NCBI GenBank assembly: GCA_963681505.1
Contig: OY811981.1
Coordinates: 4,310,317 to 4,374,316 of the forward strand
Origin: Eunapius fragilis
Taxonomy: Eukaryota; Porifera; Demospongiae; Spongillida; Spongillidae
Direction: 5' to 3'
DNA length: 64,000 bases
This document shows, in pieces, positions 1 through 64,000 of the stretch. A model generated the notes under the pieces. It was not told where the DNA came from, made no database searches, and saw only the letters and a list, made by a program, of their open reading frames with translations. The translations under genes and the position numbers were made by a program. Every line of letters begins with the position of its first letter. Positions within the stretch are counted from its first letter, which is position 1.

Positions 1-724
1 TCCCTCATCCCACGTTTTTCCCCTCACATGTTTACAAATATTGGTTTTCTCTAGCTATTACATCCTCATGGTCTATAACCAAATGTTAGTTTATTGAAAT
101 TGCTCCAGTTATTTGATTCTTTGCTATTTATATGATCTGTTAATTCAATAATAAAAGGATGGCATTGCAAGCAAAAACGTTAACTACTACTGGTATTCGC
201 CTTTTTTTTGTTTACGAGTTCAATAACTTCAGGTGGGAAATATTATTCATTAAGCATAAGAATCCATGTATAAAGCTTTCAGATAATTAATAATTAATTT
301 TATATAGTGGATGGTGTCACTTTCCATCACTTTTAAATGATGCATGGTCCTGTATACAATGCCAATTAACTTCACCATATTACAGATCAATCAGCACGAT
401 TTCCAAACAAGTGAATAGGGGGTTAAGTGCCATTATTCTCCTTGGTATAAATGTGTACATGTATACATATGTAGATGCAGACAATACATTTACATATGTA
501 GTTGGTTAACAAAAGTGTGATGTTCTATGTTGCTCAAGCTGTTTTTTGGAGGGGGAAAATAATAATATTGAATCCCTACAGCTTTAATTAGGTTTGTTGC
601 TTAGCAGACAAATTAAAATTCAAAATGCTTCCCAGGTGATAACTACATGATAAATGTACATTGTTTATACAGTTTAATGGTTGTGCTGTTACAATCATTG
701 TGAATGTATATCAAATTATTCACG
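1..724. other. No gene recognised; upstream or intronic sequence of the MTFR1-like gene
   Basis: AT-rich sequence without a convincing exon, RNA gene or repeat array. The N-terminal part expected of an MTFR-family protein is not visible here, so the 5' end of that gene probably lies left of the window. Confidence 0.5.
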
Positions 725-836
725 ATGGTTCATGTAGCAAAAGCAAAAGAGAAGATTTCGTCACTTGAGAGTGAACTAGCAGCACTTAAGACTAGGATTG
801 CAGCATATGCATTAGCAGAGGCAGAGAAGTGTCAAG
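725..836 (+). CDS. MTFR1-like exon A (coiled-coil helix)
   Basis: Encodes VAKAKEKISSLESELAALKT and the following helix, and ends CAAG|gtactt in phase 1. The left edge is uncertain: an acceptor-like tgtag lies at about 734-738, inside the reading frame that starts at ATG 725. Confidence 0.75.
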
Positions 837-3800
837 GTACTTATGTGTATGTGTGCGTGTGGTGTATTTGGGTTTGTGCAAAAAATAAACAGTTACGGTT
901 GCATTTAGACAGTGCACCAGTAACATGCAAAAAAGGTACACATGGAGAAATAGGTACATGTGTTTTATCTCCTCTTAAAAAGCATTTCTGCTATCAAATG
1001 CAAGACCCATTCTTGCTAGTTCAGGCCTTTGTCCTCGATAATGAAGTAGACCCAGCATGCTCTGGGTTCTAGTTCAGTTTTACAATCTTTGTTTCTTGTT
1101 TGTTCCTTGTTTATAACCATTGTACTGTTATTATTATGCATTTTAAAGAAGAAAAGACAAATATAAAAAGTGTAATGTGTACATGCCCTGAGAATTGGGT
1201 TATTTCTATCACATTCAAAAAAATTTTGAAAGGATGTAGCATTTAAAATGTTATTAGGCACAACTTCAAGTGTTTTGAGTATTTTATTGCGGTTACAAAA
1301 TATTTGTTACAAATTATGACCATCACATTAGAATATGTAAATTTAACCTACATTCTGGGTCATGCCATTATAAGTGGGGTAAGTGCGTGCTTCAAATCTT
1401 CAGATCTTGATGCAATTACTCATATTTGTTTATCTAAAGATGAATGTTACTTGAATTATTTCATTAATAACCTGACGAAATATACTACACTGAATAATTA
1501 TTTTTCCCCCTGAAAATCAACAACTTGGCAGGCTCATAACTTTTCCATTGTTTATCTGGTAGTGACTTCTTTGGTGTCAAATTGAAGCTCAATCTACGTA
1601 GAATATAAATATTTTAATAACTTTAGGTGATAAAAGGGTTAAATAAACATTATCATCATTTTGCGGATTTCTAAATTGAGATGGTTTCCAGATCGAAAAC
1701 ACTGATTTATTATTTTTTTTTTCAAGATTGACGGGACCATCAATATTGTTGTTTTTATGAAATAAAAATAGACAAGCTCTAGGGACCACATCGGGTTTTA
1801 CGAGTGTCCGCCATCTTAAATGTTATGCAGTATATTAAGCACTAATCTAAAGTTTTCGTTTATACGCCACAAGTGTATCGCGAACCGCCACTAAGGACAC
1901 TGGCCACAAATTGCGCTCAGCTAGTAAAAATGATTAGAGCATCTTTTTGAAGAATGGGCGCGCTGTTCAGGTCAGCTCGCCTATAATGCACGAATAGAAA
2001 ATTAAATTGCTTCATTCTTGTTGCAAGTAAAAAGCAACCAGCCACGCCGACAACTCTACAGCGGGCCCTCCTCTTGTAATGGCGGCAATTATGCACGGGC
2101 AGTGACGGTATCCAAGTAGTAGAACCGAATGCGCCTGAAGGCGAACCGGCAGCTATACTAGTAGGCGAACCTAGCTGCAGCGATCGTGCCTGTACTAGTA
2201 GGCGAACCGGCAGCCATCACGCCTGTACTATAGAAGGCGAACCGGCAGTGATCGCGCCTGTACTAGTTGACGAACCAGCTGAGGCAGCGATCACGCCTCT
2301 AGACGAACCAGCTGATGTACTCGCGTCGTGCGTTCTTCCAATGCAGGGATTATAATATGCGGGTTCACTTAGATTAGCTGCATCATTATAGATAAACCTC
2401 AGTGTTGATAGCTGTGGCGTGATAGCTACGTAACACACTTAGCACCACTTAGTAATATAAGCCGAGTTAAAAAATCTCAATACACTGAATTTTATAAACG
2501 ATAACGTGGGACATTAGTCAAGGGCGGATCCAGCGAGGGGGTCCTGGGGGTCCGGACACCCCCCTAATAATGATGATGAAATTATTACTTAACCGTTGAA
2601 TCACGTGCTTCTGAATTGATATTTATTGTCGTGTTGCCGCAAGGATGGAAGCAGTAGGGGGTAAGGGGGGTCCGGAACCCCCCCCCCCCCCCTCCCACCT
2701 ATACCACATGTGACGTGTGCAGTTAGCCTTCATTGCGTGCCTTAATTGTATATCAGACACATATGGAACCCCCAAAAGCTTCCACGCCACATCCCCCTCC
2801 CGCACCCTGCCCCTATTAGTTATTCATGTTGGACCTCCCTTTCAGAATTTCTGTAGATCCACACCTGTTAGTTTTTCCTTGATGTTTGTATTTTTTAAAA
2901 CTTCAATATCAATCCGGAAGTCATCCGAATTTTGAAACCAGCGCTTTACTCGTAATATTTATTTAACCTTTTACCACCCACAAAAATGATTATTAAGTAT
3001 GGGTTCCACTTAAGTTCAACTTCAATTCAATGTCAAAAATGTCTGTATTGGCCAAAAAATGGAAAAGTTATGAGCCTGCCAAGTTGAAATTTATCTGGAA
3101 AAATTAATTATTCAGGAGAGCATATTTCCCAAACCATTCAAGTTATTAACTAAATAAACGGTTAAAGTAACATTCATCCAAAGAAATATGAGTAAATGCA
3201 TCATGATCTGAAGATGTGAAGCACGCTCCCATACAAAGTCATAGTGGAATGACCCTTGTATAATGTAAGGTTTACCTTACAAAACCCGTATGGGCAAGGT
3301 TATGCAACTTAAGAGTTTCAAGGGTACAGTATTATAGGAAATGCATTATGCATTAGATATTAAAAATATCGTACAGGGAATCACAGTATCTACAGCTATA
3401 TGAGGAGCACAAACTATCTGTTATGAAACTTTGTGGTGGCAGGAAGTGTTTACAAACTACATAGAATGAAGATGCAGTGGGCTGCATCGTCCAATATTGC
3501 TATACAGAATAAAGTGCAAGCATTGTGGCTAGTGAGGCTGAACATCCACTTTGTTTAATTGTACAAGAAATGTACTTGTACATGAACACCTTTCTCTAAT
3601 ATTTCATTCTGCACAGGTTTGTAGTTATGCTTAATGTCCTTATGTATTTTGTGTTAAGGTCTTAAGTACATAGATCTACTTAACTGTATTATTGCTTTCA
3701 TACCATAATATTGGTTTGATACACCATAAACCCATTACTTAACCTTCTATAGGATCTCAAATACCTCCTCCTCCTCCTCCTCCTCCTACTGCTCCTCCTC

Positions 3801-5148
3801 TTCCGCTAATGAACATGCATGTAAGTACAAGCGTTTACCATTGATATGCGTAAAGCTGTACATGTGCAAACTTCCAGACTCCTGGACCTAGTAGACCTGT
3901 TGTAGGCCATGTAAATGCCAAGGACGTATGTGATGGGGCTACTACTTCAAGGACTGAGATGTCCACGGTACTGAAGGATATTGGAAGTGTGAGATTAAAG
4001 GCAGCACCATTCGCTCGGTAACAGTTTGAAGCAGTATAATGTATTGTCTTGTATTGTCTAAGAGATTACTTAGTGGTTGATGTCGGTTTCTATGCAGTAA
4101 TTTAAGTGCATACGAGTAAAGGCTTATTTGTGACAGTGAGGGCCCTAGTTATGGTACTATTGTACTTATACAATACCCCCCAATCAAGCCTAGCATTAGT
4201 GGTAGGGAATAGAGCTCTGTGAGACCATTTTATCTTGTACATTGTATCTTTAGTGCTTTGCATTTGGTGAAATAAATGGAGATGTATTGCAATTGGTGAT
4301 CAACGTGTATTGTCATTATTTTTACAGGGCAGGGGGAAATCTGTTTAGTAGTTGTACATGATGAATAAAAATTAACAGTCTCTACAAGTTCAGTAAATAC
4401 TATTTATTATATTCCTTCACCTGCAGATCCCCTGGAGGTACTCCGATGCGTAAAGGCCAAGATACTCAAGCAGCTCACAATGACGACCCAGGAGCAATCA
4501 TTGCACGTGCTTTACGTCAGAAGTTTTCAAACAGAGTGTTCCAAGATTCACCTGGTGAGTTATAAAGCTTGATAATTTTTGTTTGCATGAAGAAATGTTT
4601 GGGTTTCTAGCAATGTTTAAGTATACTGTACATTCAGATCCACATATTTATGCATTTGTCATTCTGAAAGGCTGTTTTTGACATCTGTCATCCAATAGAG
4701 CGCTTTAGAAAAACTACATCCCTACTTCTATCTCTCAATGTAGCAATTGTACTTTTTCTTTATTTGGGGTTTAAATAAGTTATGTTTGAATGTTTGATGG
4801 TCTCGTGGACTGTAAGATGTTGATTTATGGGCCATAGAAACAAGTATGCGATCTCAATATGATGTATTCTTATTAATTATTGTATTCAGTATTCACTTGA
4901 CAGTTACACATGTAATGTGCATTTTTATCTAGATAAGGAGAACTTAGATCGCTCTGATGCTTCAATGTCACTTGGATTTGATAGCCCCATTTCAAAACCA
5001 GTGTATCAAACAGAAGTACGTTACACATGTAGAGTGCACATTTACACACAGTTTTTGCTTTGAGGTGTTACAAAATGATTGTAAGCATGTCTTTGTAAGC
5101 ATGTGTAACAAACAATTAATTTTCACATTTTAGGTTGATGCAGCTTGA
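725..5148 (+). CDS. MTFR1-family mitochondrial fission regulator, 3' part, six exons
   Basis: The readable exons are 725-836, 3753-3820, 3878-4017, 4427-4554, 4933-5015 and 5134-5148. All junctions are GT/AG and all phases agree (1,0,2,1,0). The product reads, in order: a coiled-coil-like helix (KAKEKISSLESELAAL), a proline tract (Ile then eight Pro), the segment STVLKDIGSVRLKAAPFARS, the motif SPGGTP, and DPGAIIARALRQKFSNR. This order of helix, poly-Pro, LKD..VKL and RSPGGTP..DP.AxIAxALKxKF is the layout of the MTFR1/MTFR2/MTFR1L family, which acts at mitochondria and promotes fission or supports respiration. About 181 codons are visible against roughly 300-380 residues in vertebrate members, so the N-terminus is missing. 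The ATG at 725 may not be the start: the exon may begin at an acceptor near 738. The last exon adds only VDAA and a stop, which is unusually short, so an alternative 3' end is possible (see 12587-12657). Confidence 0.85.
2125..2335 (+). repeat. GC-rich minisatellite, unit about 36-45 bp
   Basis: Imperfect copies of a unit containing GGCGAACCGGCAG..ATCRCGCCTGTACTA. One frame stays open across the copies and reads variants of GEPAVIAPVLVDEPA, so it could derive from a repeat-coding exon. No gene model was found around it. Confidence 0.6.
2520..2700. repeat. GC-rich block resembling hAT-type element ends
   Basis: GGGCGGATCCAG followed by G-rich and GGGGTCCGGA motifs, repeated near 2670 before a C-run. 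Similar GGCGGATC-type ends occur at about 49000-49015. Assignment to hAT termini is inference. Confidence 0.3.
3753..3820 (+). CDS. MTFR1-like exon B (poly-proline)
   Basis: Flanked by tctatag and gtaagt. Codes for GSQI, eight prolines and TAPPLPLMNMH. The CCT run makes it a slippage-prone trinucleotide repeat inside coding sequence. Confidence 0.82.
3878..4017 (+). CDS. MTFR1-like exon C
   Basis: Flanked by ttccag and gtaaca. Contains STVLKDIGSVRLKAAPFA, matching the family's conserved LKDxxxVKLRxV segment. Ends in phase 2, and Arg is completed by the next exon. Confidence 0.85.
4427..4554 (+). CDS. MTFR1-like exon D (SPGGTP core)
   Basis: Flanked by ctgcag and gtgagt. Encodes the family signature SPGGTP followed by DPGAIIARALRQKFSNR. 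Ends in phase 1. Confidence 0.88.
4933..5015 (+). CDS. MTFR1-like exon E
   Basis: Flanked by tctag and gtacgt. Encodes DKENLDRSDASMSLGFDSP and ends in phase 0. A degraded copy of its middle lies at 9740-9797. Confidence 0.78.
5134..5148 (+). CDS. MTFR1-like last exon, VDAA then stop
   Basis: Acceptor ttttag at 5128-5133, then four codons and TGA, in frame with exon E. No AATAAA follows closely; an AATAAT occurs near 5227. Confidence 0.6.
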   Translation, partial: VDAA

Positions 5149-5379
5149 AGCATCCTTTTACATTGCAATGTCTGTGGTGACTTTGTACTATCGTGTGTCT
5201 GTATGCACTATAATGTACTTTGTTTAATAATGAAAATTTCTATTAATTGTATGTATATCTGGTAACATTGAACCATTAACAACGTTAAAAACCTAACAGA
5301 ATGAACACTGTATAATATAACTACTGAGCACTCTTGCACAGTGCATCTTGTCAAGGTGAGGCTGAGTCTGCTGAAAATT

Positions 5380-5905
5380 CAATTACAAGCCTGCTTTTGG
5401 ATTGAGCAATAGCAAGCTGGGTAGCTATGATGCGACAATGTGTGTATTAATAATAGCGCTTTGCCCAAATTGCCATAAGTCTCAACCACCAGGAGACACA
5501 TATGCCCACCCAGCTTACTCCATTTGGAGTCATTACAGGCTTCGGCTGCTTGTGATGTAGAGATGACACAGTTATGTAGCAGAGAGGAGGGATGACATAG
5601 TAAGGTCAAAACCAGTGAAATTTGGCTCCTTTTCAATCATGAACAATGGGGCAAGATTAATGCCATTCTTTTGATATCTCAGACTGGAACTCATTTCACC
5701 AGGTAGGCCTGGTGGCAGAACTCTACAAAAACACCCAAGTTTATTGCGCCAGATAGCCACATCTCCACCCTTCTTACATGAGGTTGTATGGTGGCCCAGG
5801 GTATCCATTGTTGTGCACAGCATTGGGACAAAGGGGTCATTGGAGGTACCCATCCCCAAATTCCACTTAATGGCTGCATAGAATTTGTAGGTAGCGAGGT
5901 GCAAA
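5380..5905 (-). pseudogene. REL-LINE 3' relic (second family), frameshifted
   Basis: On the - strand, short open pieces read LGHHTTSCKKGGDVAIWRNK, then FDLTMSSLL, then LLVVETYGNLG. These correspond in order to the zinc-knuckle region, the FDITVTSPL endonuclease motif and the PLAVETY motif of the 1185-codon element at 17727-21284. Frame changes and stops show it is dead. Confidence 0.7.
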
Positions 5906-6009
5906 CCCAGCTCTGTTACTAGGAGGGGTAGTGTGGTGCAGAAGAGCTTGTTTCTTCGACTCTCTTTTTAGGCACCATTGAAAGTCAAGGGGCAGCTTTG
6001 TTAACAAAG

Positions 6010-6480
6010 CGACCTGATGGTTGTTCCATTGCCCCATGGAAGTCTGGCCAGTGTCTTGTTTGGGACTTTACTTGTATGGACACCTTTGCAGCCTCATACA
6101 TATCTGATGCCACAAGGGAAGCTAGAGCTGTAGCCACAGCTGCTGAAGCCATGAAGGAGAAATATGCTCTGCTGTCCAAATTCCACCATTTTGTACCAAT
6201 TGCCATTGAGACCTCAGGTGCCCTTGGCCCTGATGCTCTCAGTTTGCTTACAGATATCAGCAGGTGTCAGCAGAGCATGACACATGATCACCAGTCCCTC
6301 CCATTCCTACTCCAGAGAGTGTCCCTTGCACTACAGCACGGCAATCCTGCCTCTGTATTGGGCACCACAAGTAGCATGTAATTTATATAGTGTAACCCTG
6401 TGTATCCAGTACCATATATTACTGCTGAAGTGAAGAATGTCTTAGTACACCTAAAATAAAAAAATTAAAAAAAATTAAAA
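6010..6480 (+). mobile_element. 5'-truncated LINE copy (first family), endonuclease end only
   Basis: An open frame from about 6010 to 6381 reads KRPDGCSIAPWKSGQCLVWD and [15 protein letters not shown], nearly identical to the C-terminus of the 744-codon - strand copy next door. It is followed by a 3' tail ending in A-rich sequence near 6450-6485. The break at about 6010 is an ordinary 5' truncation. Confidence 0.85.
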
Positions 6481-6599
6481 AAAATAATATGTATATATAT
6501 AATAAAAAAGAAGCTAATATCCATGCATCGAAACCAATGACAAAAAGATGCTCTAAGTTTTCTAATACGCTACTTCCAAACATTACAGAGGCATGCACT

Positions 6600-8866
6600 A
6601 TATTAATTACACACTCTATATAAATTACACACTACTTGTGGTGCCCATTACAGAGGCAGCATTGCCCTGCTGAAGTGCAAAGGACACTCTTTGCAGAAGG
6701 AAAGGGAGAGACTGGTGGTCATGAGTGATGCTCTGTTGACGCCTGCTGATATCCGTGAGCAAACTGAGAGCATCAGGGCCAAGGGCACCTGAGGTCTCTA
6801 TTGCTACTGGGACAAAATGGTGGGATTTGGACAGCAGAGCATATTTCTCCTTCTTCCTGGCTTCAGCAGCTGTGGCTACAGCTCTAGCTTCCCTTGTGGC
6901 ATCAGACATGTATGAGGCTGCAAAGGTGTCCACACAAGTAAAGTCCCAAACAAGACACTGGCCAGACTTCCATGGGGCAATGGAACAACCATCAGGTCGC
7001 TTGCCATCTGATCTGCATAGGCCAATGGGCTCAAGTGTTGATGGTACGTTTATTGCTGCCAGTGACCTATGTATAATGGCATTGATAGCAACATGCCTTG
7101 AAAAACGACCCTGACTTTTAATGCAGCTGAGCCCATGAGTAGCGAGGGCATCAACATGACCTCCACAGTGGTGGCAGATGTGGGGTTGACAAAGTGGCGT
7201 ACCCAGACGAAGACCAACAGCTATCCTGGTTGTGTGATCATCCATTCGCAGGCCTAGGGAAGAGACAGGGAGGGCATGCAACCAGGCCCCAGACTCTTTA
7301 GTGGCTGCAGCCAGTAACCTGGCACGAGACCTGCAGTCAGAGGCACTATGCAGGAGCTGATCATATGTCTCTTCCACATGAGGGAGGTCCCATGCCTTTT
7401 GTCTGGAAGATGAAGGAGAGACAGGAGGTGGATAGTTGTGACCCTCTCTCCACTGAGTAACAGCAGCATCAACAGCTGTGTATGGAATGTCAGAAAACCG
7501 GGCAGGCAAAATTTGGTTGATGAGGTTGTAGGAACCAGCAGCGGAGGCCAAGAAGGCAGACGGTGCAAGCTGAGAAGCTCTACGAACCCCAATACCACCA
7601 AAACAGACTGGCAGAGTAGCCTGGGACCAAACTGACTCGCAAGAAAAATCGATATTCAGAACCTCACTCAGAGTGCTGCGCAATTCAGCATCATAAACAG
7701 CCAAGCACGGAGATGAGAAACAAGGAGCTGTCCTGAGGATGTACAAAATCTTAGGGATGGCAAATGAGTGGCGGAGCAGAATCAAGGCATCCTGGCTGCT
7801 CAGGAGACTGAGGCGAGATTTCATTTTCCTGAGAGCTTCCACTTTATCAAGCAATGCTTCATCAACAGATGAACCAATTGGTGAGCCCAGCAAAGTAGCA
7901 GTGTTGGGCCTGACTCTACAAAGGTCAGGTGCCAGGTGAAAAAGAGCAAGACCAGCTTGATCTGCACAGATGAGTTCTGATTTGTGATGGTTAAGTTCCA
8001 GACCAACGGCAGCAGCTTCTCTTTCAATCATCTTAAAATCATCACATACATCTGCTTCATTGCCACCTAAAGTTGCATCATCAAGGTAGAATATACGAAA
8101 TTCAGAATGTAACATCTGTGTCAAGGGAAAGATTACAAGGCAAAACAACAAAGGACCAAGAGGGTCACCCTGTTGTACCCCTTCAGCAGAACTGATGATG
8201 GTGTCATGAAAAAAAAGGGAAGAAGAGGTTGAATAGCAGGAGTAGATAAAGGGGAACAGCTCAGGGGTGTGTAGCTTAACAGCTTCAAGCATTTTATCTC
8301 TCCTTATGCTATTAAAAGCATTCTTGAAGTCTAGCTTGAGGATGACATGATCTGGATGTAGATTAGCAAGGTAACGTCTAGCTGAGTGGGCAGCAGCTTC
8401 TGCACCCAGCGGAGTACCATACCCAAGTTGAACTGGGGATAGTAAAGCACCCATGCGCTCCATAACTGCCATGCTAGCACACTTAGCAGCTAGACGACGA
8501 AAGGTACATCCCACTGCAATTGGTCGCAATCCACCATCTCTTTTTTTCAGGGCTACCAATGATGCACCGAACAAAAAGGGACGAACTATGACAGGAGTGT
8601 TTCCAGACAGGACAAGGTTTGTAAATGCAGTAAGGCTGCGGAGGAGAGACACACCACCTGGACCAGCTGTGGAGCTGGTAAGGTCTAACAGATGTTGGGG
8701 GCGAAGGCAGTCAGGGCCACCAGCAGAGCCTTTGGGAAAGGAACGGATAGCTTGTCTGATATCACATTCATTTACAGACAGAACTCCCTCCAAATCATCA
8801 TGATCAGGAGGTGATGGTAAAGTAGTTTCAGGATGTGCAGCTGGATGCTTGGATCTCAATGCTGCT
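6600..8866 (-). mobile_element. 5'-truncated REL-LINE insertion (first family)
   Basis: The insertion carries the 744-codon frame below. On its 5' side the homology stops at a (TA)n run (8873-8893), and in-frame stops follow. It lies tail to tail with the + strand fragment at 6010-6480, so the two 3' ends can pair as a hairpin. Confidence 0.8.
6625..8859 (-). CDS. Reverse transcriptase plus restriction-like endonuclease, 5'-truncated but open
   Basis: The product is a non-LTR retrotransposon polymerase that would nick target DNA and copy element RNA at the nick. Visible in order: RT motif A LKLDFKNAFNSI (residues about 174-185), motif [15 protein letters not shown] (226-239), motif C FYLDDATLGG (257-266), a CCHC-like knuckle CHHCGGHVDALATHGLSC (562-579), and a PD-(D/E)xK-type endonuclease with RPDG (621-624), WDFTC (638-642) and AIETSG. 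These are the hallmarks of REL-bearing LINEs (R2/R4/NeSL/CRE-like). The N-terminal part is absent, and no natural start is visible: the frame simply opens after stops in the (TA)n. The lack of internal stops over 744 codons suggests a recent insertion. The clade is not resolved. Confidence 0.9.
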   Translation of the reverse strand: MRSKHPAAHPETTLPSPPDHDDLEGVLSVNECDIRQAIRSFPKGSAGGPDCLRPQHLLDLTSSTAGPGGVSLLRSLTAFTNLVLSGNTPVIVRPFLFGASLVALKKRDGGLRPIAVGCTFRRLAAKCASMAVMERMGALLSPVQLGYGTPLGAEAAAHSARRYLANLHPDHVILKLDFKNAFNSIRRDKMLEAVKLHTPELFPFIYSCYSTSSSLFFHDTIISSAEGVQQGDPLGPLLFCLVIFPLTQMLHSEFRIFYLDDATLGGNEADVCDDFKMIEREAAAVGLELNHHKSELICADQAGLALFHLAPDLCRVRPNTATLLGSPIGSSVDEALLDKVEALRKMKSRLSLLSSQDALILLRHSFAIPKILYILRTAPCFSSPCLAVYDAELRSTLSEVLNIDFSCESVWSQATLPVCFGGIGVRRASQLAPSAFLASAAGSYNLINQILPARFSDIPYTAVDAAVTQWREGHNYPPPVSPSSSRQKAWDLPHVEETYDQLLHSASDCRSRARLLAAATKESGAWLHALPVSSLGLRMDDHTTRIAVGLRLGTPLCQPHICHHCGGHVDALATHGLSCIKSQGRFSRHVAINAIIHRSLAAINVPSTLEPIGLCRSDGKRPDGCSIAPWKSGQCLVWDFTCVDTFAASYMSDATREARAVATAAEARKKEKYALLSKSHHFVPVAIETSGALGPDALSLLTDISRRQQSITHDHQSLPFLLQRVSFALQQGNAASVMGTTSSV

Positions 8867-8872
8867 ATATTT

Positions 8873-8893
8873 TATATATATATATATATATAT
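8873..8893. repeat. (TA)n microsatellite at LINE 5' junction
   Basis: Alternating TA directly abuts the truncated 5' end of the - strand LINE. Confidence 0.9.
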
Positions 8894-9304
8894 GCGATCG
8901 GCTCATATTAATAACATTCTTCTGCATAATTGCATGTCATGATCAGTTACTTGCTGGCAGTGTAACACTGAACCTGCATGCATGCCATATAGATATTCCA
9001 GATTGCTTCTCGCACATGGCATTAAGTCTATGATAAATGGGGTCTGGTTAAAGTATTACCGCAAGGCAAAATTTTAGTATGAGAATTAGTTATACTGGGA
9101 TGATGTGTTACAAGGCATGCCTCTTCAGCTAATGAATTGTAGAGTGTGAATCAAATTTTCTGATAGCAACAAGAAGTGGCTAGGTTGGCCATTGCTGTTT
9201 GCATAGCAATTAACCAAGGTTAGTCTGTTTGTATAGTTCTATGCAGATGATAACTCTGACCTGTACAGTTACACTACATGCATGACATCTGCATGCATTG
9301 TATG

Positions 9305-9465
9305 ACCAGGAGGATTTGCATAACTTTGGGACAAAATTTAGTGGCGGGGATTTTTACCCCATAAGTGTTAAAATAAAAATGGTGTCATTCCATAGACATG
9401 GACATTTGGTTTGCAGGAATTCTTGTTGGAGAGAAAGCCCTCTTTATTGGGTCCACTTTGTCAAC
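9305..9465 (+). repeat. Dispersed repeat, copy 1
   Basis: Shares an ordered series of words with 11540-11765: aggaggatttg.ataactttggga, a GGGGATTTTnACCCC segment, then ttgcangaattcttg. Both copies are diverged, unclassified and non-coding. Confidence 0.5.
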
Positions 9466-9739
9466 CCAATCAAATGAGCAGGGAAGACCTCAGACAGAAA
9501 AATGTATGGAGGTTGGTTCAGTTGGTCCTCTAGTTGCTCTACTTTTACTGCATTAGTGTGGTGGGTTTTTGAAAAACGGATCCTGCCATGACCTACACCC
9601 TCCTTATATATTTGTAGTCTTGCACCCAAACCCAATTTGACATCACTGCTACACGTATAGTTGGGATGTAATCCACCCAGTACTGTGGTAGAACTAGGTC
9701 TGGGTACGAAACCACCTCATTAACAGTATAGAGGGGTTT

Positions 9740-9797
9740 GGATTGCTCTGATGTTTCAATGTCACTTGGATTTGATAGCCCCATTTTAAAGCCAGTG
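9740..9797 (+). pseudogene. Degraded duplicate of MTFR1-like exon E
   Basis: About 58 bp nearly matches 4948-5005: reads SDVSMSLGFDSPILKP against SDASMSLGFDSPISKP. It ends before a GT (gtgagt) as the original does before gtacgt, but no acceptor-like site precedes it. Flanks are unrelated. Confidence 0.75.
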
Positions 9798-10589
9798 AGT
9801 AAACTATCATGGCACAATCATAATCTATGGTCAGGTACATGTATGCCCATGCACTATGCTAGATGTAAAGTTTTATAGAATGTTCTGATAGCAACGGTTG
9901 TTCGTATGTGCGCTCTTTCATATAGCGGTTCATGAGTTTGATCACAATTTCTTCTGCCTATTAGGCTATTACCTTTCACTCTTTGATCCTCCGCCCTCCG
10001 GCCGGCGACCGACGTATTAAAATAATATTTTATGCAATATAATAGTTATTACTAGAACAAAGGGTGCATGTAATGGCTAGCTGGTCATTACAGAAGCGTG
10101 CAGTTTCACTTGACAAACAGGTTGTTCGGATGTGCTTGCATTTGCATATAGCGTTTTACAGCCTGCTCCATTACAGATAGCAGAACTTACGGTCATCAAT
10201 GCAGAGTTGTCTAGTTCGCAAACTATAAAGGTACATGCTTCCATTGATTCGTCGTATATACTGAGGGTGCAGTACATTATAACCATTGGTGCTTTGAATT
10301 AGCTTCATTTCGTGTATTAAATAGTTATGAAGCTACGAGGTATTGAAAGAAAAATAATGAATGCATGATACTACCGGGATGGGGCCCAGGGTACCCCTCC
10401 CGCCCAAGCTAAGGAGTTATGGGGAGTGCTGTAAGCTGCCCCATCTGGTCTGGGGCGGAGCCCCAAAAGCGCTGCATTTGAAGTCATGAATCCGCTTTGA
10501 TTTAGCTGTTTTAGCTGATGGTTCGATTTTGAGCTTTGATTTTGGTAAACTACATGTATTACGATTACAATAATATTATTTTGCTACCC

Positions 10590-10920
10590 AACTCGGCCCT
10601 TGATAAACCGGCTACCTTTGACATCTCAGTGGCAACACCACTAAAATTTTATCTACTAGTAGCGGGATTGTCAGCTGGGGCAGCTCCCTTGTGTACTGAA
10701 GAAAGCAAACACACCGAAATGACCCTAGTGCAATACCTTGGGCAGTATACCTCTGGTCGCAGAGTCCTGTGGTGCCAAGGAAAGGAAGACATGGACTCAT
10801 TTTAATGCTTGCCTCCCATCATGTCATAACATTAGGCAAAACAAAGCCAGCTGTGCTATGTTAGGCCCAACCTGGGCAAATGTGACAGCAATCTTCTCCA
10901 GGTGGATCCCTTCATAAAGT
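10590..10920 (+). pseudogene. REL-LINE endonuclease relic
   Basis: Reads DKPATFDISVATPL, then SAGAAPLCTEESKHTEMTL, aligning in order with [14 protein letters not shown] and [17 protein letters not shown] of the 1185-codon element. Frame is lost afterwards. Confidence 0.65.
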
Positions 10921-10929
10921 TTAACTGCT

Positions 10930-12586
10930 AGTTAGATATTGGTGTGCATTGTCATTTATAGTCCTTTTTGTATTCTTTTAAAATAATAGATATGAAATAA
11001 CTTATTCTTTTAAAAGAATAAAATAAATATAATAATACCACAAGCTTAAAGTACTTTCATGTTAAATTTTTGTAAGACTGAATGAGCATAAGTTTTCACA
11101 TGGAGCATTGAGGACATCATACCATTCAATGACTAAACTCGTTCAAACGTGATGCCATTGACAGAGCATCTGTTCTTATTTTGTGGTCGGGGCAAATCAT
11201 AATTTTATTCAAGCACATTAGAGACATAGTGAAATGTAAGTACCGTATATTTAAGTATAAGCCCACATATCTGTGTAATTGTAAATGTTTCTGCCTACCT
11301 GTTGTCAAAATCATGTATCGGTACCTTTGTACTTCCTGAAATGTTTTTAAACATGAGCTGTTTTTTTTAATTTATGGTCTGTCCAAACGTACGCTCTCTA
11401 TCCAAACTTATGTTCTGTCCAAAAACACAGTTTTGGGTGTAGAGGCCATAGTAGTTACTACAGCCTGTATTGGGTCAAGTGTGAGAACTGAGTAAAAATT
11501 ACTTGTTCATAACTTCATCTTTCAGTTAGCAGCATGCATTGGATCACTAGGAGGATTTGTATAACTTTGGGAAAATAAGTGGGGACAAAGATTTATTACT
11601 GGTGGGGATTTTAACCCCTAGGTGCTAAAGTACTGTGTTTTGTCTTGTCATTCTTCTGCACATTGATGATTGTAGACATAGGCTTTTGATTTGCATGAAT
11701 TCTTGCTGTGAACCACAGTGCACAGTATCTAAATTAGGTCCACTATTAGACCTCTTTCTCAACATTGAGATGCAAGTCAGTTGCTTTTGACAGTTCTTTC
11801 ACTTCACCACTAAACCTTGCTGAGCTTTGGTGGCTCAACAGCAAAGCACAATGCCAATGATGCTATATGCTGGGCTAGGATGTGTCCCACTGGCTGTGAG
11901 TGTTGAGGGACAGAAGCTAGACATGGTTGGTATCTAGCCTGGCCACATTTACTATCTCCCTAAGTACCAGTCTACATTGGAGACTCAGCATGGTAGGGTG
12001 GTGAACATTCAAGCACTGCTGTCACAACCAGTGTCCTTCAAGGACACTTGCTAACCTTTATTGTGCTAAACTGTTGCTATGTGGTGTTGACATGTATTTT
12101 CTGACCATCTTGGATAAACTTCTACACATACTTAAATGTTTTGTGGTTAACTGGTGGGTGAATATTAACTTATGGTAAATTTTTCTAATCAAAAAACTCT
12201 AGAAGTGTTAATTTACTTTCATATTGATATTATATGTGCTTACTAAGGCAGTGGGATGGGTGAAGATAATTCATAAGACATGTGGACACAGCACCTAGCA
12301 ATGAATACATCATGGCTACTGGCTTTAAGGAACGTCAGGCAGTTATAGTAACAGTGTATACACCTGTCAGTGTCTTCATACATTTTATTCACATGTCTCA
12401 GTGTTGCAAATGATTAGATGTATAGATTTGCTTTGTGTGTGACATGCAGTTTACCTTCAGAGCGTTTACACAAAGCAAACATCTGGGTTAGTATTTTATA
12501 AAGCTGACCTTGCAACTACCTTAAGTGAAAAAAAGTGTGAGTTCAATTCAAAAGAATGAATTGTTATTAATATCTAAAAATTGCAG
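10930..12586. other. No gene recognised; one dispersed repeat copy at 11540-11765
   Basis: AT-rich sequence with no exon-like frame that I can link to a family. The second copy of the repeat described at 9305-9465 lies at about 11540-11765. Confidence 0.4.
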
Positions 12587-12657
12587 TGAAATTGAAACAG
12601 CTAATAGAAGAACAGAAGAAGTCGTATCCCAGTCAACATGTTGGTGCTACAAGTTGA
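12587..12657 (+). CDS. Candidate alternative 3'-terminal exon of the MTFR1-like gene
   Basis: After ttgcag at 12586 the sequence reads, in phase 1, VKLKQLIEEQKKSYPSQHVG, then ATS and TGA. Exon D (ending 4554) also ends in phase 1, so a direct splice would keep frame. A second acceptor (gaaacag at 12600) would fit phase-0 donors. The charged helical sequence looks coding, but family homology is not established, so this is a hypothesis. Confidence 0.35.
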
Positions 12658-13289
12658 TTTTGTGTTGCATATTGTCTTAATGTATCGTTAGATGCATTGC
12701 CAATCTAAGAGAATTTTGTACTGCACCTTTGGCCCTTCATATCTGTCACCTCAACTTCTACTCATATGCATCTCAACCAATAGAATGTTTTAATTTACCA
12801 AAAACATGCATGCTAGATAGTGGAGATACATATAATGTATGACAAAGTAAGGCCTTTAGAGTAGCGCAACACTCACAACAAAAACATGCATCCTTTATCT
12901 TTTAGCTTACAAATCATGTGCAGAAGTCATGTAATTACACATGATTTGTTTTTGCAATGATAGCTTTCAATGCATTAATTGAAGTTTACTGGTTACGTGG
13001 TTCATATTGTTGAGTGCCGTAATAAGACAAACTTCGCTGTCTGCAATCAATGGCAGATGCAAAGAGGGAAATTCACATGAAAAGAAAAATAGTAAGGATA
13101 CAGGTGCACACTAACTCAATTACATATATCATAAACTTTCTGCGAAAATGCACATTATGATAAACAGTTAAATAAGAACCTAGTTGATAAAATTGTTCTG
13201 GAGTTTGCTTGAGACATTATTGAAGGTAGTAAAAATATACCAAGATAGCAAATCTATCCTCCAAATCCCTGCAGGCTGTCAAGAGCTAT

Positions 13290-13990
13290 GGGCTTGAAAG
13301 AAAAGCTTTGGCATCTCTGCCCCTCATTCTTCATCATAGCTTTCAGTTGTCCCCTCAGAAGGTCTTGGCCTCCACTTTGAACCAAATTAGTACCATGTTG
13401 CTCTTAAATGGTGGCTTGGCTTAGACACGTCAGGTCGCTCTCACTGTTCCCTTTGCTAAGATTCCATCCTGGATCCCCTAGGTCATCATGCTACCATGCA
13501 AACAAGGGGAAGATGTTGTACATCGTCATAACGTGTTTTTGCTGATTCATGTTGCTTGGTTCACCTAAGTGTCAAAGTTGAAGTAGGCAATAACCTAACT
13601 CAAGACCATGACCACTCAAGACCAGCAGATGCTCTCGTCCACAACTGGTCACATGGCAAGCCTGCAGCATTTGACTTTTTGGTGACCTCACTGCTTAATT
13701 CACTTAAATTGTAGGAAGCGGGAATGTCTCCAGGCGCAGCTGCTCAGGCCTCTGAGATCGGGAAGCACAGCAACAATAAATGTGGTGATCTAGGTTGGGT
13801 TTGTATCCCTTTGGTCATTGAGACGTATGGTGCGAGGGGTCAAGAGGCTGTGAAGAGTTTGCTCAGTTGGCGTCTAGGCTGGCAATCATCGTACCTGCTC
13901 CAAGCCAAAGTTTGTCATACCGGTACATGACCTATATGGCAGGCTGAATACCTGTCTTGCAAGATCAGTGGCATCGACCATCCTAGTAGG
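13290..13990 (+). pseudogene. REL-LINE 3' relic (second family), decayed
   Basis: Frames scattered over about 700 bp follow the C-terminal third of the 1185-codon element: RPADALVHNWSHGKPAAFD, then HSNNKCGDLGWVCIPL and VIETYGARGQEA. Upstream nucleotides match the knuckle region with stops and frameshifts. A premature stop follows the FDFLVTS motif. Confidence 0.75.
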
Positions 13991-14392
13991 ATTGAGCCCC
14001 TATGAACTATCCTGTGTTCTTTGTATATTATCTTATGTATGTATATATATATCCCTGTTCTTTTTAAGTTCCTCAAAACTCACCCACAGTTCGTTTTGAC
14101 TAAGGTTGAGCCTCCCCACTTTAGAGGGCCCTGTGAAAATTGTTCAGCAATACGTAAATACATCATAATTATATTGTAGACTTTCCCTCTTCATTTAGCA
14201 TCCTTGGATTTTACTAGTAATTTTTGCTCATTCCCAGGGAGTAGTGGCTAAAATAAACATTTCATCTTAGATGTGGTCCGAGAACATGGATCAGAATCCA
14301 AGGATGTAAACAAGAAATGTTTTCTCATGTGGTTCTACAATATATATTATGTCACATATTACGGGTTAAAAAAAAGCTGATATAACGCATGC

Positions 14393-14524
14393 ATGATGAT
14401 GAAATTTTGGACGACATGCGTTCCTCGAGTTTCCAGCAGTAGCGCTGTTTTAATAAGCACACGGAGATATGCGGAATGTCGAAGTTTCTCTGAAGCAGCA
14501 CAGAAAGGAATAATATACGTCCAC
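14393..14524 (+). CDS. RSAD1: RSAD1 exon 1 (mitochondrial presequence)
   Basis: Starts [13 protein letters not shown], ends IIYVH|gtaagc in phase 0. An in-frame TGA at 14378 fixes the open frame. Confidence 0.88.
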
Positions 14525-17500
14525 GTAAGCTCCTTGGCGTACTAGGGTACTTATATAATAATAATATATTTACAGTGGCCTTATTGTTCGCAACTCTGTA
14601 CATACTGCAACTTCAACAAATACATAAGGTTTGTTTCATTGTTACACAGGGGCGGCGGAAGGTGTTTTTCTGTGCGGGGGGTAAAACTATTATGTGGGCG
14701 TGGCAGAAAGTAGCGCAGATTTGTGCATCATTGTTATGATATATTAGATCTACTTTTATTAAATGTATGTTCCACTTTAAACCAGTTATGCGCCTATCAG
14801 TAGTCTCCCCACCTCTCCCAGTGCGGGCACAGATGGGGCATTTGTGTGGGGATTGACTAAGATTTTTGATTTGATTGATTAAAATGCCCCATTTTGAAAA
14901 CTGGATGTCTAATCCCCACCTTCGCCTGCACTGGGATAGGTGGGGGAGACCATTGATAGGTGCATTAGCGCAATCTACTAATGAATTTATTTTTTGCCAG
15001 GCCCCCCCCCCCCCCTCCCCAGTTCCGCCGCCATTGATTGTATGTTATTCTCGACAGTCCATGACTATAGTTCCACGTGAAGGTTAGGTTTGTATTTATA
15101 AAGCTTTTTAAATTCGAACTTACCAGTAATCTCATCATTGTAGAGTTTGTTGACGTTATGGAATGACAGCTCTAAACAATTACTTTCATAAATTAAACAT
15201 CGCATTATCAAAAAAGCACAAGCCGTTGTCAAAGACCCATCAGCTTTGATGTAATGGAACATGAACGCCAACTAATGCTTTTTGGATCATGTCGTTACAG
15301 CTGAGTGATATTGGTAGCATCCTTCACTCTTATTTTGCAACTTAGGCCATGCAATGGTGATTGTAACCTTTTTTGAATCTGGCTATGATGACTAGATAGC
15401 ATGATGACTGTAAGTCTAAGTCACACAAATACATATGAGCAGGCAGCTTTCCTCTAAACAACATCAGGGATTACCACTTCAGTTAATTTTTGGATTTGGA
15501 TAATATTTATGATTATTGGAGGAACCATGATGATCGAAATAACAGTACTGGCCATCTAATCGATTTTTTGATATTAGTACCATTAGTTGTGTTACCCCCC
15601 AAAGTCTGAATAAAGTAACTGCAAAGGTCAAGAGATGTTAGAGGGATTTTAAGCCTTACCTTGGTATTAAATTGTCTTTATCTATGAAGATTATGAAATG
15701 ATGACGTACAAGCAGAATTGTAAGTAAGGTATCGCGTTTATTTCTTTGTATTGAACAGGTAAGAATAAGGTGTTTATGCTGGAATCAAAACATTGTTTTT
15801 TGAAAGCCGCAATGTTAAGCACGATGATATGGTGGCATGTCTAGTTCAAGAGCTCACAACACGTCTGAAAATGAGTGTTATTGAGGAAGTAACATCAGTT
15901 TATTTTGGAGGAGGTAAGAATTGTCTTTTGGTGTTGCTATTTGGTATTTTATTAGCATCATTATGTGTGCTGTGCCAAATCAAAACAACATTATTTTATC
16001 AAGTTCCAAGCTTTTAGTCAACTGTAGCTTGAAGCAGGAGGCTCAGCACTTTGTACCTCCGTATGATACTGTCCAGATAAGACCAGAGATTGTACCCACA
16101 CTAGACATGCATGAACAAAAACAGTCACTTGGCAAGCAATACATGTGGAATGTGTAAGTATTAAAGCTGGTAAATTAAACATGACAAGTGCAGGCCAGTT
16201 ATTGAATTGTGAATTTTTAGGATCATTGAGATTAATTGTAATGTGAATTAACAATTAATCTCCAGGACCAAGTACTAGTTTTTGGTTTCCCAGTTCATTT
16301 TGTTGTTTGATTTGTCTATCATGCCAAATTTACCAATTGTCAATTTATTTTTAAAATCACACCCTTTGTTGTACAATGCTAATAAACGGATGCGGTTCTT
16401 AAAGATGCATTATGCATACTATTTAATTGTAATAGAAAACAGTATGACAGATTTAAATTATTTAAAGTGGTTTTTGATGATTGACAAGCGTGCTACTTGA
16501 TACACTGTATGCCAGTGTTCTAACACTAATTGGTTCTGGCATTTTTACCAAAAACACACTGCTGTTTTTATGATTTTGTCCATTCACTTGGCTATTTCTA
16601 AACATGCAATTGACAAATAGTATTGTTCAACACTTGTGGAGCTAGCAATTCCAAACCTACACTATACTATTTTATTTTTCTATTGCCAAAGACTTTTCTT
16701 ACTGCCCCCCTTCTTTTGCACATCGTTCTGATCTTTCCAACATTACTTGTTGGTACTTGAAGTTGCTTTGTGATTTACTGAAGATGCATCTTTTGGCAAT
16801 GCAGTATTGACTGTATGTGATAATTGAAGAGTTGAGGGAAGTACCAGTTTATTCAGAATTGTTAACCATTTCTACAAATACAATGAGTTTTTTGGTTTGT
16901 TCTCTGTTCATATGGGTTGCTAAAAATTAATTGTAACTTGCGTCCTACACATAGGACCATCCTATGCGTAGGATATATGAATATTAAAGGTTAAATACCT
17001 GCGATGAAGTCATGTTTAAAAATGTTATTTTTGTAATTTGATAGTATAAAGTTTAATCGCTAAAGCACATTGTTGCAGCTGTCAAAGAAATAACTGATAC
17101 TACATCCACTCACCATGTTTATAGGAACTCCAAGTCTGGCTGAGCCGTTTGCCATTGAAGCTATATTGACAACTATCAATAAGCATGTTCGAATGTCACC
17201 TAATGCTGAAGTAACTCTTGAAGTGAATCCAACTTCTGGACAGCTCCAGAAGCTCAAGTAAGCCTGCATTGATTAATTTTGTGCTATTATTATTATTAAT
17301 AGTTATAAAACAACTAATTCATATATGCATACAATTATAATTATAATAATAATAATAATAGAGAATACATGAATAGGAATACAATATTTAGGAGGAGAAA
17401 TAACATGCATGAATTATTAATAACTCATGCTACAGTTCAATAAACTTTAAGATGGGAGCCACCTGGAAAGGATTATTATTATTATTATTATTATTATAAC

Positions 17501-20500
17501 AACAATAATACATTACACACTATGAAGTATATCAATAGTTTAAGACAGGACACATCTGGTGAGGATGGCTGTGGCGTTGGCTCTCACCAGGTGAAGGTTC
17601 AGCCTGCCATAAATGTCAAATTATTATTATTATTAAGTACAATTATTATTATTATTATTCTGCTGCATCTTGTATTCCTGTTCATGTTATGCAATGTATT
17701 ATTATTAAGTATATAATAATAATAATATGCCTTGCTGCAGTTGCAATGGCAAGAGAGCGGTTTGTAAGGGTTGCACCTGTGCTAAAGGCAATAAAGTCTG
17801 CATCAACTGCTACCCAGGAAGGCAAGGTAAGTGTGCTAACGCTTCGATTAGACCCACAGCATCTCAGACATCGTCTCAGCCGCTGCTCCCCATCCTATCG
17901 CTTTCATGCTCATCGGCTCAGGCGTCACAACAAGTAATTCCTCTCCTATCAACGAGGCCTTCCCCGGCCGTAGATGGTCTGCCTCCTCCAGGCTCCCCAT
18001 TATTGTATTCACAGCAGCTGTCCGCAAATCCACCGCTGTCTTCTGCACATTCACAGCAGCTGTCCGCAAATCCACCGCTGTCTCCCGCACAGCTGTCCGC
18101 ATTACAGCCGCCGCCTTCATCTTCTTCCTCCCCATCGCAATATCTACCGTTTCCAGGCCCACATCAGCCACCCTCGACATCAAGGCAAGCGTTTTCGGAA
18201 CTTCCATGTCAAGTTGCGTCTCCTGAGCCCTCAGTCCCGTCCCTGCCAGAACCACCAAGTACAGATTCCCCTCTGATACATAATCCTTCAAGCTCCCACT
18301 CTACTCGGAAGAGATGCCTTGTTCCAGGGTGCACAGCTCTCTTAGCTCCTACCATGTGGCATTCACACATGTCACTTCATGCACGTGGCCTTTTCCCAGG
18401 AGATGTCCCTAGCTCTTGGTTGACTGATCAGAACCTCTCTATCTGCACTTCCTGCCATCAACTTGTGTCCAATACAAGGACAGTTTCACATCGCAGTCGC
18501 TGTAGATCTAGAGCAATCACTCCAGATGTAGTACTCCCTCCCACCAACTTGTCAGATACCTCCACAACCAGCCACAGCCTCCCGTCTCTCGAAGAGGTTT
18601 TTCAGCTTCGCTGCCCCACCCTGCGTTTTGTCCCGGCCAGATCGAGGCCAGCCTTTGCTAGAATTCTTGCAAGCACCCTCATATCAGCTGTAAATGACAA
18701 CTCAGAAGACGCATGGCTAAAACTAATGATGCTACCAAAATGTGTACTCCCTTCAACAAAGAGCAAAGGAAGACACCTCAAACAGACACCGATTAACTAC
18801 TTATGTGACTTGTGGTCCAAAAACGAGTTTGGCACACTTTGGAACCTTGCCAAAGGACGTGCTATCCCAGTGGCACATGAATCTCATGGAAACGATAAAA
18901 GACAAATTGAATCAGCAGTTTCCATGGCCAGGGCCGGTCTATTTGGAAAGGCTAGCCGTCTACTTCTCTCGTCTGGACTAGCTCCCAATACAGATACCAC
19001 ATGGCAGTTATTATTATCCAAGCACCCCAGTTGCCCACCTCCTGTAGCTCCATTGATACCATCCACTCCTGCCACGATTGGTCCGGATTTCAATATGCTT
19101 GCCATTTTACATTCCTTTCCTAAGGATACTGCAGCAGGTCTTTCAGGCTTAAGGATCCAACACCTGCTAGATGCTGCCACTATCCCTTTGCCCACATCCA
19201 TTTGCAGTGCGCTTCGGGATGTTGTCAACCTCCTGGCATCTGGTAACGTACCCTCTCAAGTGTCTACCTACCTGGCTGGGGGCTCCCTGACTGCACTAAA
19301 TAAGGTGAAGCCGGGTTGTCCACCAGACATCAGACCCATCGCAGTTGGGGAGACATTAAGGAGGTTGACGGGGAAATGCCTGTGTGCTGTCATCAAGGAC
19401 AAGGCATCTGAGCTTTTCCATCCACTTCAGTTTGGAGTAGCATGTACTGCAGGATCAGAGAAGATCATCCATGGCTTGAGGAAGTGCATTGAGGACCACT
19501 GGGATGATGAGGATTTCGTGGTGCTCAAGGTAGACATGAGGAACGCCTTCAACTTGGTCTCAAGGCAAGCCATCCTGGATGAATGCGCTTCTCTCTTCCC
19601 TGAACTCCTACCTTGGGTATTATGGTGCTATGGTACACATTCAGCACTATGGCATCCGATGGGCCGTGTGTCTTCAGAATCAGGGGTTCAGCAGGGGGAC
19701 CCACTAGACCCTTTACTTTTTGCTCTCGTGCTCCAAAAAATCATCTCCGCAGTCGATGTGGATGTTGAATGCATTGAGATGCTTTTCAATGCATGGTTCC
19801 TGGATGATGGGGTGCTGGCTGGCCCTAAATCTGCAGTACTTAGAGCGATGCACTTGATTGAAGAATTGGGTCCTCCTTTTGGTATTTTTATCAACCTTGC
19901 CAAATGTGAGCTGTATAGTCGTAATGAGCTGAGCAGCACCTTCCCGGTGATGATAAAGAGTTCTCAGGTGCCACATTTGGAGATACTTGGGGCCCCCATA
20001 GGTGACTTCTTGTTTTGCTCAAAGTTCATTGCTTCTAGGCGCAAGATTGCCTCAAAGCTGCTTTCTAAATTGGAAGAGGTTGCCAGTATTGATCCTCAGG
20101 TAGCTCTTATCCTCGTGCGTTTGTGTGGTGGCTTCTGCAAAATGGTGCATGTGGCTCGAACAACACCCCCTCACCTTGCCTTTAGCTCCCTGGAGTCCTT
20201 TGACAGTGATGTCAGGATGTGTTTTTCAAACTGTGTAGCCACAGACATTTCTGATGTAGCCTGGAAACAGGCTCAACTTGGCTTGAGCTATGGTGGTCTT
20301 GGTCTGCGCTCAATTTCACACCATTCCTGTGCGGCATACATTGCATCACTGAGCTTTTCTGGCCTGGGGAGTGCTGACAACCCTCACCTGATGCGGTCAA
20401 TTGTCAAGTACAATGGTTTGGTCTCACCTCCAGATGGCATCTCTGTGGAGTCTATTTTAGCTTCCCCGATCCCACAGAGAATCTTGTCTCAGAGGCTGGA

Positions 20501-23500
20501 TGACCACTCTTTTGGGCTTGTAATTGCAGCTGCAACTGACGCAGACAAAGCACGTCTTCTTTCTACATCTGCACCCCATGCAGCCTCTTGGCTCTCAGTT
20601 GTGCCTTCTATAGGTCTTGGGCTACATTTAGATCCCAATGAGCTTCAGATAGCAGTGAAGTGGTGGTTGGGCTTGGACACTTCCAGAGGCTCTTCATGTG
20701 GTCTCTGCCCTGATGTGGCATTGGACCCTCTAGGCCATCATGCAGCTACCTGCCGGCGTGGTGGCGATGTAGTTATACGTCACAATAGGTTGCGTGATGT
20801 CTTTCTGAGCTTTTGCCACCAAGCCCACATTGCAGCAAGGTTAGAAGCTGGAAGTGGCCTCACTCCAGGACTGGATCGCGCTTGCCCAGCTGATGTGCTA
20901 GTGAGGGACTGGGCTCAAGGCAAGCCGGCGGCCTTTGACATCACGGTCACATCTCCTCTTACCCCTGCTATTTTGGCTGAGGCAAGTAGGAGGGTGGGTG
21001 CTGCTGCTGAAGCTGCAGAAAACAGAAAGCACACAGCCAATGACCCTAAATGTGCTGAACTAGGCTGGAGGTGTGTGCCTCTAGCAGTAGAAACTTACTG
21101 CAATTGGGGTGAGGAAGCAAGAGGAACCTTTGTTCTACTGGCCACACGCTTGGCCTTTGGCTCTTCCTCATTTCGTAAAGCCAGGGTGATCAGTGACATG
21201 TTTGGAAGGTTGAATATCACCCTGGTGAGAGCCATAGCAAGGGCCATACTGGCTAGGACTGTGATCCCTTCTGACTTTAGTTAAATAATAATAATATGTT
21301 GGTGTGTATTATGTATATATGCGTATTTGTGCTCCCTTCTGACTATGTGCATTTATTCCTTTCATGTATTCTCTTGTATTATGTATTATATATACATATA
21401 TTATTATTATTATTATTATTATTTTTTAGGCAGTTTAAACTTGCTGGAATCAACCGTTTGTCTATAGGAATGCAGGTAACTATTTTGTGATGTGATACGT
21501 ATTTCTTAAGAAGTGTAAATGTTAGTTCTACTGTGTATAGCTGCAATTAATGTCTTCAAATATGAGCAATACAATTAATAAAGGCAATCATATTCACATT
21601 TTGTCTGCTTGCATAATTGTTAAAACTCTGCATAAATACCATTCAGTTACAAATTAATTAATATAAAGTATGGATGTTGTGCTGCTTGTTGGTATGGTGT
21701 GAATAAAACAGGAAATTGCTCACTTTGCAAATCTATATCTTGGTAATGGATAAAAATTTAACTAACATGAAAATACAATAGCGACAGGACACTCCAAATT
21801 CGAAGCAATTTGGATGCATTTACCTACAGGTGTGGCTGTTTTGAACCCCATGGGGTATCGTACCTCGTAACATTTGTACACTGCTTGTGCGAGACACCAA
21901 TATTAATTTTCACGTATAGATTATGGTGTGGTGTGTAGTACTGAGAAGTGGGAGTTCATAGTATAAACAGTTCAGGCAATAAATCGATTTGATTTGGGTG
22001 CAATATTCGAAATCCACATGCAACAAAAATTTGTAGAAATATATATGAGACAGTTCATGAGAAAATGTCCCTTCGCTATATATAATAAAGAGATATAAAA
22101 ATGCTCTCCATTTGTATAACTATGACACTTCCGAACGATTAATGTTATTGATGTACTATTTGCAGCACATCCTTTACCATAAATACCAGGCCTGGAACAA
22201 GAGGAAAAAATTGGGGCAGCCACGCAAATACCCCATGATAAACCCCTTGAGCTCCAGGATCACCCTCCCACCCCCCACCCTGATGGAATCACTGCATAGG
22301 TGATAGTAATGATTTATTCAAAAGGTAGGACCATTTTCATTTATGAAACAAGATTATTTCTCAACCCCTTTTCTGGATAAGATTGGAATAAAGGAGTGGT
22401 GTCCTAGTTCCTGACCTATCCTAATGTTCTCTTGGTGGGAGGACCATGCAGGGGCGTGCTTGAGGGCTTCTGGTCGGGTCCAGGGTGCTTATTTTGACAC
22501 AAATAATACATTGTAACACTACATGCATGTTGGTAAGTGACCCGATAGTTGTTCCAGTGCCGCATGGAAGTTCGGCCTATTTGGGACTTTACTTGTGTTG
22601 ACACCGTTGCAACCTCATACATATCTGATGCAACGAGCTAGCAACTGCTGAAGCCAGAAAGCGGGAGAAATACGCTCAGCTGACCAGGTCTCACCATTTT
22701 GTCCCAATTGCAATTGAGACCTCTGGTGCCCTAGGACCTGATGCTCTCAGTTTGTTCTTTGATATTGGCAGGCATCAGCAGACCATTACACATAACCACC
22801 AGTCCTTCTTGTTCCTTCTCCAGAGAGAGTCCATTGCACTCCAGCAGGGCGTGCTGCCTCTGTAGTGGGTACCACAAGTAGCATGTGATTTATATTGTGT
22901 ATCCCTGTGTATATGTGTTAACAATGTAAACTGTTGTGCTTCATTATTAAATATTTATTATAGGAGTGATAAGCACTGTTTCCAGAAGATCCATGGAACA
23001 AAACTATTGCTATCTGAATCAGATACAGCTTGGTGGGATGCTTATAAACGAGACAGTTCATCGTATTTCTCGTATAGGTTTATATAAATTCTAGCTCTCG
23101 ATTGCTGCAATATATATTTGCATTCAAACCTTGTTTTGCGATGAAGTATGGTAATCAAGTTTTCGGTTTAGTGGCAACGAGTGATTTGTAGCAGTGAAAT
23201 GATTTGCTGAGTTAGTTTGGTTCATTCAGTAAGTGTTCTATTGCTGCTTTAATAAATGGGACGTACTACGAGATTTTCACCCGTGGAGTTTATATATATA
23301 TATATCAAATGGTTATATCACCTGAATTTCTGAACTGTTAACGCTATTGCCTTCCTATTTTGAACACTACATGCCACACCATTTCTATATGCGAAATACA
23401 TATTGGTATCTTGCTTAAGTGGGATGCAGGCATTATAAGGTTCGGCACTTCTCAAAGCGGCCACATCTAGGTAAGAGTGATCAAATCACTTTACATTTGA

Positions 23501-24620
23501 TACATATTAGAAGGTATTGATTGGAAAAGTTTTTTATTTTTTACCTTCATCCGTTACGGTTATTGCATAAGTGCGTGCACGATTTCCTACTCAATTTGCG
23601 CCAATGATTTAATGTATGGTAGGTACGTAAATCTACAGTGTGAGTTGAGTAGGTTTTGCACAACTATTTCTCTATAACGTATAACGAACAGATCAAAAGG
23701 ACCCTTCTAAATATGTACAAAATTTGAAGTGATTTGAATGCTCCTACCTGAAGATGTGATCCCCTTGGGTTATCACACCATGTAACATTGGTATCCCACT
23801 TGTGCAATACACCGCATTACATAAATAATTTTTGCATATAGAAGTGGCTTGCCATGAAGTGTTGAAAATAGGATGGTGATAGTGTTAACAGTTCAGAAGA
23901 TTCCACAAGGATTTTGAAGTGATTTGGACCCCCTCCCCCCCCTCCCCCCTCCTGCAGAAGGATATTGAAGTTCTAAACCCCTAGGGGTAATAATACCCTT
24001 TGAATGTACCTTCCTAAGAGAACCTAAAGAACAGAAATGAAATTTGCCATAGAGAAATGGTGTGGTAGATGTGCTGCAAATGTTAAGTCGGTTGTTTGGA
24101 AGTGATAAGATGAAGACAAAGTGCACTTTTATAACTATTTTTTATCTGAGGGGAAATTTGTCTCATATGTGTTGTATATGTTGTAATGATTCACAATAAC
24201 CTGTAAATTTTATATTCTACATGTGTAATTTCAATAAGATCACTCAAGTGCGTAGCATTTCATGGAGGAATCGTACATGTATATTCCTGTGAAGAACAGG
24301 TTTACCAATTTAATTTTCAAACCAAGTACACTTTGTGCAAGTGTTGCTGTGTCAAATACATTTGAATTGCATCAACTATTGCTGCATAGACATTATTTGT
24401 TGGGGTCAGGATAATGAGTTGAACATCTTATTTAACAGGAGATAATGTTCGACCTGTTCAGTGTAGGATGCCACAATTGATTAAGTATAATGTTTAGCAT
24501 AGTAGTAGTAGTAGTACTTTTTATGTAGCACTGTGGTAAAGTTCATGTGATGTAATGATTTGTACCATTGATTAAGAAGTCATACATTTTAATCAGCACT
24601 GTATGGTGTTTTCAATCTCC

Positions 24621-24654
<34 letters not shown>

Positions 24655-27600
24655 AGTCACTCAGGAATAATGATTTGAAGTTACTAAATCGCGATCATTC
24701 TGCTCAGGATGCTTTAAGGTTTGGCATAATGATGCTGTTAATTTATTGTATCAATTTAATGTTACTAGACTTGAAGTGAAAGAAGCCGTAATTGCTTAAG
24801 ATAATATTGAGCAGCACTGTGATGGTTTAAGTTGCAGTACTGAATGCATAGCTGTAGTTGACAATACTCGGTGGTTATGAACCATATTTCCTTAGCACTA
24901 ACCGTGTAATTTAGAAATCAACTCACTGGATAGTTTCATTGAAGAGCATGTGAAAATGAAGGCTGGGTACCTGTAGCAGTGTACAATACTAAAGTAACGC
25001 TATACGTATCCATTGTAGCAGCAATATTCTAGTTTAACCTTTCGATGAGGATTGTCAAATCTCCTCAGTTGATTTATGAACATCGTGGAAGAGGTGTGTC
25101 ATGTTGCATGTTCTATATGGACCCTGTCCATGATACTGTTACCCTGCCCAGAGGAAAAGATTTTACCAGGATGGCAAGATTTTGCTTAGAACTTTAATAA
25201 AACTATATGGGTTTGAAATTTATGTATAATCAAGGCGTTAATTTCATGACCACACATTTCTATCTATTCAATTATGTCTAAAAATGCACTTTTTCAATTA
25301 CATTAAAGAAGGAAATGGATGTGGATATAAAATTAATGCAACCTATAGCTAGGATGGATACCTAGAATATGTATTAATTCCAAACTCATACACATGTACA
25401 TATCATGGTTTCAGTTTTATTTATAATCTAAGCGAAAATCTTGCCACCTTGGCTAAATCTTGGGCAAGATTTTCCGCTGGGCTGGTAACAGTCTACATTG
25501 GTAGGAGAAATATAATGTCTGATTGTACAGAGAGGCAGAAGTCACTGTTGGCGAACAGTTGTGGGACGAAATGAAGGAGTATGCACCTACCAAGGTCTAA
25601 TCATAAGTTGGACATTTTTGAACTGTTTGTAAATGATCCCATAAGAGCAAATCATGAGGGCTTAGATGAATTCATTAGGTTTGACATTCAATTTCATAGC
25701 AATCTATTATTATGTATGTGCTCAGAAAATACTTTTGAAATTTTATTTAATTTTTTCATGTGATGGAAAAGAGAACAATAATTAGATTCTTTTGACTGGA
25801 AGCACATCCATGTTCTATATGTTGCAGGAGTGATTTTAAATTGCATGATGCATACAACTGCTGGATCAGAACAGCAAACAACTGATTAGGCACACTAATA
25901 GTTGTAAACATGCAGGACCAGGTTTTTTATTTTCATTTGCCTCCCTACTGTTCGTTCCTTTCAAAACTTTAAAATGAAGAGCCATTTGGTGTCAGATACA
26001 GCAAATGTTTCGTGTAAAATAGAGTTGGCTTAACATCAATTCCTTCTTTCCTGTCCTACTCTTATCAATGTTGCAACCTTAAGTGATTAGTAATCATATC
26101 ATGCTGTCTAGCATTCTACATAAACAGAAATATGTTTTCAAGTTGAACCAATCTAGTACAACTTACTTAAGCTGAAACTTGATAGGAAATGGTTGGATAA
26201 AGCAGATGTAGGCAGAGCATTGAGGTCATCCTTACATGCACTGGGATTGGTGGACCTATTGCACTAAATACATTTTATGTAACATGGAAAGAGTCCATAC
26301 TATTAACAACTTGTCACTCGTACTTGGTATTGCATTATCCACATGTGACAAGGTTTTAGGGTATACTTGTACTGTTACAATTAAAGTGGGATAAATAATT
26401 CCAATTGCAATTGCATATACATAACTAATGTGCATCTTGCATTCATTATGAGAAATGGTTGTGTGTTTACTTATGTTATTTCCATTTAATTAGAACATTA
26501 TCTGATGCTAGCACACTATTCAAAAGAAGAATAAATGTTGACATAATATTTGGAAGGCCTGGGCAGTCTTTTCATGATTGGTCACTGGAACTAGCAGAAG
26601 TAATAACATTATACAATTCGTGCAGAGCTTTGATGCTGTTTTATACTGCAGGTTGTACAGATATGTGATCAACATCTGTCTTTATATCAACTAACTGTTG
26701 AGCGTGGAACGCCATTGGCCAAGTCAATTCAAGAAGGAGAAATAGTGTGCAGGATTTATTATCTCTTTTAATCTGCAATTCTGTACACTGTTTTCTTTTG
26801 TTGCTGTTAATGTCATGGGTAAAATATTTATTTTCTTCTTTGTGTAGTGTCTACCAAGTTCAGAAGAGATTGCTGATATGTATGAACATTCTGTTGAGGT
26901 ACGTTGTGAGTTAATGTATTTTTATTCAAGTGCCATTTATATAGGTTCTTGAGAATGCCAATATGATGAGATATGAAGTTTCAAATTTCTCAAACATTGT
27001 ATGTTGAAATTGAAACTTGTTCAGTTTGAACGTTTTGATTACAAAGGGAGCAGAATGTCAGCACAGTTTGTCATACTGGTTGGGTAGAGACTACATTGGA
27101 GTAGGACCAGGTTTGACATCCAGTCTGGTGTTGTACATGTTTGTAATGCTATTAATTCTAGGTGCTCATTCAAGGTAATGCACCATAATGTATGATATGT
27201 ACATCTGTGCACATCGCAAAAGGTAAAGCATATCCCATTGAATTTCCTCATAAGTGATGGATTGAAGAAAATTTAAGCACTGATATAATAATTGGCAAAT
27301 CTTTTGCAACCACATTTCTGCGTTCAGAAAGCTTAGCATCGTCAATGCTTGATCCAGATTATTGTAAACGAATCATTTTGTTCTTGTATTCTTGTCTGTT
27401 TAGACCAAAATCAATTTTTACGCAGCATACTGACGATGTGCATGAATGGAACTTTTTTCAATCAATGGGTATATAATGATAAGATAAAATGTGAAACTGC
27501 TACTGCAATTCCAAAGAAAAAATGTTGTGCCATGTTACATATTGCTACTTTGAGGTTTGTGATTACAATGTAATGTGGTATTGTTTAGATTTTTTTCCTC

Positions 27601-30600
27601 CTGTCACCCTGACTACTGTCATGCAATCAACACATTAGAACCCGTACAATGGATGGGAAAGGTAAGTTTATTATATGAATCATGATAAACGTGTGCTTGT
27701 ATAATGTTTACAATGCATGATTTATCATATGAGATGTTTTAGCACATGTAAGGTCTGTTGTGCATTACAGATACCTACATGTAGGAAGCTTTTTTAAAGG
27801 TATTGCTTTAAAACCAACACTTCCAAAGTTGTTAAGAAATTTTATGAATTGAATACTATTTAAAAAAATTTGGACTTGCTGCTGGAGTATAATTATAATC
27901 AGACTATACTCAGGATATTCTAAAATATGTATTCAATGGATTATCTGATTATGCATGCTCAACTGTTGACAAAGCCGAAAGATGAAAATTCGCTTAATGT
28001 ATGCACGGACAGCATTCTTTCCCATGTAGTTCCTGCAAATAGTAGTTCTAAAGTGTTTGCACAATTTCTGCTGCTTTTAATGCAAATGCAAATGAATACC
28101 TCAAAAATCCTTACCAACTATTTAACTTTATTATATTTTTATTCGTGGGATCAAAAAGGTGCATGTCGCGAGTTTTCTGTGTGCACAGCTCAGGGGAAAA
28201 GGTGCAATGCAAACTACTACTGTGAGGCATGTTTGGATATTGTAGCGAGTCAACTTAATACCAACATGAAACATGAACACCAAAAGACAAAATTACAGAC
28301 CTTATCACGTGCACCCTAACAACCCTATTTAATGATCTCTAATGTTATGGGTTATCCAATTATACAGTCAAGGGCTGCTACAATATCTCTAAGGGTTCCG
28401 TAGTTGTCATTTGTGGGCATCGATCTGAACGAGGCACTGCTTGCCATGCCTTTAATTCTCTATATGCACCCAAAGTGCGCTGACAGTTTTGTTTACTGGG
28501 CAAACATATGGGACATTGAACTATAGCCCTCACCTTTTCTTGGCCATTATAGATGTGTGCAGATATGCCATTCATATCCACATGGAGTTGAATATGTGCA
28601 ACTGAAGTTTTACCTTCTCTTTCTGTGAGCATGCACTTTTGTAAATACTGCACTACCAAACAAAACCAGTTTCGTTCATAATTACGCGGGAACCAAATGT
28701 ACCTATTAGTTTCTATTTCCAGCCCGTTTGGATTACTTTATAGTCATCATATTTATGGGGAAACAAGAACCATCACTTACATAACTATTTCAGTATTTAA
28801 TAACAAATGCTGCTTTTTCCACTAGTAGGCAATAACAAATACAATGGGACCATGCCGCGGGAGCCTTCAGTAGTACCCCTGCATATCTCAGTGTCTAGCA
28901 AACACATGGAGTTGGGGAAGAAGCAGCATTGGCACCTGTATATATTTACATCGCTCAAATAATCATTATCATAACTTCGCAAATAATGCAGTACTATTGC
29001 ACGAAAGGTGGCAGGAACCAGTGTTCCTGCAAAGTTCCTGCTGGACATTCGTACATTAGCTTTCCAGCTATACGAGGACACAATACCTCCGGAGTTTCAC
29101 CAATAAGGATCGCCAATCACAATGTATTGCTAAACCAAGTTCGTTCTTCCTGAAATATTACTGAAGATTAGAATGTAAACTCTCACTTGTACTGAGCTTC
29201 TGTGAGGTTTTTTCGTGTTTTGATTCTTCTTTGGTCACATTCAAAAATGGTACTTTGCCCTCATACTAGATGAATTCTTCATACACAAAGCGATTCATGT
29301 GAGTAAATGGATGGATTTGATAGACCGTCAGCATAGTAGTCCTATTCAACCCCGGAATATCTTTCATTTGTCATGGATATCAGCCTGGTCAGAGACGTAG
29401 GAAGGACTTATAAAGTGTAGCGGCAAGGTTTCATAGTAGAAAGGGGAGGCGTATAGAGTGGGTGGGTGCAGGAACAAGAGGGGGCATGCACCCTTCTGAA
29501 GATTTGCCCCAGAAGTTTTGCAAATCATGGAACTTTTATCGTCAAAAGCCATACGAAATTTGACCAGTTTTCATGGAACAGCTATAGAATATAAACATAC
29601 TGCAGGCTTGAATCATTTATGAATAGAATGCAATCATTTGATCATAAGTGATATTCAATCGAAGTGATATTCAGTCGGTTGACAGAAATGCTCCAAAAGT
29701 AGCTTCTCTGTGACTGGAACCTTTTATTCCCTATTTCTATCAAACTGAGCTGATCTGTAAGATTGTGAATATGTAGAACCATAATATTGCTAAGGCTTGC
29801 CTGGGTCATAGTGACCTCAGTTATGTCTTCAAACGTGAAGGACCTCTCACTGCATTGGTGGTGGGCAAAACAAGGATCAATGAAGCAAGGCTACATACTT
29901 CCAATAGCAATTACTTCTGTACCTGGGATAGCGTTTGCAAGTAAGTAATGACAGCATCAAGATTTTGAGCTGCTTCACATGGAATATTACTTGCTAAAAT
30001 TCCAAGCTGCATGCATTATTGTTCTCTGTGAAAGTCACCCTTATAGCAAACGCTAATTCTGCATCATACTTCTCTCCTGTAGCAGCTTTCACTAGAAGAG
30101 TTTCAAGGCTTGAATACAGTTTGTGGTAGATCAAAGTTTTGCTTGATTCCTTGTATGATCAAATCAAGAGCTTCATTGTAAATATCCTCTATGCAGCCAG
30201 GAATATCAATATCATATGATCCATCTTCATACCTTCTTGGACACTTCCGTGACCTAGGAAGTACTGGTTAGTTAATTTTGAGGTCACTAGACTTCTGACA
30301 TATGAATTTTTGCATGTCTAGGCTGAAGTCACTAACAGTGGTCCAGCAAAGTCCATGTGCACCTGTGTAAGTGAAGGGTGGAGATTTCTGTACTCTGAAT
30401 GCAATGAAAGTGACGCTGGGAACGTAAATGGTTTTTCTTAAAACCTGTGACATTCTAGGAGTAGTTTCTTCACACAGTGACTTCCCTACCCAATGCTTCG
30501 ACCTAAGTTCAGTCAACGTGTCCTTTACTCCTCCTTGCAGGATACGCACATGACATGCCATCACAATCAGACATGTGATATGTCTGCTAGTGCCCAATAG

Positions 30601-33600
30601 CAGTATAAGTAATGTTTTTGGTTGGCATATAGTGGTTACAAAAGCGATTCGTTGACATATCCCAGTGGTAGAGCTATATTGGCAATGTTGTGGTCCTCTT
30701 GAGTCTGGGGCTAGCTGTGGTGGAGCTCTAATCGTATGGGAATTGACAACACTTTCTACATCTCTTGTACCACCCCCGTGGTCGTGGACATCAAATTCCT
30801 CGATCCACCATTATAAACAGTACTGTAAACAGTACTGTACTCATTGATAGGAGTAGACAGCACACTGTTCGTTGGAGCGGAACAATTACAGTGCACATGG
30901 TCTCAGTTATGCTAGTGCGGCAATTCAGCACCACCTGCAGAATGTTTGTCATTATACAACCACATATTTGAAGTGTTGTAAATTATTACACATAACTTAT
31001 TAACCACAGGTTATTTATTTGAAAAATCAGCTGGAGCAACTGGCTACCAGTGAAGATCAGGAGTTTTAAACAGTTATGGTTTTTATGGTGAATAACCTCA
31101 ACTGTTGTGATCCCTATTTAAGGATATCTTAATCTTTAAATAAAAATGTTCCACTACCCTATTTTTACACAAGGAAATTGATCATACTGACATAGGCTAA
31201 TCAGTATACAATTGGACAATAGCATTTAAGCTATCTAACATGCTTGGTTAGCAAAAGCATGCAACATAAAAGATGATCCTTATTTAAGGATAATGACATC
31301 CTTAATTTTCCCCAGTGATTTTTAAATGCGCTTTTAATGTTCATCACTGTATGTGAATTTTTCACTTGCAAATTAATATTCCAAATGGGAACATGCCAAC
31401 ATGGACATGATGTAATGCTTTGCAGTGTCCTGTACCTAAATTTGTTAATTTTAGTTTTAATTGTTGTATCTTGCTTGGGGTTGCATCTCGCTGTTACGTA
31501 GTTTTTTTTACATCTAGTCCAATAAATTCTGTGTTCAGCCGAATCAAAAGTCAATAAACCTATCTGCACATTTGGATAATTGCACCTTTTAACAGCATTC
31601 TGGATCTGGGGATTTTGTTGTGGATCCAGGACATCTTTTAAATCAAAATCACAACAGGAGTTTTGAAATTGACCTATCTCTTGAGCAGATGAAAGTTGTA
31701 GATATTAGCAGAGTTTCAGCATGTACAAATAAAAACCTTGGAAGTTATGGGATTTTAAAGTACTACAATAAATGAGACCTATCTTCACCTTGGTGGATTC
31801 ATTAGTTGAGTTTTGAAAACAGATTAGGATATCTATGTGTTTATATATTTAAATCAGTTTGTTCTGAAGATTAAGGTGTTAGTTTGTTCTGAAGGTGAAG
31901 TGTTTTATTGCATGGAGTGAATTGAAGTCTGATATTGTGTTGAATATGTTCTATTCAGAATTACTTTTGGCTACCTTGTTTGGTTGGTGCTTTGATTATG
32001 AACAAAGTTTAACTACCACATAATGCAATTATTTGACCAGGTCATCCCAATTATTTTGTGTTCAAATTAGCATGATTGCATTAACGTTACACAGGTCACT
32101 TGTGAAGGTCATGGGATGCAAAGCATGAAGTATCTATCAAAGAAAAAAAGGTAATATTTCTCATTACTTAAGTTGTGTATTGATGTTGAGGTAAATAGGC
32201 TTGTATTTTATAATTGTGCTAAATGGTAGTAACTGCTTGCATAAGAATAATAATGTCTAAATCCTGGCATGTATGTGCATCTTGAAACACTTCATTTATT
32301 CCCTCACATAATCTTGAACGTGATTTCAAAAATCACATTTGTGAGCGCAGAGCAGCTCGCTAAATGTTACTACATGAAAATTAATGTTTGATGTATATCG
32401 GACAGTTCATGAGAATGTTGTATCGTTATATCTAATACAATTAAAAATGCTCTTTGTTTGAATCGTCATAACTTCCGAATGATTAATGCTACCGATGTGC
32501 TATTTGCAGTGAATCATACCATGCCATTTCTCTATGGCAAATATAATTTCTGTCCCTTAGGTTCTCTTTGTATGGTACATGCTTAGGGCATTACCCCCAG
32601 GGGTTCAAAGCTTAAATATCCTTGTGCAGAGATACATATTTTAATGTCCGCTCACCGAACAATACCTTTTTTGAAACAGCCCTCTGTGCCTTTTCTTTGA
32701 TAATTTATTGCCTCTAACTTTGTCTGACTTTTGAGCTACATTATTTTCTTTAGAAAAGGCCATCTCTACCATGAGATTGGATAAGGGCGGTACTTCAATC
32801 AATGCATGTGTTTGCCGTCGATTGTTTATAGATTTGCCCTCTGTAACAGTGGGAGATAATAGTTGTGGGGGAGGGGGGGGGGAAGGGCGCTATATAGTAG
32901 GGGGTTACAGTGGCTTAATGATATTGAGTGCCATGGGGCAAGATGATTAAAAGGTGCCCCCCCCCTCCTATGCACACATCTCATATGCATCATTAAAAGT
33001 GTAATACATAAAGAGGGATAGGGGAGGAATGAATGAGCGTTCTGTAATTTATCTTAGGACGGTAGTCATAGTGGCTTTTACAGCAGCGAATGTTTCAATT
33101 ACATCATCAAAATAAATTTTATCCAGTGTTTCCTTTTTCAACACTTAGCAGGACTAGATTACTAAGGTGATCCTGTCCCATTGAGGCTCTTAATAATTCA
33201 ATATAAGTTTTAGCTTGCTAAAGGAACATTCACAGCTAGCGATTGACACCGCTGTGGTTAAAAGAATTTTAAAAAAATTTGGATAAACATCTTCACAATA
33301 GGGAAGTTGTAAGGGATTCTGTAGGGAAAAATCCTTTAGATTTTTTCGAAGCATTTTGCAGTCACATATTTCGTTTAATACCATGAGCATCATAGAAGTT
33401 TCCAAGCCATGTGCAACTATTGCGCAACTGATTTAGATCGCCACATTGGATAAGATTTTTGGCACCTAGAATAAACGCAAATTTATTATCCAGATTTCTC
33501 AATTTAGTGAACCGAGTTGTTATTTCCATGTTAAGTCCCTTCATGATGCGCATTATTTCATCATCTGCTGAAAAGGCTGTATCACATGCTAATTCTCCAG

Positions 33601-36600
33601 GCACTCCCCATTTTTCACATCTTTCCTTTCCATGGTGAACTGAGTCTTTGCATAAAGTTTCACGAGTACTCATAAGAAAGATACTGCTGCAAAGATTCTA
33701 AGTCTGTTGAAGCCTCAGCAAAGTTCATAGTTGGATCCTGGATTCATCTCCTTTGTATTCGGTCAATTTTTCCCAGAATTTCATGCCACAAAGCTGTAAG
33801 CACTAAAAAGTTGAAACTTAATGCGGCTTGCAGCAAGCTTTCTGAAACAGTCCTGGTGTCTTGAGAAGTATCACAATCATCACTCATCTTCTCTAGAAGA
33901 TCCACCAGACTATTGAGGCTGCTGAATACTGTCTTTACTGCATCCATTTTGGAGGACCATCTTGTTTCACACAATGACACTTGAATGTTATGGAAACAAC
34001 CTCTTTCAATTTTTTCCATCTAAGAGTTGAGTTGAAAAAGAATGTATAGATTGCTTCAATTGTCCCAAAAAATGTTATAACCTCTGCATCCTGGCTTGCA
34101 GAATGAACTTAAACTGTGATTATCACAATTTAAGAACAATGCTCTATGGTTTCTTGCAAGGATTCGTTCTTGAACACCAGAAATGTATCCTGCCATTACT
34201 GAAGCATTGTCTTAACATTGTGACGACAATCACTTAGAGGTATTTTGTCTTCTTGCAATCTTTCGATTATAACATGTTCAATTGCAGCAGTATCTTTGGC
34301 ACGCAGTGCAAAACATCCAAAAAGGATTCCCTGATTTTTACCTCTTTGGTCTTAAACTTCACATCAATAAACATCGGACAATTGCGCACGATGCCCTAAA
34401 TCAGGAGTAGAATCCAACAGTATGCCGTAGTACTTATTTCTCTGGATGTCACTTGCAAGCAGACCAATTAATTCATTTTGTATTGCCGGTGACAGATATG
34501 ATACGCAATATGGATTTTCACGGCAATGCTTTACATGGGACTCAAGGTAACCCACATCATGGAATCCAAGAACAGAGGAAATCAACTGATTTGTACTGTT
34601 ATCACTACAGGACATACCTATGGGATCTACATGTATGCTGCTAGCCTGCTGATTGATGATTCCTTCATGTGTTGCAGCTGCAGGTTCACGGACCTTGAGT
34701 TGGGTACTTTCTATTTCCACACTGCATTGTGGACTAGCCCAATTAGGTGGGCCCTCTTCAACAGCTGCAGGTTGTAGGCTTTGTCTTCAGATTTTTCAGC
34801 ATCACAACCAGCGTCAGCGTTTAGGAAGTAACCTTCAAGGAACTTCCTTGATTTTTGAGCACTCCTTTTGGCTTCGGCTTTCCTTTTTCGATTCTGTGCA
34901 CCACTTCTCTTCATTCCTAACATCTTGAACCATGCAGAACGGTCCGGGAACCTGGGAAATTGTTCGACTATCAAGGATAGTTAATTATTACATATTTTAT
35001 TATTGTAATAATTAACTATCCTTGATTCTAACATTCTTGGGCACGCTGAGGGCGAGTATAACGATAATAATTGATACCGCACACGCATGTATTATGTGTA
35101 TGTATTTACAGTTATATATATTTCATCGGCCAACGCCCACCCCTACTCCCTTTATGACGCTCTTCCAATATGTGCCCGGGGGCATAGGCATATGCCCCCT
35201 GTGTGAGGTTGCCCAGTGGTTAGATGAACTCAGATATATTCACCGTGTGTCCACACCACAAAAATGTATCTCAGTACTCTGCATGTGATCACCCGTCTAG
35301 GCCCCTCCCCTATGTATGCACCATAAACATCTCCCCTTTATATTTGCACAAAATCTAGTGATGACACTACAGTTTCACAAGGTCCCTAAACCGGTCTGGT
35401 TCTCGAATAACCCAGCCACTACATGTGGCCCGAGGCTGTTTTGTGGTTGATGGGTTAACTGGCTGACTATTGGCTTGGATCGCTGAGGTTTGAGATAGGG
35501 GCAATTCCCTAGAGTTGCTGCTTGACGCTGAGCTAGCTACTACACATGGACTGTTAGGGACCTGCAGCCCCAACTCAAAGTCCCTTGGGTGTTCTGGGTG
35601 TGCCTCCTGTCGGTCATCTCTCCCACTGGGTACTCTGGCGCATGACTTGAGGGCTTCATGAACTTCCTGTTTTGATGGAGCAGTTGTCCCTCCACGTCCA
35701 CTATATATGAACACTCAGTTAACTGGTCCATGCATTCGACCTCTCAGCCACTTGGTCTTACTAGCCTGTAAATCCTGTACCAGTACAGGTTCCTCATACT
35801 GTAAAGGTAGCAACCTGTGGCCTTACTCGCCCTGCTGTGCCAGCTTGGACTACAGTGGAGGCTAAGGTGTTTGACAGGTTGGAGACCTCAAAGAAATCAG
35901 TCAAATAATCAACTATTATCAAGTTTTCTCTTCCTTTACATTGGAACAAGTCCATACCAACTTTTCCCCAGGGCAGTTTGGTTGGGTATTGCATGCACTC
36001 GATATTCCTTTGGGTAGTGCAATGCCATTGTCCTCACAGGTTTAACACTGTGCCGTGACGGAAGTGATGTCTTTGGCCATGTTTGGCCAGTACAAAGCAT
36101 CTCGTGCCTGCCGTGCATGCAGTCAGCTTAAACAGTCCTTAAACAGTCAGCCCTCATTGATTCAGGTACCACAACCTGACCACCTTTGTAGATAAGGCTG
36201 TCCTGCACTGTTAGAGTCTCATAAAAGTTCCTGTACTTCCTGACCAAAATGGAATGGTGGTGGGCCACCTTTGAGTAATAACCTGCATTAAGGTTTTCTG
36301 TTCTAGATCCACCATTGCTGCTTTCTGGATCTCCAGAGACCAGCCTTTGATCTCACACCTGCAGAAATTCACGCTCATCAATTATCTCACAACTCCTGTG
36401 CTTCCTATTTGGCCATTGTTAGTTGAAATACTTCTTGTCTGGTCAGCTCCTCAGTCTTTGGGACCTCTTCCTGGCAGCCAGGACAGGGGTGTCAGCAATC
36501 ACCTGTTGCTCTCCTGGGCAGTACTTTATGTCCAGGTGATACCGCTGTAGGGACAGCAACATACGCAGCAGTCATCTGGGAGCTACCAGGATAGATTTTT

Positions 36601-39600
36601 TTGCAATAACCTCCAGTGGCTTATGATCTGTTTTGACCCGAGTCTTCTTCCCATAAATGTATTGGTTGAACTGCCGACACGCAAACACGATGGCCAAACA
36701 CTCTAACTCAATGGCCACATAGTTCTTTTCACTCTTCGACAGGGACCTCGATGCTGAGGCAATGGGTCATCCCTCTTGGTGCCTGCAGGGTTGCCCCCAG
36801 TCCCTTGGTGCTTGCTTCACACTGGATGACCACTCATCATAAAAGGTCAAGGTTTGGTCGGTACTGATGAGACTCTTCACTTCTTCAAACGCTGCCTGCT
36901 CAGTGGGTCCCCAATGAAACTCTACCTTCCCTTCCGTAAGACGTCAGAGTGGCTCACTTGCTTGTGACAGATTGCGAATGAACCTGGACAGGTAATTACA
37001 CATACCCAGGAAACGTTGTACGCCTGATGCTGATTCCTAGGCAGTGATTCCCTTTATAGCTCTGACTTTGGCTGGGTCGGGCTTCACACCCTCTTTGGAG
37101 ATTTGGTGGCCAATATACAATAGCTCAGGCATGTGTAGACGCAGCTTCTGCTTGTTGAACTTGATATTGCACTGTCGAGCGTGTTCATGAGGTGTACCAG
37201 AGCCTAGTCATGCTTGTGACATGCCTCCTCTTCTCTCTCACCAGTCCCATACACTAGAACATCATCGCCCACGATAGCCACACATGCAAGGCCACCTGCA
37301 ACCTGCGCTGGAACTCCTCCGGTGCTGAAGAGATGCCAAAAGGTAGTCAGTCTCAGCCACCTTTAATGTCCTTGTGGTCCCCAAAAAGTGGTCAAGAAAA
37401 AACTACTGCATTCTGTCAACTTGATGTGCATGAACCCGTCTTTCACATCGAGCAGGCTGAAAACCTTGTCTTTGTTCAGAGTAGGTAGCACGTCATCTAG
37501 AGTCGGCATGTGGAAATGATTCCTCTTGATAGCAGTGTTGAGCCAAACATACTCTGACTCTAACCATGTCAGGCTTCCACACTGCCGGCAGGTTACTGAT
37601 CCATGATGTTGGGGTGTCTACCTTTGCAATTAGCCCCTCTTTCTCCATAGCTTGTAGTTTCTCAGTTACTGCTTTTTGCACCACATGCGGGATCTTTCTG
37701 GGTCCATTCTGTACTGGAGCGATGGACTAATATCATATTCTCTATCGTATTCTCTTTGAAGGCAGCCGATACCTCTAAAGACATCCTCGTAATCCCTCAA
37801 CAGAACTTCCTTGGATATATTCTGTGTTGCCTCTACAAGGCAGACAGACTCAGTTTCGAATGACAGTTGGCTCAGGCTGATACAGGTATCGAGTGACAGC
37901 AAAGTGTGCTGTTTGGTTTTCAGCATCAAAGTCTAACCACGTCAACTCTTTCTGCCAGTTGTACGCCTGTGTCTGCCATGGCCCCATGGATCTCCTCACG
38001 GTGCCATCGTACATTGTAAGTGTTGTCTGGCTCTTCTGCAGACCTGAGCTGCCGTGTCTGCGGTAGTCAGATGCTGCAAACACGTTGCACGAGGCTACGG
38101 TGTCAAGCTGACAGACAATTGTCTGGTTTCTATCCTTGACCCTAAAGGGCACTTTTGCAAGAAGCTTTTTACCCACTTTCTCCACAGCAATCAAGCACAC
38201 ATTGTCGTCATCAGAATCAGACCGAGTCATACCTCTTCCACTAGATGTGTGGGGCGGCCCAATGAGCACATCCTTGCGAAATGGTTAGGACCATTACATT
38301 TGGCAGGCTGGACACTGCCAAGGTCGGTGCAATAGTCCATATCTATAGCATACTCTGTCTCCTGGTCCCTGCCTGGCACTCTGATTATAACCCCGTTTGG
38401 TTGGGTCCTCTCTCTTAAATCCCTCTTGTTGCAACCTTCTCCTTCACAGTCTTTCACTCTGAGCTCTTTCACTCCAAGTGTGGCCACGCTTTCCTTGCTT
38501 TCTGTCGGTTTGTCGCTGTTAAGAGTTGCAAGTCACAGGCGCTAGTCTCCATAGTTTTGCACATTGGAATTGAACTGTATGTAAAGTCAAAGACGTGGCT
38601 GTCTGAGTGTGGGTTCAACTTGAGAAAATGTGTTTCTAGTTCAGCAGCATTGCAAGAAAGTATCAAACTTCAGGAACATTTTCAATCTCAATTGAAGACT
38701 TTGACCGACACATAGCTGAGGAAGATGAATCATATGCAAAGAATGTACTTGGTGATGAGCAGTTTCTTCAGAGGAACACAAAGTGCTTGGTTTGCATTGG
38801 TTTGGAACCTTCTAAGAGAAGCATAGTCAGCCTTGCATCCAGATTTTATGACCCATTAGGTATCATCACCCCAGTCGTGATTCTATTCAAGATGTTAGCA
38901 TAAGAGCTAAGTGAAGCCAAGCTAAATTGGGATGAGTCCATCTCTGGAGAACTACTATCAAAATGGAATGGATTAGTAGCTAGTCTAAAGCAAGCACCAT
39001 CAATCTCAGTTCCAAGATGTTATTTTCTTGGAATCGAAAAGGAAGACATGGTATGCAGTCTTCAAAGCTTCTCTGATGCATCTCTGACTGCATATGCGGC
39101 TGTTTTATTTTTAAAGATTGAGACACCAATGGGAATTACCATACTGTTTGTTGCTTCTAAGATGCGAGTGGCACCCATTCGTGGCTAAACGTCTCCAAGG
39201 CTTGAGCTTTTAGGAACAATACTGCTGGCTAAAAAAAAGATTCAGAGCTTCAAACTCAAATTTGCGCGTTTTGAACCTCCAGCAGCTCGCAGGCTGTTGT
39301 TGTGACATGGTACAAAACTATGGCTTTTGGTTAGTATTTTCTAGAAAGGTCGATGGGTTGCGTGGTGTATGTTAAAGTCTTCTACACATATTGGTTCTAA
39401 AGATATACGGCCCACTATGCACATAAATGATCGCGTTCTTCTTGGTCGTATCACTCGTATGTATATTTTTATGGTTGTATCGTGCAGGTCATGTATCGAC
39501 AAGGTCGCCTAGCATCAAAGCGCAAATACGAAAGGTGTACTAGACAATGTACTTCACTGACGGTTTCGAAACCTGGAAGAAAGCTAGAGTGTTCCACCTC

Positions 39601-42600
39601 CTACATCAAACATGACGTCATGCATACGTGAAACGATGATAGAATCGTGCAATGTACAGCGTTTCCAATCCCGTATCTATAAGGTCATTAATCTATGCTG
39701 TAGTAAAGTGTGAAGATTTCAGCTCATTTAAAAGGCTCTTGAGAGTTACTGCCTATGTGATGAAATTTGTGAGAGTTCTGAAGATTAATCACAATCAAAT
39801 GTCTCATTACACATGTGAGACATTTGATTGTGATTTGGCAAGGGCTGAAATTTACTGCATAAGGATAATGCAAGAGTCATTACTTAAGGACCACAAGCCC
39901 ATCCTGTGGAAGCAGCAGTTTGGTTTGTTTTTTGACAACAAAGGATTGTGGAGATGTAGGGAATGATTAGAGGAAGCAGAAATGACTGAACTTGCCAAGT
40001 ACCCGATTCTGTTGGACACAAACCACCGTGTTACAGCTCTGATTGTGAGGAGCTGCTGTGAGAAAGTATTGCATGGTGGGATCAAGGATACTCTGACTGA
40101 ACTGAGATCACGATTTTGGATTGTGTGGGGAAGACAAGTGGTGAGAAAGTTGTTGTATCATTTTGTTGTATGCAAAAGGTTCGATAGTGCAAGAAAATAT
40201 ACCACCATCTCCTGCACTGCCTGGGCTCAGAGTTCAAGAAGCACCACCATTTGCATACACAGGAGTCGACTTTGCTGGACCTCTCTGTGTAGTTGATGGC
40301 ACAGAAACTAAGGTATGGATATGTCTCTACACATGCTGCGTGACTAGTAGAGTACATCTGGATATTGTTCCAATTCTCACAACTGAAGCATTCCTGCGGA
40401 GCATCAGAAGGTTCTCAGCACGGAGAGGGTTTCCCTTGTCTAATGATTTCAGATAGTGGGAAAACCTTTAAATCTGCAAGTAAGGTGATATCAACAATGC
40501 TCAAAGACCCTGTTCTTCAGAAATTCTTAGCAGAAATTCAATTAAAGTTAGTGTAGACATGGAAGAACCACTTACACCTGGTTGGTCATCGATTGTTACG
40601 CTTGCCTAACCCATTTTGTACCAAAGACCTCGATCCAGCATATGGAGAGCAACCCACATCTATTAGTTTGATTCGAAGGATGAAATATCTGAGTACATGT
40701 TAAATCATTTCTGGAATAGATGGAGAAAAGAATATCTTGAAGGATAGCCATCAATATGCTACTACTAGTGAAAATCAAAGTCATTGCAGTTGGAGATGTT
40801 GTTGTGATATATGACCATGACCTCCCTAGAACCCTGTGGAGATTGTGGAAGGTAGAGGAATTGATTAGATGGAGCTGTCAGAGGTGTGCTAGAGTGAACA
40901 ATGGAACCAAAAATGCATCATTTCTGAAGCAACCAATTCAACACCATTGGAAGTGTGCTCAAAAATACTGTATGAGAAATGCAGATAGTGAATGATGCAT
41001 CAAACAAATGGAACATCCAAAGCGAGCTGCATTCAAATGAGCACAGCAAACAATAGCGAGCTGCATTAAGGAGTTCAATACCGGACGGAACGTACATAAC
41101 TCTTATGCAGTCAATGGGGGGGGGGGGGAGAATGTTGGAAATAAACCCGTAAAATGTATCTGAGCATGTTACATAAATGCGTAAATCATGTGATTGTATT
41201 GTGTAATTATAGTTAAAAAGAAGTGCTTGACAACCGCATTGAGGGGAAATTCATAGACAATATTAATGCGAACGATTCTCTTTTAGTCATATTACTCCTG
41301 CTGTAATTATAGTAATATATGCGAATTGTAGAGCACGTTATGGAGCCCTGTATCACCATCACCAATTTTGATAAAGAACCCCATACAGCCATCATTAGCA
41401 GCCACACAGTAATGAGTGAGCTGGGGAGCTCTACCTGTCTCTAAACAACCAATGTAGCTTCCCTGTGACAGACTAGTATGTGCGCTTACCATTTGTCTGG
41501 TAGAGTGGATCCACCATCTGTCGCACGTTGTCGCTGCTGTCAATCCCGTTCTAGCATGATTCTGCAACTCCTGCAAGATGTTATGGTGGTGTGTCCCTTC
41601 GACACACCTCCACACCAGGACGCCCGAACGCCTCCAGCTGAAGCCAGGCGAGCCCACGTGGAGGAAGTGCAGAGGTGTGGAGCAGCGGAATGAAGCCATC
41701 GAATGGTTGAGGAGAAACGTGGCGGGCAGTGAGGGCGTGGGTCTACTTTGGTGACGACGACAACACTTATGATATTGAGCTATTTGATCAGGTGATGGAG
41801 AGGGGAGAGGTGGGAGGAGGGTTATTAATACCAGGATGAGGTGGGAGGAGGGTTATTAATACCAGGATGAGGTGGGAGGAGGGTGCTATTGTATGCCACA
41901 CACGTGTATAGAGCCAAATTTCGTTGCATTTGTTCCTTTGTACACACACACACACACCATATACACACACCTGATGATATAGCTAAATTTTGTTGTCCTT
42001 GTTCCAATTTTACACTATCCATACACATGCACATAAATGCACACACATGTATACACACACATGCACACACGTATACACACACATACACACGTATACACAC
42101 ATACACACACATGGCACATGCAAGAGCAGTGCCATGAAATAAATCATCTATGCTGACTCACATAGATGCACCACAGTCAAATGACAGGGAATGCAATTTG
42201 TGAATGGATCAATCACTATTAACATACCACCGAAGCAAGTGCTTGTTATTAAGTCCATGCTTGTATCCTTGGTATAGGCTATGGATTCTTAATAGCTTAG
42301 CCACATGCAGCAAAGGAATATGAACATACACAACCTTCCATCTTTCTTACAGGTGATTGAAGCAAGCTGGGGTATACTCAGGTAGCGAGAAAAAGCAGAT
42401 TGCCTTAGTTTTTGGTGATAACCTTGAGGTGGAACTAAGTCAGTTTTTCTTTAAGCTACTTTTCTGGGTAGATGATGCCATTAAGATGTTTGCAACTCTG
42501 GTCAGCACATTTGAGGGAATGAAAAACCCATCTCCTAGAGAATCACAGGATGGAGTGGGTGGCTTAATGGGAAAGCACGGAGCAGAATCAATTCATGCTA

Positions 42601-42785
42601 AATTCAACTCCTTAGCATGAACTAACAATTTACTTTGGGATAAGGGATCCTAAGCAGAAGATCAAATGCATCATGAATAAGCACTACCTCAATGCCTCAC
42701 CCTATATGTTGACTGCAGTGCCATAGAAGGCCAAGGAACAAGATTTAACATGAGTATTATGCGCCTATGATTGTAATGTGAGACC

Positions 42786-42823
<38 letters not shown>

Positions 42824-45800
42824 GGCATTAGGAGGGATTTGAACTTTATTAAATCACTCAGCAAAAAGTTCTTGGGCAAGATTCCTGCCAAGAACTTGCC
42901 CAAGGCTTGCCCAGAACTTGCCGAGACCTTTCCCAAGATGCCAAGATTATGCCAGCCAAGTTCTGGCCAAGACCTTGCCCAAGATCTTACCCAAGATGAT
43001 CCAAGATATGATGGCAAGATCTTAGCCATGATGTTATAATATCGCGGCTTCTCCAATTGCCAATGATATACGTACACTATAGCTATTAATTAATTAGATG
43101 GAAGTAAAGCATGTTTAATATAGCACATGAAATGGATTAGATTTAAGTTCAGTCTAATTGCAAATTAAATGGCAGCATATGAAAGTTCTGTATTGATCTG
43201 TAATGTAGGCCCTAGGCCAGCAGGAATATATATAAATTGACATTCAGATAAATACATGATACATGCATCATTAGTTACGTGATGTATAAAAATAAATATA
43301 CTTAGATATGAAGTGGCTCTCATCCAGCTGCAGGTTGCCTGTTGTGCCTACATGGTACAACCATAAAAGCACAAGCATTATACTACTCAATATTTTATGT
43401 GCATGTGCAAACCTTTATGAACAGGAACAATGCATTCCCTATGAATTGGTGCAAAATAGGCCTCCAGAAGGCAATAAATCTTCTTGGAATTGTTGTCTTT
43501 ACAATTTCCTTGTTAAATACTTTCATTTGTTTGTTCATCAGTACTTACTGAGAAGACTAATTTTCTAAAAATCATGGGTGAGAGATTGCCACTCCTATCA
43601 ACACATGATGCCTACCTTCTTTTGCGCCATTCCATTGCCCTTCCAAAGCTGTTGTACTGTCTTTGCACAGCACCATGCTTCTTATCACCACAACTTCAGC
43701 AGTACAATGCTGTTCTCAAAACAATTATGCGCAACACCTTCAATTTGAGAAAAAAACGGATCTCATACCTTACTATTTAAATCAATTGCTGGTCTCTTCT
43801 GAACTGCTTTCCCCCTTTCTTTTCCATTTCCACATTCCTATTGTCATGTCGATAGTATATTAAAGACTGTGCCCAGTACTTGGTAAAAGTCATGTACATT
43901 TCACTGCTTACCACTTGGTCATCACTGTTTCTATCATTATCAGATCCACAATCTTTTGGGTTTGCATCTCCGGTATAAGAGCAAGTTCTTTTCTTATTCT
44001 AACTGGTGGATGGATACATACTCTTTAAATGCTTGAAATGAACAGAATAACATTTTCCTTTATGGGCCCAGATGAGGTTCTTTCCAGGCTTTAAGTCATC
44101 CTGGGTGAAGTAATCACTAATATCAGTTGATAGCGATGATGTGTTGCAAGCATATTCTCGAAACATAGAACTATACATGGTTCTGATATGAATATAGAAA
44201 TTGCAAAGTTATATTCACATCATTTCACTACTCAGGCGATCTAAAATCAATATGAAAGTCGACGCAAACCTGAAATATAGTGTGGGCGTTGTTTATTTCA
44301 CGCGGAGTTGATGGCGCGTAAACTAGAAAAGACTAAAAGCTTATATCCAACTCAGCCTCGCTCTGAGAAGTATACGTAACCATAAGCAGTCCGCCGGTAC
44401 GGGTTTAAAAAACGCCTGCGATGTGAATTTTTTTCGTATGCATATATATAATATAGATGCACATGATCATTGCCGCACGTCGTGCACGTCAATTCAAGCC
44501 GCTAAACTTTCCAGTCACCTTATCTCTAGCTGGCAGCATAACATTTATATGTAAAACCAGGCCAACTATATATAGCTAGCGCTGGCCATCGCCCCGTTAC
44601 GCTGTGCACGTGTACTTGATGTTCGTGAGCCGTTCTGTACGTATTCACAAACTGAGCTACACTGCCGATATGCAATATATCTACATGTATCTAGCTATGT
44701 CAATCTTAATTAAAGACTTCGAAATACATATGTATATAATATACATGCATGACATGTAGATCCCGTATTATAAATACTTAATCATCAGCTCGTTTGCCAT
44801 CGATAGCAATTTCGATGTTCTTATGTAGGTATCTTCCAGGAGGTTTCACTGTTCGCTTCGACACACTTTTTGGCGGCATAAATATGAAGCACGTGGTACG
44901 AATTTCTTACGTGTATTTGGTTTCGCTAAATTTGAGCATAATGAGCGATCACACTGCAGGTTGAAAGCGAAAACATTACAAAGAGTAGGCCTACATAAGG
45001 GACCCTGAACTTTTTGTTCCAGTACGGACAGCAACACGATACAAGCAAAGTGGTTCGTGAATTAGGTATCCATACGCATATACGCTAGCGTTAATTAAAC
45101 ATCTTGCTCGTATCAATTATAGTGATGATTATTTATTCACTCTTACCTCATGATCGTTTTGCACGTTTAGGATAATAGCAACCAGATACATGTGAAATGA
45201 ATATAGTTATGAATATAGTTATGGCTTTATTAATACAAATGTAGTACTTGTGCATATGAATTTTTTTTACTAGGCCACAAAAGAAAGTTGTATAATACAG
45301 ACCCAAGCATTCCAATTCCAACCAGAACCAGAAGACGATGGCTGAGCAGTATGTGTAACATTTTGGGACATTTCTATAATTTGATTCACTTTGTATTACA
45401 AAGTAGATGCGATACAGAGTTGCTCAACTGCATGGTCTTATACATTTGGCTGCTTTTGTCCGTTTAGTTTTGAACATAAGATTAGCCTTAACCATTGTTA
45501 CAATTTTAGGGGCTTTAACTGCCTTTTTTGCTGCTACTACCGGAGTTGTTCAAAATGATTTTAAAAAAGTAATTGCTTATTCAACTTGTAGTCAATTAGG
45601 TTATATGGTTATGGTTTGCGGAATATCTAATTATTCTACAAGCTTATTTCATTTAATGAATCATGCATTTTTTAAGGCTTTATTATTTTTAAGTGCTGGT
45701 TCGGTATATTTATGGGTACATTAAAAATCATCGACATGGATTAAAAAACGTTCTACCCAGCTTGTCAAGATCAATTAAATATGCCGTTCGTTCATATGTC

Positions 45801-47749
45801 AATGAGTTAGCAAGTCCAAAACATGAGAGAACATTGCAGTTTTTTAGTAAGGAGATCACTGAAAATATTGAATACTGTTTTATTGAACGAAGAACTTGAT
45901 GCCATTCATAATGCTGGATTTCATATTAATGGCACAGATAATGTTCTTACAACCTTTAAAACAAAAACCATGCAAGAGATAAGAAAACTTAGACTAGACG
46001 TGAAGTTCAGCGTGTGAATTTGAATGGACAGAGGATTGCGAAGAACTTGGTCAATTAGGAAATTCTGTATGTTAAAGGAAGGGCCTGTTGCTATCCTTGA
46101 TATCATTGAGAGACTGCCAGATGGCATTTTGAAAGATATTCAGGCTAGGAGGGCCGGATTTAGTGAATGCAGCAGTGGACAGGTTTTTCGTAAAAGTGAA
46201 AATGTGTCTGTTACAAACATCATTTCTGCAGTAGTCACCAAGTCTTTAATCCAAAAATGAATACATATCCCTAACAAACATTCCCTATTGATGTAATAGC
46301 TTATCTGCCAAATGTCTATGAAAAGCACTAGATAATAATGTATTGAGTTGTACTTCTTTGTGTTATTTTTCCTTAAAACAATATGTAGTATCAGTTGGTC
46401 AGTATTTTATACACAAATGTCAACCCAGAGTTAAACATGGTATATCAGCCTTAAATTTTTTGCAAATCTAGCTATATATTTTTACAATGAATTTTTTAAG
46501 TTCAATTGATGACTTTTTAGCCTCCTGGCAAGATCTTGGCATCCTGGCAGGATCTTGGCCATCTTGCCAAGAATCATGGCCAAGAATTTGTTGCTGGGTC
46601 AATTAGCCCGTATATGGGGGTTTATAACCGGTAAAATCACAAGCATCTGTGCGAGGTCAAATAATGCCCCAATGATGGCAAATGGCATGTGTGGTAATGA
46701 TATTCACACGTCAAATCCCCACCTGATCCCGACTTTACCCCCAGGGTGGGTGGTCTCATATGTCAATGATAGGAGCATTATATCAAAATGGCAGGGTTGT
46801 ATTGATGTATTCAGTGGTTAAAATACTTACGAGCGCGCATGTTAGCGTAACAACAAAAACAACTCTTCACCTCCTACAACATTTTAGTTTTAAAAAATCA
46901 AGGTGGGATATTTTACAAACCTATACAGGGTGTGTGGGCAATTGTAACAGCCATGGTGTGTGTGAATGCTTTTAATGTAGTCTGTCTCGCCTTGCCTTGG
47001 TGGATTTCCACTGCATATCTATGCCTCTTGCTTTCTGGTTCAAATCGTTAGCACAGAACCTCCTTAGCAGTGTCGTATATTTGCTTCCATTGTTAAGACC
47101 CTTGAAACAAGTTGTGCCATTCCATTTTCACAAGTAACCACATGAATTTGGTGGGGTTGTCCCACTAGTACCGGGTGCTTCAAAATGGTCAACTCACACA
47201 GTCCAATAAAATGCAACCGTATCCGACATAGCACTGCTATTGCCAACTATGCCAAGTGATAGATGGCTAGGATCATATTTTCAGTTGACAGTAGCATATT
47301 TCAAAGCATATTTCAAGATTTGTTCTATTGCCATATAAGTCTAAATTGTGATATTAAATTAACCCTCAGAGCTGAGGAAATTCTGGCAACCTCATTACGA
47401 ACTGCAGTTGGACTATCTTCTGATGTAAGTTTTATTATGTGATAAAATCACTACTTAAGGTTAATATATAAATTGTTGGACTTTTAACTTTCAGAACTGG
47501 AATAGATTTGTACCAGATGTACAATCGTTTAGCACACTATTCAATGATGGACAAATATCTATCCGCCATCTTTGTCTAAACGGGTTTGTTATATTGGACC
47601 AATGGTATGTGATAGCATGCATAATAGCACAGGTGTTATTTATGTCTTCTTTAAACTGTAGTGGAATCAGAGCTACAATGAAAGGACTGAATGTCATTGA
47701 CTCCATCATTGTTGAATTGCTATACGATGTCTGTTGCAGAGCCGAATGA
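14393..47749 (+). CDS. RSAD1: RSAD1/HemW-like radical SAM heme chaperone, complete, 17 exons
   Basis: Seventeen GT/AG exons join without a phase conflict into 1296 nt: 431 residues, close to about 440 in vertebrate RSAD1. The start is ATG 14393 (three ATGs in a row), with an in-frame stop upstream at 14378. Residues 1-35 are basic and lack acidic patches (RRYAECRS), as in a mitochondrial presequence. [16 protein letters not shown] carries the CX3CX2C cluster motif (Cys48, 52, 55) that binds the SAM-coordinating 4Fe-4S. Then follow YFGGGTPS (94-101), [35 protein letters not shown] (194-202), [14 protein letters not shown] (221-234), RYEVSNF, YIGVGPGAHSR (295-305), [13 protein letters not shown] and LATSLRT. 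This order is specific to HemW/RSAD1, thought to carry heme and not to be a coproporphyrinogen oxidase. Introns run from 46 bp to 15.2 kb; introns 2, 4, 5, 13 and 14 contain mobile DNA. Transcript evidence is absent. Confidence 0.93.
14576..14628 (+). CDS. RSAD1: RSAD1 exon 2 (CX3CX2C cluster motif)
   Basis: Acceptor tttacag after a 51 bp intron. Encodes [17 protein letters not shown], ends AG|gtttgt in phase 2. Confidence 0.93.
14647..15036. mobile_element. Non-autonomous hAT-like element in RSAD1 intron 2
   Basis: Begins CAGGGGCGGCGGAA and ends TTCCGCCGCC(ATTG): mirrored GC-rich termini of hAT style. The inside holds a long hairpin, about 14790-14855 against 14905-14972 (words such as ctcccagtgc and gcactggga). 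A C-run lies at 15002-15015. A clean 8-bp target duplication was not found. Confidence 0.6.
15807..15913 (+). CDS. RSAD1: RSAD1 exon 3
   Basis: Between gaaag and gtaaga. Encodes [16 protein letters not shown] up to [10 protein letters not shown]; the third Gly is split with exon 4. Confidence 0.92.
17125..17257 (+). CDS. RSAD1: RSAD1 exon 4
   Basis: Between tatag and gtaagc. Encodes [15 protein letters not shown] and [16 protein letters not shown], the core of the SAM domain. Phase 2 end. Confidence 0.95.
17285..17720. repeat. Clustered (TAA/ATT)n microsatellites 5' of the LINE
   Basis: Several separate ATT or AAT runs, for example at 17343-17360, 17474-17497, 17620-17660 and 17698-17726. 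These are the target context of the LINE that starts at 17727. Confidence 0.85.
17700..21425 (+). mobile_element. REL-type LINE inserted in (TAA)n inside RSAD1 intron 4
   Basis: The open frame begins directly after AAT repeats and its TAA stop runs into another TAA run (21282-21295). A longer ATT run sits at 21395-21424, just before the exon 5 acceptor. Exact element ends are unclear because the flanks are simple repeat. The element is in the same orientation as RSAD1. Insertion into TAA repeats is the known habit of the R4-clade element Dong; membership here is inference. Confidence 0.8.
17727..21284 (+). CDS. LINE polyprotein: Cys-rich N-terminus, zinc finger, RT, restriction-like endonuclease (1185 aa)
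   Basis: The protein is a site-nicking reverse transcriptase. In order: a Cys cluster (residues 3-36) containing [16 protein letters not shown]; a Ser/Pro-rich linker with a 42-nt direct repeat reading [11 protein letters not shown] twice (about 95-120); a C2H2-like finger (CLVPGC..HSHMSLH, 197-218) plus further Cys/His to about 259; RT motif [14 protein letters not shown] (599-611), motif [15 protein letters not shown] (652-665), motif [10 protein letters not shown] (691-699); a knuckle CGLC..HHAATC (991-1009); and an endonuclease with PADVLV (1054-1059), FDITVTSPL (1070-1078) and PLAVETY (1118-1124). No stop interrupts it, so it is young and may be active. The RT region resembles that of the 744-codon family, but the endonuclease wording differs. 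The N-terminal Cys cluster has no function I can name. Confidence 0.93.
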   Translation: MPCCSCNGKRAVCKGCTCAKGNKVCINCYPGRQGKCANASIRPTASQTSSQPLLPILSLSCSSAQASQQVIPLLSTRPSPAVDGLPPPGSPLLYSQQLSANPPLSSAHSQQLSANPPLSPAQLSALQPPPSSSSSPSQYLPFPGPHQPPSTSRQAFSELPCQVASPEPSVPSLPEPPSTDSPLIHNPSSSHSTRKRCLVPGCTALLAPTMWHSHMSLHARGLFPGDVPSSWLTDQNLSICTSCHQLVSNTRTVSHRSRCRSRAITPDVVLPPTNLSDTSTTSHSLPSLEEVFQLRCPTLRFVPARSRPAFARILASTLISAVNDNSEDAWLKLMMLPKCVLPSTKSKGRHLKQTPINYLCDLWSKNEFGTLWNLAKGRAIPVAHESHGNDKRQIESAVSMARAGLFGKASRLLLSSGLAPNTDTTWQLLLSKHPSCPPPVAPLIPSTPATIGPDFNMLAILHSFPKDTAAGLSGLRIQHLLDAATIPLPTSICSALRDVVNLLASGNVPSQVSTYLAGGSLTALNKVKPGCPPDIRPIAVGETLRRLTGKCLCAVIKDKASELFHPLQFGVACTAGSEKIIHGLRKCIEDHWDDEDFVVLKVDMRNAFNLVSRQAILDECASLFPELLPWVLWCYGTHSALWHPMGRVSSESGVQQGDPLDPLLFALVLQKIISAVDVDVECIEMLFNAWFLDDGVLAGPKSAVLRAMHLIEELGPPFGIFINLAKCELYSRNELSSTFPVMIKSSQVPHLEILGAPIGDFLFCSKFIASRRKIASKLLSKLEEVASIDPQVALILVRLCGGFCKMVHVARTTPPHLAFSSLESFDSDVRMCFSNCVATDISDVAWKQAQLGLSYGGLGLRSISHHSCAAYIASLSFSGLGSADNPHLMRSIVKYNGLVSPPDGISVESILASPIPQRILSQRLDDHSFGLVIAAATDADKARLLSTSAPHAASWLSVVPSIGLGLHLDPNELQIAVKWWLGLDTSRGSSCGLCPDVALDPLGHHAATCRRGGDVVIRHNRLRDVFLSFCHQAHIAARLEAGSGLTPGLDRACPADVLVRDWAQGKPAAFDITVTSPLTPAILAEASRRVGAAAEAAENRKHTANDPKCAELGWRCVPLAVETYCNWGEEARGTFVLLATRLAFGSSSFRKARVISDMFGRLNITLVRAIARAILARTVIPSDFS
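21430..21475 (+). CDS. RSAD1: RSAD1 exon 5
   Basis: 46 nt, encodes [15 protein letters not shown]. Its acceptor tract is the ATT microsatellite plus ttttttag. Confidence 0.93.
21770..22210 (+). repeat. Dispersed repeat copy in RSAD1 intron 5
   Basis: Shares ordered words with 23680-23890, with 32385-32640 (cagttcatgagaa, acttccgaacgattaatg, tatttgcag) and with the opposite strand of 23890-24085. Non-coding family, class unknown. Confidence 0.5.
22535..22900 (+). pseudogene. LINE relic (first family), endonuclease end
   Basis: Follows the 3' end of the first family: CDS pieces matching [29 protein letters not shown] and HQSFLFLL, ending in GTTSSM-like codons and the same 3' tail (atttatattgtgt). 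A small deletion and a premature stop make it dead. It is the most diverged of the family copies here. Confidence 0.8.
23330..24085. repeat. Inverted-repeat, dispersed-repeat cluster in intron 5
   Basis: About 23330-23530 pairs imperfectly with 23705-23905 (ctgaactgttaacgctat against gatagtgttaacagttcag). The following 23890-24085 is the opposite strand of the repeat seen at 32500-32640. A MITE-type foldback is likely. Confidence 0.5.
24621..24652 (+). promoter_or_regulatory. (TG)n tract at the exon 6 acceptor
   Basis: About 15 TG units followed only by tttag and exon 6. A UG repeat with a short T-run at a 3' splice site is the arrangement known to weaken CFTR exon 9 splicing. A similar effect here is inference. 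Confidence 0.55.
24657..24718 (+). CDS. RSAD1: RSAD1 exon 6
   Basis: Encodes [20 protein letters not shown], matching SLDD..L..LGR.HSA.DAL of the family. Ends AG|gtttgg in phase 2. Confidence 0.92.
25134..25492. repeat. Small foldback element in intron 6
   Basis: Arms 25134-25190 and 25427-25492 are inverted copies (actgttacc..gcccag.ggaaaa, ggcaagatttt.gcttaga). The arms contain CAAGATTTTGCC words related to the CAAGATCTTG arrays of intron 14. Confidence 0.65.
26494..26599 (+). CDS. RSAD1: RSAD1 exon 7
   Basis: Encodes [20 protein letters not shown] and [15 protein letters not shown]. Donor gtaata, phase 0. Confidence 0.93.
26652..26744 (+). CDS. RSAD1: RSAD1 exon 8
   Basis: After a 52 bp intron. 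Encodes [20 protein letters not shown] and [11 protein letters not shown]. Donor gtgtgc is weak, but it is the only one that keeps frame with exon 9. Confidence 0.9.
26848..26898 (+). CDS. RSAD1: RSAD1 exon 9
   Basis: Encodes [17 protein letters not shown] between tgtgtag and gtacgt. Confidence 0.92.
26945..26998 (+). CDS. RSAD1: RSAD1 exon 10
   Basis: Encodes [18 protein letters not shown] after a 46 bp intron. YEVSNF is a family signature. Confidence 0.92.
27047..27110 (+). CDS. RSAD1: RSAD1 exon 11
   Basis: Encodes [20 protein letters not shown] and P, matching N..YW...YLGVGPGAHG. Phase 1 end. Confidence 0.93.
27162..27174 (+). CDS. RSAD1: RSAD1 exon 12, 13-nt microexon
   Basis: GTGCTCATTCAAG between attctag and gtaatg. 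It completes GAHSR and sets phase 2, which exon 13 needs. Without it the motif is lost and the frame breaks. Confidence 0.85.
27589..27661 (+). CDS. RSAD1: RSAD1 exon 13
   Basis: Encodes [20 protein letters not shown] and QWMGK. TLEP..W matches the family. Donor gtaagt. Confidence 0.92.
29650..30250 (-). pseudogene. hAT transposase C-terminal fragment (ZMYM1-like), decayed
   Basis: Broken frames on the - strand follow a hAT C-terminus: [15 protein letters not shown], then [18 protein letters not shown], then [20 protein letters not shown] and [16 protein letters not shown] is the conserved start of the hAT dimerisation region; the SERSFS part is lost. Lies directly downstream of a Pao scrap on the same strand. 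Confidence 0.7.
30268..30620 (-). pseudogene. BEL/Pao integrase fragment
   Basis: Reads [20 protein letters not shown] then [11 protein letters not shown], and later [15 protein letters not shown]. These match the zinc-binding and pre-core parts of Pao integrases ([31 protein letters not shown]). Decayed. Confidence 0.75.
30655..30720 (+). repeat. Possible tRNA-derived SINE head
   Basis: CCCAGTGGTAGAGC resembles a tRNA A box. A B-box-like gagtctggggc follows about 40 bp later, but it is a poor match. A second A-box-like word (gcccagtggttaga) lies at 35212. Weak. Confidence 0.2.
32095..32150 (+). CDS. RSAD1: RSAD1 exon 14, isolated
   Basis: Encodes [18 protein letters not shown] between acacag and gtaata. 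EGHG matches the GHG of the family, and the phase (0 in, 2 out) bridges exons 13 and 15 exactly. Introns of 4.4 and 15.2 kb flank it. Confidence 0.82.
32385..32640 (+). repeat. Dispersed repeat copy
   Basis: Same family as 22030-22200 and the opposite strand of 23890-24085 (gacagttcatgagaa; acttccgaatgattaatg; ccaggggttc). Confidence 0.5.
33120..34974 (-). pseudogene. hAT transposase (ZMYM1-like), frameshifted
   Basis: On the - strand, five open pieces in changing frames give a full-length hAT plan: basic N-terminus [20 protein letters not shown] (about 34915), [14 protein letters not shown] and [20 protein letters not shown] (34490-34370, the catalytic DxTPD..H region), [19 protein letters not shown] (about 34160), and the C-terminal [15 protein letters not shown] (33240-33190, the dimerisation block). 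Frameshifts and stops make it dead. In intron 14, opposite to RSAD1. Confidence 0.82.
34970..35026. repeat. Perfect 22-bp hairpin at the hAT 5' edge
   Basis: Left arm 34970-34991 and right arm 35005-35026 are exact reverse complements (atcaaggatagttaattatt..) around a 13-nt AT loop. It touches the first readable codons of the hAT relic. It may be an element end or a separate foldback. Confidence 0.9.
35370..38500 (-). pseudogene. Ty3/gypsy retrotransposon, decayed pol
   Basis: On the - strand, in correct order: a Cys/His region [11 protein letters not shown] (gag knuckle, about 38290), a protease-like [12 protein letters not shown] (about 38110, Val in place of the usual Gly after Asp-Thr), RT entry [20 protein letters not shown] (about 37640), motif [11 protein letters not shown] (about 37450), a VGDDVLVYG active-site block (about 37270), an RNase H segment ending near 36590, and integrase with [11 protein letters not shown] and [13 protein letters not shown] (about 35980-35880). 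Many frameshifts and stops. LTRs were not identified. Confidence 0.85.
38640..40995 (+). pseudogene. BEL/Pao retrotransposon, 3' half, decayed
   Basis: Reads in order: [51 protein letters not shown] and [15 protein letters not shown] (RT end and RNase H-like, 38690-39230); a non-matching gap to about 39690; [71 protein letters not shown]; and the C-terminal [19 protein letters not shown]. Frame changes at least four times and an in-frame stop follows FKMLA. Starts head to head with the gypsy relic. Confidence 0.88.
39788..39834. repeat. Perfect 19-bp hairpin inside the Pao relic
   Basis: 39788-39806 and 39816-39834 are exact reverse complements (atcacaatcaaatgtctca) around a 9-nt loop, lying between the YVMKF and [10 protein letters not shown] segments. 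Confidence 0.9.
41116..41132 (+). promoter_or_regulatory. Polypurine tract of the Pao element
   Basis: A run of 13 G followed by AGAA immediately precedes TGTTGG, the usual TG start of an LTR. This is the expected plus-strand primer site of a retroelement. Confidence 0.65.
41133..41390 (+). repeat. Probable Pao 3' LTR
   Basis: Starts TGTTGGAAATAAACC just after the polypurine tract and contains AATAAA. The right end is a guess, since no 5' LTR remains for comparison. Confidence 0.4.
41530..41791 (+). pseudogene. Beta-1,3-glucuronyltransferase (B3GAT/GlcAT-I) exon fragment, frameshifted
   Basis: One frame reads [20 protein letters not shown], then [20 protein letters not shown], then after a one-base shift in a G run (about 41740) [17 protein letters not shown], followed by a GT donor at 41792. 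RGVEQRN..A..WLR and VYFADDDNTY..ELF are signatures of glucuronyltransferases that build the proteoglycan linker; the Asp run is the metal-binding DxD. A second frame change occurs near 41590. No neighbouring exon was found, so it is probably a trapped exon copy, although a base-calling error in the G run could also explain one shift. Confidence 0.82.
41807..41885. repeat. 31-bp tandem repeat, about 2.5 copies
   Basis: Unit GAGGTGGGAGGAGGGTTATT and 11 more bases, repeated without change. It follows directly after the B3GAT fragment. Confidence 0.9.
41940..42117. repeat. (CA)n-rich microsatellite region
   Basis: Interrupted CA and ATACACAC runs. Short open frames across it are low-complexity artefacts. 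Confidence 0.9.
42350..42720 (+). pseudogene. Unclassified transposon-derived C-terminus, tentative
   Basis: Open piece ending [13 protein letters not shown], then in another frame [20 protein letters not shown]. The wording E.IHA.FN.L..Y..I..P..K...M...HL resembles C-termini of transposase-derived proteins I have seen, but I cannot name the family. Confidence 0.25.
42789..42821. repeat. Poly-C run, 33 nt
   Basis: Uninterrupted C from 42789 to 42821. True length in the genome is uncertain because such runs are prone to sequencing error. Confidence 0.85.
42860..43030. repeat. Palindromic CAAGATCTTGCC-type tandem array
   Basis: About a dozen diverged copies of a roughly 12-bp unit (CAAGAACTTGCC, CAAGATCTTACC and similar), each nearly self-complementary. 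A shorter relative lies at 46515-46595. Confidence 0.75.
43574..43790 (+). pseudogene. LINE relic (first family), RT thumb fragment
   Basis: Reads [32 protein letters not shown] and [13 protein letters not shown], matching residues about 350-395 of the 744-codon copy (LSLLSSQDALILLRHSFAIP). Short and isolated. Confidence 0.8.
43999..44178 (-). CDS. Unrecognised short open frame, 59 codons
   Basis: Starts [16 protein letters not shown] and contains [20 protein letters not shown], which looks like a small folded domain of the kind found in chromatin readers (LVWA.. wording). After the stop the same frame stays open for about 50 more codons, acidic and Ser/Asp-rich. May be an exon of a nested gene or a relic. 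No function assigned. Confidence 0.25.
   Translation of the reverse strand: MYSSMFREYACNTSSLSTDISDYFTQDDLKPGKNLIWAHKGKCYSVHFKHLKSMYPSTS
45482..45706 (+). pseudogene. nad5: NUMT: nuclear copy of mitochondrial nad5
   Basis: Reads [20 protein letters not shown], then [20 protein letters not shown], then [20 protein letters not shown]. This is the most conserved core of NADH dehydrogenase subunit 5 (proton-channel helices of complex I). About 75 of some 600 codons are present and both ends stop abruptly, so it is a fragment of mitochondrial DNA in RSAD1 intron 14. Composition is more A+T-rich than coding neighbours. No frameshift, so it is recent or short enough to have escaped one. Confidence 0.92.
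45725..46260 (+). other. Run of unrecognised coding-like frames next to the NUMT
   Basis: Successive open pieces read [20 protein letters not shown], then [17 protein letters not shown], then [20 protein letters not shown]. Compositions look protein-like but they lie in different frames. Possibly a decayed gene or element; not identified. Confidence 0.3.
46515..46595. repeat. Second CAAGATCTTGGC-type array
   Basis: Words ggcaagatcttggc, ggcaggatcttggcc and cttgccaagaatc repeat within 80 bp; related to 42860-43030. Confidence 0.7.
46660..46775. repeat. Relic of the hAT-like intron 2 element
   Basis: Contains caaatccccacct and gggtggtctcatatgtcaatgatag, close to the hairpin segment of 14790-14975. 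Confidence 0.4.
47370..47424 (+). CDS. RSAD1: RSAD1 exon 15
   Basis: After ccctcag; encodes (R)[18 protein letters not shown], matching LEE.L..GLRT..G. Donor gtaagt, phase 0. Confidence 0.92.
47495..47604 (+). CDS. RSAD1: RSAD1 exon 16
   Basis: Encodes [20 protein letters not shown] and [16 protein letters not shown]; ends TG|gtatgt in phase 2. Confidence 0.9.
47662..47749 (+). CDS. RSAD1: RSAD1 exon 17 and stop
   Basis: Encodes [20 protein letters not shown] and YDVCCRAE, then TGA at 47747-47749. G.R.T..G..V.DSI..EL is the usual end of the family. No AATAAA seen nearby. Confidence 0.92.
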
Positions 47750-48880
47750 TGTGATCAAATTGACAAATCAATGTGTGACATGGGGCTAATAATGATTGCA
47801 TGTTTTAATGACATTAATTTTGTTGTATATGAAAATTTCAGGCTTACGGTGATGAACATGGCTGATAAAGGAAGTTAGTGGTTTATTAATGGTCTATCTA
47901 TCTATCTCAATAGAACAGTATTTATGCATGCACTGTTCTTATCTCATATAACTAAGTGCAGTATGTGTACGTCATAAGTAATATAGTGATCTCATTGACA
48001 TTACTCCAATATGTTAGGTTCCATGATTATTATAACTAAGCACTTTAACTATAATATACTTTATGGTAACCAGTCATAGTGATCTTAGAGATCTAATTAC
48101 TCCAATAAGTTATGATCCATGTGTGATATGGTTTCAATTGTTTATAGAAAGTTTATTAATAATAGTTCTTAATAACATCTCTGAGCACGTGGGTATTATG
48201 TTGTATAATTAGAACGCAACTTATGTTGCAGTATATAAGTAACAGTTGCGTTCGTATTTTCGTTGAAAAATACAGGCTGTCTATCTATGCTTCATGCAAC
48301 TACCATATCCCCAAATATATATATAAACCTGTTCGCAAAGTAGTCCTATTAACGCTTCCAAACCTGCATAAATAGAAGTCCCGCGCATCCGTGGTCACTT
48401 ACTAGGAAGGCCTTACTCCAATCCACCAAAAGATTCAAGCTGATTTAATTGTTGGCAGTCCAGGTAAAGCCTTCAGAGCATTTATTGGCATCACTTTATG
48501 AGCAATAGCCGATTCATGCAAATTTGAAACACTTGAAATTATGCCCGCACAAATCAAAAATGATCTTTCATGCAGCAAATTCATAGTTTGTGGAGCTAAG
48601 ATGACAAAAGGGAAGAATCTCTGAATGCATATGCATTCAACTATTAAGGGCCTTTGCAATGAGGTCTCCCACATAATGCCCTCCCCCCGCCACAACACGA
48701 AGTCATATTATTGTCACCTTACGTGGTAATAGGTTATATACCATATTACGAGAAACTCAATGGATTATATGACGTTGGACCGTTACCGCTATAGCGATGC
48801 GGTGTACACTAATTATGGAGTCGCTTAAGTCGTCATGCGGCCGGAACGAACGCACGCGATTTCGTTTGTGCCTGCGTGAG
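47750..48880. other. RSAD1 3' flank, no gene recognised
   Basis: AT-rich, with no exon-like frame I can support on either strand. Confidence 0.4.
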
Positions 48881-48883
48881 TGT

Positions 48884-48892
48884 GTTGTGTGT

Positions 48893-48928
<36 letters not shown>

Positions 48929-48930
48929 TG
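48884..48930. repeat. (TG)n microsatellite
   Basis: Imperfect TG run, followed by G- and C-rich tracts (48955-48990) and a tagatccgccc word at about 49002-49012 like the ggcggatc ends at 2524. Confidence 0.85.
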
Positions 48931-49789
48931 AGGAAGGGTAGGGGCGGCATTTAATATGGAAGGGGGGTTCCCCCTCCCCCCCCCCTCCCAAGGCTATGCT
49001 AGATCCGCCCACTCGTGAGTTCTCGAGTTACTCTCGCTGGTGGTGCGTCTTTTGTAAGGGTGAACGGAAAAGATTGGGGGGTATGGCAAAGCATACGCGC
49101 GTGAGGTACGTCGTGACATTCGTGCCTACTTACTGAGGTCACGTATAAAAAGGGCATCAAAAATAGTCCCTTACGCAAGACATTTGTCCTTCGTATGTGG
49201 TCCATCGACGTCATGGCGCTCTGATAGGCTAAGTGAATCGATTGACGCTCTGGATGCTCGAAGCAACACCCCTACAACAGCGATGTGAAGGACCGCTACT
49301 CCACACTTCCACTTCTCCAACTGTTCATGCCTGGATGGTTCGAGAGACTTGGACGTTTTTAAAACGCTTTGTTTTGGCTATTGCGGTTTTTATTTATTGA
49401 TTGAAATTATATAAAGCTATATTAATATGATCATAAAGGTTAATGCTCAGGTATGTTAAGACTGGCTACACTGTATTTGGAATTTGAATTTTAGGCGAAT
49501 TTAAACATTACAACATGCCGCTTTTCTGTTTGGGTACTTCTTGAAGCTATTCTCTTTATACCAAATCTTTGTTTAATGATCCCGCAAATTAATTCGATAG
49601 TTGTCATAGCAACCTTAGTAGTTTAATGCATCGCGCTCCGAAATATGGGGGCGTTTTCGCAAAACCCGGGTGATTTAATATTGTTGTTTGTGGACAAAAA
49701 CAGTTATATATTGTTTATTTGATACTGGTCTAACTATTGTGGGTGGGCACAACGATATCTAACATCGTTTGCATAAGAAGTTGCACAAC

Positions 49790-50095
49790 GAAAATGATGA
49801 ATTTTGTGCTTAATTTTTCGCAGTTTTAATGTTTGTCTGCAAGCGCTCGAAGCGTTTCGAAATAATGATCAAAAAAGCCTAGTATAATGATTAAATATGG
49901 GTATCCCAGAAGTAGAAGAACTGCAGAAACATGCGAAAAACTATTCTTTAATCACCCGGGTTTTCAATTATTTCACCGTGCGTAACCGTTGTCATAGAAA
50001 CAACATTATATATTAATTACGCGTTATCAATCGAAAATGTATTGGACATTATTAATCAGTGGTAACGTCTGTGTATGAATATTTATGAATAAACG
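49790..50095. repeat. Inverted repeat pair I, left arm
   Basis: Imperfect reverse complement of 53035-53335. Shared words include tttgtctgcaagcgc, gaaacatgcgaaaaac, caattat.tcaccg and atcaatcgaaa.tgtat. Confidence 0.65.
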
Positions 50096-50099
50096 CCTC

Positions 50100-51230
50100 A
50101 TTTGGCAGCCATTTAAAAATTTTAAGTCTTAACACACCTGAGTGATATTTAGCATTCCGTTTTGTGCATATAGTACATACATTTTATATTGGTAGAAATA
50201 GAACTTACAATTTTCGCTGATCCCTTGATCCCTTTTTTTATTTTACATGTAATTACAAATCCTATATGCCACCATCTTTCTCAGAGAAAATATCAATTAC
50301 AAACCTGCTTTACACATCAGTTATTGAATAACATGGTATATCTAGAACAAATGAAGGCGATGTGATTGATAAAGATATCCAATAAGGTCCGTGCACTGAT
50401 ATAGTTTCTAGAGGCAATAGTTCGTGATCTATCGTTATTGATGTGCATTCATTCGTATAATATAATACGGTGACAATTTATTATGACGTATAATCGCGAT
50501 CTCAATACTAATAACTCATAATGCACTATCGTTCTAATGCTATTGCATAGTCGTCATGCTTTCATTCTGTTTATCTAATAATGCTACACAGAAAGTATAC
50601 TTCGTTGCCAATCGTGACGAATGATGGAGTTCTCATTGATCTAATTGCTCCATTACATTACATGCGCGCATTGATATGGTTTCTATTGTATAGTCCATCC
50701 CTAGAGAACGGTGGCCATACATGCATTGTGCTCTTCTCATACCAGAATGCACGAAAACTGACGACCGAAGGAGTGGATAAACCATTTTGTACAGATTTTC
50801 TCACTGTTCATTGCATAAATTATAAAAGCTGAACGCATGTGTAACCTACCTTGAAACCATATCAATGCGTGGATCAAAGCATTTTGGAGTAAATAGCTCA
50901 ATATAGCGCTATGCTTATGATGTAACAGCTAAGATGACTAATATATGATTGTAAAACAGTTAATGCACTTCTTGATGTTCGCAACAAATGAAATACGAAA
51001 GCAAGCTTGAGGAATTGGCAACAGCAAACACAAAATAAATAATGAGAGACCGCTTAGCCAACGTAGAAACATACCAAAACAAAAGGAAAAAGAAATCCAT
51101 GCTGTGTAATAGTTTCAATTGTATATAAGAAATTAACTATAACTATCTTATCGGATAAAATCAGTGCGCTCCAACGATGTAACTAAAAAAAGTTACTGAA
51201 CAGCTTGGTTAGTGATTACTAGCATCAATT
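50100..51230. other. No gene recognised
   Basis: A modest open frame (50581-50832) has no recognisable motif, and repeat words are sparse. Nothing else is supported. Confidence 0.4.
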
Positions 51231-51234
51231 ATTA

Positions 51235-51975
51235 TCTGTTATGATAAATGAATTTGTATGGGTTAAAGTAGTTATTTGCGTAACGGAATAATACAGTGGT
51301 TATACATCAGTTGTGCTTTTCTCGTATATAGTTGCGCAGTAACTGAACGAAGTATTGGAGGAAAACAGCATTTAAATCTATCGATCAAACAGTTTGGATT
51401 GATGAGATCAATGTGATCACTAAACAAACGATGCTAATGCATGGATCCATAAAATATATGATAATCATAATTGATTATGATTTACCAGTAAAGCACGATT
51501 GCATACTTAATTAACCACCGTTGCACGCCGTTGCTAACGGCTAGTAAAAGCTGCCCGTCGATGGCTAATCATGCCATTTGCATGGATCCAAAATATATAT
51601 AGATAAATGCAATAACCAGGAAAGCCCAATTCCATGCTTAAACCACCGTTCTGTTGTTGCTCTAGGGCAGTAAAAATAATACCCTTCATGTATGCATGGA
51701 TATTTAAATCAATAACAGTCAATTTTGTAAATGATAATTCAATATCAATGCAATGGGAATATAGGTTAGTCATGATTAACCACGTTGTTCATAACCGCTG
51801 TTTGAACATCATGAAACCAAACCAATGCATAGTCGAAAACATTGTGGAGTATTTAATATTTAGTTCAAAAAGCGTTGTTACCCAGACATAATAGCGACCA
51901 ATTAAACCTATCGGTCTCCCAACATTTATGTGTAATCTTTTCAATGTGAACATCATTGTTGACGCTGATGAAATC
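51235..51975. repeat. Inverted repeat pair II, left arm
   Basis: Near-complete reverse complement of 54795-55505. For example gacgctgatgaaat at the inner end pairs with atttcatcagcgtc, and gggttaaagtagttatttgcg at the outer end pairs with cgcaaataactactttaaccc. Identity looks around 90 percent by eye. Confidence 0.85.
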
Positions 51976-53034
51976 ACTGTGTAAAGTTTGAATGCATGGT
52001 TGTGATAAAATCAAACGTAAACACACTATTCCCTTGTGATCTCTTAATAACCTACGAACACGTTATAGTTGCTTTACATGTGTGCGTAATTAAACGATTG
52101 GCTAAAATAATAAACCATTATTTTTAAAAAGGATTATAGCTTGTTTATATAAGATAAATGAATGCGTACGATTTTTTCTTTGGAGATAGGAGATATTATT
52201 ATTTAACATGGATATGCAGTAACAACACTGTTGAAATACAAAGTTCAGACTCTATGCTACGTAGACCAGCTTCGTATACAGCATTGCCCTGACCAGGTGA
52301 TTTAGTCGGTCATAGTAACGATGACAGCGATAACTCACGAAGAACCATAATTATCAGTTTCAAAAAGCAAACTATTGAGGAATGACAACCGACGCATGAC
52401 ATACGAGAGTAACAATGCATCAGCACTGGTCTTGTGCGATAGGCTACAATGGGATTGGGCTTTTAATAGAAACGATTATGCTCAGTTTGGTTTTATATTT
52501 ATGAGATACGAGCAATAATAGCTCTATTTAAGGAGATAACCACTGCACCAATGGAAAAATATTAGTTTAGTGAGTTTCCCATGATTAATTCACGATGCAC
52601 CGTTACAGTACATTCTAATGCAAATCTCAATCATGTCATGGTATGTACTACAAAATTTTTAATGGAAACGTTTCACTTGCAATTAGAATTGTTCGTCGTA
52701 AAGAGATATCATTTTGATTTCATTTTGTTCACCACTCTTTGGCTAGTGAAATTGCATCCACGACAACAAATGGGGAATGTTAAAAGATGGTAGTTAGCCA
52801 GTTGCAATAGTGGTAATGATTGCATTGTGTGGTTTTTTCATAGAGCTAAACAATAACTGAACAGCTCGACCAATCTCAGAAACAATAATCTAATCAAGGA
52901 ATGTTTACATCCTTGCAGTGAAAATGGTTTCTATAGACCTATGCTTTTTGCAAGCATTTTATTTATCTAAGTAATAATTTGTCTCCTTAAATAACACAGT
53001 AACTGTAGCATTGATTCAGTAATACAAAACTCTC

Positions 53035-53525
53035 CATGAGAGGCCATTATTTCTTCCACCGACGTTACCACGCGATTCATTATGTTACATACACTTTCGA
53101 TTGATACCACTATTAATTGCATGATTACGTGCGGTGAGATAATTGAATTGAATGTTGGGATTGGAAACCACGATGATTAAAATATTGTTTTTCGCATGTT
53201 TCAGCAGTTTGTCTTATTCAAGAATACCGATTGATAATCACTACTTGTACAGAGGCATATTTTTTCGTATTTTGAAACGCAGATAGGCGCTTGCAGACAA
53301 AGCTTTATCAAATCAGCGAAAAATAAAGAAAAAAAATTCTTTGTTATGATGTTAATTTTTCTACAAACATTAGTTGACCAGTAGAAAATGGATAGATAAG
53401 TACACTTCGTTTGTGTCCATGCCAACGATGTTCATTCATCCGGGGTTTTTTTTTGCAAAATACGTTAAGAAACGTCCTTATAATTGGGAACCTAATTCAA
53501 TAAACGATGGACACTATCTAATGCA
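53035..53525. repeat. Inner arm shared by pairs I and II
   Basis: 53035-53335 pairs with 49790-50095. 53190-53525 pairs with 54540-54800 (gttaagaaacg.cc.ttataattgggaacc against its complement). The segment is thus present three times. Confidence 0.75.
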
Positions 53526-53959
53526 GTATCTTTGTTGTGGTAGTGAGTGATTATAAGTAGTTGAAACCTGGACATCAGGAGGGGCTAAATTATACACCTA
53601 GGCTGCATTAGTGGCTCTTTTGAAGTCACTGCTATTCCAATGGTCTAGACTGCAAAGATTGTTACTAAAGTGTGAATCCTGCACTAAAATCCTATGATCA
53701 GCATTGAACGAAATCTTTTGGCGGGCTTTACTGTAAGTGATTCTATAAAGAAACTGTTTCATTTCCACCGCACGGGAATTCGCGATCCCATATCAAAAGC
53801 AGTAACTTTCTTCGAAAATGTATAGCTCAGAGTATAGTAGATGGATTGAGTATTTAATCACATAGACCGTCGTTCGAACATTCAAATAAAGAAATTGAAA
53901 TCCAATACCGGAACCTTTTTTACCAACTTTTCACAAAAACAAGAAAAGATGCCTTTTTA

Positions 53960-54275
53960 TTTTATTTATTTATAATTGTCTGCATAGTTGGTGTGAATGT
54001 CTATAATTGTTATTAATGCTTAATAGCTTGCAAATAACAATAATCGCTTACTTAAGTAGAACTTTGGATATGTACGCATTGTGCTTAACTTGTACTCCCG
54101 TCGTAATGGTTTATCGCTTTATTAATCATGGATCATAAGGTATTGGTTTAACATCTGTGAGATCACTTCGATTGGGCACGATTAACTACTGTTGCTGTGT
54201 TTAGATATAACGCATGTCAACTAAAATAGGCTAATTCCTACCCAATGATCAAGACATTATGGATTGATGAGATGA
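53960..54275. repeat. Direct repeat of 62265-62570
   Basis: Both copies run from a TTTTATTTATT start through atcatggatca and gcacgat to aaataggctaattcct. Confidence 0.65.
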
Positions 54276-54539
54276 ATCGATCGATCGATAAAAGGACAAT
54301 TCAAACATACACACGTTTAGTTCCGATAAGTTCATAATTCTTTCATGTACATCACTACTTGTAATTCTATCAGTAAACGAGGTATGTTAAGAGCTATTTG
54401 GAAATCAGCAATTTCAACCATTAAAAGTTTCAACCATTAAAAGATGCCACATTTCATTAAGGATTGTTCATTTCTTTTTACTTAAATGTTTGTACAAAGG
54501 TGCCAGAAATTAATCAATTGATAGTTGTAAGAGCAACGA

Positions 54540-55505
54540 CCATCGTTTATTGAATTAGGTTCCCAATTATAAGGGCGTTTCTTAACGTATTTTGCAAAAA
54601 AAAACCCCGGATGAATGAACATCGTTGGCACGGACACAAACGAAGTATACTATCTATCCATTTTCTACTGGTGAACTAATGTTTGTAGAAAAATTTTGTC
54701 TGCAACCGCCTATCTGCCTTTCAAAATACGAAAAATTATGCCTCTGTACAAGTAGTGATTATCAATCGATAAGACAAACTGCTGAAACATGCGAAAAACA
54801 ATTTCATCAGCGTCAACAATGATGTTCACATTGAAAAGATTACACATAAATGTTGGGAGACCGATAGGTTTAATTGGTCGCTATTATGTCTGGGTAACAA
54901 CGCTTTTTGAACTAAATATTAAATACTCCACAATGTTTTCGACTATGCATTGGTTTCGTTTCATGATGTTCAAAAAGCGGTTATGAACAACGTGGTTAAT
55001 CATGACTAATCTATATTCCCATTGCATTGATATTGAATTATCATTTACAAAATTGACTGTTATTGATTTAAATATCCATGCATACATGAAGGGTATTATT
55101 TTTACTAGCCTATGGAATTGGGCTTTCCTGGTTAATAATGATTATTGCATTTATTTTGGATCCATGCAAATGGCATGATTAGCCATTTCGCGAAGGGCAG
55201 CTTTTACTAGCCTAACGCAACGGCGTGCAACGTTGGTTAAGTATGCTATCGTGCTTTACTGGTAAATCATAATCAATTACGATTATCATATATTTTATGG
55301 ATCCATGCATTAGCATCGTTTGTCTAGTTACCATATTGATCTCATCAATCCAAACAGTTTGATCGATAGATTTAAATGCTGTTTCCTCCATACTTCTTCG
55401 TTCAGTTACTGCGCATAGTTATACGAGAAAAGCACAACTGATGTATAACCACTGAATTACGCAAATAACTACTTTAACCCATACAAATTCATTTATCATA
55501 ACAGA
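54540..55505. repeat. Inverted repeat pair II, right arm
   Basis: Continuous here; the left partner is split by about 1.2 kb (51976-53189). Confidence 0.85.
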
Positions 55506-56257
55506 TACTAATTGATGCTGGTAATAAAGCATTGAGAGTTACAGTGTTCATATTCATTCGTAAAACACAATGCAAGCAAAATCTATCGATATCGGTTAAT
55601 GAAACCATGTCCAGGTTTTAACTACTTACTAATCACTTACAACCACACCGAAGATACTGCATTACTAAGATTAGTATAATTGCCATGATCTATTGTTGTA
55701 CTTTTAGGGCGCTTATTAAGCACAGAAAGTGCATTGCTACTGTTTCATCATAATGCATTATAAGCTATCACTTACGACTTGAAACAACATCGATCATAAT
55801 GTAAAGGAGTATATTGTTTTAATGGTTCTGATACATGAAATGGGCACAATGCATGCTTAAATGTCCTTTTGAGATAAGCTATTCAAAACTGTTAATATGA
55901 GCATGAAACCATGCAAGACTAATATCAGTATTTCCACCAATGAAATGCATACGATCGGTCGTGATAACGTTACATGTATTGTAAATAGTTACTGTGCTTA
56001 GTTATATTGCTTGCATTTACTTTATTTCAATGAGACGACGTGTCTAGTTTATAATGCACAGCTACTACTAAGCTCAGTCACTATAATTACAACGTCGTTA
56101 TAACCATGATAGCTTTGTTACAATAACAATAGACACAATAATGATGGAACTCAATTCCAGTAATTGAATGTGGGGGGGGGGGGGGCATAAGTTCTCGATC
56201 TTTTATTAAAGAGGCTATTGTATTCACATGGACAATAAGATGAATAATAAAAAATAA
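55505..56257. other. No gene; scattered repeat words and a poly-G run
   Basis: 55605-55665 is an inverted copy of 53511-53572. A run of 15 G lies at 56172-56186. Confidence 0.5.
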
Positions 56258-57580
56258 ACAAAATGATCAAGCAGAAAAGAAAAAGCAGACAAGAAAAACA
56301 ATCGCTAACAAGATAGGTGGTTTGAAAAGGAAATAGGAGGCAAAGGTGTAAGAGTATGAGAACAAGGTTTGTATAAAGAGCAAAAAATACTCTTCAAATG
56401 ATCAATCAGCAGTGTCAGTCAAGCTGTGACGATGCATAGTGTGTAATATTCTCATGTGTGCACGAATGTGCAGCAACAAATACCAGCTCCTGCACAGACA
56501 CATTCTGTCAATCTGATTTAGTGGCTTTTTTGTATGGAGTATTAGTGATGAAATGTTCAATGGTTATCAAAACTTCGCTGACTATTGTGTCACGTTCTGA
56601 CTAATTATGCATAGCGGAAACCATTGTTAGCGATTTCTAGTAATTGCTCGAATGAGTCACTAACTGCACCTTTGTTAATTACGTTGTAATTGATGCATAT
56701 CAAGTCGTTTTATAACGTATTGAAGTTTCGAAACAGTGGCAAAGCATGTACTGTGCTTATTTCAAAGAACTTAGCACCTAAAAGTACCATCAGGTTGACA
56801 AATCATTGCGTTAGTAGCACAACGTGTTATTGTACACAATCATGGGTTTAACCTCTTGGTGGTATAATGAGGTCTAACTGTGTGTTTACCACTAGCATTA
56901 ACAAAATAGTCAGCGAGTTGTTTTCGTGACCCAATGAACATAATCTCAGTGATTTGATTACTCACACTGTTGTCTTTGGAAAGGTTTAAGAGTACAAATT
57001 ATACCAATCGCTTTTAGAATCTTCTGGAAGGATATCTTCAGGTATCAAATATATGAATAAAGCATGAAACTGACACACGTAATCATTTCGTAATGCGGGT
57101 GCTAAATTGAAGCATTCCCATGGCAACATTCACGTATAATTAGAATTGTGCAGCGTTATAACAGGTGGGAATTTTTTCACCACGTTTGCCTAGCGAGCTG
57201 AATACCTTCCCGTCAACAAAAAAGAGAAGACCTAAACGACGAGTGGAATACCTTCAAAATCGCACCGGTCGACGAGTTAGGGTCCTCCCGCTTCGGTACA
57301 ATGCTGATCCTCAACATAAGCGGGTGTCTGCTCGTGACGTTAATTATTTTCGAAATTGGGGGCGATCTTCAATTAAAGAGGCTACGTCATAACTATAAGT
57401 TGTCAGTACTTGCCAAGTATTCCCTGACATCATCGACAATATATTAGAGGAAACAAGTAAAGAAAAACATTCTCTAACGAGAAAGTTGGTGGGAATAGGA
57501 ATTGAAGGCAAAGGTGGTGTAAAAAGGAGGTTTTGGGAAAAGAAAAATGAGACAAAAATCCTATATTTAGCACTGACATG
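56258..57580. repeat. Large inverted repeat pair III, left arm
   Basis: Reverse complement of 62570-64000, by eye about 95 percent identical over long stretches (acgtaatcatttcgtaatgc; cgcaccggtcgacgagttag). A GC-richer block of about 200 bp (57165-57370) stays open in a frame reading DEWNTFKIAPVDELGSSRFG in both arms. Family unknown. Confidence 0.9.
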
Positions 57581-57607
57581 TTAATGTTCATATAGGATTT
57601 TTGTCTC
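57549..57607. repeat. Perfect 17-bp hairpin at the inner end of arm III
   Basis: gagacaaaaatcctata (57549-57565) and its exact complement (57591-57607). The second half copies the start of the opposite arm (62580-62600). Confidence 0.9.
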
Positions 57608-57739
57608 GATGTATTCTTTTTGCCTCTGACTGCTCGCTCCATCTTAACCTCGTATCAACTGCTCTACCATTCCCAATCTCCACAGGGTTCTGGGAAGTTC
57701 ATGGTCATACACTACAGCAATATCACCAATTGCAATCAC

Positions 57740-58760
57740 TTCTTGACCATTAGTTTTGTTAGCATATAGATCATATAGATCGGTCCCCTTAATTTAGCCT
57801 TAACCATCTATGTCAAAAATGACTCAGTGCTGCACCAAATATCTCATTCTTCGTGTCAGACTAAAATATTTAAGCTGTTGTTCTCCATATGTTGGATCAA
57901 GGTTATAGTACACATTGGGTCAGGTAAGCTGAAAAATCGATGACCAACTTTAGATGTGAAGGTGCAAGTGGTTCTTCCATGTCATCACATGACACTAGGA
58001 GATAGGATGTGAGTTCAGTGTGATCTCCACTTCAGTGACGACAGTCAAAAGCTCATCGTATAGGATCCTGTTTAGATCGTCCAACAGTTCTCTTGAGACA
58101 TCTCATCATTTGTTCCTCTCAAATATTCCTTCTCAAAAAGGAGCTCTTTCAAAACCCAATTTCTGCAAAAAAGTTTTGCTGAACAGGGTCTTTGAGCTTC
58201 GTTGAGATGACTTTTCCATTATCTGAAATCATTCAACTTCGTCATTCTGAGAATCTTCTGAAGCCTTGCAATAATGCATCAGTTGTTAGGTTTGGGACTA
58301 TGCACCGGTCTAGTCACACAGCATGTGTAGAGACATCCACATTTTGGTGGCTGAGTCATTTACTATGTAAAGAGGTCCTGCAAAGTCCACTCCTTTGTAT
58401 GCAAATGGTTGAGCTTCTTGGACACTTAATGCAGGCAATGATCTAGGGGGTGGTGGAGGCTCAACTATCTAATCTTCTTCAAATTTTTCACAACCTGCCT
58501 TCCCAGAAAAATCCAAAACCGTGATCTCAGTTCTGTCAATGTATCCTTGTCAATGCAGAACTTTCTCATGGCAACTCTTCACAATTAGAGCTGTAGTATG
58601 GTTGGAGAATCTGATACTTGGCGAATTCCGCAGTATTCACTCTAAGTCCCTTGCACCTCCGTAGCCTTCATTGTCAACAAACATACCAAACTGTTGCTGA
58701 ACTTGTGTTCTTGAAGTAGGGACTCTTGGAAGATTTTTATCCAGTAGATTTCAACCCTTG
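57740..58760 (-). pseudogene. BEL/Pao integrase fragment
   Basis: On the - strand: [54 protein letters not shown], then EEPLAPSHLKLV. Same order as the Pao relic at 39840-40780, probably the same family. Many stops. Confidence 0.8.
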
Positions 58761-58999
58761 CCAAGTCGAAATTAAAACTCTGACTCTTTTGTCAGTCATT
58801 TCTAGTGAACAGCCAAGCAGCTAGAAAATAATTTTCAGTTTCATTGGTTCGTTATTGCAATACACATTGCACGGTGTAAGCTTCAAGCGTATAGCGTTGT
58901 AGCTATGAAAGAAGAATGAGGTTGGAGAGTACCTAAATTGTGCCGTAAAAATGATTTCAAACATTGGTGCAAGACCTTAAGTTCATTGAGCAACGTATT

Positions 59000-59080
59000 G
59001 ATCTATCAATCCATGTTTGATTATAGGGTGAGGAATTAGCCTATTTAAATACAGTAGTTGGCATTCTACTTCTTATACAC
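59000..59080 (-). repeat. Inverted copy of 62500-62570
   Basis: ggtgaggaattagcctatttaaa words match the complement of the direct-repeat unit at 62523-62560. Confidence 0.7.
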
Positions 59081-59690
59081 ATGCAAAGCTATCTGGGCCT
59101 ATTCCAGTGGACCTTCAGGGTAGATGTGTTGTAACAGAAGAAATAGGGGACAGAGTGGATGTACATTTACGCCCTCTACAATGGAAATACAGGAAGGAAT
59201 GCAGACTTCTTAGCACTGACGAAGTTGATGAATTAAACATGCATTGAGGATATCAGACTAGAGCTTGACACCTAGATTCAGGGTGCAATTATGTTCATGA
59301 TGATGACAAAACCTAGTTAGATAATCATAATCAAAAATATCATAATCAAATATAGAATTGTGTGTTGCCTATTCCCTTATCACCCTCAATGGGCTAGAGC
59401 ACTAAGGAAGCTCACAACGCCCACTGAGTTCACTAAAGCGCGGAACTAGATTGATTATCTTTCTAGGTGTTATCATCATGAACATAATTGCACCCTGAGT
59501 TGTCAAGCTCTACTCTGATATCCTCAATGCATGTTTCATTTGCAGCACTAAATCAACTTCGGCAGTACTAAGAAGTCTGCATTCCTTCGTGCATTTCTGT
59601 CCCCTATTTCCTCTGTTACAACACATCTGCCCTAAAGGTCCACTGGAACAACCCAGATAGCTTTGCATGAGTATAAGAAGTGTCAGAAAT
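59066..59690. mobile_element. Foldback element, arms about 250 bp, loop about 115 bp
   Basis: 59066-59330 and 59445-59690 are inverted copies (aaagctatctggg against cccagatagcttt; gtggaccttcaggg.agatgtgttgtaacag against its complement). No coding sequence. Confidence 0.85.
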
Positions 59691-59699
59691 AACGTTCTG

Positions 59700-60240
59700 A
59701 GCTACCGCTGTGATTCCTTTCACCATGCAATAAGTCACTGAAAGTAAGCTTAAGTACAATTATATCACGAACAGTTTTTAGTAATGAGCCTGCCATCTGT
59801 CTCCGATGCTGTAATGTTTTAGTGAGTAAAGCATTTCCACTAATCTTACATACAGCCACACGACCAGCTCTAGCTTATATGTGTCTTTTGTGCCAACTAA
59901 GGATGGGTCATCTTAAAGGAATCATTTAACTGATCTACCATGTGCTACTAATGTGTATGGCTTTTTCAACGCCACCCTGTTCTATAATTGTATATTATCA
60001 TTGGGCTCATATAAGGAGTATCTATACAATGGAATAAGCAGTACATATGATTATTTACGAAAACATACAATACACATAAGCACATACATGTCTAAGAGTT
60101 TACAAACACTTGCAATTGATTAGCAACGTCTTACCACACCGGTACTAGAAAGAATTTTGATCAAAATTATTTGTTAGAGTTGAAGAAAAATGGCAGCAAT
60201 CTGATGTTGTGATGCTTGTTATGGTGACTAAAACTGGTAA
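59700..60240. other. No gene recognised
   Basis: AT-rich, with no supported frame. Confidence 0.4.
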
Positions 60241-60249
60241 TTGGAGTTA

Positions 60250-61440
60250 GCAGTACCTATCATTTGCGAACCTCCGTCCTGACAACCATAAAAGAGGCGT
60301 GGCAGAACGAATCCCATACATTTTGATCTGGCACTTCAGAGGTCTTCAAAGGTCTTGAAATATCGTCATTGGATCTGATCAGGTGCTAACTGGGAATGTA
60401 ATGAGAGGGGGTTGTGAACCATCGTCGATTGAAGTAAAATTTGGTTGGGTCCTGTCGAGACCTGTTAAGGGTATCTTAAGTGAACCGTCTTTTGCAAATC
60501 CTGTTTGCAAATCCTAACAAAGTAATGGGATTTGGAGTATTTCGGGATCAACAACCTTCGCTGTCTGCAAACATTGTTGACGGTTTGACAACAGATACAA
60601 AGTGAAACTGCCATGGAAAGACTCAAATTCCACCTAACCTGATAAATATGAATTGAGTCATTGCAATTACGATTTTTAATGAAAAACATCATCAGCAAAG
60701 TCCAGACATTCTCAGGCAATATGATACTGTGATCAGAGAGCAAATGGATTAAGCGATCGTTGAAATTGTGGTTTAACCTTTCATTGGCAAAATAGGGGAA
60801 GTTCGCATATCATTCTGTCATTAGATTGGAGAAGTAAATCACAAAGCTGAGGGTAGTGTATGATGCTTAAGCAAGATCAAATGCATTTTCTCTGAAAGAA
60901 TGTCTTTCTGATGGTCCTACCTTTGGCCAAAACATCACTGACAACTTTCGTCCTCACAAGATTGCCCTAGTGGGAGACATAGAAAAGGAATTACTTATGA
61001 TGTCCGTTGATAAAGAAAACATATTGATGTGTCACAATTTCTATAGCTGAATGATATTGAAAAGGAATTGCCCGCGGTGATACGTTTCACACTGGTAGTA
61101 TCAAGTCATTATCTTCTCAATGCTACAGTACACCATCTAATGAAACAAAGACTCCATTGAGGCATCATTTGTCCTGAATATGTTGATGATGTTACGTTTG
61201 GTGCAGATGATGAAAGAGGTGTTAATAGTTTGTGAAGGCAAAGAATAAGTTGTATGACGGTGGGGAGAAAATAATGTATCATTGGTGGATGTCAGAATCA
61301 ACCATCAGGAACAGCTGCAACCACTTTAGACCAAAATAAGACTTGGGAAGACAAGTAAAATAGAAGATGTGTAAAATACCCTTGGTCATGAGCTGTCTAC
61401 GGGTGTAGACATTGGTTCACGTGGACATGGTTGGACGTCT
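60250..61440 (+). pseudogene. BEL/Pao protease-RT fragment, decayed
   Basis: Reads LIGSDQVLTGNVMRGG and IEVKFGWVLSRPVKG (about 60365-60475), FRPHKIALVGDIEKELLM (60945-61000, RT motif A), VDDVTFGADDERGV (61180-61220, RT active-site block) and LGHELSTGVD (61380-61410). Stops and frame changes throughout. It is on the strand opposite to the integrase fragment at 57740-58760, both inside inverted pair III. Confidence 0.8.
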
Positions 61441-62264
61441 TTCTGAGTCCGTATTAGTTGACATAGCCTTGGGACGATTGGCTCTTCGTCGAGTCGGACC
61501 AGCTATATTCTGCTACTCCTCCATGCGGATGATGTTTTGTGTTCCAGCTAACCAAAATATATTGTTTAAATCTATTCGACAAAGTATTGGCCCTTAAAAA
61601 GCTACTGAAGTACAAAGCGCTTTATTACTGCCATTGTTTATAACAACCAAGCAAGTGTGACTAAGCTTAGTAGCAGCTGTGCATCATTTTTCATCAACTT
61701 TTCATTGACGTAATTATTGGTAGTTTTTAATTTAAGCATGCATCGTTCCCATTTCATATATCAGTACTGATATTGGATTTCAAATACTGGACTTAATTTC
61801 CGGTGTATGCTCGAAAGACGGTTTAATTTATAAATACTGAGAAGACTAAACTAAATTACTCTTGGTTGAATGCGATTGATGAGCTGTACAACATTTTCGT
61901 ACAGCTTTTGAGAGGCGATAACGAATTCCCATTCCACCATGACGGGGAGGATACAAGAAGGAAATCATGTCATTGGTATACTATCATTTTAATCTAGATG
62001 CCACTAAATTGCTGAAATTATTAATGCGACTTTTATGCCATTTGTTGTAGCAGCTGATGGGGGGCTGGGTCTTGGGGCAAAGACATCAATGCGAGATGCA
62101 ATAGTCAAACAGTGAAGTGCCTGGGTTATTGTGCGTGTAAGGATGCTGTTCTTCTTGCAACTGATCTGTGCATTCGTACCTCCTACCAGTAGAGGGAATA
62201 GGAGAAGGGTGGAAATTAAAGGAGCTAGGCAAACACACTTGCCAGAATGAGTTTAAGGACAGCT

Positions 62265-62570
62265 TCTGTTATATTTTATTTATTAATTTATTTTTTCTAC
62301 ATATAGTATGTGTGAATATCTAACATGGTTATTAATACTTAATTGCATCAATTAATAACAATCGTTAAACTTTGATTATGGACGTATAGGGTTAAATTTG
62401 TAGTGATGACGTCATCGTTCTTCTGATTAATTCTTAATTCATATCATGGATCACAAGATTTCATCAATGAGACAACTTGCGCACGATGAACTAATGTTGT
62501 TGTGTTTACTATGCCAACTTTTGTATTTAAATAGGCTAATTCCTCACCAATAATCAAACATGGATAACAT
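62265..62570. repeat. Direct-repeat partner of 53960-54275
   Basis: Abuts the inner end of inverted arm III. Confidence 0.65.
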
Positions 62571-64000
62571 GTCAGTGCTTAATATAGGATTTTTGTCTCA
62601 TTTTTCTTTTCCCAAAACCTCCTTTTTACACCACCTTTGCCTTCAATTCCTATTCCCACCAACTTTCTCGTTAGAGAATGTTTTTCTTTACTTGTTTTCT
62701 CTATTTATATATTCTTGATGATGTTTGGCAAGTACTGACAACTTATAGTTATGACGTAGCCTCTTTAAATGAAGATCGCGACACCCGCTTATGTTAAGGA
62801 TCAGCATTGTGCCGAAGCGGGAGGACCCTAACTCGTCGACCGGTGCGATTTTGAAGGTATTCCACTCGTCGTTTAGGTCTCCTCTTTTTTGTTGACGGGA
62901 ACAGCTCGCTAGGCAAACGTGGTGAAAAAATTCCCACCTGTTATAACGCTGCACAATTCTAATTATACGTGAATGTTGCCATGGGAATGCTTCAATTTAG
63001 CACCCGCATTACGAAATGATTACGTGTGTCAGTTTCATGCTTTATTCATATATCTGATACCTGAAGATATCCTTCCAGAAGATTCTAAATGCGATTGGTA
63101 TAATTTGTACTCTTTTAAATCTTTCGAAAGACAGTGTGAGTAATCAAATCACTGAGATTATGTTCATTGGGTCACGAAAACAACTCGCTGACTATTTTGT
63201 AATAATTGAGCACAGTGGAAACCAATGCTAGTGGTAACTTCCTAATAATTGCTTGAGTACTCGGATCATAACAGGTTTGGAGTATCAGTAATAACTACGT
63301 TAGTTGGACCTATAGTACGGGTCGTGGTCGAAATTTTTAAAATTTAAATTTAAACACACAGTTAGACCTCATTATACCACCAAGAGGTTAAACCCATGAT
63401 GGTGTACAATAACACGTTGTGCTAGTAACGCAATGATTTGTCAACCTGATGGTACTTTTAGGTGCTAAGTTCTTTGAAATAAGCACAGTACATGCTTTGC
63501 CACTGTTTCGAAACTTCAATACGTTTTGATATGCATCAATTACAACGTAATTAACAAAGGTGCAGTTAGTGACTCATTCGAGCAATTACTAGAAATCGCT
63601 AACAATGGTTTCCGATATGCATAATTAGTCAGAACGTGACACAATAGTCAGCGAAGTTTTGATATCCATTGAACATTTTTATCACTAATACTCCATACAA
63701 AAAAGCCACTAAATCAGATTGACAGAATGTGTCTGTGCAGGAGCTGGTATTTGTTGCTGCACATTCGTGCTCACATGAGAATATTTCACACTATGCATCG
63801 TCACAGGAAGGAATTGCTTGACTGACACTGCTGATTGATCATTTGAAGAGTTGCTAAAATCCTGTAATTAGAATATCAAAGGATTTTTTGCTCTTTATAC
63901 ATACTCTTACACCTTTGCCTCCTATTTCCTTTTCAAACCACCTTTCTTGTTAGTGATTGTTTTTCATGTCTGCTTTTTCTTTTCTGCTTGATCATTTTGT
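62570..64000. repeat. Large inverted repeat pair III, right arm (continues past window)
   Basis: Position 64000 pairs with 56258, so the arm runs off the window. Relative to the left arm it has about 110 extra bases near 63240-63350. Confidence 0.9.

Follow-up and report, generated by a model that had tools for sequence, protein, structure and literature searches.

A stretch of Eunapius fragilis DNA of 64 kb (the window, to which all positions refer) carries in one of its introns what is probably a recently active R2-group non-LTR retrotransposon, inserting at AT-rich, TAA-containing sites and leaving 3' ends that are not fixed. The anatomy of the element, its homology, the structure of its copies, the enrichment of its sites, the heterogeneity of its ends and a captured flank were observed directly; the mechanism that may connect them is considered further below.

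Protein domains and host intron

The element contains a single ORF of 1185 codons plus stop on the forward strand (17727..21284), as an earlier note on this DNA had read it. The frame opens with a Cys-rich stretch, MPCCSCNG...GKC (17727..17843, +), which gave only a sub-cutoff, metallothionein-like match (E 0.17); the MPCC start is also found in 6 of the 10 relatives whose 5' region was examined. It is followed by a C2H2/C2HC-like zinc-finger region (18315..18503, +), recognized from its spacing by eye and from Pfam matches below cut-off, i.e., Spo7_2_N (the best, E 1.5e-4), zf_C2H2_ZNF598 (E 0.0012) and zf-C2HC_3 (E 0.0086). The reverse transcriptase domain (RVT_1; 19311..19958, +; Pfam E 1.1e-11) was identified as R2 by profile search. 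A CCHC zinc knuckle and restriction-like endonuclease region with RHN, PAD and FDITV (20697..21060, +) aligns to R2 and forms the second stretch aligned with the R2 chain 9nl3_A in the profile search (i-E 0.018). This region had no match of its own in the Pfam scan; Cys, His, RH and an Asp of the putative endonuclease are kept in the relatives A1 and A2. In the structure-based profile search, in which the LINEs compared were the solved structures of R2 and LINE-1, the best matches were the R2 chains 9nl3_A (E 1.7e-17) and 9dou_A (E 2.9e-17), with LINE-1 at 2.7e-7. Reverse transcriptase and CCHC/endonuclease homology thus bear out the description of this DNA as a REL-LINE, and they support membership of the predicted LINE at 17727-21284 in the R2 group in the broad sense. 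The Pfam scan, a sequence-profile search at E<=1, gave no Myb match in the ORF that would mark an N-terminal Myb/SANT-like domain; the domain published for the N-terminus of R4/Dong needed a profile-profile search to be found.

The element lies in the sense direction, as the earlier note had stated, within an intron of a HemW/RSAD1-like gene (17258..21429, +; GT donor at 17258, AG acceptor ending at 21429) that is flanked by HemW-type exon pieces, the upstream exon ending in ...QKLK. The joined exon pieces match HemW-type models (TIGR00539, E 1.5e-29; best, NF005133, E 5.8e-31) at scores under the curated cut-offs, which is expected because they represent a partial protein. We take RSAD1 to be the name of the animal host gene.

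Two 5'-truncated remnants of related families lie on the reverse strand of the same intron. One (17360..17472, -) comprises a coding 3' end, a 3' UTR and the shared 3' motif described below, is flanked by TAA/ATT runs, and shares DNA with the tail of the family adjoining L012, L021, L028 and L041; it is too short for a tblastn match of its own. The other (17496..17619, -) was recognized by shared DNA and by tblastn (62.5% over 24 aa at 17617-17546, E 0.009). A further five matches to relatives occur in the window outside the intron. As the earlier note had it, the frame starts directly after AAT repeats: (AAT)4 (17715..17726, +) immediately precedes the ATG, with at most its last 4–11 nt belonging to the element and the rest to the target. 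A repeat scan placed an (ATT)8 run 3' of the element (21400..21423, +). Every one of the eight (AAT/ATT)>=4 runs in the window falls within 17286-21423, which is not a chance distribution.

Copies in the genome

The family occupies at least 46 places in the 219-Mb genome at 97–100% identity: 41 located by the main query (44 matches, one being a 67% match to a relative), four by a 3' query, and L090. The 3' end of the query was reached, or missed by at most 7 nt, at 40 of the 41 places. We examined 37 copies, namely the 41 loci L009-L049 without L042 (3' end not reached), L047 (N stretch), L026 (inverted mate of L017) and L045 (duplicate of the L044 site); the four extra places are not among them, and L090 was used only in flank/clustering and identity comparisons. 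Truncation at the 5' side affects 29 of the 37, and the other eight, including L015 and L016 with their split alignments, are near full length; five of the eight are free of stop codons. Copies cut back to different points at the 5' side but retaining the 3' side are what a LINE that moves by TPRT would be expected to leave.

The copies differ from the window copy by 0.3–2.3%, about 1% overall. Three intact copies compared with it gave dS of 0.017–0.020 and dN of 0.006–0.007, while a 64%-identical relative gave dN of 0.26 with synonymous sites saturated; dN/dS in the element is low. Judged from these sequences, the element appears intact and was probably active recently. No relatives were confirmed in viral contigs.

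Untranslated regions, tails and a captured flank

The TAA stop codon continues into ATAATAATAAT, so the earlier note was right that the stop merges with a 3' repeat. That repeat is not target DNA: other copies, too, have the (TAA)n behind the stop and what follows it as far as about 21386, and both therefore belong to the element, whose 3' UTR (21285..21386, +) opens with this run. That the element has almost no UTRs is true of its 5' end (about 4–11 nt, junctions read by eye) but not of its 3' end. Long conserved UTRs outside 17727-21284 had not been expected, and this was borne out only in part, since up to 102 nt of 3' UTR are common to the copies, its core being found in 36 of 37. Within it, a 24-nt motif, CATTTATTCCTTTCATGTATTCTC (21350..21373, +), is common to several families; it occurs at 108 places and at none in the reversed control, and it recurs in at least four families whose 3' tails otherwise differ.

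The tails stop at about 26 different end points among the 37 copies, 24–102 nt past the stop codon. Lengths follow an alignment rule, with six set by hand and those of L019, L020 and L023 inexact; since L023 is chimeric with a relative, its 3' end may be a rearrangement. Such variable 3' ends are unusual for this kind of element.

In one group of copies, the only one with demonstrated capture, the tail is extended by captured flanking DNA. With up to 2 mismatches allowed, a 26-nt piece of this flank is present at three places in the 219-Mb genome, each time joined to an element tail. The three copies show no differences over their overlap; L012, which is without the captured flank, is equally identical to two of the three. 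L020 and L028 were considered as a second case and rejected: they are not sisters, their tail pattern is at chance level when one mismatch is allowed (14 matches vs 19 in the reversed control), and the two places that match it exactly are the L020 and L028 tails themselves.

Insertion sites

A TAA/ATT run of at least 3 units lies within 100 nt of 27 of the 37 copies, compared with 2 of 37 at 900–1000 nt (Fisher p 1.5e-9; starts of L015 and L016 corrected, L023 uncorrected and scored as without a run). Longer runs, of at least 4 units, are present at most 50 nt from the 3' junction in 17/37 copies, against 1 of 597 background stretches of 100 nt. The related families behave likewise: among 20 of the 26 relatives listed, 15 have a run of at least 4 units within 200 nt of the stop codon, against 1 of 20 with such a run at 250–450 nt. 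The remaining 10 of the 37 copies have no run of at least 3 units within 100 nt, and an unoccupied, diverged paralogue of the L014 site (84–85% identical) is A-rich with no TAA run. The TAA preference is thus strong, not strict. The microsatellite target proposed in the earlier note stands for most copies, and its expectation that copies would not be flanked by unrelated DNA fails for these ten. Relatives lie nearby at 23 of the 37 loci, a count that has no matched control in a genome where relatives are common.

Target-site duplications were scored in 34 copies (L019, L023 and L031 also left out, starts of L015 and L016 corrected) and are short and weak. The mean longest match was 7.4 vs 6.3 in shuffled pairs, a test in which a longer chance match was scored for L012 instead of the short one beside its junction. 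Duplications of at least 5 nt were found at 13/34 junctions against 9.1 expected (17 of 300 shuffles reach 13), and those of at least 6 nt at 8/34 against 3.9 (7 of 300 reach 8); longer ones showed no excess among the 34 (at least 7 nt, 3 vs 2.3; at least 8 nt, 2 vs 1.6). Microhomology priming was rejected as the cause of the variable 3' ends, matches spanning the 3' junction being not clearly enriched in the same 34 copies (at least 5 nt, 8 vs 6.7; 6 nt, 6 vs 4.1; 7 nt, 3 vs 1.6).

Relationship to known elements

The element shares with R2 (Bombyx mori, Taeniopygia guttata; structures 8gh6, 9dou, 9nl3) a reverse transcriptase joined to a C-terminal CCHC/restriction-like endonuclease, and its 5'-truncated copies have counterparts in the R2 copies described in part of PMC7650587. 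It is not R2 proper: the copies examined lie outside the 28S rDNA in differing AT-rich flanks, that of the window in an intron. It further differs from R2 in its variable 3' ends, in giving no Rfam ribozyme match at E<=1 within 17500-21500, and in a 3' UTR of at most 102 nt, compared with the 248 nt that a passage of PMC10499050 gives for R2Bm. BLAG of the German cockroach, a non-site-specific R2-like element, is likewise situated outside rDNA and has zinc fingers, going by the portion of PMC7650587 that describes it; there, BLAG copies share a 5'-side flank, whereas the flank captured here is 3', and the authors propose insertion beside host promoters.

The earlier note had likened the element to Dong of the R4 clade. 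The likeness extends to (TAA)n-associated sites and to RT and REL domains, as far as the relevant passages of PMC7998251 describe them. The same passages report Dong elements without N-terminal zinc fingers; the present element has N-terminal Cys-rich, zinc-finger-like motifs (by eye, with Pfam below cut-off) and chooses its sites loosely. Membership in R4/Dong is not supported.

Alternative explanations

It is distinctly unlikely that this is a true R4/Dong-clade element that keeps strictly to (TAA)n targets and has fixed ends, its imperfect sites being decayed microsatellites. Enrichment of (TAA)n near the junctions would agree with this, but copies as young as these already include ten without a run, the (TAA)n behind the stop belongs to the element, the ends vary, and the N-terminal motifs are those reported absent from Dong. 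Quite possible, if somewhat short of an even chance, is a HERO-like or unplaced lineage of the R2 group with loose AT-rich target choice, for which TAA runs would be the commonest suitable sites. HERO is likened here by description; the section of PMC4640811 on this clade places non-specific and some microsatellite-specific REL families within it. The flanks are indeed AT-rich, at 82% over the first 50 nt on the 3' side and 75% over the last 50 nt on the 5' side (where those of L015, L016 and L023 fall inside the element, at the start of the second alignment piece), against a background of 61%. Yet (TAA)>=7 runs are rare, with 36 distinct places on the 25-Mb contig C1, three of them within about 200 nt of a listed element (both counts by hand), and base composition alone is therefore unlikely to yield the 13 of 37 copies with a run of at least 6 units within 100 nt, a comparison with no AT-matched control behind it.

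The runs might instead be made by insertion, through slippage or untemplated addition in reverse transcription, rather than chosen as target. We consider this rather unlikely. In its favour, more copies have a run of at least 4 units within 50 nt on the 3' side than on the 5' side (9/37, a count in which the starts of L015, L016 and L023 again lie inside the element), and a passage in PMC7650587 describes some R2 elements whose terminal simple repeats are added by the RT; but TAA/ATT runs are also present upstream of the 5' junctions and in the gaps between nested elements, in many cases with other sequence lying between run and tail, and L041 is bordered by TAA units on either side. That the 3' heterogeneity stems from decay after insertion, in unstable AT-rich DNA, and not from variable initiation is very unlikely. 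Microsatellite-rich surroundings are prone to deletion, and the weakness of the junction duplications, with no excess from 7 nt upwards, would suit such decay. Against it stand the excess of matches of at least 6 nt where copies depart, the number of end points in copies only about 1% diverged, and the one end plus captured flank common to three copies.

Proposed mechanism and significance

Under variable initiation at preferred TAA sites, the protein would nick AT-rich, TAA-rich DNA, and the nick would prime reverse transcription of the RNA (TPRT). Incomplete synthesis would leave the many 5'-truncated copies, and a start on the RNA that is not fixed may account for the spread of 3' ends. The three copies with captured downstream flank point to read-through transcripts. 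So short a 5' UTR leaves no space for a promoter ahead of the ORF; transcription would start within the frame or depend on a host transcript. Since related families share this type of site, insertions would come to nest in TAA islands, of which this intron is one. More tentatively, and with less confidence than we would need to expect it, these families may form a radiation of R2-group LINEs whose RNA 3' end is unfixed, with variable starts, tail erosion and refilling by captured flank, persistence of a short motif (CATTTATTCC...TTCATGTATTCTC) across families, and TAA islands serving as common, nested landing sites.

Taken simply as an observation, the element is an ordinary LINE that was probably active not long ago and whose ends are unusual. 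Current work explores R2 as a means of inserting genes, as noted in a passage of PMC10499050. Elements that need no fixed 3' end or long UTR and yet prefer a simple repeat would lend themselves naturally to asking how R2-type proteins choose their RNA and DNA, and this genome, in which young copies number in the dozens and several families have open frames, makes the question open to testing.

Structure of the intronic element

Positions 17727–21284 form one uninterrupted frame, 1185 codons long and followed by a stop, as the earlier note had proposed. In the encoded protein RVT_1 was matched by Pfam (E 1.1e-11). With a three-sequence profile, R2 chains ranked first (E 1.7e-17 and 2.9e-17), aligning over the RT domain as well as over the CCHC/restriction-like endonuclease region, and LINE-1 appeared later (2.7e-7). 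The N-terminus has a Cys-rich stretch with an MPCC start, found also in six of the ten relatives whose 5′ region was fetched, and the N-terminal part contains C2H2/C2HC-like motifs, matched by Pfam at sub-cutoff level only.

By eye, the sequence upstream of the ATG in the other ATG-starting copies of the family is unrelated flank, save for very few nucleotides, namely TTTTGAAGAAT (L011, L015), TGAAGAAT (L012), AAGAAT (L013) and AATAAT (L009, L014, L016). The ATG at 17727 is therefore very likely the start of the ORF, and the 5′ UTR of the family is about 4–11 nt. The suggestion that the element has almost no UTRs thus holds at the 5′ end, whereas the 3′ tail reaches up to 102 nt past the stop.

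The exon pieces on either side, when joined, matched radical SAM models of the HemW type (E 1.5e-29 for TIGR00539, short of the cut-off because the protein is partial), and splice signals delimit an intron at 17258–21429 that holds the element in sense orientation relative to the host gene, in agreement with the initial reading. The same intron contains two short related-family remnants on the opposite strand (~17360–17472 and 17496–17619), both adjoined by TAA/ATT runs; all eight runs of at least four TAA/ATT units in the window lie within 17286–21423. Elsewhere in the window, a second R2-group RT/REL frame at 6625–8871 (minus strand; 748 codons, stop to stop) is ~30% identical to the frame at 17727–21284 and is without a recognised start or N-terminus, and a related-family fragment (49% identity, 210 aa) lies at 13307–13912 on the plus strand.

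Genomic copies and activity

The family occupies at least 46 places in the 219-Mb genome (41, four more and L090). Among 37 copies compared, 29 are 5′-truncated; five of the eight near-full-length copies are free of stops, namely the window copy, two on contig C19 and one each on C1 and C10. Divergence from the window copy is 0.3–2.3% over the stretches compared. Values of dS 0.017–0.020 and dN 0.006–0.007 between the window copy and three intact copies, together with dN 0.26 and synonymous saturation in comparison with a relative of 64% identity, indicate that the protein has been under selection and that the family was probably active recently. Two copies, L017 and L026, lie inverted, tail to tail, with ~75 nt between them.

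Insertion sites

At 27 of the 37 copies a run of at least three TAA/ATT units lies no more than 100 nt away on one or both sides, compared with 2 at 900–1000 nt (p 1.5e-9); the corresponding numbers are 20 and 0 for at least four units, and 13 and 0 for at least six. As background, only 1 of 597 100-nt stretches of the window holds a run of at least four units. AT content in the 3′ flank is 82% over its initial 50 nt (background 61%). For the relatives, a run of at least four units lies within 200 nt after the stop in 15/20, versus 1/20 at 250–450 nt, and within 140 nt at the 5′ side in 4/10, with six of these ten regions holding at least three units. Location in TAA runs, as first suggested, is accordingly a strong preference, but not a rule. 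Two observations count against strict TAA targeting: ten of the 37 copies have no run of at least three units within 100 nt, and the L014 site has an unoccupied, diverged paralogue that is A-rich and lacks TAA. Target duplications are short and weakly over control, with none in excess at 7 nt or longer.

Clade fragments in the 1.5-kb flanks of 23/37 copies (that of L017 being its own-family mate) suggest that insertions nest within one another, although the figure stands without matched controls and clade fragments are abundant genome-wide. Four relatives (L062, L071, L072 and L073) have compound sites after the stop, in which TAA units and long A-runs are followed by further (TAA)n, and a foldback or MITE-like repeat, self-matching in both orientations, adjoins several copies (flanks of L014, L022, L041 and L048).

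Variable 3′ ends

After the stop the copies have a common tail, TAAATAATAATAATATGTTGGTGTG..., whose core is present in 36/37. The TAA run adjoining the stop is thus element sequence, rather than target repeat with which the stop codon merges, as first thought. Copies depart from the common tail 24 to 102 nt past the stop, with ~26 distinct lengths among 37 (ends set by an alignment rule, six by hand; L019, L020 and L023 inexact). The family tail has two forms; the 20 relatives fetched of 26 listed (protein identity 54–66%) have seven tail types by eye, and ends vary also inside several of these.

A motif common to the tails of several LINE families, ATTTATTCC-N0..3-TTCRTGTATTCTC, is present at 108 genomic places, against 0 in a reversed control. 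Examined loci hold 16 instances (at most 3 mismatches), 13 of them with a clade coding match within ~165 nt upstream; 11, from four families, are clean, those set aside including L011, with the motif past the copy's own end, and a minus-strand window match belonging to a neighbouring remnant. Five of the 37 copies keep it at up to 2 mismatches: the window copy (21350–21373), L010, L031, L032 and L048.

Two copies, L033 and L046, share an end point followed by an identical 26-nt sequence, which occurs three times in the genome (up to 2 mismatches), the third being L090, where it is also joined to an element tail. These three show no differences over their overlap, as would be expected if they were sister copies descended from one parent with RNA extending into its flank; however, L012, without the captured flank, shows the same identity to two of these copies, and identity alone therefore does not separate the three. 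A second candidate pair failed.

Proposed mode of insertion

Dong, of the R4 clade, targets (TAA)n and is said to be without N-terminal zinc fingers (PMC7998251), HERO comprises non-specific and some microsatellite-specific families (PMC4640811), and R2 structure, RNA contacts and target contacts are covered by PMC10499050. A likeness of the window family to Dong, if any, would lie in the TAA-type sites. The combination seen here is undescribed in titles and abstract openings among the REL-LINE, target-site, 3′-end and sponge-element matches listed, and is at most a candidate for novelty.

The anatomy, homology, truncated copies, enriched sites, varied ends and single captured flank observed are most simply explained if an R2-type protein carries out target-primed reverse transcription at AT-rich TAA sites. 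From a presumed promoter, element RNA would be made; the protein would nick AT-rich, TAA-bearing DNA, and the nick would prime reverse transcription from a variable point on that RNA, which may occasionally, and perhaps generally in the family, read through into the flank.
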